A DNA stretch of 56,161 bases from Fimbriimonas sp. (GTDB lineage: Bacteria; Armatimonadota; Fimbriimonadia; Fimbriimonadales; Fimbriimonadaceae). The translations under genes and the position numbers were made by a program. Shown here in pieces: positions 1 through 56,161 of this stretch (the first letter of the stretch is position 1; each line of letters starts with the position of its first letter). The notes under the pieces are model-generated. The model worked only from the letters and a program-made list of their open reading frames with translations. It did no database searches and had not been told where the DNA came from. Location: assembly GCA_029866005.1 (NCBI GenBank), contig JARXAE010000020.1:1-56161 (forward strand), written 5' to 3'.

Positions 1-22
1 GTCAGATGTGTATTAGAGTCAG
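1..22. other. Nextera transposase mosaic-end-like sequence (probable adapter residue)
   Basis: Twenty of 22 bases match the standard Nextera read adapter ending in the 19-bp Tn5 mosaic end. The mismatches are T for A at positions 14 and 19. It sits at the extreme window end and interrupts an RNA gene, so it is most likely library adapter left in the assembly rather than genomic DNA. Confidence 0.8.
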
Positions 23-127
23 GGCGGATGGCGGGGAAGTTCCGCCCAGTGAAATCCTGTAGGGAAGCGAGTTCTCCGAAGAGTCATCGGCCAAGCCATG
101 CGGGTTCAAGTCCCGTCTGGTCCACCA
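23..127 (+). ncRNA. ssrA: tmRNA, 3' end (5' part missing)
   Basis: The end of this stretch is a tRNA-like 3' half: a T-arm (stem GCGGG/CCCGT around TTCAAGT at 105-111), an acceptor strand CTGGTCC at 117-123 and a genomically encoded ACCA at 124-127. U at acceptor position 70 is compatible with the G3-U70 pair that AlaRS needs, as in tmRNA and tRNA-Ala. No D-arm, anticodon arm or matching 5' acceptor strand occurs in the 90 bases upstream, which argues against an ordinary tRNA. A 7-bp hairpin (22-28 with 41-47) followed by a CCTGTAG motif near 57-63 resembles the last pseudoknot and the conserved UGUAG segment of bacterial tmRNA. The 5' portion with the tag-peptide frame is cut off by the window start. 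Confidence 0.55.
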
Positions 128-130
128 TTT

Positions 131-1753
131 TTATCGTTTCCCGCTCCACCCCTGCCGAGTCACGATGGGGACGTAGCCAACCTCCATCCCCTTGGGCGGT
201 TTCACCAACAGTGCCGGATCAACGCTCGCCAACTTACCCACCGAAGGCTCTGGCAAGTAGTTCCGATCCTTCTTCCAGTTGCGATGGATCATTTCGACCC
301 GCTTCTGAATCGCCTCTCGCTCCGAAGGGCTCAAATCCGCATTCAGCATGGCTGGCTGATCCGCAAACCGATACCAGTAGTAAGTGACTTCGCTTCCATC
401 TCCCAGCTTTCGTACGAACGGCCCCGCCTTCGGTCCCGGCGACTTCCAAGGTGTCTGAGCCTCCGAGGGAGTCACGTAAGGATCAGTCGGTCGTTTCGCC
501 GGCGGAAACTTCGCATCCCGCAACCCCGTCTCCTCCGGAACCTCATCCCGACGCACCACCGCCCAAACCTCTTTGCCATTTGGCTTCTTCGTCAGCCGGT
601 AAAACTCGGGCAAAGTCACCAAGGAACCCTCCGAGCCCTGGTCTCCCATCAGCTCCCGCTTCCATCGGTAGCCGTAAGTCTTAGGATCGAGCGCAATCGG
701 CGAAGCATACGAAGCCCAATCAACGTCCGCCGACTTCGAATGCTCTACCCCTGGAAGATGAATCTTCCAAGTCGCGTAGCCTCCAGTCTTAAACGTGTGA
801 ACACTCGAAGCAGCCTCGTTGATCTTGCCCGAAGCCACCTGACCGCCACCGAACCACCGGCTCACATCATCCCAAAGCGCACCCTTCGCGTAAGCGGTGC
901 TCCGATGAATCAGCCGAGAATCTTTCCCAACTTCTCCCGGAAAGTGCGTCGGAGCTATCCGAGCAAACATCGTCCCCGCGCTGTCCTTAGCCACCATCGC
1001 CGGAACATGCTGAGTCTCCATCTGCACTGCCCGATTCGGGTCGCTTGGTCTCGAATCCAGAAAGAGCCCCGCCAACTTCTCGTCCTTCGCCGAAGCCTTT
1101 GACCAGAAGTGAGGAGTGAAAAACGCAACCGGCCCCTTAAAATTTGCCGAGTTCAAAAACAGCGTCCAAGCATTGTTTCCCGTCGGAACCGCCTTACCTG
1201 CGGTCGTAGCCTTAGGCTCGGTCAGCGGCAAGGGCAGGTAACCGTAGCCAAATAACTCGCCCTTCGTTCCTTGTTTCAGGTTCAAACCATCGGGTGGCCA
1301 AAGCACCCACGGGCTCAGCTGAGCAATCGCATAGAGCCCAGTAGGATTCTTCCAATCTCGCCCCTTGCCTGCGCCCGGTCCGTTCGCCCACTCGCTGAAG
1401 TTGAGCGCAACGCCGCCCATGATGAACTTCGGCGTCTCTGTCGCAAACCGAGTGTCCCTCCACCATCCAAGCCCACCCTCAATATCCGTGTAATGATCCT
1501 TCGGTGCCTTCCCCTCAAACTGCGGGAACATCCAAGTGCCAAACAATCCACTCTGGAAATCCGATCCCGGATAAGTCTTCTGCAAGGGCCAAGCCGACAC
1601 GTACATCGAAAACCCGCCGTTAAACTTCGGATCAACCCGCTCGTGCGGAACAATCAAATACCCCGCCATCTCCGTCATCTGGGGACCAGTCTGAACATCG
1701 GCTGTGTGAGAGCCAAAGGCAGTCAAGTGAGAAACTAGGACGGTTAAGATCAT
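131..1753 (-). CDS. Secreted protein of unknown function
   Basis: A 540-residue protein that I do not recognise. The N-terminus (MILTVLVSHLTAFGSHTADV) could be a short signal peptide, so export is likely but not certain. The rest has no transmembrane segment and is rich in Trp, Gly, Pro and Tyr (for example GGLGWWRDTRF near residue 95 and TYYWYRFADQ near 460), as in secreted beta-rich proteins. Its 3' end lies 3 bp from the tmRNA 3' end, so the two converge. No Shine-Dalgarno sequence and no convincing -10 hexamer precede the ATG. The long uninterrupted frame makes it a real gene. Function unknown. Confidence 0.75.
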   Translation of the reverse strand: MILTVLVSHLTAFGSHTADVQTGPQMTEMAGYLIVPHERVDPKFNGGFSMYVSAWPLQKTYPGSDFQSGLFGTWMFPQFEGKAPKDHYTDIEGGLGWWRDTRFATETPKFIMGGVALNFSEWANGPGAGKGRDWKNPTGLYAIAQLSPWVLWPPDGLNLKQGTKGELFGYGYLPLPLTEPKATTAGKAVPTGNNAWTLFLNSANFKGPVAFFTPHFWSKASAKDEKLAGLFLDSRPSDPNRAVQMETQHVPAMVAKDSAGTMFARIAPTHFPGEVGKDSRLIHRSTAYAKGALWDDVSRWFGGGQVASGKINEAASSVHTFKTGGYATWKIHLPGVEHSKSADVDWASYASPIALDPKTYGYRWKRELMGDQGSEGSLVTLPEFYRLTKKPNGKEVWAVVRRDEVPEETGLRDAKFPPAKRPTDPYVTPSEAQTPWKSPGPKAGPFVRKLGDGSEVTYYWYRFADQPAMLNADLSPSEREAIQKRVEMIHRNWKKDRNYLPEPSVGKLASVDPALLVKPPKGMEVGYVPIVTRQGWSGKR

Positions 1754-2062
1754 ATCGACACTTAGCTAGAGAAGGCTCCGAACCACAAGTGGGTCGAGCC
1801 TCAAATAGTATCTTGCACCATCGCCGACCAAAAACACTGAAAATCAGGTTGACAATTGCCCCGAATCATCGCCTAACAATTGATGTTAAAGGTTTCCCGC
1901 AAAACCCCAACCTGCCGCTCCCAAGCTCTGTCAAACGACGCAAAAAGCGCGCCCCTTTGCGCCCAACTCTTCGCCAAAAACGAATGTAGTTGAACCTAAT
2001 TTGCCCAACTTACTCTACACAAGCTGCGTGTCCTAGCCCGAGAATCCAGAACCGAAAAGCGC
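1754..2062. other. 309-bp intergenic region without a recognisable gene
   Basis: Lies upstream of the secreted protein and downstream of the cyclophilin, both on the minus strand. A short plus-strand open frame (1789-1989) gives a basic, low-complexity peptide without a start signal and was not accepted. A TTGACA on the plus strand at 1849-1854 has only a poorly spaced TAACAA (19 bp away) and no gene behind it. Confidence 0.5.
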
Positions 2063-2611
2063 CTAGCGCTCTTCGATCTTGACCGTCATCTCAACCCGAG
2101 TCCTCGGGTTATCTCGCTCATCTCGCTCCGACTTCACAATCTTATCCACGACGTCCATGCCCTTGATCACTCGACCAAACGCTGAATATTGCCGATCCAG
2201 ATGTGGAGCAGCTGCCACCATGATAAAGAACTGAGACCCTGCAGAATCAGGATCCGAAGAACGGGCCATGCTCAAGATTCCTCGAACGTGCTTCGTGTCA
2301 TTAAACTCAGCTTTGACCGTATGACCCGGGCCGCCGGTCCCCGGCATCCCCGTCGCCCCTGGCTTAGTGTTCGGGCATCCACCTTGAATCATGAACCCCG
2401 GGATCACTCGGTGAAACGCCGTCTTGTCGTAAAACCCTTTCTTTGCAAGGGCAATAAAGTTTTCAACATGCTTCGGAGCCTTGTCCGGGAAGAACTCAAG
2501 CTCGATAACTCCGAGAGTGGTTGTCATCACGGCCACCGGCTTCTTTGCGACCTTCGGTTCATCCTGGCTAACGGACATCAAAAACAGTGGAACGAGAGCA
2601 AGAAGACTCAT
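2063..2611 (-). CDS. Peptidyl-prolyl cis-trans isomerase, cyclophilin type, exported
   Basis: A 182-residue single-domain cyclophilin, which catalyses proline isomerisation during protein folding. After a hydrophobic leader of about 15 residues (MSLLALVPLFLMSVS) come the family motifs: the FHRVIPGFMIQGG core near residues 66-78 with its catalytic Arg, the GTGGPGHTVKAEFN stretch, LSMARSSDPDSAGSQFFI near 113-130, and YSAFGRVIKGMDVV near 142-155. The usual active-site Trp region reads HLDRQYSAFG. The leader suggests a periplasmic or surface location. The nearest hexamer, TATCCT, is 9 bp upstream of the ATG. It is divergent from the LD-carboxypeptidase at 2698, and folding of exported proteins is its likely role. 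Confidence 0.92.
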   Translation of the reverse strand: MSLLALVPLFLMSVSQDEPKVAKKPVAVMTTTLGVIELEFFPDKAPKHVENFIALAKKGFYDKTAFHRVIPGFMIQGGCPNTKPGATGMPGTGGPGHTVKAEFNDTKHVRGILSMARSSDPDSAGSQFFIMVAAAPHLDRQYSAFGRVIKGMDVVDKIVKSERDERDNPRTRVEMTVKIEER

Positions 2612-2684
2612 AGTGGTAGAAGGATACCAATTTCAAGGCTACGCGAAACGGGTCGTGTCGAAAGGTATCCAGCTAACATCGCGG

Positions 2685-2690
2685 TAACCT
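2685..2690 (+). promoter_or_regulatory. -10-like TAACCT, 7 bp before the GTG at 2698
   Basis: No Shine-Dalgarno sequence lies between the hexamer and the start. The spacing would put transcription initiation at or next to the start codon (leaderless mRNA). Confidence 0.45.
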
Positions 2691-2697
2691 TCGGGCT

Positions 2698-3717
2698 GTG
2701 CTAACTCGCCGAGATGCGCTCATGGGAATCGCAGCGGTTCCCCTCGTTGCGCACGCCGGAAAACCCGCCACTCAGAAAATGAAATTCCCGCCGCGCCTCA
2801 AGCCAAACGACGTCGTAGCTCTCGTATCACCCGCCGGCGCCGCGAGTTCTGAGCAAGCCATCCTCGATGCAATTCGAAACATCGAGTCACTCGGACTCAG
2901 AGTAAAGCGAATGCCATCCGTCGGGCAGAGCTGGGGATACCTTGGTGGCTCGGACGAGCAAAGGGCAAATGATATCAACGCCGCTATTCGAGATGAGGAA
3001 GTCGCCGGAATCATCTGCTTGCGAGGTGGCTACGGCTCGATGCGGATCCTACCGCAGCTCGATTACGATGGGTTCGCTAAAACTCCGAAGGTTCTGCTCG
3101 GTTACAGCGATATCACCGCTTTACTGAATGCCTTCGCCCGTAAGTCTGGAGTCATTACGTTTCACGGTCCAATCGCGGAGGCGAAGTTCCTTGGCTTTGA
3201 AGGTGAGAATTTACGAAGAGCGATTCTGGATGGACAAGAACTTGGAGTGTTCCCAAATCCATCTGAGCTATCTGGTGACCCGGTTTTCCCTCCACTCCGA
3301 ACGATCATTTCTGGGCGAAGCAAAGGTCGGCTGATCGGCGGCAATCTGAGCTTGATCGAGCCGTGCGTGGGAACCGCCTACGGACCAGACTTCACCGACG
3401 CGATTCTCTTCCTGGAAGACGTTGCTGAAGCACCATATCGTGTCGACCGAATGCTGACCTCGCTCTGGCTTCGTGGGGAACTTCAGAAGCTTAAGGGAAT
3501 TGTATTTGGCGATTTTCGTCTTCCGCGCGACGAGCCGGCCGAACCAGGCTCTGATTCCTTCTCAATGAATCAGGTCTTTGATAACCTCAGAATGTGGCTG
3601 AGCTGCCCGATCTTCTGCGGACTTCACGCCGGACATATCCGTGATAAGCTGACACTCCCGATTGGAGGGATGGTCGAGATGGATGCAGAGCTTCAAACGT
3701 TGCGTTTTGTGGAATAG
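2698..3717 (+). CDS. LD-carboxypeptidase (peptidase family S66), Tat-exported
   Basis: A 339-residue S66 peptidase of the LdcA/MccF type, which cleaves an L-Lys/DAP-D-Ala bond in murein peptides or a related amide. The GTG start is preferred because it includes a twin-arginine signal (LTRRDALMGIAAVPLVAHA) and follows a TAACCT box by 7 bp. The Ser-Glu-His triad is visible: Ser137 in LLGYSDIT, Glu240 in LFLEDV and His313 in HAGHIRDK. The LVSPAG and RGGYGSMR motifs of the N-terminal domain are intact. Export fits a role in cell-wall turnover or recycling in the periplasm. A MccF-like self-immunity role cannot be excluded from sequence, but no microcin genes are nearby. Confidence 0.9.
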   Translation: MLTRRDALMGIAAVPLVAHAGKPATQKMKFPPRLKPNDVVALVSPAGAASSEQAILDAIRNIESLGLRVKRMPSVGQSWGYLGGSDEQRANDINAAIRDEEVAGIICLRGGYGSMRILPQLDYDGFAKTPKVLLGYSDITALLNAFARKSGVITFHGPIAEAKFLGFEGENLRRAILDGQELGVFPNPSELSGDPVFPPLRTIISGRSKGRLIGGNLSLIEPCVGTAYGPDFTDAILFLEDVAEAPYRVDRMLTSLWLRGELQKLKGIVFGDFRLPRDEPAEPGSDSFSMNQVFDNLRMWLSCPIFCGLHAGHIRDKLTLPIGGMVEMDAELQTLRFVE

Positions 3718-3800
3718 CCTCGTTCCGCTCGTCGTCCTAGGGAATTGACCCCAATCCCAATGTCACATTGCATAGTTGAAAGTGCATAATCATAGCTAAA

Positions 3801-6071
3801 ATGTTCACCACTCTATTCCTCGCACTCAGTACTCTTCCATCAATAGAGCTCAAAATTGATGCGACCAAGCCGCAAGTGAAGGTCAGCAGGAGTCTTTACG
3901 GAATATTCTTCGAAGAAATTAACTGCGCTGGAGACGGAGGGATCTACCCTGAACTGGTCCGAAACAGATCGTTTGAGGACAGCGATAAGCTGGTCGATTG
4001 GAAGGTCGTCAGCGGTTCCGCCAAGGTCTTTAACGGTAAGGTTGCACTTGACGCACTTACGGTCTTGGAAAACCCCGGCTTCTACGGGATGAACATAGTG
4101 AAAGGAAAGCAGTATCGCTTTACCATTCGCTATTTGGCAACTCAGGACGTCAATTTGGTGGTCAAGTTTAACGGAAACGGGCTTAAAGGCTCGAAAGAAG
4201 TGTTGCTGAAAGCCGCCCGAAACGGAGTTGCGCATTTTCAGTTCAAGCCCACCGGTTCCGATCCCAAAGCTAGCCTGGAACTCTTTGTCGAAAAGCCGAT
4301 CGAGCTTGACTTCGTCAGCGTCTTCCCCGAGAAAACATTCAAGAACCGCGAGAACGGTCTGCGACCTGACCTCATGAACTTGCTGACGGAGATGAAGCCC
4401 AGCTTCATGCGCTTCCCTGGTGGATGCTGGGTCGAAGGCGACACAATGGCGTTCGCAATGCGATGGAAGACGACGATCAATGACCTCCACTTGCGAAAAA
4501 CCCTCCCAAACATTTGGGGCTATGTCAGTACGAACGGTCTTGGCTACCACGAGTACCTTCAAATGTGTGAGGACCTGAAGGCAGATCCGCTCTTCGTGGT
4601 CAACGTCGGAATGTCTCACAAGGAAGTTGTTCCGTTGGACAAGATGGGTGAATATGTCGATGACGCTATCGATGCAATTGAGTACGCCAACGGCCCTGTC
4701 ACTTCAAAATGGGGAGCGGTCAGAGCCAAAAACGGCCATCCGAAGCCGTTCAATCTCAAGTATCTCGAGATCGGAAATGAGAACGGTGGACCCGCTTACG
4801 ATGAGCGATACAAACTCTTTTACGACGCCGTTAAGGCGAAGTATCCGGAAGTCATCACAATCGCAAATCTCTGGGGTGGCCTCCCAACAAGCGCCCCGAT
4901 TGAAGTCATCGACGAACACTATTACAACAACCCTTCGTTCTTCTTCCGAAACGCAAACCGCTACGATAGCTACGATCGCAAAGGGCCCAAGATTTATGTC
5001 GGTGAATACGCCGTCACGAGTGGATGCGGAAATGGAAACCTGATCGCTGCTCTCAGCGAAGCCGCGTTCATGACCGGCATGGAGCGTAACAGCGACATCG
5101 TAACGATGTCTTCCTATGCACCCTTATTTGCGAACGTCGATAAGAAAGCTTGGAATCCAGACCTCATCTATTTCAATTCGAACAAGGCGGCAGGGACGCC
5201 ATCCTACTACGTTCAGAAGATGTTCGCACGAAACCGCCCCGACGAAACCGTGCGAACTGAGGTTCCCAAACTTCCGGAAGTCAAGAGCTACTTCCAACCT
5301 GGCGGAGTTGGCATCGGAACTTGGATCACCAAGGCTGAGTTCAAGGATATGTCAATCACCGAGAACGGTAAGACCAACCAACTTGACCCGTCCGAGTTCA
5401 AAAAGGAGCGTGGAGACTGGAGCATCAAAGGTGGAATCGCCACGCAGAACTCTCTGGACGAGCGGTGCCGCCTTGTGTATCCCATGCCCAAGTCGAACAC
5501 CTACACTTTTCGAACCAAGGCCCGGAAGATCAGCGGAAACGAGGGATTCCTGATAACCGTCGGACACTTGGACGAATCCCGGTGGGTTTGGCTCAACCTC
5601 GGCGGTTGGCGAAATACCGAGCATGGGATTGAATGGAATGGCGCCGGTCGCGTGACCAACAACATCCCCGGCAAAATCGAAACCGGACGCTGGTACGACA
5701 TCGAAATTGACTACTCCCCGGATCGCATAATCTGCCGTCTCGACGGGCAGCAAATCTTCGATGAGAAGGCACCAAGTAGCCCAACCTTCTTCCAAACTGC
5801 CGGCGTGGATCGCAAGGCAAATGAGCTCATCGTTAAGGTCATTAATGGCTCTGGTGAGACGATCTCAACAAATCTCAATCTGGAAGGAGCAAAAGCGACG
5901 GGTAGAGCAAAGGTCGAAATTCTTCGACACGACGACCCGATGGCGGAGAACACTCTGGAGAACCCCAAGAATGTTGCCCCGAAGCAGTCGGAGCAAAGCT
6001 ACGCGGGCGGCACGCTCAAGTACGAAGCCAAACCCTACTCACTGGGAATCATACGGGTTCCGCTGAAGTAA
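3801..6071 (+). CDS. Alpha-L-arabinofuranosidase, GH51
   Basis: A 756-residue secreted glycosidase that removes arabinofuranosyl side chains from arabinoxylan or arabinan. A short signal (MFTTLFLALSTLPS) leads into the family start IDATKPQVKVSRSLYGIFFEEIN, followed by a CBM4/9-like beta domain (about residues 45-170). The (beta/alpha)8 barrel carries the acid/base Glu327 in EIGNENG and the nucleophile Glu402 in VGEYA. Residues of about 500-650 look like a concanavalin-type (LamG/DUF1080-like) insert before the C-terminal beta domain, making it longer than a minimal GH51. A strong hairpin at 6078-6115 follows the stop. It fits the xylanase and fucosidase genes elsewhere in the window. Confidence 0.93.
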   Translation: MFTTLFLALSTLPSIELKIDATKPQVKVSRSLYGIFFEEINCAGDGGIYPELVRNRSFEDSDKLVDWKVVSGSAKVFNGKVALDALTVLENPGFYGMNIVKGKQYRFTIRYLATQDVNLVVKFNGNGLKGSKEVLLKAARNGVAHFQFKPTGSDPKASLELFVEKPIELDFVSVFPEKTFKNRENGLRPDLMNLLTEMKPSFMRFPGGCWVEGDTMAFAMRWKTTINDLHLRKTLPNIWGYVSTNGLGYHEYLQMCEDLKADPLFVVNVGMSHKEVVPLDKMGEYVDDAIDAIEYANGPVTSKWGAVRAKNGHPKPFNLKYLEIGNENGGPAYDERYKLFYDAVKAKYPEVITIANLWGGLPTSAPIEVIDEHYYNNPSFFFRNANRYDSYDRKGPKIYVGEYAVTSGCGNGNLIAALSEAAFMTGMERNSDIVTMSSYAPLFANVDKKAWNPDLIYFNSNKAAGTPSYYVQKMFARNRPDETVRTEVPKLPEVKSYFQPGGVGIGTWITKAEFKDMSITENGKTNQLDPSEFKKERGDWSIKGGIATQNSLDERCRLVYPMPKSNTYTFRTKARKISGNEGFLITVGHLDESRWVWLNLGGWRNTEHGIEWNGAGRVTNNIPGKIETGRWYDIEIDYSPDRIICRLDGQQIFDEKAPSSPTFFQTAGVDRKANELIVKVINGSGETISTNLNLEGAKATGRAKVEILRHDDPMAENTLENPKNVAPKQSEQSYAGGTLKYEAKPYSLGIIRVPLK

Positions 6072-6077
6072 ATCCCG

Positions 6078-6115
6078 CATTCCCCCGGTTCCTGAGACGT
6101 AGGAACGGGGGAATG
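6078..6115 (+). terminator. Strong stem-loop after the GH51 gene
   Basis: CATTCCCCC-(G)-GTTCC pairs with GGAACGGGGGAATG around a 9-base loop: 14 base pairs with a single bulged G. It lies directly after the stop at 6071 and before the next gene. There is no clear U-tract, so it may be a transcript-stabilising or weak terminating hairpin. Confidence 0.6.
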
Positions 6116-6123
6116 TTCCATCA

Positions 6124-6129
6124 TATAGG
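6124..6129 (+). promoter_or_regulatory. -10-like TATAGG, 6 bp before the ATG at 6136
   Basis: A weaker match to the pattern (final G instead of T), but at the same spacing as the others. It sits between the GH51 terminator-like hairpin and the next start, without a Shine-Dalgarno sequence. Confidence 0.35.
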
Positions 6130-6135
6130 GATTCT

Positions 6136-7056
6136 ATGAAGATTAACAAAACATATGCTGCTCTTTACATTGACTTCGAAAATATCTACCACTATCTTCG
6201 CAAACGAACAATTGATGCTGAGCGCACCCAAGACATTCTCCTTGAATTAGTACAGAACCTTCGCAAGGTCCTCAACGAGGAGCATGGGACGATGTGCATC
6301 GTCCAATACGCCTACGCTGACTTCGAACAAATCGAAGTGAATGCGCAAGGGCAGCTGTTCCTACTCGGCGTCGAAACGCGAAACGTCGTCGGCACTGAGC
6401 ATAAAAACGCCGCCGATATGCGCCTTTGCATCGACGTGATGGAGACGATGTACACCCGAAACGAGATCGACACATTCGTTCTGATGGCTGGTGATCGAGA
6501 CTACATTCCGGTGCTCCAGCATCTGCGCAAGCACGCCAAAACCGTCCAGGTCGTGGCATTCAAAGAAAACATCTCCGGGGATCTTTTGACGCTTGTAGGA
6601 GATGGCTACATCGATGCATTCTCCCTCCTTGGAAAGGTCGCAATGAGCGAACTTGAAGTGGGTCGAGAGCGCCTGAGCGAAGCAATGGCTGTTCAGCGCG
6701 AAGCGAGCAATGTCCGTGCAGAGCAGATCGCCGAAGCCCGAGCCGTGGGCAAAATGAAGAAGGTGACCTTCGAGCGCGTTCAACGCGTCGAGGACAAGAA
6801 CATGCTGATTGCCCTCGAGGTCATGCTCCATAACTTTAAGGACAAGCCCGAAGTCTGGTTCTCTCCGTACCTGAATAAGCTCCGAAACGAGCTTCAACAT
6901 CTTGCGGAGTACGAGCGCAAAGCGATCGTAACCAATCTTGAAATGGCCGGAGTAGTTAAGGTCGAGAAGCGTCGGGGCGAGCCGCACGATTATTCGGTTT
7001 TGCTCGTCAACTGGGATCACCCAGATGTCCAAGAGCACAACCCCGACCTGCAGTAG
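6136..7056 (+). CDS. NYN-domain (LabA/DUF88-like) putative ribonuclease
   Basis: A 306-residue cytosolic protein. The N-terminal half is a PIN-like NYN domain with the acidic metal-binding motifs in order: LYIDFENIY (about 10-18), KNAADMRLCID (about 90-100) and LMAGDRDYIPVL (about 116-127). The C-terminal part (from about 215) resembles a winged-helix or OST-HTH-like segment ending in KRRGEPHDYSVLLVNWDHP. It starts 6 bp after a TATAGG box. The next gene begins 2 bp after the stop, so it is co-transcribed with the CCA-adding enzyme. NYN proteins act on RNA, and a shared role in tRNA turnover or repair is inference from this pairing. Confidence 0.85.
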   Translation: MKINKTYAALYIDFENIYHYLRKRTIDAERTQDILLELVQNLRKVLNEEHGTMCIVQYAYADFEQIEVNAQGQLFLLGVETRNVVGTEHKNAADMRLCIDVMETMYTRNEIDTFVLMAGDRDYIPVLQHLRKHAKTVQVVAFKENISGDLLTLVGDGYIDAFSLLGKVAMSELEVGRERLSEAMAVQREASNVRAEQIAEARAVGKMKKVTFERVQRVEDKNMLIALEVMLHNFKDKPEVWFSPYLNKLRNELQHLAEYERKAIVTNLEMAGVVKVEKRRGEPHDYSVLLVNWDHPDVQEHNPDLQ

Positions 7057-7058
7057 CC

Positions 7059-8438
7059 ATGCATTCCGCCCTCGAAACCATCCGATCCTGTGTACTCGGA
7101 ACTTGTTTTGAGGGCGATTTGTATCTAGTCGGTGGAGCTGTTCGTGATGAGCTTCTGGGTCTACCCGGCTCCGACGATTTGGACTTGGTCACTACACAGC
7201 TTTCGGCGGATCTTGTTCAGCTACTTTGGGATCGCGGGATTTGCGACTTTCACCCCGTGGTTTACGAGCGATTCGGGACCGCGATGATCTCTGTAGCTGG
7301 TCAGAAGGTCGAAGCTGTTCAAACTCGGCGAGAGTCCTACTCGGCGCGTTCGCGAAAGCCATCCGTTGAACCGGGAACGCTTCAACAAGATGCTGAACGG
7401 CGAGATTTCACGATCAATACTCTGTTGAGATCATTGACCGACTGGACGTTAGTCGATCCCTTGGGAACCGGTGTCAGCGATCTCAATGAGGGTGTTTTGC
7501 GGACCCCGTTGGAGCCCCGAAAAACCTTCCATGACGACCCACTTCGCATGCTGCGAGCAGTTCGGTTCCGGCACCGTTTTGGGTTCTCCTACGCGCCGGA
7601 TCTTGCCGAAGCAATCCAGAAGTCGGCACCGCGGTTGAAGATTGTTTCGGCGGAAAGAATCCGGGATGAATTCCTGAAGATCTTGCAACACCCATCGGCA
7701 AACCTCGCCCTCGACGATTTGCTCGTGCTCGGCTTGCTGGAGCAGTTTTTGCCTGAGCTACTGCCGCTAAAGGGTTGCGAGCAAGGGAAGTGGCACCATC
7801 TTGACGCGTGGGATCATACGCGGCTCGTGGTTCTGAACGTCCACCAGATGTCCACCAGTTCCCCGCGAAATGGTGATGCGCACAAACAGGGACCGGACAT
7901 CATCACCCTATTGGCTGCAATGTTTCATGACGTCGCTAAGCCCCAAACTCGGACCGAACCCAACCCCGGCGAGGTTCACTTTTACGGACACGACCACGAG
8001 GGTGCAGAAGTCGCCCGAACCGCTCTCGGGAGACTCAAAATTCCGAATGACACCGCCGAAGTCGTAGCCTTTCTTGTCGAAAATCATATGCGCCTTAGCA
8101 GCGCAAATCAGTTTGGGACACCAGCCATTCGACGCTTGATCAGAGACATGGGAGATCACCTTGACCAGCTCCTGGACCTCTGCGAGGCGGATAGGTTGGC
8201 GCACAAGGAACCGCAACCTCTTACACAACTTAGAGCGCAGATCGAAGCAGTTAGAACTGAGTCGCCTAAAGAGACCCTCGAAAGTCCTTTGACGGGCGAA
8301 GAAATCATGTCCACTCTTTCTCTCCCTCCAGGACCTGAGGTTGGGGTCTGGAAGCAAAAGCTAGTCGACGCCGTCATCGAAGGTGTACTCCATGACGCCG
8401 ATTCTGCTCGCGCCTGGCTACTTGAACAACGTCAGTAG
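7059..8438 (+). CDS. CCA-adding tRNA nucleotidyltransferase / poly(A) polymerase family with HD domain
   Basis: A 459-residue enzyme that adds or repairs the CCA tail of tRNAs. The class II nucleotidyltransferase head is clear: LVGGAVRDELLG (about 24-35) followed by the catalytic DDLDLV pair (about 39-44), then the RRDFTINTLL and DDPLRMLRAVRF motifs with RHRFGF. A C-terminal HD domain (LAAMFHDVAKP near residue 290, HDHEGAEV, VENHMRLS) suggests phosphohydrolase activity, as in many bacterial CCA enzymes. Both encoded tRNA 3' ends visible here already carry CCA, so a repair role is likely. It overlaps the convergent transporter gene by 21 bp. Confidence 0.93.
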   Translation: MHSALETIRSCVLGTCFEGDLYLVGGAVRDELLGLPGSDDLDLVTTQLSADLVQLLWDRGICDFHPVVYERFGTAMISVAGQKVEAVQTRRESYSARSRKPSVEPGTLQQDAERRDFTINTLLRSLTDWTLVDPLGTGVSDLNEGVLRTPLEPRKTFHDDPLRMLRAVRFRHRFGFSYAPDLAEAIQKSAPRLKIVSAERIRDEFLKILQHPSANLALDDLLVLGLLEQFLPELLPLKGCEQGKWHHLDAWDHTRLVVLNVHQMSTSSPRNGDAHKQGPDIITLLAAMFHDVAKPQTRTEPNPGEVHFYGHDHEGAEVARTALGRLKIPNDTAEVVAFLVENHMRLSSANQFGTPAIRRLIRDMGDHLDQLLDLCEADRLAHKEPQPLTQLRAQIEAVRTESPKETLESPLTGEEIMSTLSLPPGPEVGVWKQKLVDAVIEGVLHDADSARAWLLEQRQ

Positions 8439-10073
8439 CAAGTTCGCAGCGACGATCTTGAATACCGTGGCAAAGGGTGACGAGGTGGCGTAAGCAGTGG
8501 AAGGGAGCTCATTTCCCGTCTGTCCGACCGAAAACGCCAGCGTGACTGGCTGGGTCTGCGCTGCCGCATAGACTCCAAACAATGAATTCAGCGGAATCTT
8601 CATCAAGTAGAAGCCTCCGACCAAGATCACCAGTCCACAAACCAACGAAGACACCGAACCGGTGACCAACATCGGAACGGCTGCTCCGCTCCGAATCGTC
8701 TCCATAAACTGATAACCCGATTTCAACCCAACCCCAGCTGCGAAGATCGCTAGGCCAAACTGCCGAAGTGTCATATTCGCCGTGTGAGAGATGTTCCAGA
8801 TGATTGGTCCTGTACGTTGTATCCGACCCAGAACTAACGCAACCAGCAAAGGCCCACCGGCGAATCCCAGTTTGAAAGTCGATCCCCCGGGACCGGGAAT
8901 TGGTATTTCTCCCACGAGTAACCCAAGCATCATCCCCAAGCCCAAGGATGCCAAGTCGGCATCCATCAACCCACGGGGCTTATCCCCTAGGAACTTGCTT
9001 ACTGCCTCTTGATTCTCTCTTCGTGCAAGAACCCGCACGCGGTCGCCAAGCTGCAAAATCGTCTCCCCGGTGGGAATGAACTCAAACTCGCCTCGCTTCA
9101 CCCGAGTAACGACCGCACCATGCTTCTCCGAAAGCTTGAGCTCAGCAAGCGACCTTCCAGCGATCTTAGCGTTCGAGACAATGACCCTTCGGAAGTCAAG
9201 TTGCTCACGATCATTTTCCAGGTGAGTCTCTGACAGTTCTCCCAGTCGTTCCACGACGCGCACTGCCTGTGACTCTGATCCGATCACACTCACCAAGTCG
9301 CCCGGCATAAATGTTGTCCGGCTGGTCACAACCTCATCAGCTCCATCGCGCCGTCTACGGCCAAACGTAAATGCATTCCCAAGCTCTCGCGAAATCTCTT
9401 TCACCGGCACGTCAACTATCTCCGGCTTCGTCACCAAGACGGTGTAGGCATTCAACTTCTCACTCATCAGTCGATAGGCAGGAATTGTCTTGGCTTCTTC
9501 CCGCAGATTCACTCCGGTCAGCCGTCGGAATCCTGCAATCAACAGCAAGGGAATCAGGATCCCCGGTGGATAACTGATCGCGTATCCCGTCACAGTTCGG
9601 CCAATCTCTGCCTCGCTCAAACCATTTCCGCGGAGCGTTTCAAGAACGGAAGCCAGGGCAGGCGAGTTCGTGAGAGACCCGGCGAAAGCCGTTGCTCGCA
9701 GGGGAGCCGATAACCCCATCGCGTTTCCAACCAAAATAATTGCAACAAAGGAAGCCGTTAATCCAAGCAGCGCGAGACCAGTCTGCCGCAGTCCCGACCG
9801 ATTGAGAGCTCGGAAGAATGACGGTGCCGAACTGAGCCCGATCGTGTAAACGAACAGCGCAAGCCCAAGAAAGTAGATGAAGTCCGGTAGCTTCAATGCC
9901 GGATCTAGCGAGCCAACGCCGATGCCCACAAACATCACCATCGCAACCCCCAGCTGAACCCCACCAACCTTAACTTGCCCGAGCAAAAATCCGATCGCCA
10001 TGACGGTCATCAGCAGAAGGAGCGGGTTTCCTTTCAGAAGATCGATCAACCAAGGCACAATTGATGTTGGCAT
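8418..10073 (-). CDS. AspT/YidE-type putative transporter with two TrkA-C (RCK-C) domains
   Basis: About 551 residues from the ATG at 10073. An in-frame GTG at 10130 would add 19 residues but lacks any start signal. The architecture is that of the aspartate:alanine exchanger family: five or so transmembrane helices (LLLLMTVMAIGFLLGQV, YFLGLALFVYTIGLS and others), two central TrkA-C ligand-binding domains (about residues 200-370), then another helical half with LGLGMMLGLLVGEIPIPG and a C-terminal FKIVAANLLLTLF. Most family members have no known substrate, so amino acid or dicarboxylate exchange is only a family-level guess. It is convergent with the CCA enzyme. Confidence 0.88.
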   Translation of the reverse strand: MPTSIVPWLIDLLKGNPLLLLMTVMAIGFLLGQVKVGGVQLGVAMVMFVGIGVGSLDPALKLPDFIYFLGLALFVYTIGLSSAPSFFRALNRSGLRQTGLALLGLTASFVAIILVGNAMGLSAPLRATAFAGSLTNSPALASVLETLRGNGLSEAEIGRTVTGYAISYPPGILIPLLLIAGFRRLTGVNLREEAKTIPAYRLMSEKLNAYTVLVTKPEIVDVPVKEISRELGNAFTFGRRRRDGADEVVTSRTTFMPGDLVSVIGSESQAVRVVERLGELSETHLENDREQLDFRRVIVSNAKIAGRSLAELKLSEKHGAVVTRVKRGEFEFIPTGETILQLGDRVRVLARRENQEAVSKFLGDKPRGLMDADLASLGLGMMLGLLVGEIPIPGPGGSTFKLGFAGGPLLVALVLGRIQRTGPIIWNISHTANMTLRQFGLAIFAAGVGLKSGYQFMETIRSGAAVPMLVTGSVSSLVCGLVILVGGFYLMKIPLNSLFGVYAAAQTQPVTLAFSVGQTGNELPSTAYATSSPFATVFKIVAANLLLTLFK

Positions 10074-10211
10074 AGTTGAGCCGAACTTGACCTGGCACAG
10101 TGGCTCCGTCCACCGAGCAAAGCCTTGCACCGATCCATAGCCTGAGGTAACATATTAGGTAGTGGACCACATCCGCTGCCAGCTGACGGTTAATCCCGAA
10201 TGCTCGCAAGT

Positions 10212-10287
10212 GGGGAATTAGCTCAGCTGGGAGAGCGCTTCCATGGCATGGAAGAGGTCAGGGGTTCGAGCCCCCTATTCTCCACCA
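10212..10287 (+). tRNA. tRNA-Ala(GGC)
   Basis: A complete 76-nt cloverleaf. Acceptor GGGGAAT/ATTCTCC has the G3-U70 identity pair of tRNA-Ala. The D-arm is GCTC/GAGC, the anticodon stem CTTCC/GGAAG with loop ATGGCAT (anticodon GGC at 10245-10247), and the T-arm AGGGG-TTCGAGC-CCCCT. The 3' ACCA is encoded. It is the only complete tRNA seen in the window. Confidence 0.97.
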
Positions 10288-10425
10288 ACTTTCAATGTTC
10301 GAGTTTTTGAACGATGTAAGTCGCGTGCAAGAATCTCCACAACTTGATCTGCTACATCTTAGTTCTCGCCTGAACACCGTTCCTAACGAGTCTTGGATGC
10401 CCAAGAGGTTGAGGCTAGTCGGGGA

Positions 10426-10854
10426 TTAATCAGTAACCACGGACACTTCAATTGCGTTCCTGTTCACGAAGTCCAAAGGGGAGCTTCCCTGATCCAGGAG
10501 CGCCAACAGACCTTTCAGGTGATCCGTCGTGATGTCTCCAAACAATCCCCGGCCATCGTAGATGCTTGTTGTCTCTCCAGGCTCATAAGGGCCATAGAGG
10601 ACGAACCTGACGACTAAGTCCTGGCGAGTGCCTTCTCCGAAATAGACCTCTAAGTTGAAGCCATAGTCACTGAGGATGATCCATGCATGATCACCACTTG
10701 CTCCTCCACGATAGCTACTGACAGGTCGAGTGGCGGCGAGGCGATCTATGAGATCACAAAGCTCCTCCGTTGTCTGAGACTTGAGTTGGTACGTATTCTC
10801 TTTGTTCCACTCACCGTGATATGCGTTTAACATTGCTTGCCTCTCATAACTCAT
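10426..10854 (-). CDS. Small protein of unknown function
   Basis: A 142-residue soluble protein without signal peptide or membrane segment, not recognised. It begins MSYERQAMLNAYHGEW and has an acidic, aromatic-rich middle (HAWIILSDYGFNLEVYFGEG) and an LLALLDQG segment near the end. It has no operon partner: tRNA-Ala is upstream on the other strand and a PEP-CTERM gene lies beyond 11027. There is no Shine-Dalgarno sequence or -10 box at a leaderless spacing. The intact frame supports a real gene with moderate confidence. Confidence 0.6.
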   Translation of the reverse strand: MSYERQAMLNAYHGEWNKENTYQLKSQTTEELCDLIDRLAATRPVSSYRGGASGDHAWIILSDYGFNLEVYFGEGTRQDLVVRFVLYGPYEPGETTSIYDGRGLFGDITTDHLKGLLALLDQGSSPLDFVNRNAIEVSVVTD

Positions 10855-11026
10855 ACCAAAAGTTGAACCTCTTTCGAGGAGACCATAGATTGGCTTTCCT
10901 TGACTTATATAGGGTCAGATGCTCCAAAGACAGTTTGACGCCTCCGAAGAAAGGGTCACGGGATGAACAGGTTGAGCCTGCACTGCTATGACCATCAAGG
11001 CAGATCACTAACGCGCCACCCTAAAC

Positions 11027-11671
11027 TTAGGAGCGTCGCTTCTTTTTCGAAAGCGCAACGATTCCGAGTCCTAAAGCCACCAGAGAGGCAGGTTCGGGAA
11101 CTGGGCTGTACTGGAGTTGAGCGCCGTTGAAGTTTCCAGTGTAGTTCACCGTCAAACTTCCACCCGTTACCGCCAAGCCTGAGAAGAGCACATAGGAGTT
11201 GCCGAGTACGTGACTTCCGGCCCATCCCCCACTCGACGCCTGGGAAACACTGTTGATGATGAACGTCGAAGTGACGTTGCCCGATGCCGACTGACCGTAC
11301 AAGAAAACATTGTAGTTACCTGGGAGCAACCCGGTGATATTAAGCACCGCGCCGCCTGAACTCCCGGCCGTATCTTCCATCAGCTTGAGAGCTTCGCCGG
11401 TGTAAAGCCCCGGTGCCAAACTTGCTCCGAAGCCAGTTAGGTTAAGCAGACTTGTAGTTGGAGCGTTACCAAGGTCTACAAGTGGGAAGTTGGAGATGAC
11501 ACCCGAACCAATGTCTGCGTTGTTCCACCAACCAACAGACCCCGCAGCACCGTAGAGGTTTGAGGGTACAGTACCGCCTCCCCCCAGCCAGTTAAAGTCG
11601 ATGTTCATCGATTGCGCAGCCGAAATCGAAGCCAAGCCCGCAACGCCAAAAATCATAGCAAATTGTTTCAA
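11027..11671 (-). CDS. PEP-CTERM sorting-domain protein
   Basis: About 214 residues from a TTG at 11671, which follows a GAGGG Shine-Dalgarno (11680-11684) by 8 bp and gives a normal signal peptide (KQFAMIFGVAGLASISAAQ). An ATG at 11731 would place about 20 unlikely residues in front. The mature part is Gly/Ser/Asn-rich and beta-like, with LLPGNYNVFLYGQSASGNV. The C-terminus is a textbook PEP-CTERM tripartite signal: PVPEPASL, a hydrophobic helix (VALGLGIVAL), then SKKKRRS. Known family members are processed by exosortase and placed at the surface or in extracellular polymer. No exosortase gene is in this window. Confidence 0.88.
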   Translation of the reverse strand: MKQFAMIFGVAGLASISAAQSMNIDFNWLGGGGTVPSNLYGAAGSVGWWNNADIGSGVISNFPLVDLGNAPTTSLLNLTGFGASLAPGLYTGEALKLMEDTAGSSGGAVLNITGLLPGNYNVFLYGQSASGNVTSTFIINSVSQASSGGWAGSHVLGNSYVLFSGLAVTGGSLTVNYTGNFNGAQLQYSPVPEPASLVALGLGIVALSKKKRRS

Positions 11672-11680
11672 TTTAGATTC

Positions 11681-11684
11681 CCTC
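11681..11684 (-). promoter_or_regulatory. Shine-Dalgarno GAGG deciding a TTG start
   Basis: GAGGG lies 8 bases upstream of the TTG at 11671 and is one of only a few strong ribosome binding sites in the window. It fixes the start of the PEP-CTERM gene so that the signal peptide is at the N-terminus. Confidence 0.65.
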
Positions 11685-11886
11685 GTAATCAGAGGTGTCC
11701 CATTCATCGAGCGACGCACTGCATCATACAACTAATCTGCTAAAAGTGCGAGAAAGAAATCGGAAACGTCCTGCAAGCCCACCGCTGCGGGACAAAAATG
11801 AGCCCACTTGGAGCAATCAAGGTGACCAACATTCAGCAAGGTTTTTGTCAGAACATGCTCATTCTGAAAGCTCTAAACTTCGTGTG

Positions 11887-11892
11887 TATAAT
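11887..11892 (+). promoter_or_regulatory. TATAAT box upstream of the M24 peptidase
   Basis: A consensus -10 hexamer that would start transcription near 11899, giving a leader of about 16 nt before the ATG at 11916, with no Shine-Dalgarno sequence. No clear -35. Confidence 0.4.
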
Positions 11893-11915
11893 CCGGTTTC
11901 AATGCTTGATTCGGT

Positions 11916-13166
11916 ATGCCATCTTTGGACTTCGACCTTCTTTTCGAGAGGCGTGCTTTGAGTGCACTCACCAGAGAAAAACTGACCCAGGCGACGGGTT
12001 TGGTACTGGCATCTGGAGTTCATGTCTGGCTTACTTTTGTCCGTGAAACCGGAGAGGGTTCAGACCCCGCTTTACCGTTCATTTGTGAGACAGGGCTGGT
12101 CTGGATATCCGCTTTGATGGTTGGGCGAGATGGCCGCAAGATTGCGGTTGTCGGTAACTATGACGCTGATCCTCTGAAATACTCCGGCGACTGGGACGAA
12201 GTTGTTCCGTATGTGCAAGGGATTCGAGAACCACTTTTGGAGGTGCTCGAGGCCTGGATTCCAACGGATGAAAAGCCACGGATTGCCGTCAATTTCAGTG
12301 AAGACGATGACAAAGCGGATGGATTAACCCACGGTCTCTTTCGACTTCTATCGTCACACCTTGAGGGCACTCGGTTTGCAGGCAGTTTGGAGTCAGCTCA
12401 CGAGATTGTTAGCCGGTTGCGCGGTATCAAGGTGACAGAAGAAATTCGAAGAATTCGAAAGGCGGTTCAGGTGACAGATGACATTTATGCATCTGTACCG
12501 AGCCGACTGAAACTTGGGCTCGATGAACGATCTCTCTACGACCAGATTCAGAATGAAATCGACACGAATCGCTGGGGATACGGGTGGTCGAGAGCAGGGA
12601 ATCCGATTGTCAACTTTGGACCCAATTCAATGATCGGTCACGGGGTTCCGTCAGCTGAAATCTTTCTTGAACTGGGGCAATTGGTTCACCTGGACCTTGG
12701 CGTGATCGTTGAGGATTATTCGTCGGATATTCAGCGCTGCTGGTATGTCGCCTTACCGTCCGAAAACTCCCTTCCGACCGATTTAGCCGACGGTCTTGCT
12801 GCAGTTTCAGGTGCAATTCAGGCGGGAGCCAACGCACTGAAGCCCGGGGCGTTGGGCCATGAGGTTGACGCAGCCGCGAGGGCATATCTCGTTGCCGCCG
12901 GTTATCCTGAATATCTACATGCCCTGGGGCACCAAGTTGGACGAGTCGCTCATGACGGCGGCAGTCTGCTTGGCCCCCGTTGGGAGCGATATGGTCGCTT
13001 GCCTGAAATCCCGGTGGAAGAAGGTCAGGTCTATACCCTCGAACTCGGAGTCACGGTCGCTGGTCGCGGATACCTCGGACTAGAGGAGATGGTTCGAGTT
13101 GGGGCGGATGGTGTTGAGTGGATCACTGAACCGCGAAGATCGATCCCCGTGCTTCACGTGAGCTGA
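11916..13166 (+). CDS. M24 family metallopeptidase (Xaa-Pro aminopeptidase-like)
   Basis: A 416-residue cytosolic pita-bread peptidase that would release N-terminal residues before proline or cleave Xaa-Pro dipeptides. The N-terminal creatinase-like domain spans about residues 1-165, and the catalytic domain starts at RLRGIKVTEEIRRIRKA. The five metal ligands are present: Asp260 (HLDLGV), Asp271 (SSDIQR), His339 (HALGHQVGR), Glu376 (TLELGV) and Glu390 (GLEEMV). It stands alone, with a TATAAT box at 11887-11892. Confidence 0.9.
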   Translation: MPSLDFDLLFERRALSALTREKLTQATGLVLASGVHVWLTFVRETGEGSDPALPFICETGLVWISALMVGRDGRKIAVVGNYDADPLKYSGDWDEVVPYVQGIREPLLEVLEAWIPTDEKPRIAVNFSEDDDKADGLTHGLFRLLSSHLEGTRFAGSLESAHEIVSRLRGIKVTEEIRRIRKAVQVTDDIYASVPSRLKLGLDERSLYDQIQNEIDTNRWGYGWSRAGNPIVNFGPNSMIGHGVPSAEIFLELGQLVHLDLGVIVEDYSSDIQRCWYVALPSENSLPTDLADGLAAVSGAIQAGANALKPGALGHEVDAAARAYLVAAGYPEYLHALGHQVGRVAHDGGSLLGPRWERYGRLPEIPVEEGQVYTLELGVTVAGRGYLGLEEMVRVGADGVEWITEPRRSIPVLHVS

Positions 13167-13299
13167 ACCCTAGATACTCCAAAGGGCCATACGAATCAGT
13201 CTGAGGAATGACTTCAATTCTGAAACTCACTCCTCGGAAAATTTACTGGTAGATCGAACGAATTTGAGCTTAGGCAGCGGGTAATCAGCAGGGGTTTAG

Positions 13300-13305
13300 T
13301 ATAAT
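13300..13305 (+). promoter_or_regulatory. Consensus TATAAT 6 bp before the ATG at 13312
   Basis: The clearest leaderless-type start here: a perfect -10 hexamer, six bases, then ATG, with no room for a ribosome binding site. Confidence 0.6.
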
Positions 13306-13311
13306 TCCGCT

Positions 13312-16275
13312 ATGTCACTCCAGCTCAACCAGATGATCCTGCGTCGAGGCGTCTTTGTGCTGGGAAGTTTGACCGCGATTTACGGCACAGTTGCCACAGC
13401 CAACCAGTCAGGGCTCATCACCGCAACCCCCGAGCAAGCCGCCCATTTTGAGTCGAAGGTCCGACCAGTTTTTGTCGCAAAATGTCTCGCCTGTCACGGT
13501 GAGAAAGAGCAGATTGCCGGGCTACGGCTTGACAAGCCGATTTCCGCGGCGATGGCAAAGAAGGTTGCAGCGGCAGTTGAATACAATGGCTCGACCAAAA
13601 TGCCTCCTGCAGGCAAGCTGAGTGCGCAGGAAATTGCCGCAATTTCTTCGTGGGGCAAAGCAGGCGGACCTTGGCCGGCAAAAGTGGTAAATAAGGGCAA
13701 GCAACAATTTTGGGCATTCGTGCCTCCAACGATGCCCGCAATGCCGAAGGTCAAAAACAAGGCCTGGGCGAAGTCTCCCCTTGATCTCTTCGTTTTGGCA
13801 AAGTTGGAGGAAAAGGGTCTTAAGCCAGCTCCTGCAGCAAACAAGACCACGCTCATCCGACGGGCAACCTTCGACTTAACCGGACTCCCGCCCACGCCGG
13901 CTGAAATCGATGCTTTTATCGACGATAACTCGCCAAGTGCTTTTGAGAAGGTGATTGACCGATTGCTCGCAAGCCCAGCTTATGGAGAGCGATGGGGACG
14001 GCACTGGCTCGATGTTGCGCGGTACTCCGACTCCAACGGTTTGGACGAGAACCTCGTCTACCTCAATGCTTGGCGCTACCGCGACTGGGTGATCGGAGCG
14101 ATGAACGACGATATGCCAATCAATCGCTTCTTCCAGGAACAGGTCGCCGGAGACCTCTTGCCGGGAGCGGGAGACAGTCAAGTCGTCGCAACGGGATACC
14201 TGGCACTCGGTGGAAAAATGCTCGCTGAGGACGATCCCCAGAAGCAAGAACTCGACATCATCGACGAGCAAGTCGACACTTTAAGCAAAGGAATGCTCGC
14301 CATGACTGTCGGCTGCGCCCGATGCCATGACCACAAGTTCGACCCCATTACTGCAAAGGACTACTACTCACTCGCAGGCATCTTTAAGTCCACCAAAACG
14401 ATGGACAAGTTCACAGTCGTTGCCGAATGGCAGGAGCGGATGCTAGGGCCAAAGGAGTCTCAGGAGAGACTTAAAAAGATTGACGCAATGGTCAAAGAGA
14501 AGTCAACCCAGCGGGATTCGATCCGCCAAGCCGAACGGAAAAACCTGCTGACGCGTCTTCAGGGTGAAAAAGATGCCTACATCGAGGCTGCCAAACTCCA
14601 GATTCAATCGGAAAAGGATCGCAGTGATCTCAAAACAGTACTGACCGAGCGAAACGGTCCTCGACCGGAAGGCGCGGCAGTGCTGGAAGCCGAGGAATTC
14701 GTGACTGGAAACGTTGCGAAGGACAAAGGAGGATACGGGGCTGAAATCGGAGTCATTCATAACTCAGGAATGTATCCCAACATCGCTGAATACACAGTCA
14801 ACGTAGGAGCGAGTGGGTCGTACCAGCTTGACTTGCGCTACGCCTCGGGCGAGAGTCGCCCGATTCGGGTCTACGTCAACGACGAACTCGCGCTGGTTTC
14901 GGCAGCTAGTCAGAGCACCGGCGGCTTCTACCCTCAACACCAAAAGTGGTTTGCCGAAGGTGTTGTTGTCCTGAGGCAAGGTGCAAATAGGGTTAGGTTT
15001 GAAAGAGACACTTACTTCCCGCACATCGATCGATTTCTCCTCGTTCCGCGGATGGGGATGCATCCGACCAAGCAAGTCCCAACAGGTCTGATCCCCGAGG
15101 TAGTAGCAAAAGTTGCTGAGCAGGTTAAGTCAGGAAGCTCAGCGAAGCTCGAGTTACCCGAAAACGCCGATCACCTCTTCACTCCTGAGAAAGTTGGTCA
15201 GCTGAAGTTACTCGAAGGCGAGATCAAGCGATTGAATGAGACGAGACCGGTGATCCCTCGTGCCATGGCGGTGAGCGAAGCAGCACCAAAGAACCTGAAG
15301 GTCCACCTGCGAGGGAGCTATTTGACCCTAGGAGAAGACACGTCTCGCGGCGTTCCCGCCGTCATGTCGACGAAGACTCCCGTCAGCATCCCAAGTGACC
15401 GTAGTGGAAGGCTTGAACTTGCCAACTGGATCACTCATCCTAATAACTCGCTCACGGCACGGGTTTTTGTGAACCGTGCTTGGCGATGGAAGTTTGGTCG
15501 TGGGTTGGTGGCCTCGGTTGATAACTTTGGCATTCTCGGAAACCTCCCTTCCCACCCAGAACTGCTTGACTGGCTGGCGACCAAGTTTGTCACCGAAGAC
15601 AAGTGGAGCCTCAAAAAGCTGCAGAAAAGGATCATGCTCACCAGTACCTATCAGATGAGCACCAAGTACGAACCCAAGTTTGCAAATCTCGACCCAGAAA
15701 ATCGCTACCTTTGGCGTTTTAATCGGCGGCGCCTTGAAGCTGAAGCCATCAGGGACAGCATCTTCTTCGTCTCCGGAACACTTGACCGTAAGATGGGGGG
15801 GACGATGATCAATCTTCCTCCTCGTGCTTACGTGACCAACGACCAAAGCGCGAATCCAATCCAGTACGACAGCCCTCGCCGAGCGGTTTACCTTCCGGTG
15901 ATTCGGGCGGCCGTCTATGATGTTTACACCGCCTTTGACTTCGGTGATCCAACCGTGATGAACGGAGATCGGGCGAGTACAACCGTTGCTCCGCAAGCTC
16001 TGTTCATGCTGAACGGAAAAGTGGTCTTGAATGCCACCAAGGCGCAAGCAGATAAGCTGCTCAAGCGGAAGGACTTGGACGACCGGGCTCGAATTCAGAC
16101 GCTCTACCGAACCTGCTTTGGTCGATCGGCAAATCCTAAGGAACTCGAGAGATCTCTGAGTTACCTCGCCAAATTTGAACAGGCTTACGCCAAATCAAAA
16201 GAACCTAAATTAAGCGCATGGCAGAGCCTGTGCAAGACCTTCATCGGAGCAAACGAGTTTATATATGTGGAATAA
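13312..16275 (+). CDS. PSCyt1-DUF1549-DUF1553 protein with an internal CBM-like domain
   Basis: A 987-residue exported protein of the type abundant in Planctomycetes, Verrucomicrobia and Fimbriimonadia. After a signal sequence (to about ATANQ) comes a planctomycete cytochrome c-like domain with one heme motif, KCLACH (Cys58, Cys61, His62). DUF1549 follows (about 150-370: AYGERWGRHWLDVARYSDSNG, CARCHDHKFDPI), then a coiled, charged stretch (about 385-445), a CBM6-like beta domain (about 455-570, from VLEAEEFV to FLLVPR) and DUF1553 (about 690-980, from GRLELANWITHPNN). The second CxxCH (CARCHDH) could also bind heme. It overlaps the DUF1501 gene by 11 bp. The biochemical role of these pairs is unknown. 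The carbohydrate-binding insert hints at glycan-linked redox chemistry. Confidence 0.92.
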   Translation: MSLQLNQMILRRGVFVLGSLTAIYGTVATANQSGLITATPEQAAHFESKVRPVFVAKCLACHGEKEQIAGLRLDKPISAAMAKKVAAAVEYNGSTKMPPAGKLSAQEIAAISSWGKAGGPWPAKVVNKGKQQFWAFVPPTMPAMPKVKNKAWAKSPLDLFVLAKLEEKGLKPAPAANKTTLIRRATFDLTGLPPTPAEIDAFIDDNSPSAFEKVIDRLLASPAYGERWGRHWLDVARYSDSNGLDENLVYLNAWRYRDWVIGAMNDDMPINRFFQEQVAGDLLPGAGDSQVVATGYLALGGKMLAEDDPQKQELDIIDEQVDTLSKGMLAMTVGCARCHDHKFDPITAKDYYSLAGIFKSTKTMDKFTVVAEWQERMLGPKESQERLKKIDAMVKEKSTQRDSIRQAERKNLLTRLQGEKDAYIEAAKLQIQSEKDRSDLKTVLTERNGPRPEGAAVLEAEEFVTGNVAKDKGGYGAEIGVIHNSGMYPNIAEYTVNVGASGSYQLDLRYASGESRPIRVYVNDELALVSAASQSTGGFYPQHQKWFAEGVVVLRQGANRVRFERDTYFPHIDRFLLVPRMGMHPTKQVPTGLIPEVVAKVAEQVKSGSSAKLELPENADHLFTPEKVGQLKLLEGEIKRLNETRPVIPRAMAVSEAAPKNLKVHLRGSYLTLGEDTSRGVPAVMSTKTPVSIPSDRSGRLELANWITHPNNSLTARVFVNRAWRWKFGRGLVASVDNFGILGNLPSHPELLDWLATKFVTEDKWSLKKLQKRIMLTSTYQMSTKYEPKFANLDPENRYLWRFNRRRLEAEAIRDSIFFVSGTLDRKMGGTMINLPPRAYVTNDQSANPIQYDSPRRAVYLPVIRAAVYDVYTAFDFGDPTVMNGDRASTTVAPQALFMLNGKVVLNATKAQADKLLKRKDLDDRARIQTLYRTCFGRSANPKELERSLSYLAKFEQAYAKSKEPKLSAWQSLCKTFIGANEFIYVE

Positions 16276-17668
16276 AGACCAACTGACGCGGCGCGACCTG
16301 CTGAGAGCAAGCGCATTAGGCTTTGGAAACATGGCCTTCCTTGGCTTGCTTGCCGATGAAGCAAACGCCAACCAGGCTAATAATCCGCTCGCTCCCAAGG
16401 CGCCGATGTACCCCGCCCGAGCAAAGCGAGTCATCTTTGTCTTCCTCCACGGCGGTCCCTCGCAGGTCGATACCTTCGATCCCAAGCCCTTGCTCACCCG
16501 AGACCACGGTAAGCCGTTCACCGGCGAGATGCCGCGCATCGTCTCCTCGCCAACCGGGAACCTGCTCAAGAGCCCTTGGGAATTCAAGCATTACGGCGAG
16601 AGCGGAATCGAAGTCAGCGACCTCTTCCCACACGTTGGCGGATGCGTAGACGATCTCTGCTTCATCAACTCAATGTACGGTTCCAACTCGCGCCATGGAG
16701 CTGCACTCCTCGAGTTGCATACAGGTTCTGACACATTTGTTCGCCCGTCGATGGGCTCGTGGGTGACCTACGGACTCGGTACCGAGAACCAGAATCTTCC
16801 TGGCTTCCTGACCATTTGCCCCACCCTCGGTCACGGGGGCGTCAACAACTGGAGCTCCGCATTCCTTCCTGCGTACACCCAGGGAACCCCCATCGGAAAC
16901 GCTGGCATCGAAGCGCCAAACGCCCGAATCCCGTTCATTCATAACGATGAAACCCCGGCGGAAGCCCAAAAGCTCGAAATCGAGCTGATGCGCCAGATGG
17001 GACTCGATCAGCTCAACCACCTCGGCCCAGATCCCGCGCTCGAGGGAAGAATCAACTCCTATGAGCTCGCCTTCCGAATGCAGCTCGCTGCCCCTGAACT
17101 CCAGGAGATCGCAGGCGAGTCGGAAGAGACCAAGAAGCTTTATGGTCTCGACGATCCGAAAACGCGAAACTTCGGGCACCAGTGCCTTCTTGCTCGCCGC
17201 TTTAGCGAGAAAGGAGTGCGCTTCGTCCAGGTGACTCACTCCTACAAGTGGGACCAGCACGATGCCCTGCGCAAGGACCATGAAAGCAACGCACGAGAGG
17301 TCGATAAACCGATCGCTGGATTGATCAAGGACCTTAAAGCCCGAGGAATGCTGAAGGACACGCTCGTGATCATAAGCGGCGAGTTCGGTCGAACTCCGGT
17401 TGCCCAAGGTAACGACGGTCGTGACCACAACCCCCACGGATTCACCACCATTCTTGCCGGTGGTGGAGTAAAAGCGGGAATCAAGTACGGAGCAACCGAT
17501 GACTACGGCTTCTTCTCGGTCAAGGACAAAGTTCACATTCACGACCTCCACGCGACGATGCTCCACTTGCTCGGTATCGAGCATACGAAGCTGACGTACT
17601 TCCACGGCGGCAGAAACTATCGGCTCACCGACGTTCACGGGAACATTGTTAAAGGGATCCTAGCTTAA
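16265..17668 (+). CDS. DUF1501 family protein, Tat-exported
   Basis: A 467-residue protein with a twin-arginine signal (LTRRDLLRASALGFGNMAFLG). The start overlaps the end of the PSCyt1/DUF1549/DUF1553 gene by 11 bp, so translation is probably coupled. DUF1501 belongs to the alkaline phosphatase/sulfatase fold. Visible hallmarks are FVFLHGGPSQVDTFDPKP near residue 60, the DTLVIISGEFGRTP stretch near residue 370 and GRDHNPHGFTTILAGGG just after. No sulfatase-type Cys/Ser formylglycine site is visible. Function unknown, but the partnership with DUF1549/DUF1553 proteins is near universal and suggests one exported complex or pathway. Confidence 0.93.
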   Translation: MWNKDQLTRRDLLRASALGFGNMAFLGLLADEANANQANNPLAPKAPMYPARAKRVIFVFLHGGPSQVDTFDPKPLLTRDHGKPFTGEMPRIVSSPTGNLLKSPWEFKHYGESGIEVSDLFPHVGGCVDDLCFINSMYGSNSRHGAALLELHTGSDTFVRPSMGSWVTYGLGTENQNLPGFLTICPTLGHGGVNNWSSAFLPAYTQGTPIGNAGIEAPNARIPFIHNDETPAEAQKLEIELMRQMGLDQLNHLGPDPALEGRINSYELAFRMQLAAPELQEIAGESEETKKLYGLDDPKTRNFGHQCLLARRFSEKGVRFVQVTHSYKWDQHDALRKDHESNAREVDKPIAGLIKDLKARGMLKDTLVIISGEFGRTPVAQGNDGRDHNPHGFTTILAGGGVKAGIKYGATDDYGFFSVKDKVHIHDLHATMLHLLGIEHTKLTYFHGGRNYRLTDVHGNIVKGILA

Positions 17669-18594
17669 CCCCGCGTCGAAACTTCCCAAACCCGAAGGGT
17701 GAAGGCGAGTACTCACCCACGAGGGCAACGTTCGCCTTCCTCGGAATGTTGCGTCGGAGTCCCCAATATGTGCCGTTGACCAGAAGTCGGCGGAATCGCT
17801 CGTCCATAAAGTCGGTTGCGCTGCCAAAAGTTGTCGTTAAGATCCGGTTGGGCAACTCTCGAGTCCAAACGATCGGCATCATGGGGTTCATTGAGATCCT
17901 GCTCGACGCCTGCTTTCGTTTTCTTCCTGCCAACCGCTTGCTTCGCCAAGGAGTCAAGCGATTCCACTACTTCGCCTCGCATAAGAATTTGAGCGTCGGG
18001 CGGTGGGGCTGCCTCGTAAACGTCCGTCGTGCCGAATAGTCCGTCAACTCCGTTCAGAGTCGGATGCTTCCCGACCGTTACCCCTCGGGTCGCCTGAGTC
18101 CCATGAATGCCCCAATGGCTCACCCAAGTTTCGCCAAGAATTTGTTTTCCAAATCCTCCGGGCCAGTGCTTAGAATCCCAACTCCAAAGGCGGTACGGGC
18201 TTGCCGATTCCTTCGGGTACTGGAAGGCGTGCGTGCTCGTCCGAATTGCGATGATCGGCTTCCCGGAATCGAAGTAGCGCACCAGATGACCCATATCCTC
18301 GTCCGAATAGTTTCGGAATCGGATCATCAGAATGCACAAATCGGCTTTATCTAGTGCGGCGATCCCCGGAGCCGAGGACTGATTTTCGGGATCGATCTCC
18401 CCCTTCCCATTGAGGGGCAAGACAACCGTGCACCGAAATCCGTGTCGTGTGGCTAAGATTCGAGCCAGCTGTGGCAGCATCTCTTCGGAGCGGTACTCCT
18501 CATCACCACCGAGAAGCACAATCCGCTTTCCCGTTGGGGGGCCAAGTTCCAAGGCGCTCTGGCCAAGAACGACTGCGGTCAGAAGGGAAACCAT
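17649..18594 (-). pseudogene. ThuA-like (class I glutamine amidotransferase fold) gene, frameshifted
   Basis: From the ATG at 18594 the frame encodes a signal peptide and a ThuA domain (KRIVLLGGDEEYRSEEMLP, ADLCILMIRFRNYSDEDM, SGKPIIAIRTSTHAF, GIHGTQATRGV). That frame then runs out of family similarity after about 17920 and stops at 17713. The expected C-terminus (MMPIVWTREL, RILTTTFGSATDF, RRLLVNGTYWGL, VGEYSPSPFGFG) continues in another minus-strand frame from about 17920 to 17649. The two join if one base is skipped somewhere in about 17890-17957, for instance at the A4 run (minus strand, 17919-17922). Either a real inactivating frameshift or a sequencing error. The start overlaps the FGE-like gene stop (TGATG), so the two are translationally coupled. 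The 3' end overlaps the DUF1501 gene by 20 bp. Confidence 0.8.
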
Positions 18595-19358
18595 CAGCCC
18601 TCGCAAACAATTCGGAAACCGCAGAACGGACCATCCGAAAGCCACCACCGGCTCTTAGGAATCTGCGGATCGGACTCTTGCCACGCTGGAATCCACTTCT
18701 GCTTGAAGGTCGGCGAAACCTCCTCAGGGTTCTGCATGAAGGTAGGTCCACAAAGCACCGGCTCACCCTTAGCGTCAGTCGCCCACTCGCCAACATTACC
18801 AAGCGTGTCGTAGAGACCAAAAGCATTGACCGCCTTCTTTGCGACCGCACTTGTCACCTCTTCAATGTTTGCGTAGTTCCAGGAAACCTTGTCAATTTCC
18901 GCCTCAGTCATCTTCCAGGGCGATTTAGCAGCAGCTGTAGCGGCATGCACAAACTCCGCCTCGGTCGGGAGTCGATACTTCTTCTTCGTCACCGAAGAGA
19001 GCCATCGGCAGAACATCTCGCAGTTCGTGTAGCTCACGCTGATGACGGGAAATCCGCGGTGCCCGAATCCGCGATCCGGGAGGTGATAACTTCGACTCGG
19101 TCTGGCAACAGCATCGGGCGCAAAAACCGCCTGTTCATAAGGCTTTGATGGCGGACCACTCTGCAAAAACACATCAAATGCCTCCCAGCAAGTCTCCGTC
19201 GTGGCCATAAAAAACGGCTTCACCGTTTTGCTTCCCGGAATCGGCACCATGTTGATCTTCACCACCGAATTAGGTAGTGATTCCGTATAAGGAGCCGGCT
19301 TCTTTGTCGTATCCTGAACAGGCGATATGAGAGAAAGGGCAACAATGAAAGTGGTCAT
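18594..19358 (-). CDS. Formylglycine-generating enzyme (SUMF1/FGE-sulfatase) fold protein
   Basis: A 254-residue exported protein (leader MTTFIVALSLISPVQ). FGE-sulfatase signatures include MATTETCWEAFDVFL, RGFPVISVSYTNCEMFCRWLS, KKKYRLPTEAEF and NAFGLYDTLGNVGEWATD, with the fold's closing FCGFRIVCEG. The catalytic Cys pair of true FGE near the C-terminus is not obvious, so it may be a non-enzymatic family member. The start lies inside the beginning of the divergent ApbE gene (14-bp antisense overlap). It is translationally coupled to the frameshifted ThuA gene. Confidence 0.85.
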   Translation of the reverse strand: MTTFIVALSLISPVQDTTKKPAPYTESLPNSVVKINMVPIPGSKTVKPFFMATTETCWEAFDVFLQSGPPSKPYEQAVFAPDAVARPSRSYHLPDRGFGHRGFPVISVSYTNCEMFCRWLSSVTKKKYRLPTEAEFVHAATAAAKSPWKMTEAEIDKVSWNYANIEEVTSAVAKKAVNAFGLYDTLGNVGEWATDAKGEPVLCGPTFMQNPEEVSPTFKQKWIPAWQESDPQIPKSRWWLSDGPFCGFRIVCEG

Positions 19359-20298
19359 AGCAGGTGTGCTCGGGCTTGTGGGGGCGTTCTCAGTCCCTCA
19401 AGATCAGACGACCCAAAAGGCGAAACAACTCACCCGTTTTACCTTAGTCGAGTATCACATGGGCATCGACGCCAGGATCGTGGTGTATGCACTTTCCGAG
19501 GAAATTGCGAATCGTGCATGCGAAGCGGCATTTAAGCGGATTGCGGAACTCGAGCAATCCATGAGCGACTACCGTCCGACCAGCGAACTCATGCAGTTCT
19601 GTGCCAAGCCTCGGGGCACTAGGGTCAAGCTCTCACAAGATCTGTTTAAGGTTTTGGAGCGAAGCCAACACATTTCAAAGCAAACCGGAGGCAGGTTCGA
19701 CTGCACGGTCGGACCCTTAGTCCAACTGTGGCGTAAAGCCCGAAAGTCGAAAGTGCTACCTACGTCAGAAGAGATCCTCGCCGCCAAGAAACTAGTCAGC
19801 TACCGTTTCCTGCACATCGACAGGCGCACCCAGACTGCCTGGCTCGACCGGGACGGAATGAAGCTCGATTTGGGAGGCATTGCCAAAGGCTACGCCTCCG
19901 ACGAAGCCCTTCGCAAACTGCAGGAGAACGGCGTGAAAGTTGCACTCATCGAAATGGGCGGAGATTTGGTTATTGGCGACGCACCTCCCGGAACCGCGGG
20001 CTGGTCAGTCCAAATCCCCAACGCAGACAAGACGGTTTTTCTCAAGAATTGCGCAATCTCGTCGTCCGGCGACACCGAACAGTTTGTTGAGATTGGCGGC
20101 AAGCGATACTCGCACGTTGTCGATACTCGATCAGGCTACGGCCTCACCGATAGAGTGCAAGCTACGATCATTGCCAAAGACGGATTCATAACCGACCCGC
20201 TCTCGACCGCGCTGACACTCCTGAACGAAAAGGGCCGGGACAAGCTCCAAAGAGCTTATCCCGGCACCCAAGTGTTCATCAAAGTCGCGAAGGATTAG
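19345..20298 (+). CDS. apbE: ApbE-type FAD:protein FMN transferase
   Basis: A 317-residue exported flavin transferase that attaches FMN to Thr/Ser of target proteins outside the membrane. A signal peptide (MKVVIAGVLGLVGAFSVPQ) precedes the ApbE domain: AFKRIAELEQSMSDYRPTSEL, GGRFDCTVGPLVQLW, GMKLDLGGIAKGYASD (about 170-185), ALIEMGGDLVIGD, CAISSSGDTEQ, YSHVVDTRSGY and FITDPLSTALTLL with the metal-binding Asp. The start at 19345 is preferred over ATG 19327 because it puts the signal peptide first. Neither has a strong ribosome binding site. No obvious flavinylated target or Rnf/Nqr gene lies nearby. It converges with the Gfo/Idh/MocA gene with a 4-bp overlap. Confidence 0.9.
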   Translation: MKVVIAGVLGLVGAFSVPQDQTTQKAKQLTRFTLVEYHMGIDARIVVYALSEEIANRACEAAFKRIAELEQSMSDYRPTSELMQFCAKPRGTRVKLSQDLFKVLERSQHISKQTGGRFDCTVGPLVQLWRKARKSKVLPTSEEILAAKKLVSYRFLHIDRRTQTAWLDRDGMKLDLGGIAKGYASDEALRKLQENGVKVALIEMGGDLVIGDAPPGTAGWSVQIPNADKTVFLKNCAISSSGDTEQFVEIGGKRYSHVVDTRSGYGLTDRVQATIIAKDGFITDPLSTALTLLNEKGRDKLQRAYPGTQVFIKVAKD

Positions 20299-21674
20299 AA
20301 CTCGCGATCTGTCAGCTTTCCAGGTTGTGGAACCGGATACTTTCCGTTCTTGCCTGGCATCAGCGGTGAATCGGACTGGTAGTTGAGCTTATCAACACCC
20401 GGAGCAAACTCGTGAGCGCAATTCAGCATCTGGTCTAAAGTCACAACCTGAGCGGTGTGTGCCGCCATGCGTCCCATTGCCGTGACCAGGCTCGCGTTCA
20501 CGCCGCGCTTCACTTCGTTGTAAGCCGTGTTGTTTCGGATGTTCTTAACCAGCGTGTTCCACTCGTTCTGATAAGGGTTACTTCGATCAGTGGAGATCCA
20601 AGTCGGCGTCCCCGTCATCGTTTGGTTTGCAAACGTCGCCGATGGACCATTACAGTCTCCGCTTCGTGCGGCAATCGCTGATCCCTTGGTTCCGTGAACA
20701 TAGCTTGAGAAGATGCCGTGGGCACCCTCAACACAGCGACCGTCAAAGATGAACTTTGTTCCGTCCTCAAACGTGTACTCAACCGAGTACGAGTCAAAGT
20801 TCTGGTCAATCAGCGGAAGACCTTCTGCATTTTCGCGATAGTGCCGTCCGCCCAAACCTTGAGCAGTCACTGGCCAAGAGTTCTTCATCCAAGAAAGGTG
20901 GTCAATGTGGTGAATGTAGAAGTCGCTGAAGCAACCGCCTGAAGCCCACAGGAAGCTGTGGAAACGGCGAATCTGATACTCGAGGTGACTCATGCCGTCC
21001 GGCTTAGGAGTCGACTCAAACGATGCGGCAGGGCCGTGCATGCGGTATCCGCGGAGAAGGAGAATCTCTCCGAGATCACCATTGGTCACCTTCTCGTGCA
21101 GTTGTTGAAGGGCAACAGAGTGGCGTGACATGAGACCGACGCCAATTTTTAGTCCAGCCTTATCTGCCTCGTCGGACAATGCAAGCATCTTTCGGGCAGA
21201 AGGACCATCGGTGCTCACCGGCTTCTCCATAAAGATGTTGAGCTTCTTCGAGATTGCATATTGGAAGTGGACCCATCGGAATGCCGGAGGAGTTGTCAGA
21301 ATGACGATGTCTCCTGGCTTCAAGCAATCCATGGCCTGTTTGTACGCATCAAATCCGAGGAATTGACGGTCCTTCGGCAAATCCATCTTCGCCTTGTATC
21401 CGTTGTTCAAGTTTCGAAGGCAGTCATCCATTCGGTCTTGGAAAACATCCGCCACCGCCACCAGCTTAAGATTCTGACCCGGGACCGACATCGCGTTCGC
21501 AGCCGCTCCACCACCACGTCCGCCGCAACCAACGAGCGCAACCTGAATGGTCTCGTCATTACTCATGTGAACGTTTCCGAATCCAAGAGTTGGAAGAAGC
21601 GATCCAGCCGCGACAGTACCTCCGGCCTTTAAGAGTGTGCGACGCGATGGGAGTTTAGGGTTCTCGAAATCCAT
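20295..21674 (-). CDS. Gfo/Idh/MocA family oxidoreductase, Tat-exported
   Basis: A 459-residue NAD(P)-dependent sugar oxidoreductase. A Tat signal (SRRTLLKAGGTVAAGSLLPTLG) is followed by the Rossmann motif IQVALVGCGGRGGGAA, the family EKP motif (LNIFMEKPVSTDG) and a C-terminal domain containing FSDFYIHHIDHLSW. The Tat signal implies folding with bound cofactor and export, as known for glucose-fructose oxidoreductase. It sits 55 bp downstream of the xylonate dehydratase gene and is probably the last gene of the pentonate operon. A TATCGT lies 9 bp before the ATG and could be an internal promoter. The substrate is unknown. Confidence 0.88.
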   Translation of the reverse strand: MDFENPKLPSRRTLLKAGGTVAAGSLLPTLGFGNVHMSNDETIQVALVGCGGRGGGAAANAMSVPGQNLKLVAVADVFQDRMDDCLRNLNNGYKAKMDLPKDRQFLGFDAYKQAMDCLKPGDIVILTTPPAFRWVHFQYAISKKLNIFMEKPVSTDGPSARKMLALSDEADKAGLKIGVGLMSRHSVALQQLHEKVTNGDLGEILLLRGYRMHGPAASFESTPKPDGMSHLEYQIRRFHSFLWASGGCFSDFYIHHIDHLSWMKNSWPVTAQGLGGRHYRENAEGLPLIDQNFDSYSVEYTFEDGTKFIFDGRCVEGAHGIFSSYVHGTKGSAIAARSGDCNGPSATFANQTMTGTPTWISTDRSNPYQNEWNTLVKNIRNNTAYNEVKRGVNASLVTAMGRMAAHTAQVVTLDQMLNCAHEFAPGVDKLNYQSDSPLMPGKNGKYPVPQPGKLTDREF

Positions 21675-21729
21675 ACTGCTGTCACGATACCCCGAGCGAC
21701 TTGTCTGTTTGGGGTGGGGAGTTATGGGA

Positions 21730-23631
21730 TTATTTCGCTAAGTGATTTTCCAGTAAATTGATGTCCTCAACGCACCCACCCCACACTCCGCCGCTCAGAT
21801 TCTGGACGAGAGCCCACTGGCGGATGAAGTCGGGAAGGTTCGGGTCGCGCTCGAGGTCAGTTCGGGTAGGACGGGAGTCTAGGTCCAAAAGGGCATTGAT
21901 TGAGCAAATCATTGTCTTGGTGTCTAGCTTGATCTCGATCATATCCCCATCCAGTAGCTTTCCCAGCGGTGCGCCTATAGCGAGTGCTTCAGGTGAAACA
22001 TGACCAAAACAGGGACCAGTGGTGACACCAGAGAACCGAGCATCAGTAATCAAGGCGCAATCTGAAAGCTCCGGAACGCCCTTGATTGCCGCCGTAACCT
22101 CATAGGTCTCCGGCATCCCTGCTCCGAGCGGACCGCGGCACATGATGACAATGACTTCTCCCGGCTGAATCGTTCCGTCCTTCACGGCCTGAATCGCGCC
22201 GGATTCGCTGGTGAAAGTTCGGCACGGTGCGACTTTGTGATAGACACCGTTTTCGTCTAAGAGGCGAGGATGGATCGATGTCGCCTTGACAACACTCCCC
22301 TCGGGCGCGATGTTTCCGGTTGGGTACGCCACAGTCGAGGTGAAGCCCATCAGCTTTGCTTTAGAGGGAGGAAGGATCACATCATCTGGATCAACTCCGT
22401 CCTCGGTCAAGAGCCGTTCGCGTAAGACTCGGCGACGATCAGAAGTTCGCCAAGCATCCAAGTTTTCCCCAACAGACTTGCCCGTAACCGTCTTCGCATC
22501 GAGTTCAAGAAGTCCGAGTTCGGCGAGGTGGAGCATCACCTCTGGCACTCCGCCCGCCATGAACACTCGTACTGTTGGGTGGACGCCAGTAGGGAGGCAG
22601 TCCACAATTCGCGGAGCCTTCAGATTGATCTTCTGGAAATCTTCCCTTGTCGGCCTCGGAAGTCCGGCGGCGTGGGCAATCGCCGGAATATGCAGAAGCA
22701 GGTTTGTCGAGCCGCCCATGGCGGCATGGATCGCCATCGCATTTCGGATCGATGCTTCGGTGAGAATGTCCTTGATCCCTACCCCGTTCTGGCGCATTTC
22801 GACGATTGCTCTAGCCGAGTCGCGGGCAAGATCGGTCCAGATATCAAAACCGCTCGGAGCCAGTGCGGAATGAGGAAGGGCGAGTCCCATTGCCTCGGCG
22901 ACAGCCTGGGCAGTAGCAGCTGTACCGAAGAACTGGCAACCCCCACCAGGGGTTGCACACGCCTTGCATCCAAGGTCCTGAGCTTGTTCAAGGTTGACCA
23001 ACCCTTTGGCGAAGCGGGCTCCCAGGGACTGAATCGTCCCGGCGTCTTCGCCCTCCTCCGGGGGAAGTGTGACCCCGCCGGGGGCGATGATTCCGGGCAA
23101 GTTGCCGGGGAACTGGCGAAGGGACGCGATGAGCATCGTCATCGCGGGGAGGCCTTTGTCGCAGGTCGCGATTCCCAGCACTCCCTCAGCGCAAGGGATT
23201 CCCCTTAGCTGAGTGGCCAGGGACTTATAAATGATGTTGCGTGATGCGAGGCTGATATTTGCCCAAATGGTGCCCTGGGTTCGACCATCGCAAGTATCGC
23301 TCGTATGGAGCGCAAACGGAAGTTGACCAAGCCGCGAGAACTCCTGAGCAGCGATTTCGACCAGCTTATAGAGCTCGTTATGTCCGGTATGCGCTCCGAG
23401 GGCGGCGCCAGGCCAGCCGCCAAGCGTGCTCATAATGACCATGTTCGGGTCCGTCGCACCATCACCCTTCCCGCTCATCCCGGCATTCTGGGAGATCCCG
23501 AAGAGGTCGCCACTGGGACGGTCGAGGAGGTCCGTTTCGGTATAGTCCAGGCTCCCCTCGGGGCCGGGGCTTTTGAGCGGGAAGTTGAACGAGGCGGTTC
23601 TTCCTAGGTGGTCCGAGAGGATGTCGCTCAT
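21730..23631 (-). CDS. Xylonate dehydratase-like (YjhG/YagF group of the IlvD/Edd family)
   Basis: A 633-residue dehydratase. The whole protein follows the E. coli YjhG/YagF pattern (DRPSGDLFGISQNAGM, SDTCDGRTQGT, ATCDKGLPAMTM, GGGCQFFGTAATAQAVAE, FGHVSPEAL), not that of dihydroxy-acid dehydratase. Likely iron-sulfur ligands are Cys114, Cys157 and Cys232. The known reaction is D-xylonate to 2-keto-3-deoxy-xylonate plus water. It begins 2 bp after the FAH-family gene, which can perform the next Weimberg step, so a pentonate catabolic role is well supported. The sugar-acid stereochemistry cannot be fixed from sequence. Confidence 0.88.
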   Translation of the reverse strand: MSDILSDHLGRTASFNFPLKSPGPEGSLDYTETDLLDRPSGDLFGISQNAGMSGKGDGATDPNMVIMSTLGGWPGAALGAHTGHNELYKLVEIAAQEFSRLGQLPFALHTSDTCDGRTQGTIWANISLASRNIIYKSLATQLRGIPCAEGVLGIATCDKGLPAMTMLIASLRQFPGNLPGIIAPGGVTLPPEEGEDAGTIQSLGARFAKGLVNLEQAQDLGCKACATPGGGCQFFGTAATAQAVAEAMGLALPHSALAPSGFDIWTDLARDSARAIVEMRQNGVGIKDILTEASIRNAMAIHAAMGGSTNLLLHIPAIAHAAGLPRPTREDFQKINLKAPRIVDCLPTGVHPTVRVFMAGGVPEVMLHLAELGLLELDAKTVTGKSVGENLDAWRTSDRRRVLRERLLTEDGVDPDDVILPPSKAKLMGFTSTVAYPTGNIAPEGSVVKATSIHPRLLDENGVYHKVAPCRTFTSESGAIQAVKDGTIQPGEVIVIMCRGPLGAGMPETYEVTAAIKGVPELSDCALITDARFSGVTTGPCFGHVSPEALAIGAPLGKLLDGDMIEIKLDTKTMICSINALLDLDSRPTRTDLERDPNLPDFIRQWALVQNLSGGVWGGCVEDINLLENHLAK

Positions 23632-23633
23632 GG

Positions 23634-24569
23634 TCAGAAGTTGTAGGGGACGACATTGGTGGTTGCATCGATTCTCCCGAGTTGAGGGCTGTCGATGATA
23701 ACTCGGTCCCCGACCTGGAGAGAGAAATCGATTGGAGGAATGATCCCGGTTCCGGTGAAGAGAGCGAAGCCATCCTCAAACAGGCCGTTCAAACCCGGAG
23801 CAAGGGTGCGTGCGTGTCGGACAAGGCTCTCCGGAGAACGCTTCATAGTTGTGCTTGAGTACTCATCGAAGTACATCCGTTGACCGTCTCGGATGATTTC
23901 CATCGAAATGACAACTTCAAGTGCAGGTTCATAAACGGTCAACCAGGGTGAAAGCGTCGTGCATCCGAGGTAGGTTTTTGCTGCCGGCAGATAAAGGGGG
24001 CTCAGGCTCTCCAGCTGCCGGGCAGTAGTGTCACTTCCAACTGTCTGAGCAACAATCTGGCCCATTCTATTGACGACCAAAACTCGCTCCGGCTCTGGCA
24101 CACTGGAGCCAAACGAGCCGTCTTGCGCTCCATCAGGCCGTATCCAGATATCCCAGTCGTTCGCCAGGTGACCATAGTCCGTGGCTTTAAAAAACACTTC
24201 GGGCGGATTCGCGGTGTCATAGACGACATCGTATGGCGTCGGTCGCCCATCATCTTCCACATCGATGAGGGCACCCGCTCGGAAGGTCTCCAGTCGGCGC
24301 TCACGAAGCGAGTTCGAGAAGGTGACACCTGCCCCCAAGATGGGAGACTTTCGGGGTCTGATCCACTCTTGAAGTGAGCGCGGCTCTGGTGCGTCACATT
24401 CGAGGCTCGCTTCAAGCAAGCATTGCGTCACGAAGCTAGGTTCCTGGGCCAAAAGGTTGAATATTCCGTTTCCACCTTGAAACCCTTCGCGCGTAACTCG
24501 GAAATGCTTGTCCGCACGCTTAACAACAATCCCCTCTCGATCTCTTGCGAAGGCAAGCCACTGCATCAC
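23634..24569 (-). CDS. FAH-family enzyme, probable 2-keto-3-deoxy-pentonate dehydratase
   Basis: A 311-residue cytosolic fumarylacetoacetate hydrolase-fold protein. The core carries ILGAGVTFSNSLRERR, the acidic metal-binding region with PPEVFFKATDYGHLANDWDIWIRPDG, VLVVNRMGQIVAQTVGSD and the closing GTGIIPPIDFSLQVGDRVII. FAH-fold enzymes perform the 2-keto-3-deoxy-pentonate to 2,5-dioxopentanoate step in Weimberg-type pathways. The adjacent YjhG-like gene makes that the best guess. Alternatives are other FAH-type hydrolases or decarboxylases. Start is GTG 24569 or ATG 24566. A perfect 10-bp hairpin (24577-24600) separates it from the upstream isomerase gene. Confidence 0.82.
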   Translation of the reverse strand: MMQWLAFARDREGIVVKRADKHFRVTREGFQGGNGIFNLLAQEPSFVTQCLLEASLECDAPEPRSLQEWIRPRKSPILGAGVTFSNSLRERRLETFRAGALIDVEDDGRPTPYDVVYDTANPPEVFFKATDYGHLANDWDIWIRPDGAQDGSFGSSVPEPERVLVVNRMGQIVAQTVGSDTTARQLESLSPLYLPAAKTYLGCTTLSPWLTVYEPALEVVISMEIIRDGQRMYFDEYSSTTMKRSPESLVRHARTLAPGLNGLFEDGFALFTGTGIIPPIDFSLQVGDRVIIDSPQLGRIDATTNVVPYNF

Positions 24570-24576
24570 CTCATTA

Positions 24577-24600
24577 CACCCGAACGCAGGCGTTCGGGTG
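24577..24600 (-). terminator. Perfect 10-bp hairpin between isomerase and FAH genes
   Basis: CACCCGAACG and CGTTCGGGTG flank a 4-base loop. It lies 38 bp after the isomerase stop and 7 bp before the FAH start, with no U-tract. It may be an intra-operon attenuator or processing hairpin, and it sits so close to the start that it could mask initiation. Confidence 0.5.
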
Positions 24601-24638
24601 CGCTACCATTTCGTTTCTCTCGATCCTGAGAATCTTGG

Positions 24639-25544
24639 CTACTGATCGCACCAGCGGTAAGCATCGATGAGCTTGCGCTCGCCTTCTTTGCCGCCTTGGC
24701 TGTTGCCGTGCTCCATTCCGAGAACGCCGGTGAAGCCTTTCTTCTTGATGTGCCGGAAGATGTTTTGGTAGTTGATCTCGCCGGAGAGAGGCTCTTTTCG
24801 TCCGGGGTTGTCGCCGATCTGGAAATAGGCAATTTCGGAGTAGGAAGCGTCCATGTTTGGAATCAAATTCCCTTCGTGGATTTGCTGATGGTACATGTCC
24901 ATCAGGATCTTGCAGCTTGGCGAGTTGACTGCACGGCAGATCTCGAATCCTTGGGCCATCTTGTTGAGGAACAAGCTGGGGTGGTCGCGATAGTTGAGCG
25001 GTTCGAGAACCATGACAAGGCCGTGCGGTTCGAAAATCTCACTTGCATAGCGCAAAGACTCAATGACGTTTGCCGTTTGGTAGCCGAGCTCCATGTTGTA
25101 GGAGATTGTTCCGGGGACAACAGTCATCCATTTTGCGTTGACACGTTTGGCGCAATCGACAGCCACACGACACTCGTCCAAGAACTTCTTGCGGGAGTCC
25201 GCATTTCCGGTAGTAAGCGTCGCACTCCATGCGGTTCCAAGGTTGACAACGAAGACTCCCATCGTGATTCCGAGGTCGCTCATCGCCTTGGCAAGCTTCT
25301 CTTGATCTTCGACGGATCGGCCGGCCATTCCGTTGTCTTCCCAAGCGGTAAACCCTTCATCGGCCGCAAACTTTAGCTGGTCAAGATCTGATTTCGCATG
25401 GTTAGAGAACATGCCGAAGTGCGGGCCGTACTTGGCCTTAAACTTTTCGCCCCGTAGCGACTTGCCGATTTCCGTGATTGCATCCATTTTGCCAACACTG
25501 ATGGCGGCTCCCGCCGCCATCAGTTCCCGTCTCGATATGTCCAT
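24639..25544 (-). CDS. Sugar phosphate isomerase/epimerase-like TIM barrel (hydroxypyruvate isomerase group)
   Basis: A 301-residue xylose-isomerase-like TIM barrel. The N-terminus (DISRRELMAAGAAISVG) looks like a weak or vestigial Tat signal without a strong hydrophobic core. Barrel motifs include FAADEGFTAWEDNGM, MVLEPLNYRD (metal-binding Glu near 185), ILMDMYHQQI, FQIGDNPGRKEP and GVLGMEHGNS, as in hydroxypyruvate isomerases. The start overlaps the upstream oxidoreductase stop (TGATG), so translation is coupled. The context (oxidoreductase upstream, sugar-acid dehydratases downstream) suggests isomerisation or epimerisation of a keto sugar or sugar acid. The exact substrate is unknown. Confidence 0.85.
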   Translation of the reverse strand: MDISRRELMAAGAAISVGKMDAITEIGKSLRGEKFKAKYGPHFGMFSNHAKSDLDQLKFAADEGFTAWEDNGMAGRSVEDQEKLAKAMSDLGITMGVFVVNLGTAWSATLTTGNADSRKKFLDECRVAVDCAKRVNAKWMTVVPGTISYNMELGYQTANVIESLRYASEIFEPHGLVMVLEPLNYRDHPSLFLNKMAQGFEICRAVNSPSCKILMDMYHQQIHEGNLIPNMDASYSEIAYFQIGDNPGRKEPLSGEINYQNIFRHIKKKGFTGVLGMEHGNSQGGKEGERKLIDAYRWCDQ

Positions 25545-26791
25545 CAGTAAACGCCTTTTGTTGATCCCGGAACTGCAACTGCCGGCACCGGAAGGTCGTT
25601 GAACCCAAGCGGATTTGGCATCAGGCTCACCTGCGAGTTCAGTGCCTTCTCCCAGGTGACTTCTTCACCGGAGTAGGCGCTCATTCGGCCCATGATGGCA
25701 GTGAGAGTGCTCTCAGCGACCTGCACGCCCTCGTTGAATCCCTCGTTGGCCTTGATGGACTTGTAGAGTCGACCGTGCTCGAGAACGTACGGATTCGGTC
25801 GGTCGCCTTCGAAGCGCCAATTCTTTTCACCGCGAATGCTGGTGTTTGCGTTACTCTGACCCTTGGAGCCAATGATCTGCTCGGAGACTCGCGAAGCGCA
25901 ACCGTCTGCTTGGCGGCAGTAGCTCATCATCTTCACGCCGTTTGCGTACTCATACTCGGTGGCGAAGTGATCGAAGACATGGCCATAAGCGGCATCTGTT
26001 CGCGTCTGGCGTCCGCCCATCGAAGTTGCCTTGACAGGGTGCGAGCCCATAACCCAGTTACAGACGTCGAGGTTGTGAACGTGCTGCTCAACGATATGGT
26101 CTCCACCGACCCAGGTGTAGTAAAGCCAGTTTCGGACTTGGGTTTCGACGTCGGACCACGATGGTTGTCGAGGGTTAAGCCAAAGGCCACCCTGATTCCA
26201 GTAGCAGTTCATCTGGAGAACATCGCCCATCACGCCATCTTTGATCGCCTTGATGCACTCGTTGTAGGCGTTATCGTGTCGCCTTTGGGTTCCCGCGACG
26301 ACGCTCAAGTTCTTAGCTTTGGCAGCAGCGGCAGCGGCCATCACCATTCGGATGCCAGGGCCGTCGACAGCAACCGGCTTCTCCATGAATACGTGCTTGC
26401 CAGCGGCGACGGCAGCTGCAAAGTGGATGGGTCGGAAAGCTGGAGGAGTGGTGAGGATGACCACATCACAATCTGTCGCGAGAACCTGTTTGTAGGCATC
26501 AAATCCGCTGAAGAATCGTGCGCCAACCTGGCATCGCTTGCCGAGATCCTTTTGGAGACCGTTTAGAGCTCCTTCTAATCGGTCGCCAAAAAGGTCGGCA
26601 ATGGCGTGGACAACCGCGCCTGGTTCGGCGGCAAGGTTGTCTCGGATTGCGCCGCTTCCGCGACCGCCGCATCCGATCAGTCCAACTTTAATTGTTGGTT
26701 TGTCTTGAAAAACTCCGCCCGCAAAAGACGAGCTACTGAGCGCTGCGGCAGCTCCGCCGACGAGCACTTGGCGTCGAGTGATATCCATCAC
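25544..26791 (-). CDS. Gfo/Idh/MocA family oxidoreductase, Tat-exported
   Basis: A 415-residue NAD(P)-dependent oxidoreductase and the first gene of the pentonate operon. Tat signal (ITRRQVLVGGAAAALSSSSFAGG), Rossmann motif (IKVGLIGCGGRGSGAI), EKP motif (KHVFMEKPVAVDG) and the WVGGDHIVEQHVHNLDVCNWV region characteristic of the Tat-exported subgroup. A TAACCT box lies 5 bp before the GTG at 26791 and 8 bp before the ATG at 26788. The protein differs clearly from the second copy at 20295-21674, so the operon has two non-redundant exported oxidoreductases. Substrate unknown, probably a sugar or lactone. Confidence 0.88.
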   Translation of the reverse strand: MMDITRRQVLVGGAAAALSSSSFAGGVFQDKPTIKVGLIGCGGRGSGAIRDNLAAEPGAVVHAIADLFGDRLEGALNGLQKDLGKRCQVGARFFSGFDAYKQVLATDCDVVILTTPPAFRPIHFAAAVAAGKHVFMEKPVAVDGPGIRMVMAAAAAAKAKNLSVVAGTQRRHDNAYNECIKAIKDGVMGDVLQMNCYWNQGGLWLNPRQPSWSDVETQVRNWLYYTWVGGDHIVEQHVHNLDVCNWVMGSHPVKATSMGGRQTRTDAAYGHVFDHFATEYEYANGVKMMSYCRQADGCASRVSEQIIGSKGQSNANTSIRGEKNWRFEGDRPNPYVLEHGRLYKSIKANEGFNEGVQVAESTLTAIMGRMSAYSGEEVTWEKALNSQVSLMPNPLGFNDLPVPAVAVPGSTKGVY

Positions 26792-26796
26792 TCGCT

Positions 26797-26802
26797 AGGT
26801 TA
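26797..26802 (-). promoter_or_regulatory. -10-like TAACCT, 5 bp before the GTG at 26791
   Basis: Lies in the 16-bp gap between the FGE-like stop and the oxidoreductase start. It would give the pentonate operon its own leaderless promoter. Confidence 0.4.
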
Positions 26803-26807
26803 TCCCA

Positions 26808-27530
26808 CTACTTTGTGCAAACGAGTCGCAATCCAATAAATTGTCCGTTTGCAAGCCACCATTTACTCTTTGGTGTTTGGGGATCGGCTTCGTTCCACTT
26901 TGGACTTGAAGCCTGCCAGTAGCCTTGTTTGAGGTCGGCGGGCTTTGTTTTCCATGAGCCTCCGGCAACGCCATACTCTTCCTTTTCAAGCGTCCACTCG
27001 GCGACGTTTCCGAAGCAGTCGAACAGCCCAAAGGCGTTTGGCTTCTTGTTCGCGATCTTGTGGGTCGTATCTTCCGCATTATCCCAGTGCCAACTGGTTT
27101 CGTCCGGCTTTTCGGGACTGGCTCCGGCGAGGTACTCCCACTCGGTTCTCGTTGGAATTCGATACTTCTTGCCTGTTTTGTTGGAGAGCCACTTGCAGAA
27201 CTCTTGGGCTGAGTTGAGCGAGATGCAGATGGCAGGAAACTCGTGGTGTCCGAAGCCAGTGAAGATCACCGCATAGGGCCGGCTAGGGCGAGAGATGGCG
27301 TCGGGGCGGACGCTGGTTTGCTCCTGAATCGTCTGGTCGCGCTGCAAGTACCAGATCTCGTAGACCTCCCAAGTCAGCTCGGTTTGCGCGGCATAGAGGT
27401 TCTTGATCTGGGTGCCTTTGTGCTCTCCATCAGGGATTCGGACCATCTTGAAGCTCACACCGTGGGAGGGGAAGTCTTCGGTGATGGTTTCCTGCTGAAG
27501 AACTGCGGCGGCGAGTAACGTTGTGAGCAT
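26808..27530 (-). CDS. Formylglycine-generating enzyme (SUMF1) fold protein
   Basis: A 240-residue exported protein (leader MLTTLLAAAVLQQ). It has the FGE fold motifs VSFKMVRIPDGEHKGTQI, AAQTELTWEVYEIWYL, PAICISLNSAQEFCKWLS, KKYRIPTRTEWEYLAG, NAFGLFDCFGNVAEWT and FIGLRLVC. It is a clear paralogue of the gene at 18594-19358, sharing the layout RPSR(P/S)Y, G(F/H)GH, YR(L/I)PT and KS(K/R)WWL. No catalytic Cys pair of true FGE is evident. It lies 16 bp upstream of the Tat oxidoreductase and may be read into it. Confidence 0.86.
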   Translation of the reverse strand: MLTTLLAAAVLQQETITEDFPSHGVSFKMVRIPDGEHKGTQIKNLYAAQTELTWEVYEIWYLQRDQTIQEQTSVRPDAISRPSRPYAVIFTGFGHHEFPAICISLNSAQEFCKWLSNKTGKKYRIPTRTEWEYLAGASPEKPDETSWHWDNAEDTTHKIANKKPNAFGLFDCFGNVAEWTLEKEEYGVAGGSWKTKPADLKQGYWQASSPKWNEADPQTPKSKWWLANGQFIGLRLVCTK

Positions 27531-27654
27531 CTCGAATTCTGGATTCAGACGAACCCGAAGTAGCCTAGGTTCGCTGGAAACCTACTCATTATGCTTTGCC
27601 CTGACCGGGTTGGACTCAGTCGTCGTTCCTTCCTATGACAAATCTGATCACTCA

Positions 27655-28191
27655 TCAGCCGCCTTTCTTCATTGCCTCGCGCAACCGCGCTTCGGCATCG
27701 CCAGACCAGTAGCCACATTCGAGTTGGAAGAACACCGAAGTGTAGGGCTGGATGTGGGGCGTCTTGATCAAGAGAACTTTGAACGTCTTTCCTGCCTCAT
27801 CAAGCTTGGCGATGATTTCTTCGTGAAGTTCGCGAGCGACCGTTTTGCCTTTGAGAAGTCCATCGAGAGATTTGCGGTACGAGGAAATTCCTTTGGCGTC
27901 TGCTTCTGGAACGAACTGCAATTCCTTATCGACCATGATTGTCGGGCGGACGTGTCTGGTCTTGGATAGAGCCGCCATGACGACCTTCACGGCTTCGAGT
28001 TGGGACATGTTGACGGTAATCGTCTCGATTCCTGGCGCAGTTTGAAGTGGGTAGGCGGAGTCAGCTACAACGATCCAGTTGCGGTGTCCGAGAGCAGGAA
28101 GTTTTGCCTTGAGCATCGTCTCAAGTGAGGGGGCTTGGGCCATAGCCGAGGCGGCTACCAACAAAGATGGCAAAAGAAAATGAGCATTCAT
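27655..28191 (-). CDS. RbsD/FucU-like sugar mutarotase family protein, exported
   Basis: About 178 residues from ATG 28191, chosen because it gives a clean signal peptide (NAHFLLPSLLVAASAMAQA) and follows a TATAGT box by 6 bp. A longer frame from 28308 would run through the divergent promoter region. Family features are LPALGHRNWIVVADSAYPLQ near the start of the mature protein and YTSVFFQLECGYWSGDAE at the end, as in RbsD/FucU pyranase/mutarotases. The usual His of the GHGD motif is retained as GHRN. Export is unusual, because RbsD and FucU are cytosolic. It may interconvert pentose or fucose anomers in the periplasm. It is divergent from the GH36-like gene. Confidence 0.75.
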   Translation of the reverse strand: MNAHFLLPSLLVAASAMAQAPSLETMLKAKLPALGHRNWIVVADSAYPLQTAPGIETITVNMSQLEAVKVVMAALSKTRHVRPTIMVDKELQFVPEADAKGISSYRKSLDGLLKGKTVARELHEEIIAKLDEAGKTFKVLLIKTPHIQPYTSVFFQLECGYWSGDAEARLREAMKKGG

Positions 28192-28197
28192 GCTCAC

Positions 28198-28203
28198 ACT
28201 ATA
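28198..28203 (-). promoter_or_regulatory. -10-like TATAGT, 6 bp before the ATG at 28191
   Basis: The minus-strand half of a divergent leaderless promoter pair. The palindrome at 28209-28231 lies directly upstream. Confidence 0.5.
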
Positions 28204-28208
28204 GGCGA

Positions 28209-28231
28209 GGACTTGCCCTGGTGGCAAGTCC
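28209..28231. promoter_or_regulatory. 9-bp inverted repeat between divergent promoters (candidate operator)
   Basis: GGACTTGCC and GGCAAGTCC flank a 5-base centre (CTGGT). It lies 5 bp from the TATAGT box on one side and 7 bp from the TAAACT box on the other. A dimeric regulator bound here would cover the -35 region of both genes. No regulator gene is adjacent. Confidence 0.5.
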
Positions 28232-28238
28232 AGTTGGC

Positions 28239-28244
28239 TAAACT
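28239..28244 (+). promoter_or_regulatory. -10-like TAAACT, 6 bp before the GTG at 28251
   Basis: The plus-strand half of the divergent leaderless promoter pair. No Shine-Dalgarno sequence. Confidence 0.5.
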
Positions 28245-28250
28245 GGCTCC

Positions 28251-30284
28251 GTGCTTCTCGCCGCCGCTGTCGTGATGTCGAACCTCGCCCGAATCGAACG
28301 AACTCCAACTGAGTTGGTGCTTACGAACGGGATTGTCGAGCGAAGAATTCACCTTGATCGATTTGTGACAACGACCTCTCTTCGGCGATTGGATACTGGG
28401 AATGAGTACATCCGCTCGGTTGAGCCGGAAGCTGTGGTGCAAATTGACGGAAAAGAGGTGCTTCTCGGAGGAACAACCGCCCCACCCAATCGAGCGTTTC
28501 TGGATCCAACTTGGCTCAAATCACTGAAAGCCGATGAGAGGTCATTGCGATTTGTAGGGCTCGAAGAAGTCCCTCTGCTCCGACCGGTACCGCATACCAC
28601 CACCGATAACTCTCCTTGGCCGCCAAAAGGAAAGGCAGTGATGCTCTACTTCAAGAGTGAAGTTCTGACAGCTGCGGTTCGGTACGAGGTTTATGACAAT
28701 CTCCCTGTGCTCGCGAAGCAGGTGGAGATTGTCAATCGAGGACCAGCTTCGGTGCGGTTGGATAAGATTTCCAGCGAACGACTGAGCGTTGTGGAGGGAG
28801 AAAGCAATGTCGAGGCGGCTCGTTCTTGGCGGCTACCGAACATAACTGCGTTGACCGATATGGCGTTTGGCGGCGGAACGGTGGATGCCGGTTCCGCCGT
28901 GCACTGGGATGTTGATCCTCGCTACCAGACTCAGGTGAGCTACGAACTCAAGACCCCCGCTCTGCTCGATATCCATCCGCCCGTGGGGCCAGGATTAGAC
29001 CTCGCTCCGAACGAGAATTTCAAGTCGGTGCGCTCGTATTTGGTTCTACACGCTTCGGATGAGCGGGAACAGAAATCGCTGGATGTGCGGCACTTCTTCA
29101 GAAACTTTGCCCCGTGGACGAACCAAAATCCGCTGATTCTGCATATCGTTTCGACGGATGAAGTGAAGGTCAAAGCGGCGATTGACCAGGCGGCAGAGTG
29201 CGGTTTTGAGATCGCAATTTTGAGCTTTGGCAGCGGTCTGAATATGGAGGACACCTCACCAGGGAACCTCAAGAAGTTCAAGGGTTTACGTGAGTATGCA
29301 GATTCTAAGGGGATTCGGCTCGGAGGATACTCTTTGCTTGCCAGTCGGCGAATTGACGACGAGAATGACGTGATCAACGTCAAGACGGGCAAAACGGGTG
29401 GAGCGATCTTCGGAAATTCGCCTTGCCTTTGCTCCAAGTGGGGGCTTCAATACTTCGAGAATCTGAAGACCTTCATCCGCGAAACCGGTTTTCATATTCT
29501 AGAGCACGACGGCAACTATCCGGGTGACCCTTGCGCTTCGACAACCCATCCTGGGCACCGGGGCTACGAGGACTCGCAGTGGAAGCAGTGGAAAATGATC
29601 ACCGACTTTTACAGCTGGTGCCGGTCAAGAAATGTCTATCTGAATGTGCCGGATATCTATTTCTTGGCAGGTTCCAACAAGGGTGCGATGGGCTACCGCG
29701 AAACGAATTGGTCGCTCCCTCGGGAGCAGCAGCACATCCACACCCGGCAGAACATTTTTGATGGGACATGGGATAAGAATCCTTCCATGGGTTGGATGTT
29801 TGTTCCGCTTGTTGAGTACCAGGGCGGCGGTGCAGCAGCTACGATTGAGCCTTTGAAGGACCACTTGTTGGACTACGAGCTTCACCTCGCCAATAACTTA
29901 GGCTTTGGGGCGCAGGCTTGCTACCGAGGAATGCGGCTATATGATTCACCAGAGACGAAGGCAATGGTGCTTCGGATGGTCGGCTGGTACAAGAAGTACC
30001 GGGAGATTCTGGAGTCGGATATTGTCCACCTTCGCCGTGCAGATGGTCGACGGCTTGATTTCATCTTACATATCAACCCAGCTGCGTCACCGAGCGCAAT
30101 GTTGATGGCATACAACCCGACAGATGAACGCCTTACCGAGACCGTCAATGTTCCGCTGAAGGGGACGAGCGCGAAGATTCGCGAGAGGGAAGGCAAGTCG
30201 TCCGTCATCAAGGTCAAGAACGGGTTTGCCCAGGTCAAACTGGACATTCCCGCCAAAGGCTGGACCTACTTTCCGATCAATTAA
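28251..30284 (+). CDS. GH36-like (clan GH-D type) glycoside hydrolase
   Basis: A 677-residue protein starting at a GTG 6 bp after TAAACT. The short hydrophobic start MLLAAAVVM may be a poor signal. An N-terminal beta-supersandwich (about 1-280: RIERTPTELVLTNGIVERR) is followed by a TIM barrel with FEIAILSFGSG, GIRLGGYSLLASRR and the LEHDGNYPGDPCA motif near residue 425, whose Asp is a candidate nucleophile. CYRGMRLYDSPE and a C-terminal beta domain ending KGWTYFPIN complete it. The overall layout matches alpha-galactosidase-like proteins. The substrate is unknown. Given the neighbouring xylanase, an alpha-linked side chain of hemicellulose is plausible. Confidence 0.72.
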   Translation: MLLAAAVVMSNLARIERTPTELVLTNGIVERRIHLDRFVTTTSLRRLDTGNEYIRSVEPEAVVQIDGKEVLLGGTTAPPNRAFLDPTWLKSLKADERSLRFVGLEEVPLLRPVPHTTTDNSPWPPKGKAVMLYFKSEVLTAAVRYEVYDNLPVLAKQVEIVNRGPASVRLDKISSERLSVVEGESNVEAARSWRLPNITALTDMAFGGGTVDAGSAVHWDVDPRYQTQVSYELKTPALLDIHPPVGPGLDLAPNENFKSVRSYLVLHASDEREQKSLDVRHFFRNFAPWTNQNPLILHIVSTDEVKVKAAIDQAAECGFEIAILSFGSGLNMEDTSPGNLKKFKGLREYADSKGIRLGGYSLLASRRIDDENDVINVKTGKTGGAIFGNSPCLCSKWGLQYFENLKTFIRETGFHILEHDGNYPGDPCASTTHPGHRGYEDSQWKQWKMITDFYSWCRSRNVYLNVPDIYFLAGSNKGAMGYRETNWSLPREQQHIHTRQNIFDGTWDKNPSMGWMFVPLVEYQGGGAAATIEPLKDHLLDYELHLANNLGFGAQACYRGMRLYDSPETKAMVLRMVGWYKKYREILESDIVHLRRADGRRLDFILHINPAASPSAMLMAYNPTDERLTETVNVPLKGTSAKIREREGKSSVIKVKNGFAQVKLDIPAKGWTYFPIN

Positions 30285-30290
30285 TGATGT

Positions 30291-31412
30291 TCACCGTCTT
30301 ACTCTAAGAAGCTTGGTGAGGCTCGCATAGGCAGGTTTTCGACCGTAGTTCGAGTCCAAAATCAGAGCCGCACCTCGAGTGCCGTTTGTGAAACTTGGAA
30401 TCCAACTCCGGCGATCAGTAATGCCCCACATCTGGATGCCTTTACAACGCGAACTTGAAAGTCCGAGTTTGAACACGTTGTCATAAACCTTCGACTGCAC
30501 GACGAGATCGGAAGCGGTGACTGGCACGATTCCAAACAGAGGGTTGTTGGAAGGGTACTGGACGACGGGCATCGAGATATCTAATTCGGTGATTTGCCAG
30601 TCGTAGTTGTTCAGTTCAAATTTGTTGACGACCTGATAGTGGGCATCGTTTGGCGCGATTGATTCGTTGATCCAGATGTGATACTGAAGTCCGATTCCAT
30701 CGACCCTTGCACCGTTTTGTCGGACGAAGTTGCAAAGAGCGATCGCAGAGTCCGCTTTCCACCCACCACGTTCCAGGTTGTAATCGTTGTAATAGAGCTT
30801 CGCGTCCGGGTCGGCTTCTGCGGCATATTGGAAGGCGAGGACAAGGAACTGGGATCCTAGTTTCCGGTACCAGAAAGAATCTCGCAGATTAAATGGTCGA
30901 GAGTTCTGGCTGTCGGCAATGGCTTCATTAACGACGTCCCACATCGCGATTTTGCCTTTGTATCGGCCCGCAACTGCGTAGATGTAGTCCCTCAGCAGAT
31001 CTCGAACTTGCTGGGTTGTCAACTGGGATTCCATGTTCAGGAGCCAAGTTGGTGTGGTGTAGCCCGGTTCGTTTGGATAAAGGAGGACGTGTCCACGCAC
31101 CTTCATTCTATTTGTCTGCGCCCATCCGGTCTGACCCGGCGCCCCGAGTAAGTAGTCGGGTTTAGAGAAATCGTAGTTGTTAATCCCCTTCCAGATTGAG
31201 GCCGGCTTTAAATCATTCTCTGGCCCGATCATATTCAAGTTCTTGACAAGCGCATTTCGGTAAGAGCCGTTATCAGCATTGTTCTTGATCAAATCAGATT
31301 GCACAGCGGAACTGAGAGATAACTTGATCCGGTCTGCGTCTCGGCGAAGACCGAGTTGTGCGGACTGACCTAGACCGCCTGCGAGAAGGGCGCATGCAAT
31401 AACTTCAACCAT
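30291..31412 (-). CDS. Endo-1,4-beta-xylanase, GH10
   Basis: A 373-residue secreted enzyme cleaving the xylan backbone. A short signal (MVEVIACALLAGGLGQS) precedes a single GH10 barrel. The acid/base Glu163 is in WDVVNEA and the nucleophile Glu276 in ITELDIS. YYNDYNLE and GIQMWGITDRRSWIP are further family motifs. The usual GH(T)LVWH(S)Q strand reads RGHVLLYPNEPGY, so the conserved Trp-His of the substrate cleft is replaced, as in some divergent GH10 groups. No carbohydrate-binding module. It is convergent with the GH36-like gene, with only 6 bp between the stops. Confidence 0.93.
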   Translation of the reverse strand: MVEVIACALLAGGLGQSAQLGLRRDADRIKLSLSSAVQSDLIKNNADNGSYRNALVKNLNMIGPENDLKPASIWKGINNYDFSKPDYLLGAPGQTGWAQTNRMKVRGHVLLYPNEPGYTTPTWLLNMESQLTTQQVRDLLRDYIYAVAGRYKGKIAMWDVVNEAIADSQNSRPFNLRDSFWYRKLGSQFLVLAFQYAAEADPDAKLYYNDYNLERGGWKADSAIALCNFVRQNGARVDGIGLQYHIWINESIAPNDAHYQVVNKFELNNYDWQITELDISMPVVQYPSNNPLFGIVPVTASDLVVQSKVYDNVFKLGLSSSRCKGIQMWGITDRRSWIPSFTNGTRGAALILDSNYGRKPAYASLTKLLRVRR

Positions 31413-31461
31413 GAGAGCAAACCTGTCCGAATCTTAGCATGATTTACCGATCAAGTCGATA

Positions 31462-31806
31462 CTAGTTTTTTCGGGTCTGACGTGTTGCGCAAGTGGGGCA
31501 AACTCCGAACTTTGCGTTGTACACAGACTGGCAACATTGGCAAAACAGATCACCGTCGGGATCGACCTCGGGAACCTCTGAGTCGTCATACTCGCCTTCC
31601 AGAACAAGCTCTCGGAGATCTTCGAGGTCGTATCTTCCCGGGCCGAAGCGCTTATAGATGTATAGACCGATGCTCGCAAGAAACGGCGGAACCGCCAAAA
31701 AGAGCAGGACTCTGGAGATCAATCCGGCGGGCCAAAGTAGTCCGCTTGCAATTGCGAGGAGAGCGCTGATTGCAATGAGTTGGAAGGGCCGAACTCGTTT
31801 GAGCAT
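31462..31806 (-). CDS. Small membrane protein with C-terminal zinc knuckles
   Basis: A 114-residue protein with two hydrophobic segments (about 9-30: LIAISALLAIASGLLWPAG; about 32-50: VLLFLAVPPFLASIGLYIY), an acidic linker (EDLRELVLEGEYDDSEVPEV) and a C-terminal rubredoxin-like knuckle pair, FCQCC ... VCPTC. It starts 3 bp after the dnaB stop, so it is co-transcribed. Unrecognised. The cytoplasmic tail probably binds zinc. Confidence 0.72.
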   Translation of the reverse strand: MLKRVRPFQLIAISALLAIASGLLWPAGLISRVLLFLAVPPFLASIGLYIYKRFGPGRYDLEDLRELVLEGEYDDSEVPEVDPDGDLFCQCCQSVYNAKFGVCPTCATRQTRKN

Positions 31807-31809
31807 CGC

Positions 31810-33213
31810 TTAATCCTCGTCGCGCGAGTAGCCACTTGAGCGGTCGAGGTTTCGGTATCGTGCGAATGCCGGTTGGAATCCGAGGATGACCTTGCCCACC
31901 GGGCCATTTCGGTGCTTGGCAATGATGACCTCGGCTTCTTGCACTTCGTCGTAGGATTCGATCTCTGGCTTATGCTCTTCTTTGGCTTTGTAATAGGAGT
32001 CTCGATAGAGAAGCATCACCATGTCAGCTTCAGCTTCAATCGAACCGGATTCACGGATGTCAGAGAGCTGAGGTCGTTTGTCATCACGGTTTTCGACAGC
32101 GCGAGACAGCTGGGAAAGTGCGATAACGGGAATATCTAACTCCTTTGCCATGGATTTGCATGAGCGTGCGATCTCGGAGATTTCTTGGACTCGGTTCTCA
32201 GTCTTTTTGGAGCCACGCATCAGCTGGAGATAGTCGATGATGACCATATCAAGTCCATGTTCGGCTTTGAGGCGACGGCACTTTCCACGCATTTCCATCG
32301 GAGTGGTGTCGCTGGCGTCGTCGATGTAAATCGGCATTGAGTAGAGAGATTCGCAGGCATCGGCGAGCCCCAGATACTGCTTTTCCGAGAGGCCTTTGTC
32401 GGATTTGAGGACTCCCATTGAGATACCACTGACCATCGAAACCATACGGCGGGTGAGCTGAATCGAACTCATTTCAAGCGAGAAAATAGCAATCGTTCCT
32501 TTCTTTCCTTCGCGGCGGACGCCTTGCGCGACGTTCAAGGCAATGTCGAGAACAAGGGAGGTTTTTCCCATTGCCGGTCGGGCTCCAATAATCACGAAGT
32601 CTCCCGGGTAGAAGCCCGTGGTGATTCTATCGAGGTCGATGAAGCCGGTGGGTAGTCCGAAGAGAGGCTTTCCGCTTTCGACAATTTTGTCCACGTCCAC
32701 AAAGAACTCTTTCGCCAGGGATGAGACGTGGGCAAATTGCTTGCCGAGGCGTCGTCGGCCGACCTCAAAAATCTCCTGCTCAGCTCGCTCAACCTTGTCG
32801 TCAACAGTATCAATTTCCGGGTCGATAACGTGTCCCTGGATGTTTTTAGCTGCAACATCCAGACGGCGAAGGGTTGCCATGTCGATCACGATGTCGGCGT
32901 AATACTTGGCATTCGAGATCGCCGGAGCCTGTAGCTCGATATCAAAGAGATAACTCTGCCCACCTACCTCGGTAAGGAGTCCGCGTTCTTGGAGTTCCAC
33001 TCGTACTGTCAGGTGGTCGATTTCTCGGTGATTTGAGTTCAGTTGACGAATCGCCCGGAAAATGATCGCGTGCGCAGGACGATAGAAATCATCTTCGTTC
33101 AGGACGGCAAGAACCTCATCAACCGCCTTTGGTGATTGCAACATACACCCCAGTACCGCCATTTCTGCCTCGATGCTGTAGAGGGCTTTGCGGGAGAGGG
33201 GATCGACAATCAC
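31810..33213 (-). CDS. dnaB: Replicative DNA helicase
   Basis: A 467-residue hexameric helicase that unwinds DNA at the replication fork. The frame is open further upstream, but the GTG at 33213 gives the normal family length and lies 7 bp after a TATACT box. The N-terminal DnaB domain (SIEAEMAVLGCML, DDFYRPAHAIIFRAI) leads to the RecA-like C-terminal domain with FGLPTGFIDLDRITTGFYPGD, Walker A ARPAMGKTS, FSLEMSSIQLTRRM, Walker B DMVIIDYLQLM, and ALSQLSRAVENR followed by SDIRESGSIEAEADMVMLLYR. No intein. It is co-transcribed with the small zinc-knuckle membrane protein downstream. Confidence 0.96.
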   Translation of the reverse strand: MIVDPLSRKALYSIEAEMAVLGCMLQSPKAVDEVLAVLNEDDFYRPAHAIIFRAIRQLNSNHREIDHLTVRVELQERGLLTEVGGQSYLFDIELQAPAISNAKYYADIVIDMATLRRLDVAAKNIQGHVIDPEIDTVDDKVERAEQEIFEVGRRRLGKQFAHVSSLAKEFFVDVDKIVESGKPLFGLPTGFIDLDRITTGFYPGDFVIIGARPAMGKTSLVLDIALNVAQGVRREGKKGTIAIFSLEMSSIQLTRRMVSMVSGISMGVLKSDKGLSEKQYLGLADACESLYSMPIYIDDASDTTPMEMRGKCRRLKAEHGLDMVIIDYLQLMRGSKKTENRVQEISEIARSCKSMAKELDIPVIALSQLSRAVENRDDKRPQLSDIRESGSIEAEADMVMLLYRDSYYKAKEEHKPEIESYDEVQEAEVIIAKHRNGPVGKVILGFQPAFARYRNLDRSSGYSRDED

Positions 33214-33220
33214 TCCAGAA

Positions 33221-33226
33221 AGTATA
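33221..33226 (-). promoter_or_regulatory. -10-like TATACT, 7 bp before the GTG at 33213
   Basis: Supports the short dnaB start and would make the dnaB message leaderless. Confidence 0.5.
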
Positions 33227-33283
33227 AACCGACTGGAGTGCGAAACGACAAATGAGTTGCCCCCAAGATCACGTGGAAAACTC

Positions 33284-33691
33284 TTACGCGGAAAGATCAA
33301 TTCGGCGAACGCCGAGCATCGCAAGAATCTTTTGCCATACCGATGGCTTTGTAGCAGGGCTGACGGCTTCCATCAGTCCGGGACAGCGTTCGATAAGACC
33401 ATCAAAAGAGTTGGCAATTGCAACCGGATCGTTGTCGAATTCACCATGCCAAGAGCAAACAAAGCAGGAACTGACCTCAACCGAATTAATGCCGCCACAG
33501 AGTGGACACACCTTGAACTGGGTTGCTAGAGAGTTTGCATTGCGGCTAATGTCTTCCATGACCAAGAAAACATCATTGGCATTTCTGCCCTTAAATTCAA
33601 CGGCATCGTTGCGATCGATGTGAAATTCTTTGAACTCTCTGGTGCGGTTGGAGTTCCAAAACAATCTTGAACGTAGGACTATGGGTAACAT
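33284..33691 (-). CDS. Small zinc-knuckle protein of unknown function
   Basis: Up to 135 residues. The start is uncertain: ATG 33691 lies inside the beginning of the divergent NRAMP gene, and ATG 33559 would give about 91 residues. The informative part is a four-cysteine motif, VCPLCGGINSVEVSSCFVCS, followed by WHGEFDNDPVAIANSFD and a basic C-terminus. It resembles a zinc-ribbon protein. It ends 70 bp before dnaB on the same strand. Not recognised. Confidence 0.6.
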   Translation of the reverse strand: MLPIVLRSRLFWNSNRTREFKEFHIDRNDAVEFKGRNANDVFLVMEDISRNANSLATQFKVCPLCGGINSVEVSSCFVCSWHGEFDNDPVAIANSFDGLIERCPGLMEAVSPATKPSVWQKILAMLGVRRIDLSA

Positions 33692-35060
33692 AGCCCTAGC
33701 TATGAAGAATGGAGCAGACGAAATCATCCACTCGGTTTCGACCGATGCTCCATCACGGCGGGCTCGGTTCCTGCGATTTCTTGGACCGGGCTTTTTGGTC
33801 AGCGTTGGCTACATGGATCCGGGAAACTGGGCGACCGACCTAGAAGGTGGTTCGCGATTCGGCTACACCTTGCTCTGGGTCATCCTTGCAAGCAACCTCA
33901 TGGCGATACTTCTTCAAACGCTCTGCGTTCGAATGGGGCTGGGGGGAGGAATGGACTTGGCTCAGGCGTGCCGAGCCGTGTTCAAGAAACCTTTAGCTGT
34001 CCTATTATGGATTCTGGCCGAGATCGCGATGATCGCGACGGATGTTGCGGAAGTGATCGGCTCGGCTGTAGCTTTGAATCTGCTCTTTGGTTTGAACAAG
34101 GTTGCGGGGGTCGTGATCACCGGCCTCGATGTCCTTCTTCTGCTTGGGTTGATGAAGTTTGGGTTTAGAAAGCTGGAGGCTTTGGTGATTGTTTTGGTTG
34201 GAACGATCACCGTTTGCTTGTTCATCAATGTCTTCAAGTCCTCGCCAGAGTGGGGTTCGGTTGCGTCCTCATTGATCCCACGCGAGAAGCCAAATGGGGA
34301 TGCATTACGAATAGCGATTGGAATCATTGGAGCGACTGTAATGCCGCATAACCTTTATCTCCATAGCTCGATCGTCCAGAGCCGTCAGGTCCCTGAAGGT
34401 CGAAAGCATGAAGCGATCAAAGCCGCGACTTGGGATACGATCATCGCTCTTGGGGCAGCGTTCTTTGTGAACGCGGCGATTCTTGTGCTGGCTGCTGCAG
34501 TGTTCCACAAAAGTGGTGAAACGGTTGCGAGTTTGGAGAAGGCGCATGAGCTACTCATTCCGACCTTGGGTCCAGCGGCTGCGGTGTTGTTCGCGGTTGC
34601 CCTTTTGGCCTCCGGACAGTCTTCAACAATCACTGGGACTCTTGCAGGGCAAGTGGTGATGGAAGGCTTCATGAGCTGGAAAATCAAGCCAGCATATCGG
34701 CGAATGATCACTCGCGGAATTGCGCTCATTCCCGCCATCTTGATCGTCACGTTGACCGAAGGGAAGAACATTGATGGGCTCGTTCTGTCCCAGGTCATTC
34801 TGTCTCTCCAACTTCCTTTTGCAGTCTTTCCGCTGGTCATGATTGCGGCAAGCAAGGCATCGCTAGGCGAGTACGTTGCGCCGCGATGGATGACGGTTTT
34901 GGGGATCCTGATCGGTAGCGTGATTACCCTGTTAAATGTCAACTTTATGGCAGATAAGTTTGGTTGGCCAATCATCTTGGGCGGAGCGATTGCGGTGCTA
35001 GGTTTTGTATACTGGGCTCAGTTCGTTTACCGAGCGAAGGACGACGTAGTTGCAAGCTGA
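33681..35060 (+). CDS. NRAMP-family divalent metal (Mn/Fe) importer
   Basis: About 459 residues with roughly eleven transmembrane helices. Family hallmarks are both present: SVGYMDPGNWATD in TM1 (Asp and Asn of the metal site) and TVMPHNLYLHSS in TM6 (Met-Pro-His-Asn). It uses proton-coupled import of Mn2+ or Fe2+. Start is ATG 33681 or 33702. Neither has a clear ribosome binding site, and both overlap the candidate start of the divergent zinc-knuckle gene. The CDF exporter starts within its last codons, so the two are coupled. Confidence 0.93.
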   Translation: MGNIALAMKNGADEIIHSVSTDAPSRRARFLRFLGPGFLVSVGYMDPGNWATDLEGGSRFGYTLLWVILASNLMAILLQTLCVRMGLGGGMDLAQACRAVFKKPLAVLLWILAEIAMIATDVAEVIGSAVALNLLFGLNKVAGVVITGLDVLLLLGLMKFGFRKLEALVIVLVGTITVCLFINVFKSSPEWGSVASSLIPREKPNGDALRIAIGIIGATVMPHNLYLHSSIVQSRQVPEGRKHEAIKAATWDTIIALGAAFFVNAAILVLAAAVFHKSGETVASLEKAHELLIPTLGPAAAVLFAVALLASGQSSTITGTLAGQVVMEGFMSWKIKPAYRRMITRGIALIPAILIVTLTEGKNIDGLVLSQVILSLQLPFAVFPLVMIAASKASLGEYVAPRWMTVLGILIGSVITLLNVNFMADKFGWPIILGGAIAVLGFVYWAQFVYRAKDDVVAS

Positions 35061-35955
35061 CCGAACCCGCAGAGTCCAATCGGCAGCAAACTTGTCCTTC
35101 GGGTTTAACCTGGTGCAAACCGGTTTGAAGCTTACCGGGGCTCTTCTCACCGGCTCGGTGAGTCTTCTGAGTGAGGCGCTTCATAGCGTCAGTGACGTCA
35201 TCTCCTCCTTCGTGTCCCTGGTCAGCGTTCGAGCGGCAGCCGCTCCACCTGATGACGAGCACCCGTACGGGCACGGAAAGATTGATACTCTTGCCGGGCT
35301 CAGCGAAGCGATTATCCTCTTTCTCTTTGCGCTCTACACCGCCGGAATGGCAGTGATCCATTTCTTTGAAAAGCCAGTCGTGGGCAAGTTGGATTGGGGT
35401 CTAGCCATCGTTAGCGTTTGTGCTTCGGTTGGATTCTTGGTGATGCGAGTCGTGCAAAAGATAGCAAAGGAAACGGGTTCGTTCGCGCTTGCTTCCAATG
35501 CTCAGCATATTCAAGTCGATATTGTGACAACTCTGGGTGTTGTTGCTTCGCTGCTCGTAACCAAGTTTATCGGCTGGCCATACGCCGACCCACTGTTTGC
35601 GCTTGGTCTGTCCTTGTGGTTGGGATTCTCTTCGGTCAAGATGATCCACGCTGCCTTCGATCAGGTGATCGATAAGCACATCGATCCTGAGGAACTGAAT
35701 TTGATTCAACGCATCCTGAACGAGCAGCCGGAGTTGATTAGCTACCATAAGCTTCGAACTCGCCACTCAGGTGAGCACCATTTCGTCGAAATGCACATCG
35801 TTGTGCCCCGCGATTGGAACGTTGTGCAGGCTCATGATCTGGCGGACCGTATCGAGAAACGGGTTGAATCTGATTTGGCGCCGTGTATTTGCACTATTCA
35901 CGTTGACCCAGATGTCGCCAAAACCAGCAAGATTGCGGGTGACGAACCATTTTGA
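35050..35955 (+). CDS. Cation diffusion facilitator (CDF) metal exporter
   Basis: A 301-residue transporter starting at a TTG that overlaps the NRAMP stop by 11 bp. Six transmembrane helices precede a cytoplasmic domain (about 210-290). The metal-site pattern is intact: HSVSD in TM2 (His and Asp) and HIQVD in TM5, plus the HPYGHGK loop. The C-terminal domain contains HHFVEMHIVV and HDLADRIEKRVE, typical of CDF. CDFs exchange Zn2+, Mn2+, Fe2+ or Cd2+ for protons. The HxxxD rather than DxxxD arrangement is seen in Zn-type members, so specificity remains open. Confidence 0.93.
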   Translation: MQADRTRRVQSAANLSFGFNLVQTGLKLTGALLTGSVSLLSEALHSVSDVISSFVSLVSVRAAAAPPDDEHPYGHGKIDTLAGLSEAIILFLFALYTAGMAVIHFFEKPVVGKLDWGLAIVSVCASVGFLVMRVVQKIAKETGSFALASNAQHIQVDIVTTLGVVASLLVTKFIGWPYADPLFALGLSLWLGFSSVKMIHAAFDQVIDKHIDPEELNLIQRILNEQPELISYHKLRTRHSGEHHFVEMHIVVPRDWNVVQAHDLADRIEKRVESDLAPCICTIHVDPDVAKTSKIAGDEPF

Positions 35956-35976
35956 AAGCGGAATAACCCTAGCGGG

Positions 35977-36444
35977 ATGATTGACTGGCTGGTCTACTTA
36001 ACAACCGGAGGAGTCTTGGGCGCGATAGTTGCGTTCGTAATCGCACTGTTTAGGACCGGTCCCGGAAAGCCGGACTTTCCACTCGGTAAAGTCACGTGTG
36101 CGTCCATCTTCCTGGTTCTTTCCTTGCCATATGCCTACATGTGGTACATGGGCAAGACTCACAAAGCGTCAATTACTCCGGTTGTCAAATCATATTTCAG
36201 TTCGCCACGTTGCCCCCTGGAAGGCAAGATTGAAGAGATTCGAATCATGCACGTGGCTAAATCAACCGCCTACGTCTTGCTGGTCAGCCAAGAGCCAGAA
36301 AGTTGGGGTGGTTACGATCACCCGATGATGCGACTGAGACTTTCTCGACAGAAGAAGTCGGGCAAGTGGTTTGTGGAGAAGGGCGAGGTGCTTCGTTCTG
36401 CTCGTCTCAACAAAGATGAGATGATCTGGCCGCCGTTCAAGTAA
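35977..36444 (+). CDS. Small membrane protein of unknown function
   Basis: A 155-residue protein with two transmembrane helices (about 7-25: YLTTGGVLGAIVAFVIALF; about 40-58: TCASIFLVLSLPYAYMWYM) and a soluble C-terminal domain (AYVLLVSQEPESWGGYDHP, RLSRQKKSGKWFVEKGEV). It begins 21 bp after the CDF gene and 7 bp after a TAACCC, so it could be the third gene of the metal-transport unit or separately transcribed. Not recognised. Confidence 0.7.
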   Translation: MIDWLVYLTTGGVLGAIVAFVIALFRTGPGKPDFPLGKVTCASIFLVLSLPYAYMWYMGKTHKASITPVVKSYFSSPRCPLEGKIEEIRIMHVAKSTAYVLLVSQEPESWGGYDHPMMRLRLSRQKKSGKWFVEKGEVLRSARLNKDEMIWPPFK

Positions 36445-36452
36445 CTTGCTAG

Positions 36453-36458
36453 TACAAT
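36453..36458 (+). promoter_or_regulatory. -10-like TACAAT, 7 bp before the ATG at 36466
   Basis: Lies in the 21-bp gap after the preceding stop. No Shine-Dalgarno sequence. Confidence 0.5.
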
Positions 36459-36465
36459 CTGGCAC

Positions 36466-37848
36466 ATGACGCCGACGCTGTCGTTTTATGGCGCGACCCG
36501 AACTGTTACGGGTTCAAAGCACCTTCTGAAAGTGGGTAATGCTCAGATTCTGATCGACTGCGGTCTGTTTCAGGGTGCGAAGCATCTGCGAGACCTCAAC
36601 TGGGACGAGTTTCCGTTTGTTCCGCACGAACTTGACGCGGTTGTTCTGACTCACGCCCACGTGGACCACATTGGCATGCTTCCCCGGTTGGTGAAGGACG
36701 GTTTTAATGGTCCGATCTACGCAACGGCAGCGACGATTGCCTTGTGCAGAATATCTTTGCCAGACTCGGGTCGACTTCAAGAAGAAGAAGCCCGTTTCCA
36801 AAACAAGAGAGGCCTTCGCGCGGGAGCCGAACCGCTCTACACCGAGGACGATGCCTATCGAGTTCTCAAGCTAATGAAGCCCGTTAAGTACCATGAGCGG
36901 CACGACTTGCCTGGTGGAGCAAGCTGGGTTTATAAGCCAGCCGGGCATATTCTTGGTTCAGCTTTTGTCGAGATGGCGTTGCCGAATGGGGAGATTTTGC
37001 TGATGAGCGGCGACCTAGGTCGTTACGACACGCCCCTCATTAAGGATCCAGAAGTTGTTGATTACTGCGACTACCTGGTCATCGAATCGACGTATGGGAA
37101 TCGAATCCACTCGGATGAGGATCCAATGGCTCGGCTTGAAGAGGCTTGCGCCTGGGCTTGGCAAAACGGTGGAACGATCCTCGTGCCGTCTTTTGCAATT
37201 GGCCGAACTCAGGAGCTGATGTATTTCTTCAAACAGCTCCAGGATGCTGGGCGCATGCCACGAATCCCGATCTACATTGACTCACCGATGGCAGTATCGG
37301 CAACTCACGCTTATGCTCAGGCTCAGGATGAGCATGATGAGGAACTGAAGATTTCGATCGCTGAAGGCTCGAGCGAACTGGAACCGGCCAACCTGAACTA
37401 CGTTCGAGATCGCGAGCAATCGAAGGCGCTGAATCGACAGGACGGTCCGCAGATTATCATTAGTGGTTCTGGAATGGCCAATGGTGGGAGAATCAAACAC
37501 CATCTCAGAAGCCGGCTTGGAGATGAGAACACGTTTGTCCTGTTCACCGGTTATCAGGCAGAAGGGACTTTGGGGCGGGACTTGATAGAAGGTCAGCCAA
37601 CGGTTTCAATTTTTGGAGAAGATGTGACAGTTCGCGCACGGGTCGACAAGCTCAACTCCCTAAGCGCACACTGCGACCAGAAGGAGATGATGAATTGGCT
37701 CAGCTTCTTCCGAACTCCACCGAAAAAGACGTTCATTGTCCACGGTGAGCCCGAGGCTCAGGAAGTGCTGGCTGCGAAGATCAAAGATGAATTAGGCTGG
37801 GAAGTCAATATTCCGGAGTTTGGCGACACGACAGAATTGGTCAACTAG
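36466..37848 (+). CDS. Metallo-beta-lactamase / beta-CASP ribonuclease-like protein
   Basis: A 460-residue cytosolic nuclease of the CPSF73/YSH1-like bacterial group. The MBL motifs are complete: GATRTVTGSKHLL, DCGLFQG, THAHVDH (His63, His65, Asp67, His68), PAGHILGSAF (about 158-167) and MSGDLGRYD. The beta-CASP region has SFAIGRTQELMY and the RMMBL end carries SGMANGGRIKHHL, LSAHCDQKEMMNWL and KTFIVHGEPEAQ (His C motif). It probably acts on RNA. Its last 47 residues have a 74%-identical remnant copy at 53068-53250. Confidence 0.93.
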   Translation: MTPTLSFYGATRTVTGSKHLLKVGNAQILIDCGLFQGAKHLRDLNWDEFPFVPHELDAVVLTHAHVDHIGMLPRLVKDGFNGPIYATAATIALCRISLPDSGRLQEEEARFQNKRGLRAGAEPLYTEDDAYRVLKLMKPVKYHERHDLPGGASWVYKPAGHILGSAFVEMALPNGEILLMSGDLGRYDTPLIKDPEVVDYCDYLVIESTYGNRIHSDEDPMARLEEACAWAWQNGGTILVPSFAIGRTQELMYFFKQLQDAGRMPRIPIYIDSPMAVSATHAYAQAQDEHDEELKISIAEGSSELEPANLNYVRDREQSKALNRQDGPQIIISGSGMANGGRIKHHLRSRLGDENTFVLFTGYQAEGTLGRDLIEGQPTVSIFGEDVTVRARVDKLNSLSAHCDQKEMMNWLSFFRTPPKKTFIVHGEPEAQEVLAAKIKDELGWEVNIPEFGDTTELVN

Positions 37849-37885
37849 GTTGGCATTCGCTTAGGTGTGACGGGGCACTGCTGAA

Positions 37886-38410
37886 TCAATTCGGAAGCGT
37901 GACGATCTCGCCTTTGATGGTGATTGCCTTGCCTCCGGGCAGGGCGCCAGTTTTTGGATCATCCGCCCAGTTGCTTCTTGTGTTTGTGCTTTCGAAAAAC
38001 AGAATCGCTTTCTCGTCTTTGATGTCTCCGCGATACTTTCCTGCAACCGCGAGGTTGATAGCGTAACCGTAAGAACCGCTCTTCCCCTGCAAATCGGGAC
38101 GGACGAGCTTCTTCTCTGCTTCACCCTGAGCTAGGTCACCAGTTTTCAGTCGTGGCATGAGATCATCCATCCAAGAGACCGCCTCGGGAAACTTCTCCTC
38201 GCTTTGATGGTAGACCTCAGCCGCAACGTGCAGTGCCTTGAGGTGGGTGATCGAGTCGCCTTCGAACTTGGCATTTGCCTCGTTCTTTTCAAGAATTCCG
38301 GTCTTGAGAAGGTCGCGAACCGCATCGCCAGCCGGACTGAACCAAGCTGCAGCTCCTCCCAGAATCATAAACACTCCACACCCTGCTAGAACCTTTTTGC
38401 CCTTTGCCAC
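37886..38410 (-). CDS. Membrane-anchored protein of unknown function
   Basis: A 174-residue protein starting at GTG 38410. CAGAAT lies 7 bp upstream, a near match to the leaderless pattern. One N-terminal hydrophobic segment (VLAGCGVFMILGGAAAWFSP, about 8-27) acts as anchor or signal, followed by a periplasmic domain. LKALHVAAEVYHQSEEKFPE resembles the helix after the stalk in pseudopilin and DUF1559-like proteins, but there is no prepilin cleavage site. The neighbouring pilin genes are on the opposite strand. Function unknown. Confidence 0.65.
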   Translation of the reverse strand: MAKGKKVLAGCGVFMILGGAAAWFSPAGDAVRDLLKTGILEKNEANAKFEGDSITHLKALHVAAEVYHQSEEKFPEAVSWMDDLMPRLKTGDLAQGEAEKKLVRPDLQGKSGSYGYAINLAVAGKYRGDIKDEKAILFFESTNTRSNWADDPKTGALPGGKAITIKGEIVTLPN

Positions 38411-38578
38411 TGCTTCGATTCTGACATAGCCAATTGCGCAAGATGTTCAGATGTTGGTGATGAGGACAACAACTGCTTCTCCCAGTCAAGATAGTGGGCA
38501 ATAGAGTTTGATCGGTTATTGGTGAATCCTCGCAAAAAATGAAGGAGCATTCTTTTCTTCTTCTGGAACAAGTCTGGC

Positions 38579-39025
38579 ATGATCCCTCAATCTGTCAGGC
38601 GCGGTAGGCGGCAAGGATTCACTTTGATAGAAGTGATGTTCGGTGTTGTTCTCGCTGGAATGGCAGTCTCGATGGTTGCGACATTGATTCCGCTTGCAAC
38701 CAAGGGTCAGAACGCCAGCCGGGAATACTTGCAAATGACAGACGTAGCCCAATCCAAGCTAGATCGATTGAAAGATTTGGGCTACGGGCGGCTCGATGAA
38801 GATGAAATCGTCGACGCGGGCATCGGCACAAAGGAATCGGAAGACACTTATCGATTTGTACTCGTCGGCGGAGTGGATTCGGTGACGAGTGCAACCGGGA
38901 GGATCACAATTTCAGATTTTGATGCGGACATTAAGAGGGTGGTCATCTCAATTGATTGGAAGTCAGCCGGGGCAACGGCCACTCCTCGAACCTACGAGCT
39001 ACAAGGACTAATCGCGAGACAATGA
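38579..39025 (+). CDS. Type IV pilin-like minor pseudopilin (PilV-like)
   Basis: A 148-residue protein with a prepilin signal: the short basic leader MIPQSVRRGRRQG, then FTLIEVMFGVVLAGMAVSMVATL with Glu at +5 of the mature N-terminus. Prepilin peptidase cleaves before Phe14. The C-terminal part is a small beta domain. It is the first gene of a three-gene operon whose successive genes overlap by ATGA. The set resembles minor pilins (pilV, pilW, pilX order) that prime a type IV pilus or type II secretion pseudopilus. Confidence 0.85.
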   Translation: MIPQSVRRGRRQGFTLIEVMFGVVLAGMAVSMVATLIPLATKGQNASREYLQMTDVAQSKLDRLKDLGYGRLDEDEIVDAGIGTKESEDTYRFVLVGGVDSVTSATGRITISDFDADIKRVVISIDWKSAGATATPRTYELQGLIARQ

Positions 39026-39504
39026 AACGAAAACGTGCGTTCACGGTGGCCGAAACCCTAACTGCAGGCAGCAGTGCTGTTATTATCGGAGGCATCTCAG
39101 TTGCTGCGTTCTTGGGAAGTGCGTCTGCCTCCTCCCTTGCCAACTCGCGTCATTACGACTCAAAGGAAATCTACAAATTGTCGGTTATGTTGAGGAACGA
39201 CATTGAGCAGGCGACCAGCTTTCAGGTTAGCAACAGTTCCAATCTTAAACTGGATGTGAAGGACCCAGTGAGCGGCTCAACCTCTGTGACTGAGTACAAG
39301 CTCACGACAGGGAATCCGGTGAGAGTCCAACGACTGGTCAGCGGCAACGTTGATCCGCTACTCAACACGATCATTCAATCGGTCACGTTTACAAAGGTGA
39401 ATGACGGCTGCCTTTCCTACCAACTCAACTTTTTAGCCTCATCTTCACAACCCGCCACTCGCTACAAGGGTGAAGTTCGACTACGAAACTGGATCAAGAA
39501 ATGA
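39022..39504 (+). CDS. Type IV pilin-like minor pseudopilin (PilW-like), Ala at -1
   Basis: A 160-residue protein beginning at the ATG overlapping the previous stop (ATGA at 39022-39025), which excludes the longer frame from 38956. The prepilin region reads KRKRA then FTVAETLTAGSSAVIIGGISVAAFLG. The usual Gly at -1 is Ala, and Glu5 is kept. Ala at -1 is tolerated by some prepilin peptidases. The mature part is beta-rich (KLDVKDPVSGSTSVTEYKL). Probably the second component of the tip complex. Confidence 0.82.
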   Translation: MKRKRAFTVAETLTAGSSAVIIGGISVAAFLGSASASSLANSRHYDSKEIYKLSVMLRNDIEQATSFQVSNSSNLKLDVKDPVSGSTSVTEYKLTTGNPVRVQRLVSGNVDPLLNTIIQSVTFTKVNDGCLSYQLNFLASSSQPATRYKGEVRLRNWIKK

Positions 39505-40979
39505 AAAGACAACGAGGCAGCGCACTGATGATCGGGATGTCATCCTTATTCGGATGCATGGTCATTGGAATCTCGGTTGTTGGTCTCCAAGCGTCGGAGA
39601 CCTACAAGGCACAAAGAGTTCGAAGGCAGGCTCAAGCTTTCGCCTTGGCTGAGTCAGGCATTGAATGCGCCCAAAGATGGCTCACGACCCAGGCCTCACC
39701 CCCGTCCGGAACCGTCACAATCATCCCTCAGAACAGCACGGCTGAGCTGGGTTCCGGTTCCTTTAGTTTCTCGGTCATTCCCGACCCTTCCAACCCAAGT
39801 CGACAGCTCAAAATCTACACTTTGCGGTCAACCGGAACAGTGGACGGTATTTCGCAAAACGTGGATGTCAGAATGCGCTCGCAATCCTTTGGACGCTTTG
39901 CATATTTTTCTGACCAGGAGTCTGCGAATCCCATGACTTTAAAAATCTGGTTTGGCCGAAGAGACAAGATCCGAGGTCCATTTTTTACCAATAACTCAAA
40001 CTCATCATTCACCAACATCGACAACTCGAATCCCGCGAATCCAATTTTCGATTCTTCGGTTGATATGAATGGCCCGTCGATCAATTACATGACGACGAAG
40101 CCCTCAACCGACGCAGATTTCTTAAAGCTGTTCACCCTCGGTCGAAGTGCAGTGAAGCTTGCGGTCGATCGGATTGAGCTGCCAACCACGACCACAATTC
40201 AAGCCAACGCAGCCTGGGGATCCACTGCGGGTCATCCAACCACCACTGGAGTTTACGTCAGGGCAGCGGGTGGCATCTATGTCACCGGCGATGCCAGCAT
40301 CGAGCTTCAGGCTCCTTCGGCCAACGTGCAAGTCCTAAGAATCACTCAGGGTTCCAAAACGACCGTGGTTCAGATAGATCTTCAGAACAATCTACGGACC
40401 GTCACCGACGAATCTGGAACGACGAACCACGCGGGCCTTGGGACTGGAGTCGTCTTCGTAACGGGCGACATTACCAGCATCAAAGGCAAAATGGCTGACT
40501 CAATTGTCGGTGCAAACCCCGTCAAAAGCGCGATGACCATTGTGGCAGATGCTGCTGCCGGTCGCACGATGACTGTGACGGGCAACATTGAGTACCGGAC
40601 ACCCAACAATACAAGTATCGCACCAGACACAGGTGTCAATCTTGTCGCGGGGATTCTGGGATTGTATGCAAACAGGATTCGCATTGGTGCGAATGCCGGC
40701 GCAAACGTTCGCGTTGACGGGATCGTAATGGCTGGGACCCAGAACAGAACAGATGGAGGCTTTGGAGCCGATGCACACACCACTCGTAGCGTCGGAACAC
40801 TTACCCTCAATGGTGGGCTGATCCAGAAGGTTCGAGCACCCGTGGGAACGTTTAGTGGAAACAGCGCGGTGTCCGGATTCGACAAAGACTATTACTACGA
40901 CGAACGCATGATGGACACGCCTCCGCCATTCTTTCCGACCACTGGCAAGTACGACATGTTGAGCTGGAAGCAGATCTAG
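39501..40979 (+). CDS. PilX-like large minor pilin / adhesin
   Basis: A 492-residue protein, overlapping the previous stop by ATGA (39501-39504). The N-terminal helix (RQRGSALMIGMSSLFGCMVIGISVVGLQAS), followed by QAFALAESGIECAQRWL, is the PilX-type N-terminus. The canonical Glu5 of pilins is absent in this position. The long C-terminal part (about 130-480) looks like a beta-helix or adhesin domain, with repeated Asn/Thr/Gly-rich strands (VTGDASIELQAPSANVQV, MTVTGNIEYRTPNNTS, NVRVDGIVMAGTQNRTDGG). It is likely the exposed tip subunit. A strong Rho-independent terminator follows. Confidence 0.78.
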   Translation: MKRQRGSALMIGMSSLFGCMVIGISVVGLQASETYKAQRVRRQAQAFALAESGIECAQRWLTTQASPPSGTVTIIPQNSTAELGSGSFSFSVIPDPSNPSRQLKIYTLRSTGTVDGISQNVDVRMRSQSFGRFAYFSDQESANPMTLKIWFGRRDKIRGPFFTNNSNSSFTNIDNSNPANPIFDSSVDMNGPSINYMTTKPSTDADFLKLFTLGRSAVKLAVDRIELPTTTTIQANAAWGSTAGHPTTTGVYVRAAGGIYVTGDASIELQAPSANVQVLRITQGSKTTVVQIDLQNNLRTVTDESGTTNHAGLGTGVVFVTGDITSIKGKMADSIVGANPVKSAMTIVADAAAGRTMTVTGNIEYRTPNNTSIAPDTGVNLVAGILGLYANRIRIGANAGANVRVDGIVMAGTQNRTDGGFGADAHTTRSVGTLTLNGGLIQKVRAPVGTFSGNSAVSGFDKDYYYDERMMDTPPPFFPTTGKYDMLSWKQI

Positions 40980-41007
40980 CCCCCCACTCAGCTCTAAGAC
41001 CTGTGAC

Positions 41008-41045
41008 AATGCCCGCCTGTTTCTTAGACTAGGCGGGCATTTTTA
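41008..41045 (+). terminator. Rho-independent terminator of the minor pilin operon
   Basis: AATGCCCGCCT pairs with AGGCGGGCATT, an 11-bp perfect stem with a 12-base loop, followed by TTTTA. It lies 29 bp after the PilX-like stop. Confidence 0.93.
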
Positions 41046-41076
41046 TTGAAACCGAGGGCTTTTTCAAAAAACCCTT

Positions 41077-41091
41077 GGGAAACGGTTTCCC
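41077..41091. promoter_or_regulatory. Palindrome GGGAAAC-G-GTTTCCC (candidate operator)
   Basis: A perfect 7-bp inverted repeat with a one-base centre, about 85 bp upstream of the di-heme oxidoreductase start. The GAAAC/GTTTC arms resemble LacI-family operators, but a one-base centre is atypical for that family. No regulator gene is next to it. Confidence 0.4.
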
Positions 41092-41165
41092 CAAATGTTT
41101 TCCAAACATCGATGTACGACTCTATGCCGACAGTTCATCGATGACGCTGAACTGGAAGAACGAAG

Positions 41166-41171
41166 GAGAAA
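41166..41171 (+). promoter_or_regulatory. Shine-Dalgarno AAGGAG deciding the start at 41174
   Basis: The AAGGAG core lies just upstream of the ATG and is the strongest ribosome binding site in the window. It excludes the longer open frame from 41075. Confidence 0.75.
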
Positions 41172-41173
41172 AC

Positions 41174-42424
41174 ATGAAAGGCCAGAAAACAATCACCGGC
41201 TTCGGTGCAGTCTCGGCACTTGCCTTGTTCGTGGTAGGAGCGTGCGGCGGAAGCGGCACGGCTGATATCGCGGGCGACGCAGACTTGCGAACCATTCCCG
41301 ACGATCCGTCGGCGGTTAGCTACACGCTAGGAAGCAAACTAGCAAACCTGTCCGGTCAGGACTCGACCGACTTCGATGACGGTCTCGTTGCCTTCTCAAG
41401 CAACGAGGGACCAGCGGACGGTCTCGGACCGGTCTTTAACGGGCAATCGTGCGGGCAATGCCACTTCCAAGGTGCCATCGGTGGCGCGGGGAACGACCTT
41501 GCTCTGACACGGGTGACCAGAATCGGCGGAATCGTTGATGGGAAGTACAGTGATCTGGAGCATCTGGGAGGTCCAGTCATTCAGTCCCGCTCGAACCGAG
41601 AGTTCGATCCAATGTTTCCGCATGGAAGAGAATTCGTCCCATCCGAAGCCAAGTTCGTATCGCTGCGAATCACCACTCCCCTGTTTGGGTTAGGCCTGAT
41701 TGAAGCGATTCCGGAGTCGGAAATCGTTGCGCGGTCACAGCGCAAGTTTGGAGACGGAGTTGCGGGAACCGTCAACTGGGTAACTCATCCGGTGACGGGA
41801 AAGAAGGAAGTCGGCCGATTCGGTTGGAAGTCACAGATTTCGACCATCGAAGTCTTTGCTTCAGACGCCTATGTCAACGAAATGGGGATCACTGTTCCCA
41901 TTTTCCAAGATGAGCAGAAGCCGCAAGGGCATCCGATTGCGCCGGGCGCCGACTCCGTCGGAGAGCCGGAGGACGCTGAAGATGTTGAGCTCTTCATTTC
42001 ATTTATGAAGTTCTTGGCACCCCCGACACGCTCCCCCCTCTCAATAGTCGCTCAACAAGGCGAGAAGCTGTTTGGTACGACCGGCTGTGCAAATTGTCAT
42101 GCACCCCAATACAAGACGGGAGTCAACGCCAATCCTGCACTGAACCAAAAGGATGTCAATTTGTACTCCGACCTGCTGGTCCACCGAATGGGATCAATGT
42201 TGGCGGACGGGATCATCCAAGAGTCAGCACAGGGTGATCAATTCCGAACGGCTCCTCTTTGGGGACTTTCGAAACGCCGGCTATTGTTGCACGACGGTAG
42301 GGCGACGACGGTTGATGCTGCAGTCTCCTATCATAGTGGCGAGGCATCCATTGCGGCTGGCCGGTATTTCTCCGCTTCAGAATCTGATCGAAGCGCAATC
42401 CGCGAGTTCTTGAAGAGCCTCTAA
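41174..42424 (+). CDS. Di-heme oxidoreductase (DHOR/DUF1111-like), lipoprotein
   Basis: A 416-residue exported protein. The signal ALALFVVGAC ends in a lipobox-like VGAC, so it is probably lipid-anchored. Two heme c motifs: CGQCH (in NGQSCGQCHFQG, near residue 92) and CANCH (in TTGCANCHAPQ, near residue 300). The DHOR pattern LFGLGLIEAIPESEI, HPVTGKKEVGRFGWKSQ, LWGLSKRRLLLHDGRA and SYHSGEA is clear. Members are annotated as thiol oxidoreductase or peroxidase-like, but no reaction is proven. It ends one base before the convergent sirtuin stop. Confidence 0.9.
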   Translation: MKGQKTITGFGAVSALALFVVGACGGSGTADIAGDADLRTIPDDPSAVSYTLGSKLANLSGQDSTDFDDGLVAFSSNEGPADGLGPVFNGQSCGQCHFQGAIGGAGNDLALTRVTRIGGIVDGKYSDLEHLGGPVIQSRSNREFDPMFPHGREFVPSEAKFVSLRITTPLFGLGLIEAIPESEIVARSQRKFGDGVAGTVNWVTHPVTGKKEVGRFGWKSQISTIEVFASDAYVNEMGITVPIFQDEQKPQGHPIAPGADSVGEPEDAEDVELFISFMKFLAPPTRSPLSIVAQQGEKLFGTTGCANCHAPQYKTGVNANPALNQKDVNLYSDLLVHRMGSMLADGIIQESAQGDQFRTAPLWGLSKRRLLLHDGRATTVDAAVSYHSGEASIAAGRYFSASESDRSAIREFLKSL

Positions 42425-43096
42425 CTAGCCAAGGAGTTCCGCGACGAGTCGCGGAACTCCCTCAGTGGCAGATTCAGCGATGATCTCAACGTTCGCTCGC
42501 CCCTTGGCGTTCGGTTTAGGGTCAACCAGGACTTTACGCTTTGCGTTTGAGATATCGACAAGGCCAGCGGCCGGATAGACAGTAAGACTTGTACCGATGA
42601 TGAGGAAGATTTCGGCACTTTCGGCGAGCATGATTGCGGTTTCCCAATCGTAAGGGGTTTCTTCGAAGAAGCAGATATGTGGTCTGAGTTGATGACCGTC
42701 ATCAGCAAGGTCTCCAAGGCGGATATCACCTCGAATCTCCTGTTGAACCTCAAAATCGTAGCTGCTTCTGGCTTTAAAGATTTCTCCGTGAATGTGAAGT
42801 ACGTTCTTGCTCCCAGCCCGTTCGTGGAGATCGTCAATGTTCTGAGTGATGATGCTCACCAGGTGCTGTGAAGCAAGCTCAGCTAAGGCAAAATGCGCTG
42901 CATTTGGTTCTGCATTGACAACCTCCCGTCGACGGAAGTTGTAAAACTCCAAAACGCGTTCCGGATGTTCCGCCAACGCTCTTGGCGTGCACACCTCTTC
43001 GATGCTGTAACCGCCCCAAAGGCCATCTTCGTCTCGAAAAGTCTTCAGACCTGACTCGCGTGAAATTCCGGCGCCGGTGAGGGCAACTATGTGCAT
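42425..43096 (-). CDS. NAD-dependent protein deacylase, Sir2 family (zinc-tetrad lacking)
   Basis: About 223 residues from ATG 43096, which begins the family core HIVALTGAGISRESGLKTFRD. CAATAT lies 6 bp upstream. NAD-binding motifs are present: the GAGIS loop, ITQNIDDLHERAGS, HIHGEIFKAR (catalytic His) and FLIIGTSLTVYPAAGL. EFYNFRRRE carries a Tyr-x-x-Arg pair as in class III desuccinylases. The four zinc Cys are absent: the segment between the catalytic His and LRPHICFFEE reads SYDFEVQQEIRGDIRLGD. Zinc-less sirtuins of this type are known. A 13-bp hairpin lies inside its last codons. Confidence 0.9.
   Translation of the reverse strand: MHIVALTGAGISRESGLKTFRDEDGLWGGYSIEEVCTPRALAEHPERVLEFYNFRRREVVNAEPNAAHFALAELASQHLVSIITQNIDDLHERAGSKNVLHIHGEIFKARSSYDFEVQQEIRGDIRLGDLADDGHQLRPHICFFEETPYDWETAIMLAESAEIFLIIGTSLTVYPAAGLVDISNAKRKVLVDPKPNAKGRANVEIIAESATEGVPRLVAELLG
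42433..42460. terminator. 13-bp perfect hairpin between convergent genes
   Basis: GGAGTTCCGCGAC and GTCGCGGAACTCC with a 2-base centre. It lies 9 bp after the di-heme gene stop and inside the last codons of the sirtuin. It could stop or insulate both transcripts. There is no U-tract on either side. Confidence 0.55.
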
Positions 43097-43222
43097 GAAC
43101 CAATATTGGCACAGATGCGAGAGACACAACAATTCTCGGGCTCGCCAAGGTTCGCATATACTGTGAAGCGCGAGCAATTTTGAGCCAGGACCGGTTGGAA
43201 ACCAAAGCTCGCTTCAATCGCA

Positions 43223-43693
43223 ATGCTTATCCTCGGAATTGACCCTGGACTGGAACGCATCGGCTACGGAGTTGTCCGACGTGTCGGCTCAAAGCTAGAG
43301 TGCCTAGACTACGGTCTAATCAAGACACCAAAAATTGCCCTACCCGACCGGCTCAGAATGGTTCACGACGGCGTCGTCGAATTGATTGAAAAACATCATC
43401 CCGACGCAATCGCCACCGAACGCTTGCTGTTCACCAAGAACGTCACAACTGCGATGGATGTGGCAAAGTCGCTTGGAACGATTCTGCTCGCAACCGCAGA
43501 AACCAGCATCCCCTGGACCGAATACTCGCCGCCCGAGATCAAGCAAGCCGTCGTTGGGAACGGGAGTGCCGACAAGAAGCAAGTGACGTTCATGGTCAGA
43601 CGGTTGCTTGCACTGAAGGAAGATCCAAAGCCAGACGATGTCGCCGACGCGTTAGCGATTGCCATCTGCCACGCCTTCCGTGCGCCCAGGTAA
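43223..43693 (+). CDS. ruvC: Crossover junction endodeoxyribonuclease RuvC
   Basis: A 156-residue dimeric Holliday junction resolvase. Catalytic acids are present: Asp7 (LGIDPGLERIGYG), Glu66 (ATERLLF), and Asp138/Asp139 and Asp142 (PDDVADALA). The length is normal. TATACT at 43157-43162 is a possible -10 with a leader of about 50 nt. No ruvA or ruvB nearby. Not part of an obvious operon. Confidence 0.96.
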   Translation: MLILGIDPGLERIGYGVVRRVGSKLECLDYGLIKTPKIALPDRLRMVHDGVVELIEKHHPDAIATERLLFTKNVTTAMDVAKSLGTILLATAETSIPWTEYSPPEIKQAVVGNGSADKKQVTFMVRRLLALKEDPKPDDVADALAIAICHAFRAPR

Positions 43694-43698
43694 CCGCG

Positions 43699-43929
43699 TT
43701 AGGCTTTGTGCTGGCGACCGACAACTACGAAGGCACCATTCAGGGCTTTGGAGCGGCTAACATGAAAAATCGGCTCGTAGCCCAGCGTTTCCATCTCTGC
43801 GATGTAGCGAAGGTCGGCCTGATCAATCAATACTTCGCCAAGACCATCTACCGCATAATAGCCGCGATCCGGCGGGTTACCGAGTTCGTCGACGGTGACT
43901 CGAAAAATGTTCTCGCGAATCTGGGTCAT
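43699..43929 (-). CDS. Small protein of unknown function
   Basis: A 76-residue protein from ATG 43929, which follows an AGGAAAGCC segment (possible ribosome binding site). The longer frame from 43998 would overlap the divergent ApnL-like gene. The sequence has a compact mixed alpha/beta look (NIFRVTVDELGNPPDRGYY, GEVLIDQADLRYIAEMETLG). Not recognised. Confidence 0.6.
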   Translation of the reverse strand: MTQIRENIFRVTVDELGNPPDRGYYAVDGLGEVLIDQADLRYIAEMETLGYEPIFHVSRSKALNGAFVVVGRQHKA

Positions 43930-43971
43930 GGCTTTCCTAAGATTCTGACAGATTTTGCGCGTCCGGCGAGA

Positions 43972-43977
43972 TAACCT
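43972..43977 (+). promoter_or_regulatory. -10-like TAACCT, 6 bp before the ATG at 43984
   Basis: Would drive the four-gene operon 43984-50084 from a leaderless message. Confidence 0.5.
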
Positions 43978-43983
43978 TAATGG

Positions 43984-45582
43984 ATGAACCCGATCCATGT
44001 TCGACTAGGCGAAGTTGAATTCGACTTCGAGCCTTCCTCCGGCTACCTTCGGTACGTCCGAATCGGCTCGGTGGAACTCATTCGGGGCATCTACGGAGCT
44101 GTCCGAAAAGCAGATTGGGGAACTCCAACAAATCGAATGACCTCGACCGGTCAGCAATCCTCCAACAAAACCTGGAAGGCAAACTGGACCGCCCGAGTCG
44201 CCGAAGGAGATGTGCAATTCGACTGGAAAGGCTCCGTCAGCGCAATCCTGACCGAAAATCGCGTCGAAATTGAATACGAATTTGAGGGCGAAGGGAAGTC
44301 TGATTTCAAATCGAATCGAACAGGAATCTGCGTTCTTCACCCGCGATCACATCAGGGTCTGAAATGCGAAGTTGAACATAACCACGGTGAGTGTGACCAA
44401 GTCTCTTTTCCAACATCTATCAAACCGGATCAGCCGTTCAAGGACGTAAAAGCGATCTCGCTAGATGTGGAAACGGGGATCCACGTCCGAACCGAGTTCT
44501 TCGGCGAGGTCTTCGAAACCGAGGACCAGCGCAACTACTCCGACGCTTCGTACAAAACCTACTCACGCCCGCAGGAGTGGCAGAAGCCGTTCGATATCAA
44601 GACTGGCGAAACGATACACCAGCGAGTGAAAGTCGTCATTGACCTTTCTGAGGTTAAGTCTGAGACGCAACTGCAGGCACACCAAGGCAAGCTACCGCTG
44701 CTCGGAGCCTTTGTTGATCGCGCCCTCTCCGAATCTGAGGCCGATAATCTCAAGAGCCTTGGGCTCAATTGTTGGCTTGCCGGAGCAAACGGAATCGAAC
44801 AGGCCAAGAAACTCGGCGGCCCAGTCTTTCTGCAAACCGAAGTCGCTTCTTTTCCTGTAGAGCTCTCTCCAAATGATGGAATCTGCCTTGCTCCTCCGAA
44901 CGAGTGGCAAAAACTCAACCGTATCCGCGGTGGAAAACGATTGGCAACCGCAACGTGGGCGTTCATGCAACTCAACGGATCTCGTCCAGCGTACGACGAG
45001 ATTGAAGGCTCGGCCTGGTCTGTTCGTCCGGATATTCACCTTTCGGACACGCTGACTTGCCTTGAAGGTGGCTGGACAGTACAGGATCAGCTTCGAACCG
45101 CGCAGGGCTTTGGTTCCAAAACTAACCTCATTGGCCCAATTGAATTCTCGAAGGATCCCGCTGACCCACGACGCGATACCATTGAATCTGCGCTTTTTGC
45201 CCTTGGTGTGATCGCTGGAGCGGCGAAAGGGAAGGCCGACTACGCCATCTTTGCGGACGCCACACGCCTACCTCATTCCGGATTTGCTCTCGCCCTCGAA
45301 CTCTTCAATGAGTCTCCGTCCGAAATTGAAATCCATGAATGGGAGCCCTTCTTCTTGATGATCCGCGCGGGTCGAACGGTCTTGGCAAACTTCAGTTGGG
45401 AGCCGACCGACCTCTACAAGCTCTGCCCCATTGACCGCCCGGAAAACATGGAGAACGGAATGCGAAACGCCTACCGACTGATTACTGCCAACAACTTCGA
45501 AAGATGGTCTGAGATCCTTGCCGGTCCGGAGTCGCACAACCCACTCACGATGATTCCACCGCGCAGTATTGTGGTGATGTGA
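43984..45582 (+). CDS. ApnL-like (D-apionate lactonase family) protein
   Basis: A 532-residue cytosolic protein: an N-terminal beta domain (LRYVRIGSVELIRGIYGAVR, about 20-40), a middle region with the family signature FETEDQRNYSDASYKTYSRP (about 179-198), a TIM-like middle (GLNCWLAGANGIEQAKKLGG, about 258-277) and a C-terminal beta domain. I recall the EDQRN-(W/Y)-(S/T)DASYKTY motif from D-apionate lactonase and relatives, so the call is by motif memory and should be tested. It is the first gene of a likely operon with two FAD oxidoreductases and the GH95 fucosidase. Apiose and fucose are both side-chain sugars of pectin rhamnogalacturonan II, which fits. Confidence 0.55.
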   Translation: MNPIHVRLGEVEFDFEPSSGYLRYVRIGSVELIRGIYGAVRKADWGTPTNRMTSTGQQSSNKTWKANWTARVAEGDVQFDWKGSVSAILTENRVEIEYEFEGEGKSDFKSNRTGICVLHPRSHQGLKCEVEHNHGECDQVSFPTSIKPDQPFKDVKAISLDVETGIHVRTEFFGEVFETEDQRNYSDASYKTYSRPQEWQKPFDIKTGETIHQRVKVVIDLSEVKSETQLQAHQGKLPLLGAFVDRALSESEADNLKSLGLNCWLAGANGIEQAKKLGGPVFLQTEVASFPVELSPNDGICLAPPNEWQKLNRIRGGKRLATATWAFMQLNGSRPAYDEIEGSAWSVRPDIHLSDTLTCLEGGWTVQDQLRTAQGFGSKTNLIGPIEFSKDPADPRRDTIESALFALGVIAGAAKGKADYAIFADATRLPHSGFALALELFNESPSEIEIHEWEPFFLMIRAGRTVLANFSWEPTDLYKLCPIDRPENMENGMRNAYRLITANNFERWSEILAGPESHNPLTMIPPRSIVVM

Positions 45583-45590
45583 ATTCGTAG

Positions 45591-46835
45591 ATGAGCGAAG
45601 TGATCTACGATGTGGCGATAGTCGGCGGCGGGCTGGCTGGGATCAATGCCGCCCTCAGATTTAGCGAAGAGGGAAAGTCGGTTCTGCTGATCGAAGCCGC
45701 AGACCGACTGGGAGGAAAACTCAGAACCGATGCTGACGAAGATGGCTTCGTCTACGACCATGGGTTCCAAGTGGTCTTTCCGACTTACGAGGAGATCCCA
45801 ACTGACTTTTGGAAGATGCTGGGCACGGTTCCAAAGTTCTCAAAAGGGGCGGTCATCGCTGGAAAGGGTTTGATTGACCAGACTCATCCGTTTCAGAGTC
45901 TGATGACGACAGGTAGCGTCTTCGACCTGATCCGCTTACTGAAGTTGAACTTTGTGTCTAAGTGGAGCGCTGATGACCATCTCGACACAACGGCGAGGGC
46001 AATTCTGACCCAGAGTCGCTTCTCTAGTAAGTTCATCGATACGTTTTTCGAACCATTTTTAGGTGGGATCTTTCTCGACAGATCGCTTGATTTCAGTGCC
46101 GTTCAGTTCTTAAAGGTTTGGCGTTACTTGCATCCTCAAGGCGCGTGTCTCTTGCCGCAAGGGATCCAGCAACTGCCGGATTATCTTTCGCAGCAGCTTT
46201 CTAAGCGAAGCTCTGTGCGGATTCAAAAAGATTCCAAGGTCGATTTGATCGAAACTGCCGATGGATTTGTTCAAGTTCGCTCGGAAAGCGGAAGCTATCA
46301 GTCCAGATCGGTGATCTGGGCGGCAGGTTACTCAAGCTCAATTGATCTGGCAGTCCCGGTTGCGACTTACCCAAGCCAGGGATTCAAAAGTTCAGAATGT
46401 CTCTATTTTGCTTCTAATAGACCCCTGGTGAATTCGAAACATATCGTCTTGAATCCAACACACGGTGCCTTGGTCAACCAAATTGCTCCACTCACAAATG
46501 TATCCCCTTCCTACGCACCTCCTGGAAAACACCTGATCTGCGCTACGATTCTTGGTACGCAAAACGCTGGGGACGACGAGCTCAGCAAGTCGGTTATCGC
46601 AGACATACAACAAATGGGATATTGCGAGCCACTCGAGTTCCGTCGTCGGTACACCGTGCACCAGGCGCAATTAGCACAAGAACCATATTTTTGGAAATCA
46701 ACGCCCCCAATCGCGACTCACCTCCCCGGCGTCTTCCTCGCTGGGGAAATCACGACATCATCAAGCATCAACGACGCCCTCAAAAGTGGGCGCCTCGCCG
46801 CGGAAGCCGCTCTGACATACTTAAAGAACAAATGA
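45591..46835 (+). CDS. FAD-dependent amine oxidase/phytoene desaturase-like oxidoreductase
   Basis: A 414-residue flavoprotein. The FAD-binding dinucleotide motif DVAIVGGGLAGINAALRFSEEGKSV begins near residue 6 and is followed by ADRLGGKLRTD. Middle motifs are FFEPFLGGIFLDRSLDFSA, LPQGIQQLPDYLSQQL and the C-terminal LPGVFLAGEITTSSSINDALKSG that contacts FAD. It follows the ApnL-like gene by 8 bp and overlaps the next gene by ATGA. The substrate is unknown. Related proteins include protoporphyrinogen oxidases and carotenoid desaturases. Confidence 0.85.
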   Translation: MSEVIYDVAIVGGGLAGINAALRFSEEGKSVLLIEAADRLGGKLRTDADEDGFVYDHGFQVVFPTYEEIPTDFWKMLGTVPKFSKGAVIAGKGLIDQTHPFQSLMTTGSVFDLIRLLKLNFVSKWSADDHLDTTARAILTQSRFSSKFIDTFFEPFLGGIFLDRSLDFSAVQFLKVWRYLHPQGACLLPQGIQQLPDYLSQQLSKRSSVRIQKDSKVDLIETADGFVQVRSESGSYQSRSVIWAAGYSSSIDLAVPVATYPSQGFKSSECLYFASNRPLVNSKHIVLNPTHGALVNQIAPLTNVSPSYAPPGKHLICATILGTQNAGDDELSKSVIADIQQMGYCEPLEFRRRYTVHQAQLAQEPYFWKSTPPIATHLPGVFLAGEITTSSSINDALKSGRLAAEAALTYLKNK

Positions 46836-47803
46836 GAGTCGCAATCGTTGGCGCAGGTGTATCGGGGCTGGCGGCGGCATTTCGGCTGAAACAACTCGGA
46901 GAGGAAGTTGTTGTCTTTGAGAAGAGTGGCGGGCTCGGTGGGCGAGTTAATTCGCGCAAACACAAACTCGGCTACACCTTTGACGTTGGCGCGACCAGCA
47001 TTACGCCCCGTGGAAAAACCATCGACCGGGTCATGCTGGGAAATCTCCCCACGGAAGAACTGGTCAAGGTCGAAAAACCAATTTGGACGCACTCGGGTCT
47101 CCGCACCGCACCCGGAAGTGCTTCGAAAAACACCACCGCCCGATACAACTATCGGCACGGCATCCAGACTTTCGCGAACCTGCTTGGCGAGGGCACGGAT
47201 GTACGACTGAAAACCGATGTACTGCAGATCAAGCGAAATGGTGAAATTTACGATCTGGCCGGGGAGCAGTTTGACGCAGTGATTCTCACCCCACCAATCC
47301 CCCAAACCTGCCAGCTGCTCTGGTCTCTCGGAGAATCGCGCCCCGTCGCCAATGTCTCTTACCGCTCGTGTGTCTCGGTCATGCTAGGGTATCAAACTGC
47401 CGTAGAAACCCCATACCACGCCCTTATTGACATTGAGCAGGTTCATCCCTTGACCTGGCTCTCTGTCGAAAGTGCTAAGTCTCCGGACCGGGCTCCCCAA
47501 GGTGGCTCGGCGTTCGTCGCCCAGCTCGGAGCCCGCTTTTCTCAGCAAAACTATGCCCAACCGGATGAGTTCTTCATCGACGCCACCTTATCGTTTATGA
47601 AAAGTCTGTATGGATCTGCCTTCGCGACGCCTGAAGTCGCCATGGTGAAGAAGTGGAAGTACAGCCAACCCGAATCCCTCGCGCGGTTCGAAAATGTGAA
47701 TGTTCCTGGCGCCAAACTACTCGTAGCCAGCGACGGACTCATGGGCGGACATATCGAAGATGCATTCGAGTGCGGTTGGCGAGCGGCGGAAATGCTGGCG
47801 TAG
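46832..47803 (+). CDS. FAD-dependent oxidoreductase (renalase/protoporphyrinogen oxidase-like)
   Basis: A 323-residue flavoprotein starting at the ATG that overlaps the previous stop (46832-46835), which excludes the longer frame from 46622. The FAD motif RVAIVGAGVSGLAAAFRLKQLGE at the very N-terminus and GGLGGRVNSRKHKLGY follow the amine oxidase pattern. The C-terminal DGLMGGHIEDAFECGWRAAEML closes the FAD site. Two adjacent, different FAD oxidoreductases are notable and may be subunits or consecutive enzymes. Substrate unknown. Confidence 0.85.
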   Translation: MRVAIVGAGVSGLAAAFRLKQLGEEVVVFEKSGGLGGRVNSRKHKLGYTFDVGATSITPRGKTIDRVMLGNLPTEELVKVEKPIWTHSGLRTAPGSASKNTTARYNYRHGIQTFANLLGEGTDVRLKTDVLQIKRNGEIYDLAGEQFDAVILTPPIPQTCQLLWSLGESRPVANVSYRSCVSVMLGYQTAVETPYHALIDIEQVHPLTWLSVESAKSPDRAPQGGSAFVAQLGARFSQQNYAQPDEFFIDATLSFMKSLYGSAFATPEVAMVKKWKYSQPESLARFENVNVPGAKLLVASDGLMGGHIEDAFECGWRAAEMLA

Positions 47804-47819
47804 GGGTTAAACTCCGAGG

Positions 47820-50084
47820 ATGTTCGCAGCATTTTTGGCCAACTGTCTGGCTGGTAGTACTCCAATCCAATTGGAGTCGGGAAGGTTTAACCAGCTGTCG
47901 TACAGCAAGCCCGCCGAAAAGTTCTATGAGGCACTTCCCCTCGGCAATGGTCGGATTGGCGCCCTTGTTTTTGGGGGCGGAAATGTGGAGCGCATCATCC
48001 TGAATGAATCCACAATGTGGTCGGGCTCCTACTATGATGCCGACCGTGCGGATGCCTTCAAGAACCTCCCCGAAATCCGTCGACTTCTAATCGAAGGTAA
48101 AAATAAAGAAGCCCAAGCTCTCGTTCAAAAAACGTTTGTCTGCCAGGGTCCTGGCTCAAGCTATGGGAATGGCAAAGATGGCCCTTTCGGTTGCTACCAA
48201 GTTTTTGGGAAGCTCCAGATCGAACACGAGGGACAGGTAGAACCCTCCAGCCTGAAGCTCCATCTTGCCCAGGCAACCGCCGAGATTGGCAACCGAGCCG
48301 TAGCCTTTGCAAGCAAGCCTGATGAGGTATTCGTTTACACCTCCAAGGAGTGGAACAAGGCGTTCATGCTCAGTTTTGACCGGGGAGAGAACTGTTCGAT
48401 CACCGCTCAAGGCGACACGATCAGTGTCCGCGGGCAACTGAATAGTGGTCAGAAAGGGGTCGAGGGAGTCCGTTTCGCAGGTGAATTCCGGGTTGTACTT
48501 GAGGGCGGATCCGTTAAAGCAGTTGGCAACAAACTTCATGTCAATCCGACTCGCGGCTACACAATCATCGCTTCACTCGGCACGTCAATGTTCGATCCAA
48601 ACTTTGAGGAAAAGGTGAGGAAGCAAGTGAACAGTGCATCGAAGAAGTCGAGCGGGGACCTATTTGCTCGACACCAAGCTGAATTCTCAAAGTTCTATGA
48701 TCGGTGTTCTATTTCACTTCCTAGTCGTGGAAGTGAATCCTTCAAGCCGACCGACCAACGTCTTCTTGAGAACGCAAAGGGTGTCCACGATCCGACCCTT
48801 GCCGCTCTCTACTTCAACTTCGGTCGATACCTGATGATCTCAGCTTCTCGGCCAGATTCTCCTCTCCCGATGAACTTGCAGGGCATTTGGGCGGAGGAGT
48901 TGCAGACGCCATGGAACGGCGACTTTCACCTCAATATCAACCTCCAAATGAACTATTGGCCCGCCGAGGTCACCGGACTTGGCGATTGCGCCAAGCCTCT
49001 GTTTGAGTTCACCAAGAAGATGGTACCGAATGGGTCTAAGACCGCCAAGGCGTACTACAATGCCCCCGGCTGGGTCGCCCATTGGGCAACGAATCCTTGG
49101 TTCTTTACATCACCCGGTGAGGATGCGAGTTGGGGCTCCACCGGTAGCTGCGGAGCCTGGCTGAGCGCCCATATGTGGGACCACTACGCATTCACCGGCG
49201 ACAAGAAGTTCCTCAAAGACGCCTATCCAACGATGAAGGGTGCTGCCGAATTCTTCTTGTCGATGCTCATTAAAGAGCCTAAACATGGCTGGCTGGTGAC
49301 GGCTCCGTCAAACTCACCAGAGAACTCCTTCCGGCTCGGCAATGACAGTCTCACAACTTGCATGGGACCAACCATCGATAACCAAATCGTCCGCGAGCTC
49401 TTCACCAACGTGGTCAATTCGGCAAAGGTTCTGGGCCAGGACTCGGAGTTTGCCAAGAAGCTAGAATCAACAATCCCTCAACTCGCTCCCACCCGACTCG
49501 GTCCTGATGGCCGGATCATGGAGTGGCTAGAACCCTACGAAGAGCCGGAGCCAAAGCACCGCCATGTTTCGCACCTCTATGGCCTCCACCCCGCCTTTGA
49601 GATTGACGTTGATAAGACTCCTGAGCTTGCCGAAGGAGCGCGGAAGACACTTGCAAGACGTGGCGACGACGGAACCGGATGGTCACTTGCGTGGAAAATC
49701 AACTTCTGGGCCAGGCTCCGTGACGGCGAACACGCCCTACTTCAGCTCAATAAGCTGTTAAGACCGACCGGAAGTGAAGGTTTCAACTATTCCAACGGTG
49801 GCGGTACCTATAAGAACCTCTTTGACGCCCATCCCCCGTTCCAGATCGATGGCAACTTCGGCGCAACTGCCGGAATCGCCGAAATGCTCATGCAGAGTCA
49901 GCCCGATCAGATTCTCCTTTTGCCTGCGTTGCCGAATGCTTGGGCGGCAGAGGGTGAAGTGAAAGGCTTCCGGGCAAGAGGCGGTCTCAAAGTTGATTTC
50001 AAATGGAAGGACGGCAAGATTGTCTCGCATAAAGTCACCGGAAAGGGAGCCGGAAAAGTGAAGGTTCGAGGACCTGGGCTTTAA
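47820..50084 (+). CDS. Alpha-L-fucosidase, GH95
   Basis: A 754-residue secreted fucosidase hydrolysing alpha-1,2-fucosyl (or alpha-L-galactosyl) caps. A short signal (MFAAFLANCLAGST) is followed by the N-terminal beta domain (YEALPLGNGRIGALVFGG, LNESTMWSG) and the (alpha/alpha)6 barrel. Catalytic residues by family comparison: Asn372 and Asn374 in FHLNINLQMNYWPAE, Glu501 in PENSF and Asp677 in FQIDGNFGATAGIAEML. It starts 16 bp after the FAD gene, so it is the last gene of the operon. The substrate is probably xyloglucan or pectin side chains. Confidence 0.94.
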   Translation: MFAAFLANCLAGSTPIQLESGRFNQLSYSKPAEKFYEALPLGNGRIGALVFGGGNVERIILNESTMWSGSYYDADRADAFKNLPEIRRLLIEGKNKEAQALVQKTFVCQGPGSSYGNGKDGPFGCYQVFGKLQIEHEGQVEPSSLKLHLAQATAEIGNRAVAFASKPDEVFVYTSKEWNKAFMLSFDRGENCSITAQGDTISVRGQLNSGQKGVEGVRFAGEFRVVLEGGSVKAVGNKLHVNPTRGYTIIASLGTSMFDPNFEEKVRKQVNSASKKSSGDLFARHQAEFSKFYDRCSISLPSRGSESFKPTDQRLLENAKGVHDPTLAALYFNFGRYLMISASRPDSPLPMNLQGIWAEELQTPWNGDFHLNINLQMNYWPAEVTGLGDCAKPLFEFTKKMVPNGSKTAKAYYNAPGWVAHWATNPWFFTSPGEDASWGSTGSCGAWLSAHMWDHYAFTGDKKFLKDAYPTMKGAAEFFLSMLIKEPKHGWLVTAPSNSPENSFRLGNDSLTTCMGPTIDNQIVRELFTNVVNSAKVLGQDSEFAKKLESTIPQLAPTRLGPDGRIMEWLEPYEEPEPKHRHVSHLYGLHPAFEIDVDKTPELAEGARKTLARRGDDGTGWSLAWKINFWARLRDGEHALLQLNKLLRPTGSEGFNYSNGGGTYKNLFDAHPPFQIDGNFGATAGIAEMLMQSQPDQILLLPALPNAWAAEGEVKGFRARGGLKVDFKWKDGKIVSHKVTGKGAGKVKVRGPGL

Positions 50085-50953
50085 CTTTCCCAGTTGGCGA
50101 GCACTTGTGCGACCGGAATCCCAGTTGGGGGTAAGAGTTCCAGGACCGGAATCCCTTCCCAGCGAGCCTTGTCGTGACCGCCTTCACGAGCCTCGAAGCC
50201 AACGACATCCGAGCCACTTTTAACAAGGAAGCCCATGAACACGCCTTGGGCGGCGGACATCAGCAGGCGACCCGCTTGGTCGTAGGACTCTGGCGGGACG
50301 CCGCAGAGCTCAAGCTCAGGTTGGCCGATTTTGATAAGTCCTTTGGAATAAACGTGCCAAGAATCGTTGCTGGGGCGGGAGTGGATGAAGATGTGCTCGC
50401 GGGCATCAACCAGGGGATCAACGCGGGGTTTGATGAACACTTGCTCGGGAAGTAAGTATCGCTCGCTAATTGGATCAGCCACGATTCCATCGGTGATCTC
50501 GGCGAGTCGTTTAGCGATGTTTAGAAAGAAATCGAGTGCCGGATACACCTCGGGGTCATGGCTTTCCCAGCTCAATTGGATGAGATGCCACGTTGATCGG
50601 ATTCTTGTGAGAACTTCAGGGGTTACCCGTTCGGCCAATCGCGATGTGGCAATCGCCTCTGGGCTAAATCCTGCCTCATCCGCGTTCATCACCATCATCC
50701 TGACCACGTTCTTCTGGTCCTTGGTCGAAAGCGCGTAGATTCCGCGCTGCATCGGCTGCGCGAGTAGAGATTTGTCGTTGGTGTTGACCAGAGGTACCCC
50801 AAAACCATCCAACGCACCGCCTTCTGGCTTTGGTGCAATCAGCTCTGTGATCGGAGGTAGCACCGGAACTCCAGCCAGAACGGAAAGATAGAAATTCTTG
50901 CTAATCCCAAACCCCGGCCCCTTCGGCTTAGCAAACTTCCAGAACTGGCGCAT
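50081..50953 (-). CDS. Conserved-looking protein of unknown function
   Basis: A 290-residue soluble protein without signal peptide, unrecognised. It has an N-terminal NFYLSVLAGVPVLPPITELIAP, a helical middle (ALDFFLNIAKRLAEITDGIVADPISERYLLPEQV) and a C-terminal beta-like half (FMGFLVKSGSDVVGFEAREGGHD). The ATG at 50953 lies 6 bp after a TAAACT whose first three bases are the stop codon of the preceding gene. It overlaps the convergent GH95 stop by 4 bp. Confidence 0.72.
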   Translation of the reverse strand: MRQFWKFAKPKGPGFGISKNFYLSVLAGVPVLPPITELIAPKPEGGALDGFGVPLVNTNDKSLLAQPMQRGIYALSTKDQKNVVRMMVMNADEAGFSPEAIATSRLAERVTPEVLTRIRSTWHLIQLSWESHDPEVYPALDFFLNIAKRLAEITDGIVADPISERYLLPEQVFIKPRVDPLVDAREHIFIHSRPSNDSWHVYSKGLIKIGQPELELCGVPPESYDQAGRLLMSAAQGVFMGFLVKSGSDVVGFEAREGGHDKARWEGIPVLELLPPTGIPVAQVLANWES

Positions 50954-50959
50954 GCAGAC

Positions 50960-50965
50960 AGTTTA
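50960..50965 (-). promoter_or_regulatory. -10-like TAAACT, 6 bp before the ATG at 50953
   Basis: The TAA of the hexamer is also the stop codon of the upstream gene (50963-50965). No Shine-Dalgarno sequence follows. Confidence 0.5.
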
Positions 50966-51415
50966 CGCTTTTGAGTTTTTGGACTTGTAGCCGAAGAACT
51001 TGTCGGCATGATCTCGACTGTTTCTGTTGATCCCCGTGTAGAGCTTGATACTGTTGTCTTTTGATGTGATGCGCATGGTGACGCATTCGTAACAGATCTG
51101 AATCTCCAGCCAATTCGCCTTAGACCGTGCGAAGATGGAGTGCCTTGGAAAGAAGCACTTGGCAGGACCCTGTATCGGTAGCTTTGTGAGTGACTTGAAG
51201 AACTCAACGGCCAGTTTGCGGTCTTTGCCGGTGAGAACCGCCGTTCGAGAGCCGTTGGACTGTTTTGTCACGGCGGACGTGAGCGATGTTCCGGCCAGCA
51301 GCTTTGCTCTCGCAGTAGCAGTCGCGGAATTAGAGGTCAGCACACGATCCGCCGCCATCGTTGTGATCTCATCCGCGTTTGCCAGGAACTTCTCTACTTG
51401 GTGGAGGGTGTTCAT
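50963..51415 (-). CDS. Small protein with CFxPRH and ICxEC motifs
   Basis: About 150 residues from ATG 51415, which follows an AAGGA ribosome binding site. A longer frame to 51529 would cross the L32 terminator and is rejected. The C-terminal half has KCFFPRHSIF and WLEIQICYECVTMRI, a paired motif I associate with small uncharacterised proteins of planctomycetes and proteobacteria. The N-terminal half is Ser/Thr/Ala-rich and helical. No signal peptide. Function unknown. Confidence 0.65.
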   Translation of the reverse strand: MNTLHQVEKFLANADEITTMAADRVLTSNSATATARAKLLAGTSLTSAVTKQSNGSRTAVLTGKDRKLAVEFFKSLTKLPIQGPAKCFFPRHSIFARSKANWLEIQICYECVTMRITSKDNSIKLYTGINRNSRDHADKFFGYKSKNSKA

Positions 51416-51496
51416 ATGTTCCTTAGAGTAGAGCTCTGAGGGATCTACCTGCCTAAGAATGATGAAGATTGATAGAAGCATGTCATTGAGACGGGC

Positions 51497-51538
51497 GAGA
51501 AAAGAGAAAACTCCACTTGCCGCTGGCAAATGGAGTTT
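51497..51538 (-). terminator. Rho-independent terminator after the L33-L32 genes
   Basis: Read on the minus strand, AAACTCCATTTGCC pairs with GGCAAGTGGAGTTT around AGC: 14 bp including one T-G pair, then a T-rich tail (TTTTCTCTTTTCTC). It lies 24 bp after the L32 stop. Confidence 0.9.
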
Positions 51539-51562
51539 GAGATTCGAACTGGAGGGCCTAAA

Positions 51563-51745
51563 TCAGTCCTTGAAGCCGGGAAGGCGTCGGCCTTTCCAGT
51601 AGCCTTCTGGGCTTGCGTTGTGATTAAGTCGGAACGGCTCGCCGTCAACTTGCTTACTGAGGGTGATCTCGGGCAGGGTTGCAGTGTAGTTCGTTCGTCG
51701 AAGCGCGGTGCGCTGGTGGCTAAAACGTCGTTTTGGGTTTGGCAT
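51563..51745 (-). CDS. rpmF: 50S ribosomal protein L32
   Basis: A 60-residue L32. The N-terminal MPNPKRRFSHQRTALRRTNY and the C-terminal LNHNASPEGYWKGRRL match the family. The zinc-binding cysteines of some L32 proteins are absent (Cys-minus form). It starts 16 bp after the L33 stop, so the two are co-transcribed and end at the terminator at 51497-51538. Confidence 0.93.
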   Translation of the reverse strand: MPNPKRRFSHQRTALRRTNYTATLPEITLSKQVDGEPFRLNHNASPEGYWKGRRLPGFKD

Positions 51746-51761
51746 TTACTTCTTCTCTCCC

Positions 51762-51929
51762 TTACTTCTTTTCTCTGTGAAGCGTGTACTTCTTGAGGTT
51801 TGAGTTGAACTTACGCAACTCAAGTCGATCAGGCGTGTTCCGCTTGTTCTTAGTGGTGGTGTAATAGCTTTTGCCATCCTCGGTACATACGAGGCGGATG
51901 ATTTCGCGGACTTCGCCTTTCTTGGCCAT
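51762..51929 (-). CDS. rpmG: 50S ribosomal protein L33
   Basis: A 55-residue L33: [20 protein letters not shown], then [20 protein letters not shown] and [11 protein letters not shown] single Cys shows it is the zinc-free form, matching the zinc-free L32. An AAGAGG ribosome binding site lies 8 bases before the ATG. Confidence 0.95.
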
Positions 51930-52036
51930 GATTCAAACCTCTTGGCACGACGATACGTCTTGCCGAAAGAAGATTATGGCTGATTGTTAGGACGATTTGC
52001 AACCCAAAATCGATCCGCCAAAGCGAAAACGAGTAT

Positions 52037-52240
52037 TCAACTCTCTTTAGGGTCTGCGGAAGGGGCATCTTCGGGAGGCTGTCCTTCGAAATAGTCGATC
52101 ACTTTGCCCCGGTAAGCCAAGTCCTTTCCCTTAAACTTGATGAAGTACCACAGCCCACCCCACATTACAATGAGAAAGAGGACGGTCGCCACGGCGATTG
52201 AAATCTGGACAGCGAGAACGTTGGTTTGTTCGTTTAGCAT
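52037..52240 (-). CDS. Small single-pass membrane protein
   Basis: A 67-residue protein: one transmembrane helix (about 12-31: ISIAVATVLFLIVMWGGLWY), then a basic FIKFKGKDLAYRGKVIDYF and an acidic, Pro-rich tail. It starts 6 bp after the stop of the 57-residue partner of the zeta-like toxin, with AGGA just upstream, so it may share that transcript. A truncated relative of its C-terminal half (DLRYRGRVVEYF) lies at 54568-54657. Function unknown. Confidence 0.7.
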   Translation of the reverse strand: MLNEQTNVLAVQISIAVATVLFLIVMWGGLWYFIKFKGKDLAYRGKVIDYFEGQPPEDAPSADPKES

Positions 52241-52246
52241 TCGTTC

Positions 52247-52420
52247 CTATTCAGCTTGATTCGTCGCGGGTACCCAAACAGCCTTCCCGTCCTTCCAAAC
52301 CACGACATGATTGCCCTTTCGGGCGTGTTCTTCCAGAGCATCTCGAACAGCATCGCTGACCGCTTGGTGAACCTCTTCGTCCCGGTTAAACCGATTTGCT
52401 AGTTCGTCTCGATTACTCAC
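52247..52420 (-). CDS. 57-residue putative antitoxin of the zeta-like toxin
   Basis: A GTG start overlaps the toxin stop (GTGA at 52417-52420), so the two are translationally coupled. The acidic N-terminal helix (SNRDELANRFNRDEEVHQAV) is followed by ALEEHARKGNHVVVWKDGKA and VWVPA. From memory, short proteins with this HxxxGxxVxVWKDGKxVxxP pattern commonly accompany zeta-type kinases. No DNA-binding motif is visible, so it probably acts by direct contact with the toxin. The toxin-first order is inverted relative to many toxin-antitoxin operons. Confidence 0.7.
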   Translation of the reverse strand: MSNRDELANRFNRDEEVHQAVSDAVRDALEEHARKGNHVVVWKDGKAVWVPATNQAE

Positions 52421-53001
52421 GACTGAAACTCCTCCACTAGTCTATTCCAGACCTCCGGCATCAAAACGGAGCATGAACCACTTAAGTCACCCCTCGCGAT
52501 CAGCTTGGGAGCAGCATTGACTGAGTTATCGTACAGTCGCCATGTGTCCACAATCGGAACGTAGGAGTTAAAAAAGAGTTTCAGCCCTGACCGATACCGG
52601 CGTCGAATTGTCTCCTCGGGAACACGGTGACCACCATCTCTCACTCTTCCTTCGACGCGGAGGCAGGCGAGTTCTTCGCTAGGGAGCCAGAAGAATATGA
52701 GGTGAACTTGGTATCCCCGCTGCTGCCACCCAGCAACTCTTGTCGCCAGCATCTTGCTCGCCAGGGTGGTCTCAAAAGCGAAATCTGTTCGACTTGACTC
52801 CAGTTCTTCAACTTGTGAGAGCAAGAGGCGCCCTGCATTGATGTCCGCGCTTGTCCCTTTTTCGCCCGAAAGCTGCTGAGCAATCATGTCGGCATTCACA
52901 AAAACCATTCCCTCTGGCAGGAGCCGAGTGGCGGCAGTGGACTTTCCCGACCCGTTAGGTCCCGCAATAATTACCGCTTGTGGGGAGGGTTGGGTGATCA
53001 A
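52417..53001 (-). CDS. Zeta-toxin-like P-loop kinase
   Basis: About 194 residues from TTG 53001, which lies 7 bp after a TACACT. A longer frame to 53136 would run antisense through a gene remnant. Walker A VIIAGPNGSGKSTAATRLL is near the start, then VFVNADMIAQQLSG, FAFETTLASKMLATRV, VHLIFFWLPSEELACLRV and the family signature RVRDGGHRVPEETIRRRYRSG. Zeta toxins phosphorylate UDP-N-acetylglucosamine and so block wall synthesis. Distant members have other roles. The partner gene overlaps its stop. Confidence 0.85.
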   Translation of the reverse strand: MITQPSPQAVIIAGPNGSGKSTAATRLLPEGMVFVNADMIAQQLSGEKGTSADINAGRLLLSQVEELESSRTDFAFETTLASKMLATRVAGWQQRGYQVHLIFFWLPSEELACLRVEGRVRDGGHRVPEETIRRRYRSGLKLFFNSYVPIVDTWRLYDNSVNAAPKLIARGDLSGSCSVLMPEVWNRLVEEFQS

Positions 53002-53008
53002 GATTGCC

Positions 53009-53014
53009 AGTGTA
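53009..53014 (-). promoter_or_regulatory. -10-like TACACT, 7 bp before the TTG at 53001
   Basis: Supports the short toxin start. This start was chosen partly because of the box, so it is not independent evidence for the pattern. Confidence 0.35.
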
Positions 53015-53067
53015 CTTGCCAGCCCACTTTGCTGATTCAGGGGGAGTATCTTTTTTGCAGAGTTTGA

Positions 53068-53250
53068 CGATTGCTGAGGGTCTTCCGTACTCCACCGAAG
53101 AAAACGTTCATTGTGCACGGCGAGCCTGGGGCGCAAGAAAGTTTGGCCGCGAAGATCAGGGTTGAGTTTGGCTGGGCAGTCGAAATTCCAGAGTTTGGGT
53201 ACACCGCCAAACTGGGGAATAAGCCAGGTTCATCGGCAGTAACTTCGTGA
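53068..53250 (+). pseudogene. C-terminal remnant of a beta-CASP metallo-beta-lactamase gene
   Basis: Translating 53080-53250 gives VFRTPPKKTFIVHGEPGAQE and onward to IPEFGYTAKLGNK, ending in a TGA at 53248-53250. Thirty-five of 47 residues match the C-terminus of the intact gene at 36466-37848. Upstream, nucleotide similarity continues a little (about 53056-53080) but needs a one-base deletion, and an in-frame TGA lies at 53065-53067. No start, no N-terminal domains. It is a decayed fragment of a paralogue and runs antisense to the upstream region of the zeta-like gene. Confidence 0.88.
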
Positions 53251-53265
53251 GTCCAAAGTCCTTAT

Positions 53266-53298
53266 AAATGCCAAAAGTGTGGCAGAAATCTGGCATTT
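53266..53298. repeat. 8-bp inverted repeat upstream of the HAF/PEP-CTERM gene
   Basis: AAATGCCA and TGGCATTT flank a 17-base spacer that contains a further TGGC. It could be the old terminator of the remnant gene (followed by TTTTA) or an operator for the downstream gene. Confidence 0.35.
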
Positions 53299-53372
53299 TA
53301 GCGAGGTACCACCTCTAAGAGGCTGTGCAATACTTCACAAATTGCTTGAGGTTCCAAATCAGGAAAGTACCC

Positions 53373-54506
53373 ATGAATCACACATTTTCTTATCGACATA
53401 GTTTTGCGCTAGGGTGTCTCATTGCCATCTGCTCAACGGCAAACGCACAATTCACTGCAACTGTGTTGAATCCTCCTAGCTCGGCTGGCTCATATGCTTC
53501 AGCAGCTAACGCTGCTGGTGGTGCAACACAGGTTGGATTTGTGTCCGACTTTACTTCCGAATTTGGAGCTGGTTCGGGTAGAGCCGCTCTTTGGAACGGA
53601 AGCTCCTCCAGCCTGGTAAACCTTCACCCGACCGGATTTTCCTGGTCTAATGCACTTGGTGTTTCGGGCAATTATCAAGCTGGACATGGATTGACCACGC
53701 CTGGAGGGAAGGAGCACGCGTTGCTGTGGAATGGCACTGCGACCAGCGTCGTTGACTTGAACCCGGCTGGATTTGAAAAGTCAATTGCTTATTCAGTTTC
53801 GGGTAGCTCGCAGGTCGGAACTGCGACAAATGGCCTGGGCTGGAATTCTTCCAGAGCAATCTTTTGGCAGGGTACTGCGGCAAGCGCGGTAATCCTTCAC
53901 CCGGCAGGATTCCAGCGATCGGTAGCCTACGGAGTTTCAGGTGGCTTCCAAGTTGGATCTGCGACAACGAACGATCCTAACAGTGTCACTCATGCCATTC
54001 TCTGGAATGGAAGTGCATCAAGCTTTGTGGATCTGAACCCAACCGGATACACCGGCTCGCTTGCACGAGGAGTGTCGGGAAACAGCCAAGTGGGATGGGG
54101 AACAACCGGTGGTAAGTCTCACGCTATGTTGTGGAGCGGAACTGCAGCAAGTTATATCGATCTACATCCAACAGGATTTGATCAATCATACGCAGAGGCA
54201 GTTCACGGCAACACACAAGTCGGATATGGATATTTAGCTGGATCGTTTGCTCCTCGTGCACTGCTTTGGACAGGAAGCGCAGCTGGTTACATCGATCTTC
54301 ATTCACTGTTAAGTTCGTCGGCAGTTGCGTTTGTCACGAGTAAAGCAACGGGCATTTCTGAAAACGGCGATATCGTTGGATACGGAAACGATGCAGATGG
54401 CAGAACTTACGCGATCAAATGGGCACCCGTACCTGAGCCTGGAACAATGGCAGTTTTGGGACTTGGAATTGCCGGACTTATCCGCCGTCGTAAGAACGGA
54501 AAGTAA
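53373..54506 (+). CDS. HAF-repeat PEP-CTERM protein
   Basis: A 377-residue surface protein from ATG 53373, which follows an AGGAAAG ribosome binding site. Signal peptide: SFALGCLIAICSTANAQ. The mature part consists of about six repeats of roughly 45 residues with the pattern ALLWNG(T/S)A-S-(V/F/Y)-(V/I)DL(H/N)P(T/A)G(F/Y), followed by A-GVSG--QVG-(A/G)T, the HAF-type repeat. The C-terminus is a complete PEP-CTERM signal: PVPEPGTM, a hydrophobic helix, then RRRKNGK. It is probably sorted to the surface by exosortase. A strong terminator follows. Confidence 0.88.
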   Translation: MNHTFSYRHSFALGCLIAICSTANAQFTATVLNPPSSAGSYASAANAAGGATQVGFVSDFTSEFGAGSGRAALWNGSSSSLVNLHPTGFSWSNALGVSGNYQAGHGLTTPGGKEHALLWNGTATSVVDLNPAGFEKSIAYSVSGSSQVGTATNGLGWNSSRAIFWQGTAASAVILHPAGFQRSVAYGVSGGFQVGSATTNDPNSVTHAILWNGSASSFVDLNPTGYTGSLARGVSGNSQVGWGTTGGKSHAMLWSGTAASYIDLHPTGFDQSYAEAVHGNTQVGYGYLAGSFAPRALLWTGSAAGYIDLHSLLSSSAVAFVTSKATGISENGDIVGYGNDADGRTYAIKWAPVPEPGTMAVLGLGIAGLIRRRKNGK

Positions 54507-54514
54507 TCGGGACA

Positions 54515-54566
54515 ATGTCTCCGCGCGCTTCCATATAGTTTATGGTTTGCGCGGAGACATGTTTTT
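54515..54566 (+). terminator. Rho-independent terminator after the HAF/PEP-CTERM gene
   Basis: ATGTCTCCGCGC pairs with GCGCGGAGACAT (12 bp perfect). The 22-base loop contains a further CCATA/TATGG mini-stem, and GTTTTT follows. Confidence 0.9.
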
Positions 54567-54567
54567 G

Positions 54568-54657
54568 CTACTCCGAGGGCTTGGTGTCTGCGCCTGCAGT
54601 TTCCTGGTCATAGAAATATTCCACAACCCGGCCTCGGTAGCGAAGGTCTATCGAGAT
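54568..54657 (-). pseudogene. C-terminal remnant related to the 67-residue membrane protein
   Basis: On the minus strand a frame ending in TAG at 54568-54570 reads ISIDLRYRGRVVEYFYDQE and continues to TKPSE. It aligns with the C-terminal half of the protein at 52037-52240 (DLAYRGKVIDYF). No transmembrane segment or start codon fits upstream, where an in-frame TAG occurs. It is a decayed fragment of a related gene, abutting the HAF gene terminator. Confidence 0.6.
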
Positions 54658-54760
54658 TGGGTGACTCTGCAACTCAATCTGATTCCCTAAAAAGACCAGT
54701 TTTTGGGGCAGATATTGCTAGTAATGCCAGATGTGAATCGAAGCTTCGTTTGCGGAGCCT

Positions 54761-54800
54761 TCAAGGCTCCAAGATAGCCTTCAAGGCTCCAAGATAGCCT
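54761..54800. repeat. 20-bp tandem duplication across a stop codon
   Basis: TCAAGGCTCCAAGATAGCCT occurs twice without interruption. On the minus strand the first copy carries the stop codon of the alpha/beta hydrolase gene, so the second copy is untranslated. The region also forms a GGAGCCT/AGGCTCC hairpin (54754-54770). Confidence 0.85.
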
Positions 54801-55590
54801 TGCGAGCTTCCGGCGCGTCGAACATCTTCTGATGGTCGTGACCTACCTCTTTCACCGTTTCGAGTCGCCAGTTGAATGCCCAGCCCCGCTTCTGGGCGAG
54901 GTTTTTGCCATAGTTGAAGCAATTGGTGCTCCGCTGGAGCCGTCCGCCGCCCTGACGCATCGCCTCCTTTGATGTATCAAAATTCTCATCTGGTTTGTTA
55001 TCCGCGGTGCCAAGCAAGAAAGTCATTGGTTGCGCGAGATATGCCCTGATCGCATCATCTGAACTGAGTGATGGGCTCAGCCCGCCCATGCCGAACGGAA
55101 ATTTCCAGTCACTTCTGGGAAAGATGACAGAGCCTGGGTTACCGACAACGACGCGCCTGGCAGATGTGCCAGCAAACGCACACATTCGATTAAGGAACTG
55201 CCCTCCAGCGGAGTGACCAATCATGTAAACGGGTTGGGCGCGCTGAATCGGACGGATGAGTTTTTCGACGATGCTGTACGTCCATTCGTGTCGTGGCCTG
55301 AGCTGCCCTTTTTCGTCCTGGATGCCACCGCGGTGATACCGCCAGCTTGGAAAGCGCTCTTTATCGAAAAGGGGTGTTGTCACCGAGAATCCCCCTGCTG
55401 TAGCCAAAGTTGCCGAGTGCTCGCAATACTCCTGAGCGTTCCGATCCGTGCCATGAAAAACGAACAGCTTCCGGGTCGAGCCAATTCCTTGCGACAGCGA
55501 AAAGAGCGTCAGCGGGATTCCACTCACAACCACCTCGGATTTAATCGAAAGTTGAGCATTTGAAAAAACAAAAAGGGCAGTGCTTAGCAC
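54781..55590 (-). CDS. Alpha/beta hydrolase, exported
   Basis: A 269-residue esterase- or depolymerase-like protein. The GTG at 55590 lies 6 bp after a TAGAAT and gives a hydrophobic leader, LSTALFVFSNAQ, that is weak as a signal peptide. The fold is seen in KLFVFHGTDRNAQEY (oxyanion loop), the nucleophile elbow GHSAGG (Ser about 127) and VGHDHQKMF with the catalytic His (about 255). The start lies inside the gyrA terminator hairpin, and the 3' end is tandemly duplicated. Substrate unknown. Confidence 0.82.
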   Translation of the reverse strand: MLSTALFVFSNAQLSIKSEVVVSGIPLTLFSLSQGIGSTRKLFVFHGTDRNAQEYCEHSATLATAGGFSVTTPLFDKERFPSWRYHRGGIQDEKGQLRPRHEWTYSIVEKLIRPIQRAQPVYMIGHSAGGQFLNRMCAFAGTSARRVVVGNPGSVIFPRSDWKFPFGMGGLSPSLSSDDAIRAYLAQPMTFLLGTADNKPDENFDTSKEAMRQGGGRLQRSTNCFNYGKNLAQKRGWAFNWRLETVKEVGHDHQKMFDAPEARKAILEP

Positions 55591-55595
55591 TGCCC
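55567..55595 (-). terminator. Rho-independent terminator of gyrA, overlapping the next start
   Basis: On the minus strand GGGCAGTGC-TAA-GCACTGCCC (9 bp) is followed by TTTTTGTTTTTT. The GTG of the hydrolase gene is part of the stem (55588-55590). Confidence 0.88.
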
Positions 55596-55596
55596 A

Positions 55597-55602
55597 ATTC
55601 TA
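55597..55602 (-). promoter_or_regulatory. -10-like TAGAAT, 6 bp before the GTG at 55590
   Basis: Lies between the gyrA stop and the terminator stem. It would start a leaderless message whose first nucleotides enter the terminator hairpin. Confidence 0.45.
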
Positions 55603-55619
55603 TCGCAATCTGCAAGCGG

Positions 55620-56161
55620 TTATTCTTCGCCGCCCTCGGTTCCTTCTTCACCTTCGCCGTCATCCGTACCCTTCACGATTCGGGCAATCGATGCAACCTG
55701 GTCATCGCCGGTCATGTTGACAAGTTTCACGCCTTGGGCAACGCGACCCGTAGTGCGAATCTCTTTAACCTTCATTCGGATACCCTTGCCCTTGTGGGTC
55801 ATGAGCAGCAGTCGGTCGTCATTCTCCACGACTTCGGCACCTATAACCTTTCCGGTCTTTTCGGTGCAATTCATCGTTAAGATTCCCGACCCGCCTCGGC
55901 TTTGAACGCGATACTCATCAAGTCCAGTCCGCTTTCCAAATCCGTTCTCAGAGACAACAAGCAACGATAGTGCTTCGTCCACAACCGCCGCCGTAACGAC
56001 TTGGTCGTCCGGATTTCCGGCCTTGAACTGAACTGCGCGGACCCCGCCCGCAGCCCGGCTTCGCGAGGTCGCATCTTCTTCGCTAAAGCGGATCGATTGA
56101 CCTTCGCGCGTGACCAAGATAATGTCGTCTTTTCCGGTCGTTCGCAATGCCCATCCAAGCT
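55620..56161 (-). CDS. gyrA: DNA gyrase subunit A, C-terminal part (5' end outside the window)
   Basis: The frame is open through the window end (preceded by LGWAL), so the gene continues beyond 56161. About 180 residues of the C-terminal beta-pinwheel are seen, with the repeated blade pattern (DIILVTREGQSIRF, SLLVVSENGFGKRT, RLLLMTHKGKGIRM) and QSRGGSGI, the counterpart of a GyrA-box-like loop. The protein ends in an acidic tail (EGEEGTEGGEE). Gyrase introduces negative supercoils into DNA. Confidence 0.95.
   Translation of the reverse strand, partial: LGWALRTTGKDDIILVTREGQSIRFSEEDATSRSRAAGGVRAVQFKAGNPDDQVVTAAVVDEALSLLVVSENGFGKRTGLDEYRVQSRGGSGILTMNCTEKTGKVIGAEVVENDDRLLLMTHKGKGIRMKVKEIRTTGRVAQGVKLVNMTGDDQVASIARIVKGTDDGEGEEGTEGGEE

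Follow-up and report, generated by a model that had tools for sequence, protein, structure and literature searches.

Overlapping divergent promoters that share a repressor operator are a generally known type of arrangement. A distinct body of work concerns leaderless genes: in Zheng et al. (2011; PMC3160421) the bacterial leaderless signal is a TANNNT motif some 12 bp ahead of the start, and in Deinococcus this motif has been demonstrated to function as a -10 region (PMC12340547). As for the present phylum, a full-text literature search for leaderless genes in Armatimonadetes, Armatimonadota or Fimbriimonas returned nothing that, judged from titles, opening lines of abstracts or passages, appears to address them; PMC10783764 lists Fimbriimonadia for its anti-Shine-Dalgarno type, in passages that carry no mention of leaderless genes there.

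Here we consider a short gap between two divergent genes of Fimbriimonas sp., lying within a window of 56,161 nucleotides (the whole stretch of DNA that was analysed). A preliminary description had read this gap as two divergent leaderless promoters closed together by one shared operator. Our analysis makes it very probable that the gap is an overlapping pair of divergent leaderless promoters of the sigma-70 type and that its palindrome is a chance match around a promoter element.

Architecture of the gap

The start codons of the two genes, an ATG at 28191 on the reverse strand and a GTG at 28251 on the forward strand, are 60 bp apart and enclose a gap of 59 bp. Toward the left gene the order is TATAGT-GTGAGC-ATG, with the -10 box TATAGT at 28198 to 28203 on the reverse strand, and toward the right gene it is TAAACT-GGCTCC-GTG, with the -10 box TAAACT at 28239 to 28244 on the forward strand. 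The placement of both boxes in the preliminary description thus holds, and exactly 6 nt separate each box from its start codon. The left gene additionally has a probable -35 element, TTGCCA, at 28222 to 28227 on the reverse strand, set off from its -10 box by an 18-bp spacer.

Between the two -10 boxes, at 28209 to 28231 of the window, the sequence itself contains a perfect 9-bp inverted repeat, GGACTTGCC-CTGGT-GGCAAGTCC, whose arms (28209 to 28217 and 28223 to 28231, given on the forward strand) are separated by 5 nt and whose right arm is overlapped by TTGCCA. The repeat is exact, as had been claimed, but to say that it fills the space between the boxes is slightly generous, since it covers 23 of the 35 bp and leaves 5 bp free on the left and 7 bp on the right.

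Flanking genes

The left gene (27655 to 28191, reverse strand) codes for an RbsD/FucU-like protein of 178 aa. It matches PF05025 (RbsD_FucU) with an E value of 6.6e-06 and 27 bits against a cut-off of 25, which is a narrow pass, and a profile of 13 of its homologs gives weak matches to RbsD structures (E values of 0.09 and 0.22). The right gene (28251 to 30284, forward strand) codes for a distantly GH36-like protein of 677 aa, which none of the Pfam models matches above cut-off; the model Glyco_hydro_36N reaches an E value of 0.014 and 15.4 bits against a cut-off of 27, short of what membership in GH36 would take. The same model appears at an E value of at most 0.1 in 7 of 12 homologs of the right gene (best, 4.2e-4), and a profile of the 12 homologs matches the α-galactosidase 2xn0 with an E value of 2.6e-4, which suggests that the protein is at most a distant GH36 relative. 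The labels first given to the two genes are accordingly weak: RbsD/FucU stands by its narrow Pfam pass, whereas GH36 falls below the cut-off and keeps some profile support. The further idea that the gap is a sugar-responsive switch has no support of its own. Members of the family of the 677-aa protein are found in records titled Armatimonadetes, Bacteroidetes, Paenibacillus, Planctomycetota and Verrucomicrobia.

Probable leaderless promoters on both sides

In both genes the first T of the TANNNT box stands exactly at -12, the position typical of leaderless genes of the TANNNT type. This spacing is enriched genome-wide as judged from a sample of 332 genes, in 38 of which TANNNT ends 6 nt before the candidate start, the highest count of 31 spacings; spacing 7 is found in 30 genes and the others in 7 to 25, the median of the other 30 spacings being about 15. 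Among homologs of the right gene (27 of 31 match rows, the count excluding two partial rows from G038 and two from G020), TANNNT occurs at spacing 6 in 12 of the 27, and every other spacing accounts for at most 4. The RbsD-like homologs (26 of 29 rows; L051, L060 and L061, which are partial or near contig ends, were left out) show it in 3 of the 26, solely in the three genomes that share the gene pair. A leaderless left start as a trait of the RbsD-like family was consequently rejected, and in this respect the family of the right gene differs.

On the right, the TAA of TAAACT (28239 to 28241) is an in-frame stop. The reading frame therefore opens no earlier than 9 nt ahead of the GTG, and its start cannot lie much further upstream. 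On either side, the interval from box to start codon is too short for a Shine-Dalgarno sequence. With each box ending 6 nt before its start codon, transcription would be predicted to begin at the start codon or next to it. No clear motif emerged when a -35 consensus was sought among the 38 sampled leaderless promoters, and the grounds for assigning CTTGC a probable -35 role in the left promoter are thus two, its conservation and its resemblance; the right promoter has no conserved -35 element, TTGCCC at a 20-bp spacer being a poor candidate.

We also observed a divergent gap of 36 bp (L092:2157-2192, in G000:C7) with TANNNT 6 nt before both starts, the longest perfect repeat of which is 5 bp. 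Divergent gaps with leaderless promoters on both sides are thus not always accompanied by a long palindrome.

Conservation in genomes sharing the gene pair

We searched 61 genomes, among them the 2.81-Mb genome to which the window belongs. The right gene has matches in 28 of these and the left gene in 23, and the two are adjacent and divergent in 3: the source genome, G018 and G001. A search of all 20 genomes of the genus added no further divergent pair, so statements on conservation draw on few sequences, those of the three genomes that have the pair in common. The left protein is 88% identical to its ortholog in G018 and 81% identical to that in G001.

In each of the three genomes the gap measures 59 bp, and the alignment is free of indels. 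Three segments are invariant across the alignment: TATAGT, a 14-nt block that includes TAAACT, and CTTGC. Of the repeat, the left arm has no invariant position among its 9, and the right arm has 5 of 9, which together make up the CTTGC ascribed to the -35 region of the left gene. For the source genome the longest perfect repeat in the gap is 9 bp, as compared with 4 bp for G018 and 5 bp for G001, and the perfect palindrome is found in the first of these alone. The aligned sequences indicate that the promoters are conserved and the palindrome is not.

This pattern separates two parts of the preliminary description. The two divergent leaderless promoters are well supported, by invariant -10 boxes and a constant gap of 59 bp in all three genomes and by the enrichment of their spacing in the genome sample; judged from these sequences, they are probably genuine, and they belong to a kind already known. 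The shared operator, in contrast, is not supported: the preliminary description had counted it as refuted if the repeat occurred only here or was not conserved in relatives with the same gene pair, and both outcomes were observed, the palindrome being gone from the two relatives.

A promoter pair with a probably coincidental palindrome

The reading that we favor, and regard as very probable, is built from these elements. The footprints of two polymerases would overlap across 60 bp. With the start codons only this far apart, the two promoters overlap and are probably not occupied by two polymerases at once; mutually exclusive in that case, they would place the two genes in competition without any repressor. 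The right arm of the repeat would contain what is probably a conserved -35 region (TTGCCA) serving the left gene, and the left arm would be unconserved sequence that happens to match it.

How readily such a match arises can be gauged from shuffled sequences. When the 59-bp gap was shuffled 20,000 times with its dinucleotides preserved, a perfect repeat of at least 9 bp with a loop of 0 to 20 nt was obtained in 84 cases (0.42%), and one with a loop of 3 to 8 nt in 28. There are 57 divergent neighbor pairs in a 362-kb sample of the genome, or about 440 in 2.81 Mb by extrapolation, and with the shuffle rate of 0.42% this gives one to two such gaps expected per genome by chance, an expectation that is rough because the pairs come from crude ORF calls and the gap lengths vary. 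A 9-bp repeat is therefore unlikely in one chosen gap but not in a genome-wide scan. When 26 of the 57 pairs were assessed, namely, those with 19 to 599 bases between the outermost candidate starts, a perfect repeat of at least 9 bp was present in 2, the repeat at 28209 to 28231 included. Moreover, perfect repeats number 187 in the real sample versus 24 to 32 in its shuffles (nested repeats being counted repeatedly), and since they are commoner in real sequence, a perfect repeat alone is weak evidence. Elsewhere in the window there are longer perfect inverted repeats, at 24577 to 24600, 25497 to 25524 and 42433 to 42460, with arms of 11, 12 and 13 bp, respectively.

Alternative readings of the palindrome

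The alternative that survives best, although we consider it unlikely, is that this species has recently acquired the palindrome as an operator, at which one bound dimer blocks both promoters. It would have the right form and place: its perfect 9-bp arms are of typical operator size, its center, 28220, falls between the two -10 boxes, it covers both -35 regions, and so few shuffles of the gap do as well. Its absence from both relatives with the same pair, which are at 81 to 88% protein identity, nevertheless counts against it, as does the outcome of searches for further sites, which the preliminary description had proposed as a check. With up to three mismatches, the source genome has 2 places, one besides 28209 to 28231, versus 4 for a reversed-pattern control; with up to two mismatches, the 20 genomes of the genus have 7 places versus 7 for the control; and a 7-bp core with up to two mismatches has 18 places in the source genome versus 16 for the control. 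Near-copies are thus not clearly above control, and no regulon sites that exceed it are visible in the source genome or its 19 congeners. Nor did Pfam scans of eight genes between 21.7 and 31.4 kb, both flanking genes included, name any DNA-binding regulator. The lack of conservation and of further sites led us to reject the shared operator as the main reading.

An operator serving this locus alone would likewise show no further sites above control. In that version, which we hold to be improbable and somewhat more so than a recent operator in general, point changes in this one species would have turned the conserved -35 region on the left into a perfect palindrome, and a local repressor would close both leaderless promoters at once. 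The operator in its original form would be of importance only on proof of binding.

In the congener G002 there are two near-identical palindromes, GGTCTTGCC-N5-GGCAAGACC, at C1:195640-195662 and C7:184376-184398, the latter about 1 kb from an RbsD-like paralog; these two may be terminator hairpins.

It is very improbable that the repeat in the gap works at the RNA level, as a hairpin or as a terminator of transcripts reading through from either side. Its 9-bp arms and 5-nt loop would permit a hairpin, but the repeat lies between divergent genes and upstream of both predicted transcription start sites, neither arm adjoins a run of T, and the repeat is not conserved; position and the absence of a T run led us to reject this reading. 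An origin of the repeat as the trace of a small mobile palindromic element, for which the palindromic form and the presence in one of the three genomes with the pair might speak, is scarcely credible and was rejected as nearly refuted by the equal gap length of 59 bp in all three genomes without indels, and there are no close copies in the genome.

Comparison with known systems

The coincidental palindrome in a promoter pair, which we thus prefer, bears only a partial likeness to divergent promoters with a shared operator. The locus has the same divergent promoters and a palindrome over both -35 regions, but here the palindrome is unconserved, it lacks further sites, and no regulator is seen in the eight genes scanned. 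It illustrates how divergent promoters can come to enclose a perfect palindrome by coincidence, one of the arms being a constrained promoter element.

The closer likeness is to the bacterial TANNNT leaderless genes, as the relevant passages of PMC3160421 and, for Deinococcus-Thermus, of PMC12340547 portray them: in both cases the first T lies 12 nt before the start, and a Shine-Dalgarno sequence would not fit. Relative to the genes portrayed there, the present locus differs in belonging to the Armatimonadota and in having two such promoters set back to back in a gap of 59 bp. Through conservation and through positional enrichment, it thereby furnishes sequence evidence that leaderless promoters occur in the Armatimonadota.
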